Positions 1 to 9,303 of a DNA stretch of 9,303 nucleotides are shown here, piece after piece. The notes beneath the pieces are model-generated. The model was given only the letters and a program-made list of their open reading frames with translations, made no database searches and was not told the DNA's origin. The DNA comes from Bacilli bacterium (GTDB lineage Bacteria; Bacillota_I; Bacilli_A; RFN20; CAG-826). How positions within the stretch are numbered: the first letter of the stretch is position 1; every line of letters starts with the position of its first letter. The DNA lies in the NCBI GenBank assembly GCA_024413875.1, contig JAKSVY010000056.1, forward strand, positions 1 through 9,303, given 5' to 3'. The position numbers and the translations under genes are program-made.

Positions 1-282
1 GTTCAATTTGAGCGTGTTGAACACATTGTTATTGGTCTTCCTTTATATCCAAGTGGTGATCCTTGTGAAATGACTCCAATTGTAGAGGCATTTATTCCAA
101 AACTACAAACATTATTCCCAGGAGTAGATATCACTAAAGTTGATGAAAGAAATTCAACAGTGGAGGCTAGTGAAATGCTTCATATGAATAATAAAAAATC
201 AAAGAAGCAAAAAGCTTGTATTGATTCCGCTGCAGCGACAATTATCTTAGAAAGATATTTAAAACAAATTGGACAATATTAA
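1..282 (+). CDS. ruvX: Putative Holliday junction resolvase RuvX/YqgF, C-terminal part
   Basis: The reading frame is open from the first base, so the 5' end of the gene lies outside the window and 93 residues are visible. YqgF/RuvX proteins have an RNase H-like fold, are usually about 140 residues long, and are linked to Holliday junction processing or 16S rRNA 5' maturation. Visible family signatures are the GLPL strand followed by a Gly-Asp turn (about residues 12-21), the DERNSTVEA segment corresponding to the family DER-x-(S/T)-T-x-E-A motif, and a late IDSAAATIILERYL helix that carries the C-terminal catalytic Asp. The N-terminal catalytic Asp is not in the window. An internal ATG at base 70 is not the start, because conserved strand residues precede it. 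The gene ends in a terminator that begins inside its stop codon, so it is the last gene of its transcript. Confidence 0.9.
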   Translation, partial: VQFERVEHIVIGLPLYPSGDPCEMTPIVEAFIPKLQTLFPGVDITKVDERNSTVEASEMLHMNNKKSKKQKACIDSAAATIILERYLKQIGQY

Positions 283-303
283 TCACCATAATGGTGATTT
301 TTA
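281..303 (+). terminator. Rho-independent terminator after ruvX
   Basis: A perfect 8-bp stem (AATCACCA at 281-288 with TGGTGATT at 292-299) has a 3-base loop and runs into T residues. The left arm starts on the last two bases of the ruvX TAA stop codon. Confidence 0.85.
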
Positions 304-353
304 TTTACGAAAATAAATATTAGTTACTAAAAGATTAAATCTTTTTGTTATTT

Positions 354-364
354 TGGTATAGAAT
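354..364 (+). promoter_or_regulatory. Probable extended -10 promoter of the aminopeptidase gene
   Basis: The sequence TGGTATAGAAT offers either an extended -10 (TG, one base, TATAGA at 357-362) or TAGAAT at 359-364. No good -35 is visible. Transcription from here would start near 369-371 and give a leader of about 20 bases that includes the AAAGGAG ribosome binding site at 378-384. Confidence 0.5.
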
Positions 365-391
365 ATACACATCCAATAAAGGAGAATGCTT

Positions 392-1651
392 ATGTCACTT
401 ATTAACGATACATTAAACTTTTTAGATAATACTCACTCACAATTCCACGCAATCGCGAGTGTTAAATCACTTTTACTTGAAAATGGTTACGTTGAATTAA
501 ATGAAAATAGACCATTCAATTTAGAAACTGGTAAAAAGTATTTTGTTACAAGAAATGGTTCATCATTAATCGCATTCAATGTTAATGATTCAAGAAAATT
601 CCATATTGTCGCGACACATAGTGATTCTCCAACATTCAAACTTAAACCAGAAGCTAGTTTAGTCTCTCCTACATTTTCTAAGTTATCAACTGAAGGATAT
701 GGAGGAATGATTATCTCAACTTGGCTTGATAGACCTCTTTCAATCGCAGGACGTGTCTTTGTTAAAACTGAAGAAGGTTTAAAAGAAACTCTTGTCGATA
801 TCGATGAAGACTTATGTATTATTCCTAATGTTTGTATTCACTTTAATAGAAACATTAATGATGGCTATACATATAATAAAGCAGTGGACACTCTTCCGGT
901 AGTGACTGCTGATGATTCATTTAATTTAAATGAATACCTTGCTACAAAATTAGGTGTAAACAAAGAAGATATCCTTGGCCATGACTTATATTTATATAAT
1001 AGAGACCACGCAAAATTCATTGGACCTAATAAAGAATTGTTTGCAGCAGCAAAGATTGATAATCTTGAATGCACATATCTTGGCTTAAGATCTCTTCTTG
1101 AAACAAATAATGATGATGCAATTAATGTCCTTGCTATCTTTGATAATGAAGAAGTTGGAAGTGGAACTGCACAAGGCGCTGATTCAACATTCCTTGATGA
1201 CACACTTGCAAGAATCTCATCATCTCTTAAATGGGGATGTGAAGAATATAAGATTGCATTAGCAAATTCTTTCTTAGTAAGTGCTGATAACGCACACGCA
1301 TTACATCCAAACCATCCAGAATTATCCGATGCTCTTAATAGACCATTATTAAATAAAGGTATCGCTATTAAGTTCAATGCCGCACAAAGCTATACAAGTG
1401 ATGGTTTATCAGCAGCTACATTCAAAAATGTTTTAGATAAGGCTAATGTTCCATATCAAAACTTCACAAATAGAAGTGATATCCGTGGTGGTGGAACTCT
1501 TGGCAACATCTCAACTTCTCATGTCTCAATTGTTAGTGTTGATATTGGTTGTGCTCAACTTGCAATGCATAGTGCATACGAAACAGCAGGAACAAAAGAT
1601 ATTGAAAATATGTATAATGCAATGAAAGCATTCTACGAAGCAAAACTTTAA
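392..1651 (+). CDS. M18 family metallo-aminopeptidase (aspartyl aminopeptidase-like)
   Basis: This is a cytoplasmic zinc aminopeptidase of family M18, the group of yeast Ape1/DNPEP and bacterial ApeA/ApeB, which removes N-terminal (often acidic) residues from peptides. The 419 residues match the usual bacterial length of about 420-430. Conserved blocks, in order: HSDSP with ligand His76; KIDNLE with bridging Asp223; FDNEEVGSG with catalytic Glu253 and ligand Glu254; SADNAHALHPN with Asp299; the SDGLSAA and RSDIRGGGTLG substrate-pocket segments; and a C-terminal MHS with ligand His393. All expected metal and catalytic residues are present. The start is set at 392 rather than the in-frame ATG at 386, because AAAGGAG (378-384) lies 7 bases before 392 and only 1 base before 386. 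It is a single-gene unit that converges with the membrane protein gene at 1680-2219. Substrate preference cannot be read from sequence. Confidence 0.95.
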   Translation: MSLINDTLNFLDNTHSQFHAIASVKSLLLENGYVELNENRPFNLETGKKYFVTRNGSSLIAFNVNDSRKFHIVATHSDSPTFKLKPEASLVSPTFSKLSTEGYGGMIISTWLDRPLSIAGRVFVKTEEGLKETLVDIDEDLCIIPNVCIHFNRNINDGYTYNKAVDTLPVVTADDSFNLNEYLATKLGVNKEDILGHDLYLYNRDHAKFIGPNKELFAAAKIDNLECTYLGLRSLLETNNDDAINVLAIFDNEEVGSGTAQGADSTFLDDTLARISSSLKWGCEEYKIALANSFLVSADNAHALHPNHPELSDALNRPLLNKGIAIKFNAAQSYTSDGLSAATFKNVLDKANVPYQNFTNRSDIRGGGTLGNISTSHVSIVSVDIGCAQLAMHSAYETAGTKDIENMYNAMKAFYEAKL

Positions 1652-1669
1652 TTTAAATTAAACTATGAA

Positions 1670-1696
1670 AAAACATCTCTTATTCGGAGATGTTTT
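1670..1696. terminator. Bidirectional terminator between convergent genes
   Basis: AAAACATCTC (1670-1679) pairs perfectly with GAGATGTTTT (1687-1696) around a 7-base loop. On the plus strand it continues into a T-rich run; on the minus strand six T residues follow. The right part of the hairpin encodes the last residues and stop codon (1680-1682) of the minus-strand gene. Confidence 0.85.
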
Positions 1697-2219
1697 CTTC
1701 TTTCTTTTCTTCAAGTTCTTGAGCCTTTTTAAGAGCCTCAAGTCTTTCTCTTTCAGCTTCAGCTTTTTCTTCTTCAATAGCCTCGACGATTGATGGGTGA
1801 GGTACGAATAAGTGATAGATACCTTGAACTAAGTAGACAACCGCTAGGTAGCATAACGCGATACCAATTTCGTATTTGAAGAATCCGTTACCAGTCCATG
1901 ATGGATCAGGGATCAAATGAACTAACGCATAGATATCAAGGACAAATAATGTTAATCCTGATGGAACCACTAATGCCTTATCAAGCAAGCAACTCTTTGC
2001 GCGTCTTTTCTTTGAAACAAGTGTCCAAATAAAGTCAGTGACTAACCAAATACCACCTAATAAAGTGACAATTGAGAAAGCCCATTTTTTCCAGTCTTTA
2101 ACACTGATAACATTTGTTAAAAACAAAACTCCTAATACTGTTGCGACTATGACAAAAATGAATAACTCACCGGAGTAAATGAGTTTCATCTTTTTAAGTT
2201 CATCCATTTTCTTTTTCAT
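1680..2219 (-). CDS. Uncharacterised four-helix membrane protein with charged C-terminal coil
   Basis: I do not recognise this 179-residue protein. It starts with a Lys-rich segment, followed by four hydrophobic helices at about residues 18-38, 47-68, 81-103 and 117-138. Basic loops (KDWKKW; SKKRRAK) separate helices 1-2 and 2-3. The last 35 residues are almost entirely Glu, Lys, Ala, Leu and Arg and should form a cytoplasmic coiled coil or single long helix. The basic loop after helix 2 favours both termini in the cytoplasm. No catalytic motif is visible. The start is uncertain: Met1, Met5 and Met11 are all possible and none has a Shine-Dalgarno sequence. An extended -10 (TGATAGAAT) ends 7 bases before Met1, which would make Met1 the first transcribed codon. 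The gene is monocistronic, divergent from the acyltransferase gene and convergent with the aminopeptidase gene. Confidence 0.75.
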   Translation of the reverse strand: MKKKMDELKKMKLIYSGELFIFVIVATVLGVLFLTNVISVKDWKKWAFSIVTLLGGIWLVTDFIWTLVSKKRRAKSCLLDKALVVPSGLTLFVLDIYALVHLIPDPSWTGNGFFKYEIGIALCYLAVVYLVQGIYHLFVPHPSIVEAIEEEKAEAERERLEALKKAQELEEKKEENISE

Positions 2220-2226
2220 ATTTCAT

Positions 2227-2235
2227 ATTCTATCA
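2227..2235 (-). promoter_or_regulatory. Extended -10 promoter predicting a leaderless mRNA
   Basis: On the minus strand TGATAGAAT (TG, one base, TAGAAT) ends at 2227, and the ATG begins at 2219 with 7 bases between. The expected transcription start therefore falls on the A of the ATG. No Shine-Dalgarno sequence lies between. Confidence 0.55.
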
Positions 2236-2325
2236 AAGGATTGAAAAAGTACTAAACATTTATTGAAAAAATTGTCTCAAAAGAATAGGTGTATATAAAA
2301 AGTACTTTTTATTATGTCTAATTTG

Positions 2326-2334
2326 TATTATATT
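2326..2334 (+). promoter_or_regulatory. Overlapping -10 hexamers just upstream of the acyltransferase start
   Basis: TATTAT (2326-2331) and TATATT (2329-2334) overlap, with a TG at 2324-2325. They end 10 and 7 bases before the ATG at 2342, so the mRNA would have almost no leader. An alternative promoter, TTGTCT (2272-2277) with TATAAA (2294-2299) at a 16-base spacer, would give a leader of about 35 bases that also lacks a Shine-Dalgarno sequence. Confidence 0.4.
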
Positions 2335-2341
2335 TTTGTTT

Positions 2342-3541
2342 ATGAAAACAAAAGATAAAGAACAAAAACATGTTCTTCCAAGACATAGGTTCTGGTTCTT
2401 CATACTTCGCCCATTTGCTTATTTAGTATCAGCGAAGTATCACTTCAAACCAAAAGTAACTAGATTAAAAAAGAATAAACCTTGCTTAATTCTATCTAAT
2501 CACCAGGCTGCACTTGATCCAATCTTCTTAGCGCTGTCATTTACTGGACCTATTTACTTTGTAAGTAGTGAACATATCTTCCACAAAGGCTTTGTTTCTA
2601 AATTGTTAGTGCATTGCCTTGCACCTATCCCAAGAAGAAAAGGTGACTTAGATATTAAGTTCATTATGGAAATGATAAAAGTATCTAAGGAAGGTGGAAA
2701 TATCGCTATCTTCTTAGAAGGAAATAGAACTTGGACAAACTCACAATTCCCAATTCCGAGATCCGCTGAAAGTTTAGTAAGGAAATTAGGCGTAGATCTT
2801 GTCTTATTTAATCTCAAAGGTGGCTATGGTGTTGATCCTCGCTGGTCAAATGTTGTCCGTAAAGGAAAGTTCACCAGTAAGGTTGCAAGAAGATTATCTG
2901 CTGAAGAGATAAAAGAAATGAGCGATGAAGAATTACATAATGTAATTGTTGACGCTCTTGACGTTAAAGATGGAATAGACGGAAGTTTATATAAATCTAA
3001 AAAACGTGCTGAACACTTAGAAAGAATGATGTATGTCTGTCCTTGTTGTAAGGAAAAGAATACACTTCGAAGTGAAGGGATTTACGTAACTTGTTCAAAG
3101 TGCAATGAACAAATTGAATATACCGAAAACTTAAAACTTCGTTATCAAGGTAGTGATCATGAATTAAAAGATTATTACAAGATGCAATTAGACGAAGTTA
3201 AAAATGCAGTTATCGAAGAAGATAAAGAAATCTTCTCTGATGAAGGAATTGTTCTTTATGATCAAACTACTGGAACTCGTGTCTTAGTTGATCAAGGAAG
3301 AATGTCTCTAACTGATAAAGCAATCCATGTTAACGACTTTAAATTGGATTTAACAAAAATTACCTCATCTAGCTTAATCGGTGGTAATATGATAACCATT
3401 AACACTGATAAAGTGGCGTACATCGCTATTGGCGATGAAAGATTTAACTCAATGAAGTATGTTCATTACTTCGGAAGGTTAGTACCAAGTATTAAGAATA
3501 GGAGTGATAATTATTATGGGCTTAATATATTCGAACATTAG
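2342..3541 (+). CDS. PlsC-like 1-acylglycerol-3-phosphate acyltransferase with zinc ribbon
   Basis: The N-terminal half is a PlsC/LPLAT acyltransferase, the family that adds an acyl chain to lysophosphatidic acid at the inner membrane face in phospholipid synthesis. Motif I is NHQAALD (His54, Asp59, the HX4D catalytic pair) and motif III is FLEGNR (Glu126-Arg129). PRRKG and the following basic stretch resemble the phosphate-binding region. A hydrophobic segment near residues 17-31 could anchor it. At 399 residues it is far longer than a typical PlsC (about 200-250). After residue 210 comes a four-cysteine zinc ribbon (CPCC at 233-236, CSKC at 251-254), then about 130 residues of unrecognised alpha/beta sequence. 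The ATG at 2342 is preferred over a TTG six bases upstream; neither has a Shine-Dalgarno sequence. The gene overlaps the following symporter gene by 26 bases, indicating one transcript. Exact acyl acceptor is inferred from family only. Confidence 0.85.
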   Translation: MKTKDKEQKHVLPRHRFWFFILRPFAYLVSAKYHFKPKVTRLKKNKPCLILSNHQAALDPIFLALSFTGPIYFVSSEHIFHKGFVSKLLVHCLAPIPRRKGDLDIKFIMEMIKVSKEGGNIAIFLEGNRTWTNSQFPIPRSAESLVRKLGVDLVLFNLKGGYGVDPRWSNVVRKGKFTSKVARRLSAEEIKEMSDEELHNVIVDALDVKDGIDGSLYKSKKRAEHLERMMYVCPCCKEKNTLRSEGIYVTCSKCNEQIEYTENLKLRYQGSDHELKDYYKMQLDEVKNAVIEEDKEIFSDEGIVLYDQTTGTRVLVDQGRMSLTDKAIHVNDFKLDLTKITSSSLIGGNMITINTDKVAYIAIGDERFNSMKYVHYFGRLVPSIKNRSDNYYGLNIFEH

Positions 3542-4913
3542 TTCATTCGGTGATACATTCGTTTGGACAATCCTTAATCAATTCTTCTTTATTGGCGCAT
3601 TCCTCTTTGTTGGATGGCTTATCTCACAAATTCCATTTGTTAAGAAGAGTTTAATTCCTACCTCTCTTTTAGGTGGTTTAATTGTCATATTACTTAAGTT
3701 TGTTCCAGCATTTGATGATTTAATTAACTATGACGCTATGGAAATCATCACTTACCATTGTTTAGCTTTAGGCTTCATTGGTATGGCGCTTAAGAAAGGT
3801 GATTCAAACAAAAAGAAAGTATCAGTTGGATCAATCATTGACTCTGGTTTATTAATTGGTGGTTCTTACGTTGTTCAAGCTATCATTGGCTTAGTTATTA
3901 CAATTGTTATTGTTGCAATTGGTGGTGTAGCAACACACCTTATCCCAGCTTCAGGTATCCTTTTACCTTTGGGTTATGGTCAAGGTAGTGGACAAGCTCT
4001 TAACTACGGTAAGATCTTTGAAACAGACTATGGTTTTGAAGGTGGCTCAACATTCGGTTTAAGTATTGCAACAATCGGCTTCTTAGTAGCAGCTGTTGTT
4101 GGTGTTGTTTACACAAACATCTTACGTAGAAAAGGTAAAACAAAACAAACATCTGAAACAATTATTGAAAACTATGAAGTTAAAGATTTCGTTAAAGAAA
4201 ACGAATCTCCAACAACTCCATCTATTGATAAAATGACAATTTGCTTAGTCTTTGTCTTCTGTATCTATGGCTTAGTTTACTTAGTAATGAGGGCTTTCAA
4301 TGTTGGCTTATTATGGGGATTCAACTTCCTTCTTGGTGTTATCTTCGCTACATTAACAAGACTTCTTATGAACTTCTTACAAAAGAAGAAAGTCATGAAG
4401 AAAGAACAATTAAACAATTATTGTTTAGACAGATCATCTAACTTCTTCTTCGATGTTATGATTATCGCTGGTTGCTGCGCAATCGACTTAAATCAACTTT
4501 CATCAATGTGGTGGCAATTAATTCTTGTTTGTCTCCTTGGTGCAGTTGGAACATTCGTCTTCATTTACTTTGTTTCAAAAGAAATCTACAAAGGCTACGA
4601 AACAGAAGGTTTCTTATCAATGTTTGGTATGCTTACAGGTACAGCTTCTTCAGGTATGATTTTACTTCGTGAAGTTGACCAAAAATACGAAACACCTGCT
4701 GCTAATAACTTAGTTTATGGTGGTATGCCTGCTATCGCAATTGCTGGTATCTTACTTCTCCTTTTAGGATATGCTCCTAAAGGAATGACAGAAGCATTAA
4801 TTTCTCTTGCGGTATTCGTAGCAGCGTTCGCAATTATTATGGTTGCCCTTTATAGAAGAAAAATCTTCAAATTTAAAAAGAAAAATAAAAAAGAACCTGA
4901 ATCAAAGGAATAA
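3516..4913 (+). CDS. GltS-type sodium/glutamate symporter (ESS family)
   Basis: This is a 465-residue polytopic membrane protein of the ESS (glutamate:Na+ symporter) family, which imports glutamate with sodium. The family's inverted-repeat signatures are both present. LPLGYGQGSGQALNYG (about 151-165) is followed by GLSIATIGF, and the second half has GMLTGTASSGMILLREVD (about 371-388) followed by TPAA. About ten or more hydrophobic helices span the protein. A cytoplasmic charged linker at about 205-240 (Lys/Glu/Thr rich) separates the halves, and the C-terminus is a Lys-rich tail. It is somewhat longer than the E. coli GltS of about 400 residues. The start is ATG 3516, preceded by TAGGAG at 3499-3504 with an 11-base gap; the GTG at 3504 would lie within the ribosome binding site itself. 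The start lies inside the acyltransferase gene. Substrate could be another dicarboxylic amino acid. Confidence 0.88.
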   Translation: MGLIYSNISSFGDTFVWTILNQFFFIGAFLFVGWLISQIPFVKKSLIPTSLLGGLIVILLKFVPAFDDLINYDAMEIITYHCLALGFIGMALKKGDSNKKKVSVGSIIDSGLLIGGSYVVQAIIGLVITIVIVAIGGVATHLIPASGILLPLGYGQGSGQALNYGKIFETDYGFEGGSTFGLSIATIGFLVAAVVGVVYTNILRRKGKTKQTSETIIENYEVKDFVKENESPTTPSIDKMTICLVFVFCIYGLVYLVMRAFNVGLLWGFNFLLGVIFATLTRLLMNFLQKKKVMKKEQLNNYCLDRSSNFFFDVMIIAGCCAIDLNQLSSMWWQLILVCLLGAVGTFVFIYFVSKEIYKGYETEGFLSMFGMLTGTASSGMILLREVDQKYETPAANNLVYGGMPAIAIAGILLLLLGYAPKGMTEALISLAVFVAAFAIIMVALYRRKIFKFKKKNKKEPESKE

Positions 4914-4919
4914 ATAATT

Positions 4920-4943
4920 AGGATGGTTAATTCCATCCTTTTT
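4920..4943 (+). terminator. Terminator after the acyltransferase-symporter unit
   Basis: AGGATGG (4920-4926) pairs with CCATCCT (4933-4939) around the loop TTAATT, followed by a run of T residues ending at 4943 and more T-rich sequence. It lies 6 bases after the symporter stop codon. Confidence 0.88.
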
Positions 4944-5007
4944 ATTTTCAAATAGTAATATTTAGAAAAAATATAGGAATAAAAGATAAAGTATTTATAT
5001 TTAGAAG

Positions 5008-5016
5008 TGTTATACT
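5008..5016 (+). promoter_or_regulatory. Extended -10 promoter predicting a leaderless mRNA (kinase)
   Basis: TGTTATACT (TG, one base, TATACT) ends at 5016, and the ATG begins at 5026 with 9 bases between. No -35 match and no Shine-Dalgarno sequence are visible. The expected start of transcription is within about 3 bases of the ATG. Confidence 0.6.
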
Positions 5017-5025
5017 ATTTCCACT

Positions 5026-6090
5026 ATGGACGCAAATGTAATTTCAACATGTTTCCTTCCAAATGACAGAACAGAGGAAATTATTCCTTATGGAAGTGGA
5101 CACATCAACAAAACTTATACTGTCAAATCTCAAAGAGGAAAGTTTTTCCTTCTTCAACAAATTAACCACAAAATCTTTACTGATGTAGAAAGCTTAATGA
5201 ATAACATTAATCTTGTTACTTCTTATATTAAGCATTATTACCCAGAAAAGACTACTCTTGATGTCATCAAGACAACTACAAACAAACTCTATGCTTCAAC
5301 TAATGATGGTTATTATAGAGCGTATGAATTCATTGGTAATTCAACATCTATTGATATTGTTACTGATGCAAACGATATGTATATCTGTGGTAAAGGTTTC
5401 GGTGAATTCTTATTAATGCTTGCAGACTTTAATGCAGCAACTTTAAAAGAAACAATTCCAAACTTCCACAATACCGAATCTCGTTATAAAGACTTCATGC
5501 TTGCAGCAGTAGAAGATAAGATGGGCAGATACAAAACTTGTGTCGATGAAGTTAACTTCGTTACTGATAGAAAACCATATACATCAAGAATTACTTCATT
5601 ATTAAGAAGTGGTGAAATGCCTCTTAGAGTTACTCATAACGATACAAAGATTAATAATATCCTCCTTAACAAGGATGATCACTCAATCTTAGCAGTTATC
5701 GACCTTGATACTGTTATGCCAGGAAGTGTTTGCTATGACTTTGGTGATTCTATCCGTGCTGGCTGTAACTCGGCTGCTGAAGATGAAGGTGATATGGATA
5801 AAGTTCACTTTATGTTAGATTACTTCAAAGCTTACGCTCGTGGATACTTAGAAATGACCAAAGATAAATTAAGTCAATCTGAAAAAGATAACTTAGCATT
5901 CTCAGGAATCCTTATGACTTATGAATGCGGTATGAGATTCTTAATGGACTATCTTAATGGTGATACATATTTCCATACAACAAGACCAGGTCAAAACCTT
6001 GACCGTGCTAGAAACCAATTTAAGTTAGTTTCTGATATGGAAAAACTGCTCCCTGAAATGGAAGAATACATTAGAACTTTATGTAAATAA
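5026..6090 (+). CDS. nahK: N-acetylhexosamine 1-kinase-like phosphotransferase (NahK family)
   Basis: This 354-residue protein closely resembles, from memory, Bifidobacterium NahK. That enzyme is an aminoglycoside-phosphotransferase-fold kinase that uses ATP to make N-acetylhexosamine 1-phosphate (GlcNAc-1-P or GalNAc-1-P), for example when mucin or milk sugars are recycled. Shared blocks are YGSGHINKTY (22-31, nucleotide loop); FLLQQIN (41-47); LRVTHNDTKINNIL (200-213) with the likely catalytic Asp206; AVIDLDTVMPGS (223-234) with metal-binding Asp226/Asp228; YDFGDSIR (237-244); and ECGMRFLMDYLNGDTYF (300-316). The length matches the family (about 360). The ATG has no Shine-Dalgarno sequence and follows an extended -10 by 9 bases. 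It stands alone, with no galacto-N-biose phosphorylase or sugar transporter gene next to it in this window, so the physiological substrate is open. Many relatives are mislabelled as mucin desulfatase. Confidence 0.85.
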   Translation: MDANVISTCFLPNDRTEEIIPYGSGHINKTYTVKSQRGKFFLLQQINHKIFTDVESLMNNINLVTSYIKHYYPEKTTLDVIKTTTNKLYASTNDGYYRAYEFIGNSTSIDIVTDANDMYICGKGFGEFLLMLADFNAATLKETIPNFHNTESRYKDFMLAAVEDKMGRYKTCVDEVNFVTDRKPYTSRITSLLRSGEMPLRVTHNDTKINNILLNKDDHSILAVIDLDTVMPGSVCYDFGDSIRAGCNSAAEDEGDMDKVHFMLDYFKAYARGYLEMTKDKLSQSEKDNLAFSGILMTYECGMRFLMDYLNGDTYFHTTRPGQNLDRARNQFKLVSDMEKLLPEMEEYIRTLCK

Positions 6091-6112
6091 AAAAAGGCCT
6101 CGAGCCTTTTTT
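6090..6112. terminator. Bidirectional terminator between kinase and serine dehydratase genes
   Basis: AAAAAAGGC (6090-6098) pairs perfectly with GCCTTTTTT (6104-6112) around the loop CTCGA, giving a U-tract in both directions. The hairpin includes the final base of the kinase stop codon (6088-6090) and the first two bases of the dehydratase stop codon (6111-6113). Confidence 0.88.
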
Positions 6113-7310
6113 ATTTGTTTTTAATCTTAGAAATTCCACCAACGGAAGTTTCTTTATAATCGGTTGAAAGTGTGTCACCGGTAATTTTCATTGTTTCTAC
6201 AATATCATCAAGAGACATAACATTCTTTCTATTTGTAGAAATCCATTTAGAGAATGTGTATGATTCAACCGCTCTAACAGCCCCAACAGCATTTCTTTCA
6301 ATACATGGAATAGCAACATATCCATCAATAGGGTCGCAAGTTAATCCAAGTTGATGTTCCATAGCGAGTTCAGCAGCGTATTCAATTTGCTCAACACTTA
6401 AGTTATCAAGATAACATAAAGCCGCAGCCGCCATACAAACAGCAACACCAATTTCGGCTTGGCATCCACCTACTGCGCCAGCGATAGTGGCGTTTTCTTT
6501 AAAGATATTTCCAACAATACCAGCTGCTGCAAGCGCACCAATTAATTCGTCTTGAGATTTGCCTTCAAGATATGAGTAATATAGTACAGCAGGAAGAACA
6601 CCAGCTGATCCACAAGTAGGGGCAGTTACTAATTCTCCACCAGCTGCGTTTTCTTCACTAACAGCATAGGCAAAAGAGGCGATTAGCATCGTTTTGTCTT
6701 TTTCTTTAGCGTTTAATTGATCTTGATATAATTTGCCTGCTACACGGTTGATAAAGAGCTTTTTTCCAGCTTGTACTTTGCCTTCAGTAGATAAACCCTT
6801 TTCAACAGAAGACATCATTGTTTCAAGAATCTTACCTAAGTATTCTTTAATGTCATTAGCTTCGAACTTAAAACAGAAGTCAGCAATAGAGGAAATATTG
6901 TTCTTAGACATATATTCTTTAATTTCATTAAAGTTTTTGAATGGATATATATCTTTAGATTCAACTGAATCATCTTCTAAACAAACAAGTTCTCCGCCAC
7001 CAATTGATTCATAAGTTCTAGTGATAAAACCATTGCTAGTAGTGCCTACAAATTTAACAGTATTTGGATGTTTAACCTTTGTGTTGATATCAAAATTAAC
7101 TTTAACAGGGTAATCTTTTAAGACATTTTTAATGATTAGATCAGTTCTATGACCATAGCCTGTTAACGCAAAAGAAGCATATAAAGTCACTTCGATTGAT
7201 GTAACATCATCACAATGCTTTAAAAAATCTTCGGCAGCAAGTTTAGGACCGATAGTGTGTGATGAGGATGGGCCTGGGCCAATACGATATAATGACTTAA
7301 GAGATTTCAT
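6111..7310 (-). CDS. sdaA: L-serine dehydratase, iron-sulfur-dependent, single chain
   Basis: This enzyme (L-serine ammonia-lyase) converts L-serine to pyruvate and ammonia with a [4Fe-4S] cluster in the cytoplasm. The N-terminal beta domain opens with YRIGPGPSSSHTIGP (about 8-22), followed by the alpha catalytic domain from about residue 155. Cluster ligands expected from the family are Cys283 (GGCQAE), Cys325 (CDPIDG) and Cys336 (PCIERNA), with the 42- and 11-residue spacings of characterised enzymes. PTCGSAG (231-237) is also present. The two domains are fused in one chain of 399 residues, shorter than E. coli SdaA (454). The C-terminus ends in a Lys-rich tail with no cysteine, unlike enzymes in which a tail cysteine caps the cluster. 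The start fits the family's N-terminus exactly, has no Shine-Dalgarno sequence, and follows an extended -10 by 9 bases. It is monocistronic. Confidence 0.95.
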   Translation of the reverse strand: MKSLKSLYRIGPGPSSSHTIGPKLAAEDFLKHCDDVTSIEVTLYASFALTGYGHRTDLIIKNVLKDYPVKVNFDINTKVKHPNTVKFVGTTSNGFITRTYESIGGGELVCLEDDSVESKDIYPFKNFNEIKEYMSKNNISSIADFCFKFEANDIKEYLGKILETMMSSVEKGLSTEGKVQAGKKLFINRVAGKLYQDQLNAKEKDKTMLIASFAYAVSEENAAGGELVTAPTCGSAGVLPAVLYYSYLEGKSQDELIGALAAAGIVGNIFKENATIAGAVGGCQAEIGVAVCMAAAALCYLDNLSVEQIEYAAELAMEHQLGLTCDPIDGYVAIPCIERNAVGAVRAVESYTFSKWISTNRKNVMSLDDIVETMKITGDTLSTDYKETSVGGISKIKNK

Positions 7311-7319
7311 ATGATAAAG

Positions 7320-7328
7320 AGTATATCA
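7320..7328 (-). promoter_or_regulatory. Extended -10 promoter predicting a leaderless mRNA (serine dehydratase)
   Basis: On the minus strand TGATATACT (TG, one base, TATACT) ends at 7320, and the ATG begins at 7310 with 9 bases between. No Shine-Dalgarno sequence is present and there is no recognisable -35. Confidence 0.6.
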
Positions 7329-7352
7329 CTTATATTATTTAATTGAAATAAA

Positions 7353-7382
7353 CGTTACATTTCGTTTTCTATCGTAACATTT
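7353..7382 (+). repeat. Pair of near-identical 10-bp direct repeats upstream of the riboswitch promoter
   Basis: CGTTACATTT (7353-7362) and CGTAACATTT (7373-7382) match at 9 of 10 positions, and their starts are exactly 20 bases apart, about two helical turns. They lie between the divergent serine dehydratase promoter and the riboswitch promoter. A transcription factor binding site is possible, but chance in A+T-rich DNA cannot be excluded. Confidence 0.4.
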
Positions 7383-7425
7383 ATAACAATTTGCAATATT
7401 TTTGTCGGTTATCCGTTCAGAAATA

Positions 7426-7454
7426 TTGACAAATATTAATAAATTAATAAAAAT
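7426..7454 (+). promoter_or_regulatory. Promoter of the riboswitch-adhesin unit
   Basis: A perfect -35 TTGACA lies at 7426-7431. The -10 is less clear: TAAAAA (7448-7453, 16-base spacer) or AAAAAT (7449-7454, 17-base spacer) fit the position. Transcription would begin near 7460, right at the 5' edge of the aptamer core. This is the only gene unit in the window with a consensus -35. Confidence 0.55.
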
Positions 7455-7461
7455 ACTTTCA

Positions 7462-7530
7462 GATAAAGGCAAACCTATAGTAATGTAGGGGCGCAAAACT
7501 ATAGGATCCAGATATGGATAGCCAGCTACC
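7462..7530 (+). ncRNA. Cyclic di-GMP-I (GEMM-I) riboswitch aptamer
   Basis: Three conserved core blocks of the GEMM-I aptamer occur in order and at the right spacing: GATAAAGGCAAACC (7462-7475), GGCGCAAA (7490-7497) and GGATAGCCAGCTACC (7516-7530). Between the first two, CCTATA (7474-7479) pairs with TGTAGG (7484-7489; one T-G pair) around the GNRA tetraloop GTAA, the P2 hairpin of this class. The P3 region can close CTAT (7499-7502) with ATAG (7518-7521). The usual GACGC is GGCGC here, and I could not find a convincing 5' partner for the basal P1 helix. The aptamer ends 12 bases before the start codon of the next gene, with no terminator hairpin in between, so control of translation initiation is more likely than termination. 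Ligand class is from motif recognition by eye. Confidence 0.87.
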
Positions 7531-7542
7531 TAACAAAAGAAT

Positions 7543-8346
7543 ATGAAATTAAAGAAAATTGTTATCGTTCCTGGATTTATTTGTATATTTGCTAATTTGA
7601 TTAGCTTATTTACTTTTACTTATTCTTGGTTCGCTCACAATAATCAAGTTGAAGCAACTGGTATGCAAGTTAAATGTGAAGATCCACATATGCTTCAATT
7701 TTCGTATAACATTTATGAATTTAATATGGAAGCTAACCAAGGAGCTAAGACTGAAACTTTCGAACTTGGTAGCTATGATAAATTTATTGAATCTCGTAAC
7801 GTTAAATTAGCTAAGATTTTAGAAATCACAATCAGACCTGCTGAAGGCGTTGATTATACTGAAAACCAAACATTAACAGTTGAAATACCATGTACTTCAA
7901 CATTTTTAGGTTCTGATAATAAGATTGCTTCAAAGATTTCTAACCTCGTTACATTTAAGACAGCAAGATTTGGTTATCAACTCAATGATACTTATTCATA
8001 TGATGTAAGCGATATTTATGGTAGTGATAATCTCCCTACAAGTGACAACACTTTCTATACAAAGGCTGTTGAATATTTTAACAATTGTGATTCACAAGAA
8101 TTCGTTTCAGACCCAACAAATAAAGCATTAAGTCAAGTTCAAAAAACTGATTTAATTACTTTCTCTAATATTGAAGTTCCAGCCCACTTCCAAGAATTAA
8201 AAATCGCTGTCGAATACACATACTCAAAGACATTAGTAGATTATTTCTACGATAATAATGATGAAAAGATTGAAATTAAGGACTTAACAGGAGCAGCCAT
8301 TCCTTTCACCAATGATATTGAGTATTTCTTGCTAAACCTCATCTAA
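7543..8346 (+). CDS. Exported SWF-motif protein, TasA/camelysin-like, under c-di-GMP riboswitch
   Basis: The 267-residue protein has a short basic start (MKLKK), a hydrophobic segment at about residues 6-27 and then YSWFAHNNQVEATGM, with S-W-F at 28-30. This layout resembles SipW-dependent exported fibre proteins (TasA, camelysin), where a short motif with aromatic residues follows the hydrophobic stretch, and the many SWF proteins of Mollicutes-like Bacilli. The remainder is rich in Thr, Ser, Asn and Tyr and looks beta-stranded, without an enzymatic motif. No LPxTG sorting signal and no C-terminal membrane helix is visible. A TAA in frame at 7531-7533 fixes the start to ATG 7543. There is no real Shine-Dalgarno sequence, only the A-rich AAAAGAA. 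It lies 12 bases after the cyclic di-GMP aptamer and one base before the next gene, so the two are co-transcribed. Fibre or adhesin function is inferred. Confidence 0.8.
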   Translation: MKLKKIVIVPGFICIFANLISLFTFTYSWFAHNNQVEATGMQVKCEDPHMLQFSYNIYEFNMEANQGAKTETFELGSYDKFIESRNVKLAKILEITIRPAEGVDYTENQTLTVEIPCTSTFLGSDNKIASKISNLVTFKTARFGYQLNDTYSYDVSDIYGSDNLPTSDNTFYTKAVEYFNNCDSQEFVSDPTNKALSQVQKTDLITFSNIEVPAHFQELKIAVEYTYSKTLVDYFYDNNDEKIEIKDLTGAAIPFTNDIEYFLLNLI

Positions 8347-8347
8347 T

Positions 8348-9303
8348 ATGAATAACAAAACTAAAGTAGTATTTACCGTATTTACATCGATTTGCTCCCT
8401 GTTAATGGCGAGCATTTCTGTTTCTTTTGCGTGGTTTAGAAAGAACTATAACATGGTAAATTGGGACGTTAATGGTTCCGTTTTAGCACAATATTTCGAC
8501 AAAAGAGAATTCAACGCTTCTAGCGATCCTATCGGCACAACAGCAGACAATCCTTTTGTCATCACAACGTACCGTCACTATGAAAACTTGGTAAAACTTC
8601 ACCATACAACTTTTGAAAACGCAAGAGGTGAAACTATTTCGTTTTCTGACCAACATTACTATTTTGAAATTGGTAAACAATATGAAGAAAATGGTGACTT
8701 TTTAGTTCAAGAATTCACTGATTTAGGTGCTCAAACAGGTAACAAATCAAGATATCTTAATCTCAATGCTTTAGATCCTCTTGAACCAATTGGTTCGGAA
8801 GAACACCCATTCGTTTCAACGATTGAAGGACACGGAATTACTGTCAAAAACTTCACAGTAAGCACAGCAGCGGATACCACAAATGAATATTATGATTTTG
8901 GTATTTTTGGTTATGTTGGAAATAACGATGCTGATAACTCTGGTAATATTTCTAATATTTACTATAGTGATTTCAAACTTGACGCTGAAGGATTAAACCC
9001 AACACATGCAAACGAAAGAGATTACCACGTAGAACACAAGAGAAACTCTTTTGTTGGTTATTTATGTGGCCACGTTTATGACGTTAATTCATTCTCAAAT
9101 GTTTATATTAATAACTGCTCTATGAAGGGTGGTAGTTCTCAATATGCATCCGTAAATAACTATGGCTATTTCGGCTTTGTTGAATTAGACAATCAAGGTA
9201 CGACAGCTGGTAGTGGTAACAACTATAACTTTGACCTTAATAGTAGTGCAATCTATGACTACTTTAATGAACACTATGATGAAGAAGAATTCACCTATGA
9301 TGA
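8348..9303 (+). CDS. Large exported SWF-motif protein with beta-helix, adhesin-like body (3' end outside window)
   Basis: The frame is open from ATG 8348 to the window end: 318 codons plus two bases, with no stop. The N-terminus parallels its neighbour, with a hydrophobic segment at about 8-27 and FAWFRKN, A-W-F occupying residues 28-30, the same register as S-W-F upstream. Residues 68-85 (NPFVITTYRHYENLVKLH) and 153-172 (HPFVSTIEGHGITVKNFTVS) resemble the opening of GLUG-type and pectate-lyase-like beta-helix surface proteins. Repeated coils of the form D-F-G-I-F-G-Y-V, I-S-N-I-Y-Y-S-D, N-V-Y-I-N-N-C and Y-G-Y-F-G-F-V continue the pattern. This suggests an adhesin or other cell-surface protein. 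The start follows the previous stop in the arrangement TAATATG and lacks a Shine-Dalgarno sequence, pointing to translational coupling. Total length and any C-terminal anchor cannot be known from this window. Confidence 0.8.
   Translation, partial: MNNKTKVVFTVFTSICSLLMASISVSFAWFRKNYNMVNWDVNGSVLAQYFDKREFNASSDPIGTTADNPFVITTYRHYENLVKLHHTTFENARGETISFSDQHYYFEIGKQYEENGDFLVQEFTDLGAQTGNKSRYLNLNALDPLEPIGSEEHPFVSTIEGHGITVKNFTVSTAADTTNEYYDFGIFGYVGNNDADNSGNISNIYYSDFKLDAEGLNPTHANERDYHVEHKRNSFVGYLCGHVYDVNSFSNVYINNCSMKGGSSQYASVNNYGYFGFVELDNQGTTAGSGNNYNFDLNSSAIYDYFNEHYDEEEFTYD

Follow-up and report, generated by a model that had tools for sequence, protein, structure and literature searches.

The window, the 9,303-nucleotide stretch of DNA analysed here, probably contains a class I cyclic di-GMP (c-di-GMP) riboswitch of ordinary specificity, which forms almost all of a leader of about 84 nt in front of an operon encoding two or more exported proteins and is likely to act on translation. 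Such a switch would link an uncharacterised family of exported proteins to a c-di-GMP response. c-di-GMP switches preceding surface proteins are already known; a search of titles and the beginnings of abstracts, covering few subscription journals, returned among the matches listed no report of TasA-like or SWF proteins preceded by a c-di-GMP riboswitch. The features of the region are as follows.

7426..7454, +, candidate promoter TTGACA-17-AAAAAT (10 of 12 consensus matches, perfect -35)
7459..7534, +, c-di-GMP-I (GEMM-I) riboswitch aptamer (Rfam RF03167 match and own covariance model)
7468, +, G equivalent to the ligand-contacting G20 of Vc2 (alignment and spacing)
7474..7489, +, stem P2 with GUAA (GNRA) tetraloop (Rfam match and fold prediction)
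7474..7505, +, alternative hairpin CCUAUAGU/ACUAUAGG, 7474-7481 with 7498-7505 (fold prediction; putative anti-aptamer)
7495, +, A equivalent to the ligand-contacting A47 of Vc2 (alignment and spacing)
7514..7546, +, possible upstream ORF of 10 codons (MDSQLPNKRI), with AGGA at 7503-7506, 7 nt before its ATG
7543..8346, +, ORF1, 267 aa, hydrophobic N-terminus followed by SWF, orphan family (ORF list and homology searches)
8348..9301, +, ORF2, at least 318 aa, open at the contig end, hydrophobic N-terminus followed by AWF (ORF list and homology searches)

The aptamer is a true class I c-di-GMP riboswitch aptamer of the ordinary type. When the window was compared with all Rfam families, nucleotides 7459-7534 of the plus strand matched c-di-GMP-I-GGC (RF03167, clan CL00126) with 58.2 bits (E 5.5e-12), 0.8 bits below the gathering score of 59. 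The tool suppressed two overlapping matches of lower score from the same clan(s), RF01051 presumably among them, and its output gives no score for RF01051. Apart from these, the Rfam comparison yielded up to E 1 just a plastid element at chance level (E 0.7). A covariance model built from 12 other aptamers, with the window excluded, gave a single match, 7458-7533, with 63.8 bits and an E-value, roughly calibrated, of 7.5e-18; the structure derived automatically for this model comprised 8 base pairs (P1b and P2), and the P3 part was scored by sequence alone. The claim of the first-pass annotation that a GEMM-I aptamer lies directly before the two ORFs is upheld by both models, with the reservation that the Rfam search assigns it to the clan slightly under the cut-off of the matching family. 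The aptamer shares with the c-di-GMP-I class (RF01051/RF03167, CL00126) the core sequence, the P2 stem with its GNRA loop, the contact G and A at standard spacing and the location in a 5' leader. It differs from the class by its short P3 and by standing in a leader that is nearly aptamer only. Two pairs were predicted for P1.

The 12 comparison aptamers were obtained from viral contigs by two pattern searches, and all of them are recognised by Rfam. Every column invariant among them is kept in the window. A loose aptamer pattern yielded at least 120 stretches; the strict pattern applied to those loci left 5 places in 4 loci, all of them already obtained by the first pattern search. Two of the source contigs, both from IMG/VR, have features of their own. 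One, of 4.6 kb (L006), carries two class I aptamers (1691-1771 and 3597-3677), each followed by a similar large ORF, of about 490 residues as far as the sequence was read. The other (L130) carries a class I aptamer (1589-1667) and, about 1.4 kb apart from it, a Pistol ribozyme (160-229).

The leader consists essentially of the aptamer. The candidate promoter is the only promoter-like site with a perfect TTGACA -35 box, and transcription starting from it would begin at about 7461, on the 5' border of the aptamer. Since seven promoter-like sites were found on the two strands against 7.1 expected in shuffled sequences, the argument for this promoter is its position and its -35 box, not the count. 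The end of the Rfam match is separated by 8 nt, and the last predicted pair (7531) by 11 nt, from the AUG of ORF1, which is located in an A-rich stretch without a Shine-Dalgarno sequence. No terminator-like site was detected on the plus strand between 7250 and 8500, the sole one found being on the minus strand. Because the leader is nearly all aptamer and no terminator-like site precedes the start codon of ORF1, control is probably exerted at the level of translation.

Two further elements of the leader were considered and rejected. The stop codon of the possible upstream ORF overlaps the ORF1 start as ATGA. This arrangement was spotted post hoc; a similar layout occurred in 3.0% of 20000 shuffled leaders, and in 13.9% if the Shine-Dalgarno requirement was dropped. 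By eye, the AGGA of this ORF is buried by both of the folds described below. The upstream ORF is probably a product of chance. A hairpin enclosing the ORF1 start was also discarded, as 61% and 25% of shuffled sequences folded equally well.

In its lack of a terminator-like site the leader resembles that of Vc1, the class I switch of the Vibrio cholerae gbpA gene. As far as the accessible part of the report on Vc1 goes, this aptamer also lies at the start of the transcript, there before an attachment protein, and likewise there is no apparent terminator or anti-Shine-Dalgarno sequence (PMC4744006). The Vc1 motif, in contrast, is confined to the 5'-most 111 nt of a 225-244 nt leader, more than 100 nt from the start codon, as compared with 8 nt in the window. 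How a terminator-free class I switch works is described as unclear for Vc1 in the same source, and the compact leader found here would make a test case for such a mechanism.

The anatomy of the leader leaves the direction of control unfixed. The class I switch could lower expression, the bound aptamer blocking the ribosome so that c-di-GMP means off, as might suit proteins needed while cells are motile or dispersing. We consider this possible but less likely than not by a clear distance, and it overlaps the preferred explanation, whose direction is not fixed. The closeness of both the Rfam match and the last predicted pair to the AUG would suit such blocking. On the other hand, c-di-GMP usually increases the expression of adhesin-type proteins, an objection tempered by the uncertain identity of the proteins encoded here. 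Precedents, as given in the parts of the two sources available, point both ways: class I switches of Clostridium difficile let c-di-GMP lower flagella and protease (PMC11477304), whereas Vc1 raises gbpA (PMC4744006). By analogy with Vc1/gbpA and with the C. difficile adhesins, we lean only slightly towards a switch that is on at high c-di-GMP. The C. difficile regulon, in the available portion of its description, resembles the present case in that c-di-GMP riboswitches control surface proteins of a Firmicute, including, under class I, one putative adhesion protein; it differs in that class II governs the adhesins CD2831 and CD3246, and class I switches precede flagella, protease and small proteins (PMC11477304). 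The C. difficile riboswitches were compared with the window in sequence through family scans alone.

Fold prediction revealed a second structure that competes with the aptamer. The alternative hairpin has eight continuous pairs, excludes stem P2 and gives the segment a folding energy of -11.2 kcal/mol. In the leader alone its predicted pair probability was 0.99, as compared with 0.002 for P2; folding energies of this kind omit tertiary contacts and the ligand. In growing chains ending at 7490, 7496, 7500 and 7503 P2 was formed, and in the chain ending at 7505 the alternative hairpin. Between the corresponding strands of the 12 comparison aptamers the longest helix had 2-5 pairs, so that the eight-pair alternative is peculiar to the window in this set. 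When the matching short segments were folded, P2 was kept in all 12. When whole aptamers were folded, however, two of the 12 (L129 and L131) also lost P2 to other pairings, hence the computed misfold alone proves little. The P3 strand involved is a common one: three of 156 cross combinations likewise reached eight pairs, all of them with the P2 strand of the window itself. The hairpin, judged from a single leader, is a candidate anti-aptamer suggested by modelling.

A switch built on this hairpin would need no separate expression platform. The ligand-free RNA would tend towards the alternative hairpin, in which the 5' strand of P2 is tied to the 5' strand of P3, and c-di-GMP, if bound, would capture the aptamer fold. 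The captured fold, ending so close to the ORF1 AUG, would then probably alter the access of ribosomes. In its complete form (the 8-bp P2/P3 anti-aptamer taking over at about 7505, the ligand capturing the aptamer fold while the RNA is being made or shortly afterwards, the ribosome reading the outcome at the AUG lacking a Shine-Dalgarno sequence 8 nt away, and an exported family of three known sequences as the output) the proposal is speculative, and we would put it forward only as a tentative scheme.

The same predictions could be read as signs of an inherited aptamer that has lost its switching function. For this there is a precedent in Bc1, a class I aptamer which, in the accessible part of its description, interacts with the ligand and hardly changes expression in its host (PMC11218506), and both the two predicted P1 pairs and the dominance of the alternative fold in silico would be in keeping with it. 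The conservation in the window of all columns that are invariant in the comparison aptamers argues against decay, and we regard this reading as improbable.

The ligand-binding positions point to c-di-GMP itself as the ligand of the riboswitch. The distance from G7468 to A7495 is 27 nt, which is also the spacing of G12 and A39 in Vc1 (PMC4744006) and of G11 and A38 in Bc1 (PMC11218506), residues that the available passages of these papers equate with G20 and A47 of Vc2. By the same spacing argument C7492 fits the interhelical C; G7521, assigned by eye, fits as well. For the third contact, C92 in Vc2 numbering, the candidates are C7529 and C7530, a C in either case. To judge from the sequence, the contact bases G20, A47 and C92 are all represented in the window. 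The base exchange that marks the GGC variant, G replacing A47 as in the RF03167 consensus, is absent, the window having A7495.

The GGC variant was reportedly described by Weinberg et al. in PNAS in 2017, and its name we take to stand for the three contact bases. All 12 comparison aptamers have A at the A47 position, in part by choice, as the first search pattern required A and the second allowed A or G. Nevertheless four of them (L003, both aptamers of L006, and L130) score best with RF03167. The RF03167 label therefore does not follow the binding site; that the window scores best with this family is more likely due to its short P3. As the contact bases match and the label is not tied to the binding site, ordinary c-di-GMP specificity is to be expected. 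That the aptamer is a variant of the GGC kind sensing another molecule, as its best Rfam match being RF03167 and not RF01051 might suggest, is very unlikely in view of the A at the decisive position and of the A-bearing aptamers that share this best match.

The two genes downstream of the aptamer are separated by 1 nt. In Kyte-Doolittle windows each of their products has one hydrophobic N-terminal segment, which ends in [S/A]WF, and none past residue 45. The predicted ORF1 protein is probably exported or membrane-anchored. In the first-pass annotation the two had been taken for exported proteins, one of TasA/camelysin-like layout and the other with beta-helix adhesin-like repeats. Their exported appearance stands, whereas the fibre and beta-helix identities go beyond the evidence. 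Neither protein had a Pfam-A match up to E 10 or an NCBIfam match up to E 1. For ORF2, the only DNA repeat was one pair of 12-mers and the structure model of the incomplete protein had a pLDDT of 33, which, together with the Pfam result, does not bear out a beta-helix with repeats. An attempt to treat ORF1 and ORF2 as paralogues was abandoned, their N-terminal stretches aligning only at E 38.

ORF1 has two relatives among 5.8 billion proteins, making a family of three known sequences here. One of them (P0003, a 58% relative) is encoded on a 15 kb contig and the other (P0002) on a 1.2 kb contig. Both were found by a word-based search, which requires shared 5-residue words and limits candidates to lengths between 0.55 and 1.75 times that of the query. 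The same search with the contig-cut piece of ORF2 returned no relatives, longer full-length ones escaping it. No relative of ORF1 was found in the scans of genome contigs and of viral contigs or by tblastn in plasmids, and none of ORF2 in phages. A profile of ORF1 matched in PDB, up to E 10, only Cas12f and a ribosomal protein, and no TasA-type chain. The best Foldseek match had E 7.2e-3, none reached E 0.001 or better, and TM was at most 0.26 among the 50 matches listed. With regard to the jellyroll of TasA, the fold match was weak and untied. The accessible parts of two reports describe BsaA of C. perfringens and TasA of B. subtilis as proteins of fibres or polymers that depend on SipW (PMC7395162, PMC9674648). 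With these ORF1 shares the N-terminal hydrophobic segment and a predicted beta-rich outer part; unlike them, it gave no sequence match to a curated family, TasA/camelysin included. No signal peptidase was detected among the nine window proteins scanned. Of the proposed TasA/camelysin-like layout only the hydrophobic N-terminus is left beside that fold match. On the whole the regulatory reading of the first-pass annotation was right in outline, while its fibre and beta-helix identities and its c-di-GMP lifestyle switch reach further than the data.

Seven phage records matched the leader in a blastn search, each over a short piece and at chance level (best E 0.04). By tblastn, plasmids yielded no more than remote homologues of two housekeeping genes, with about 44% identity at best. 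The gene upstream of the aptamer, in the opposite orientation, codes for a serine dehydratase, of which the genome contigs scan showed no relative. The GC content of the window is 33.4%; of eight stop codons seven are TAA and one is TAG, and no in-frame TGA occurs in the window genes. Inspection by eye showed that four genes (2219, 2342, 5026 and 7310) lack a Shine-Dalgarno sequence and have a -10-like box only a few bases upstream of the ATG, a pattern that would fit frequent leaderless transcription in this organism; the aminopeptidase and symporter genes do have Shine-Dalgarno sequences. The predicted symporter (3516-4913) scored almost alike as a sodium/glutamate symporter (27.3 bits) and as a 2-hydroxycarboxylate transporter (26.5 bits). 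The product of 2342-3541 is an acyltransferase (PF01553 on residues 41-152), whose further half has the cysteine motifs CPCC and CSKC, perhaps a zinc ribbon.
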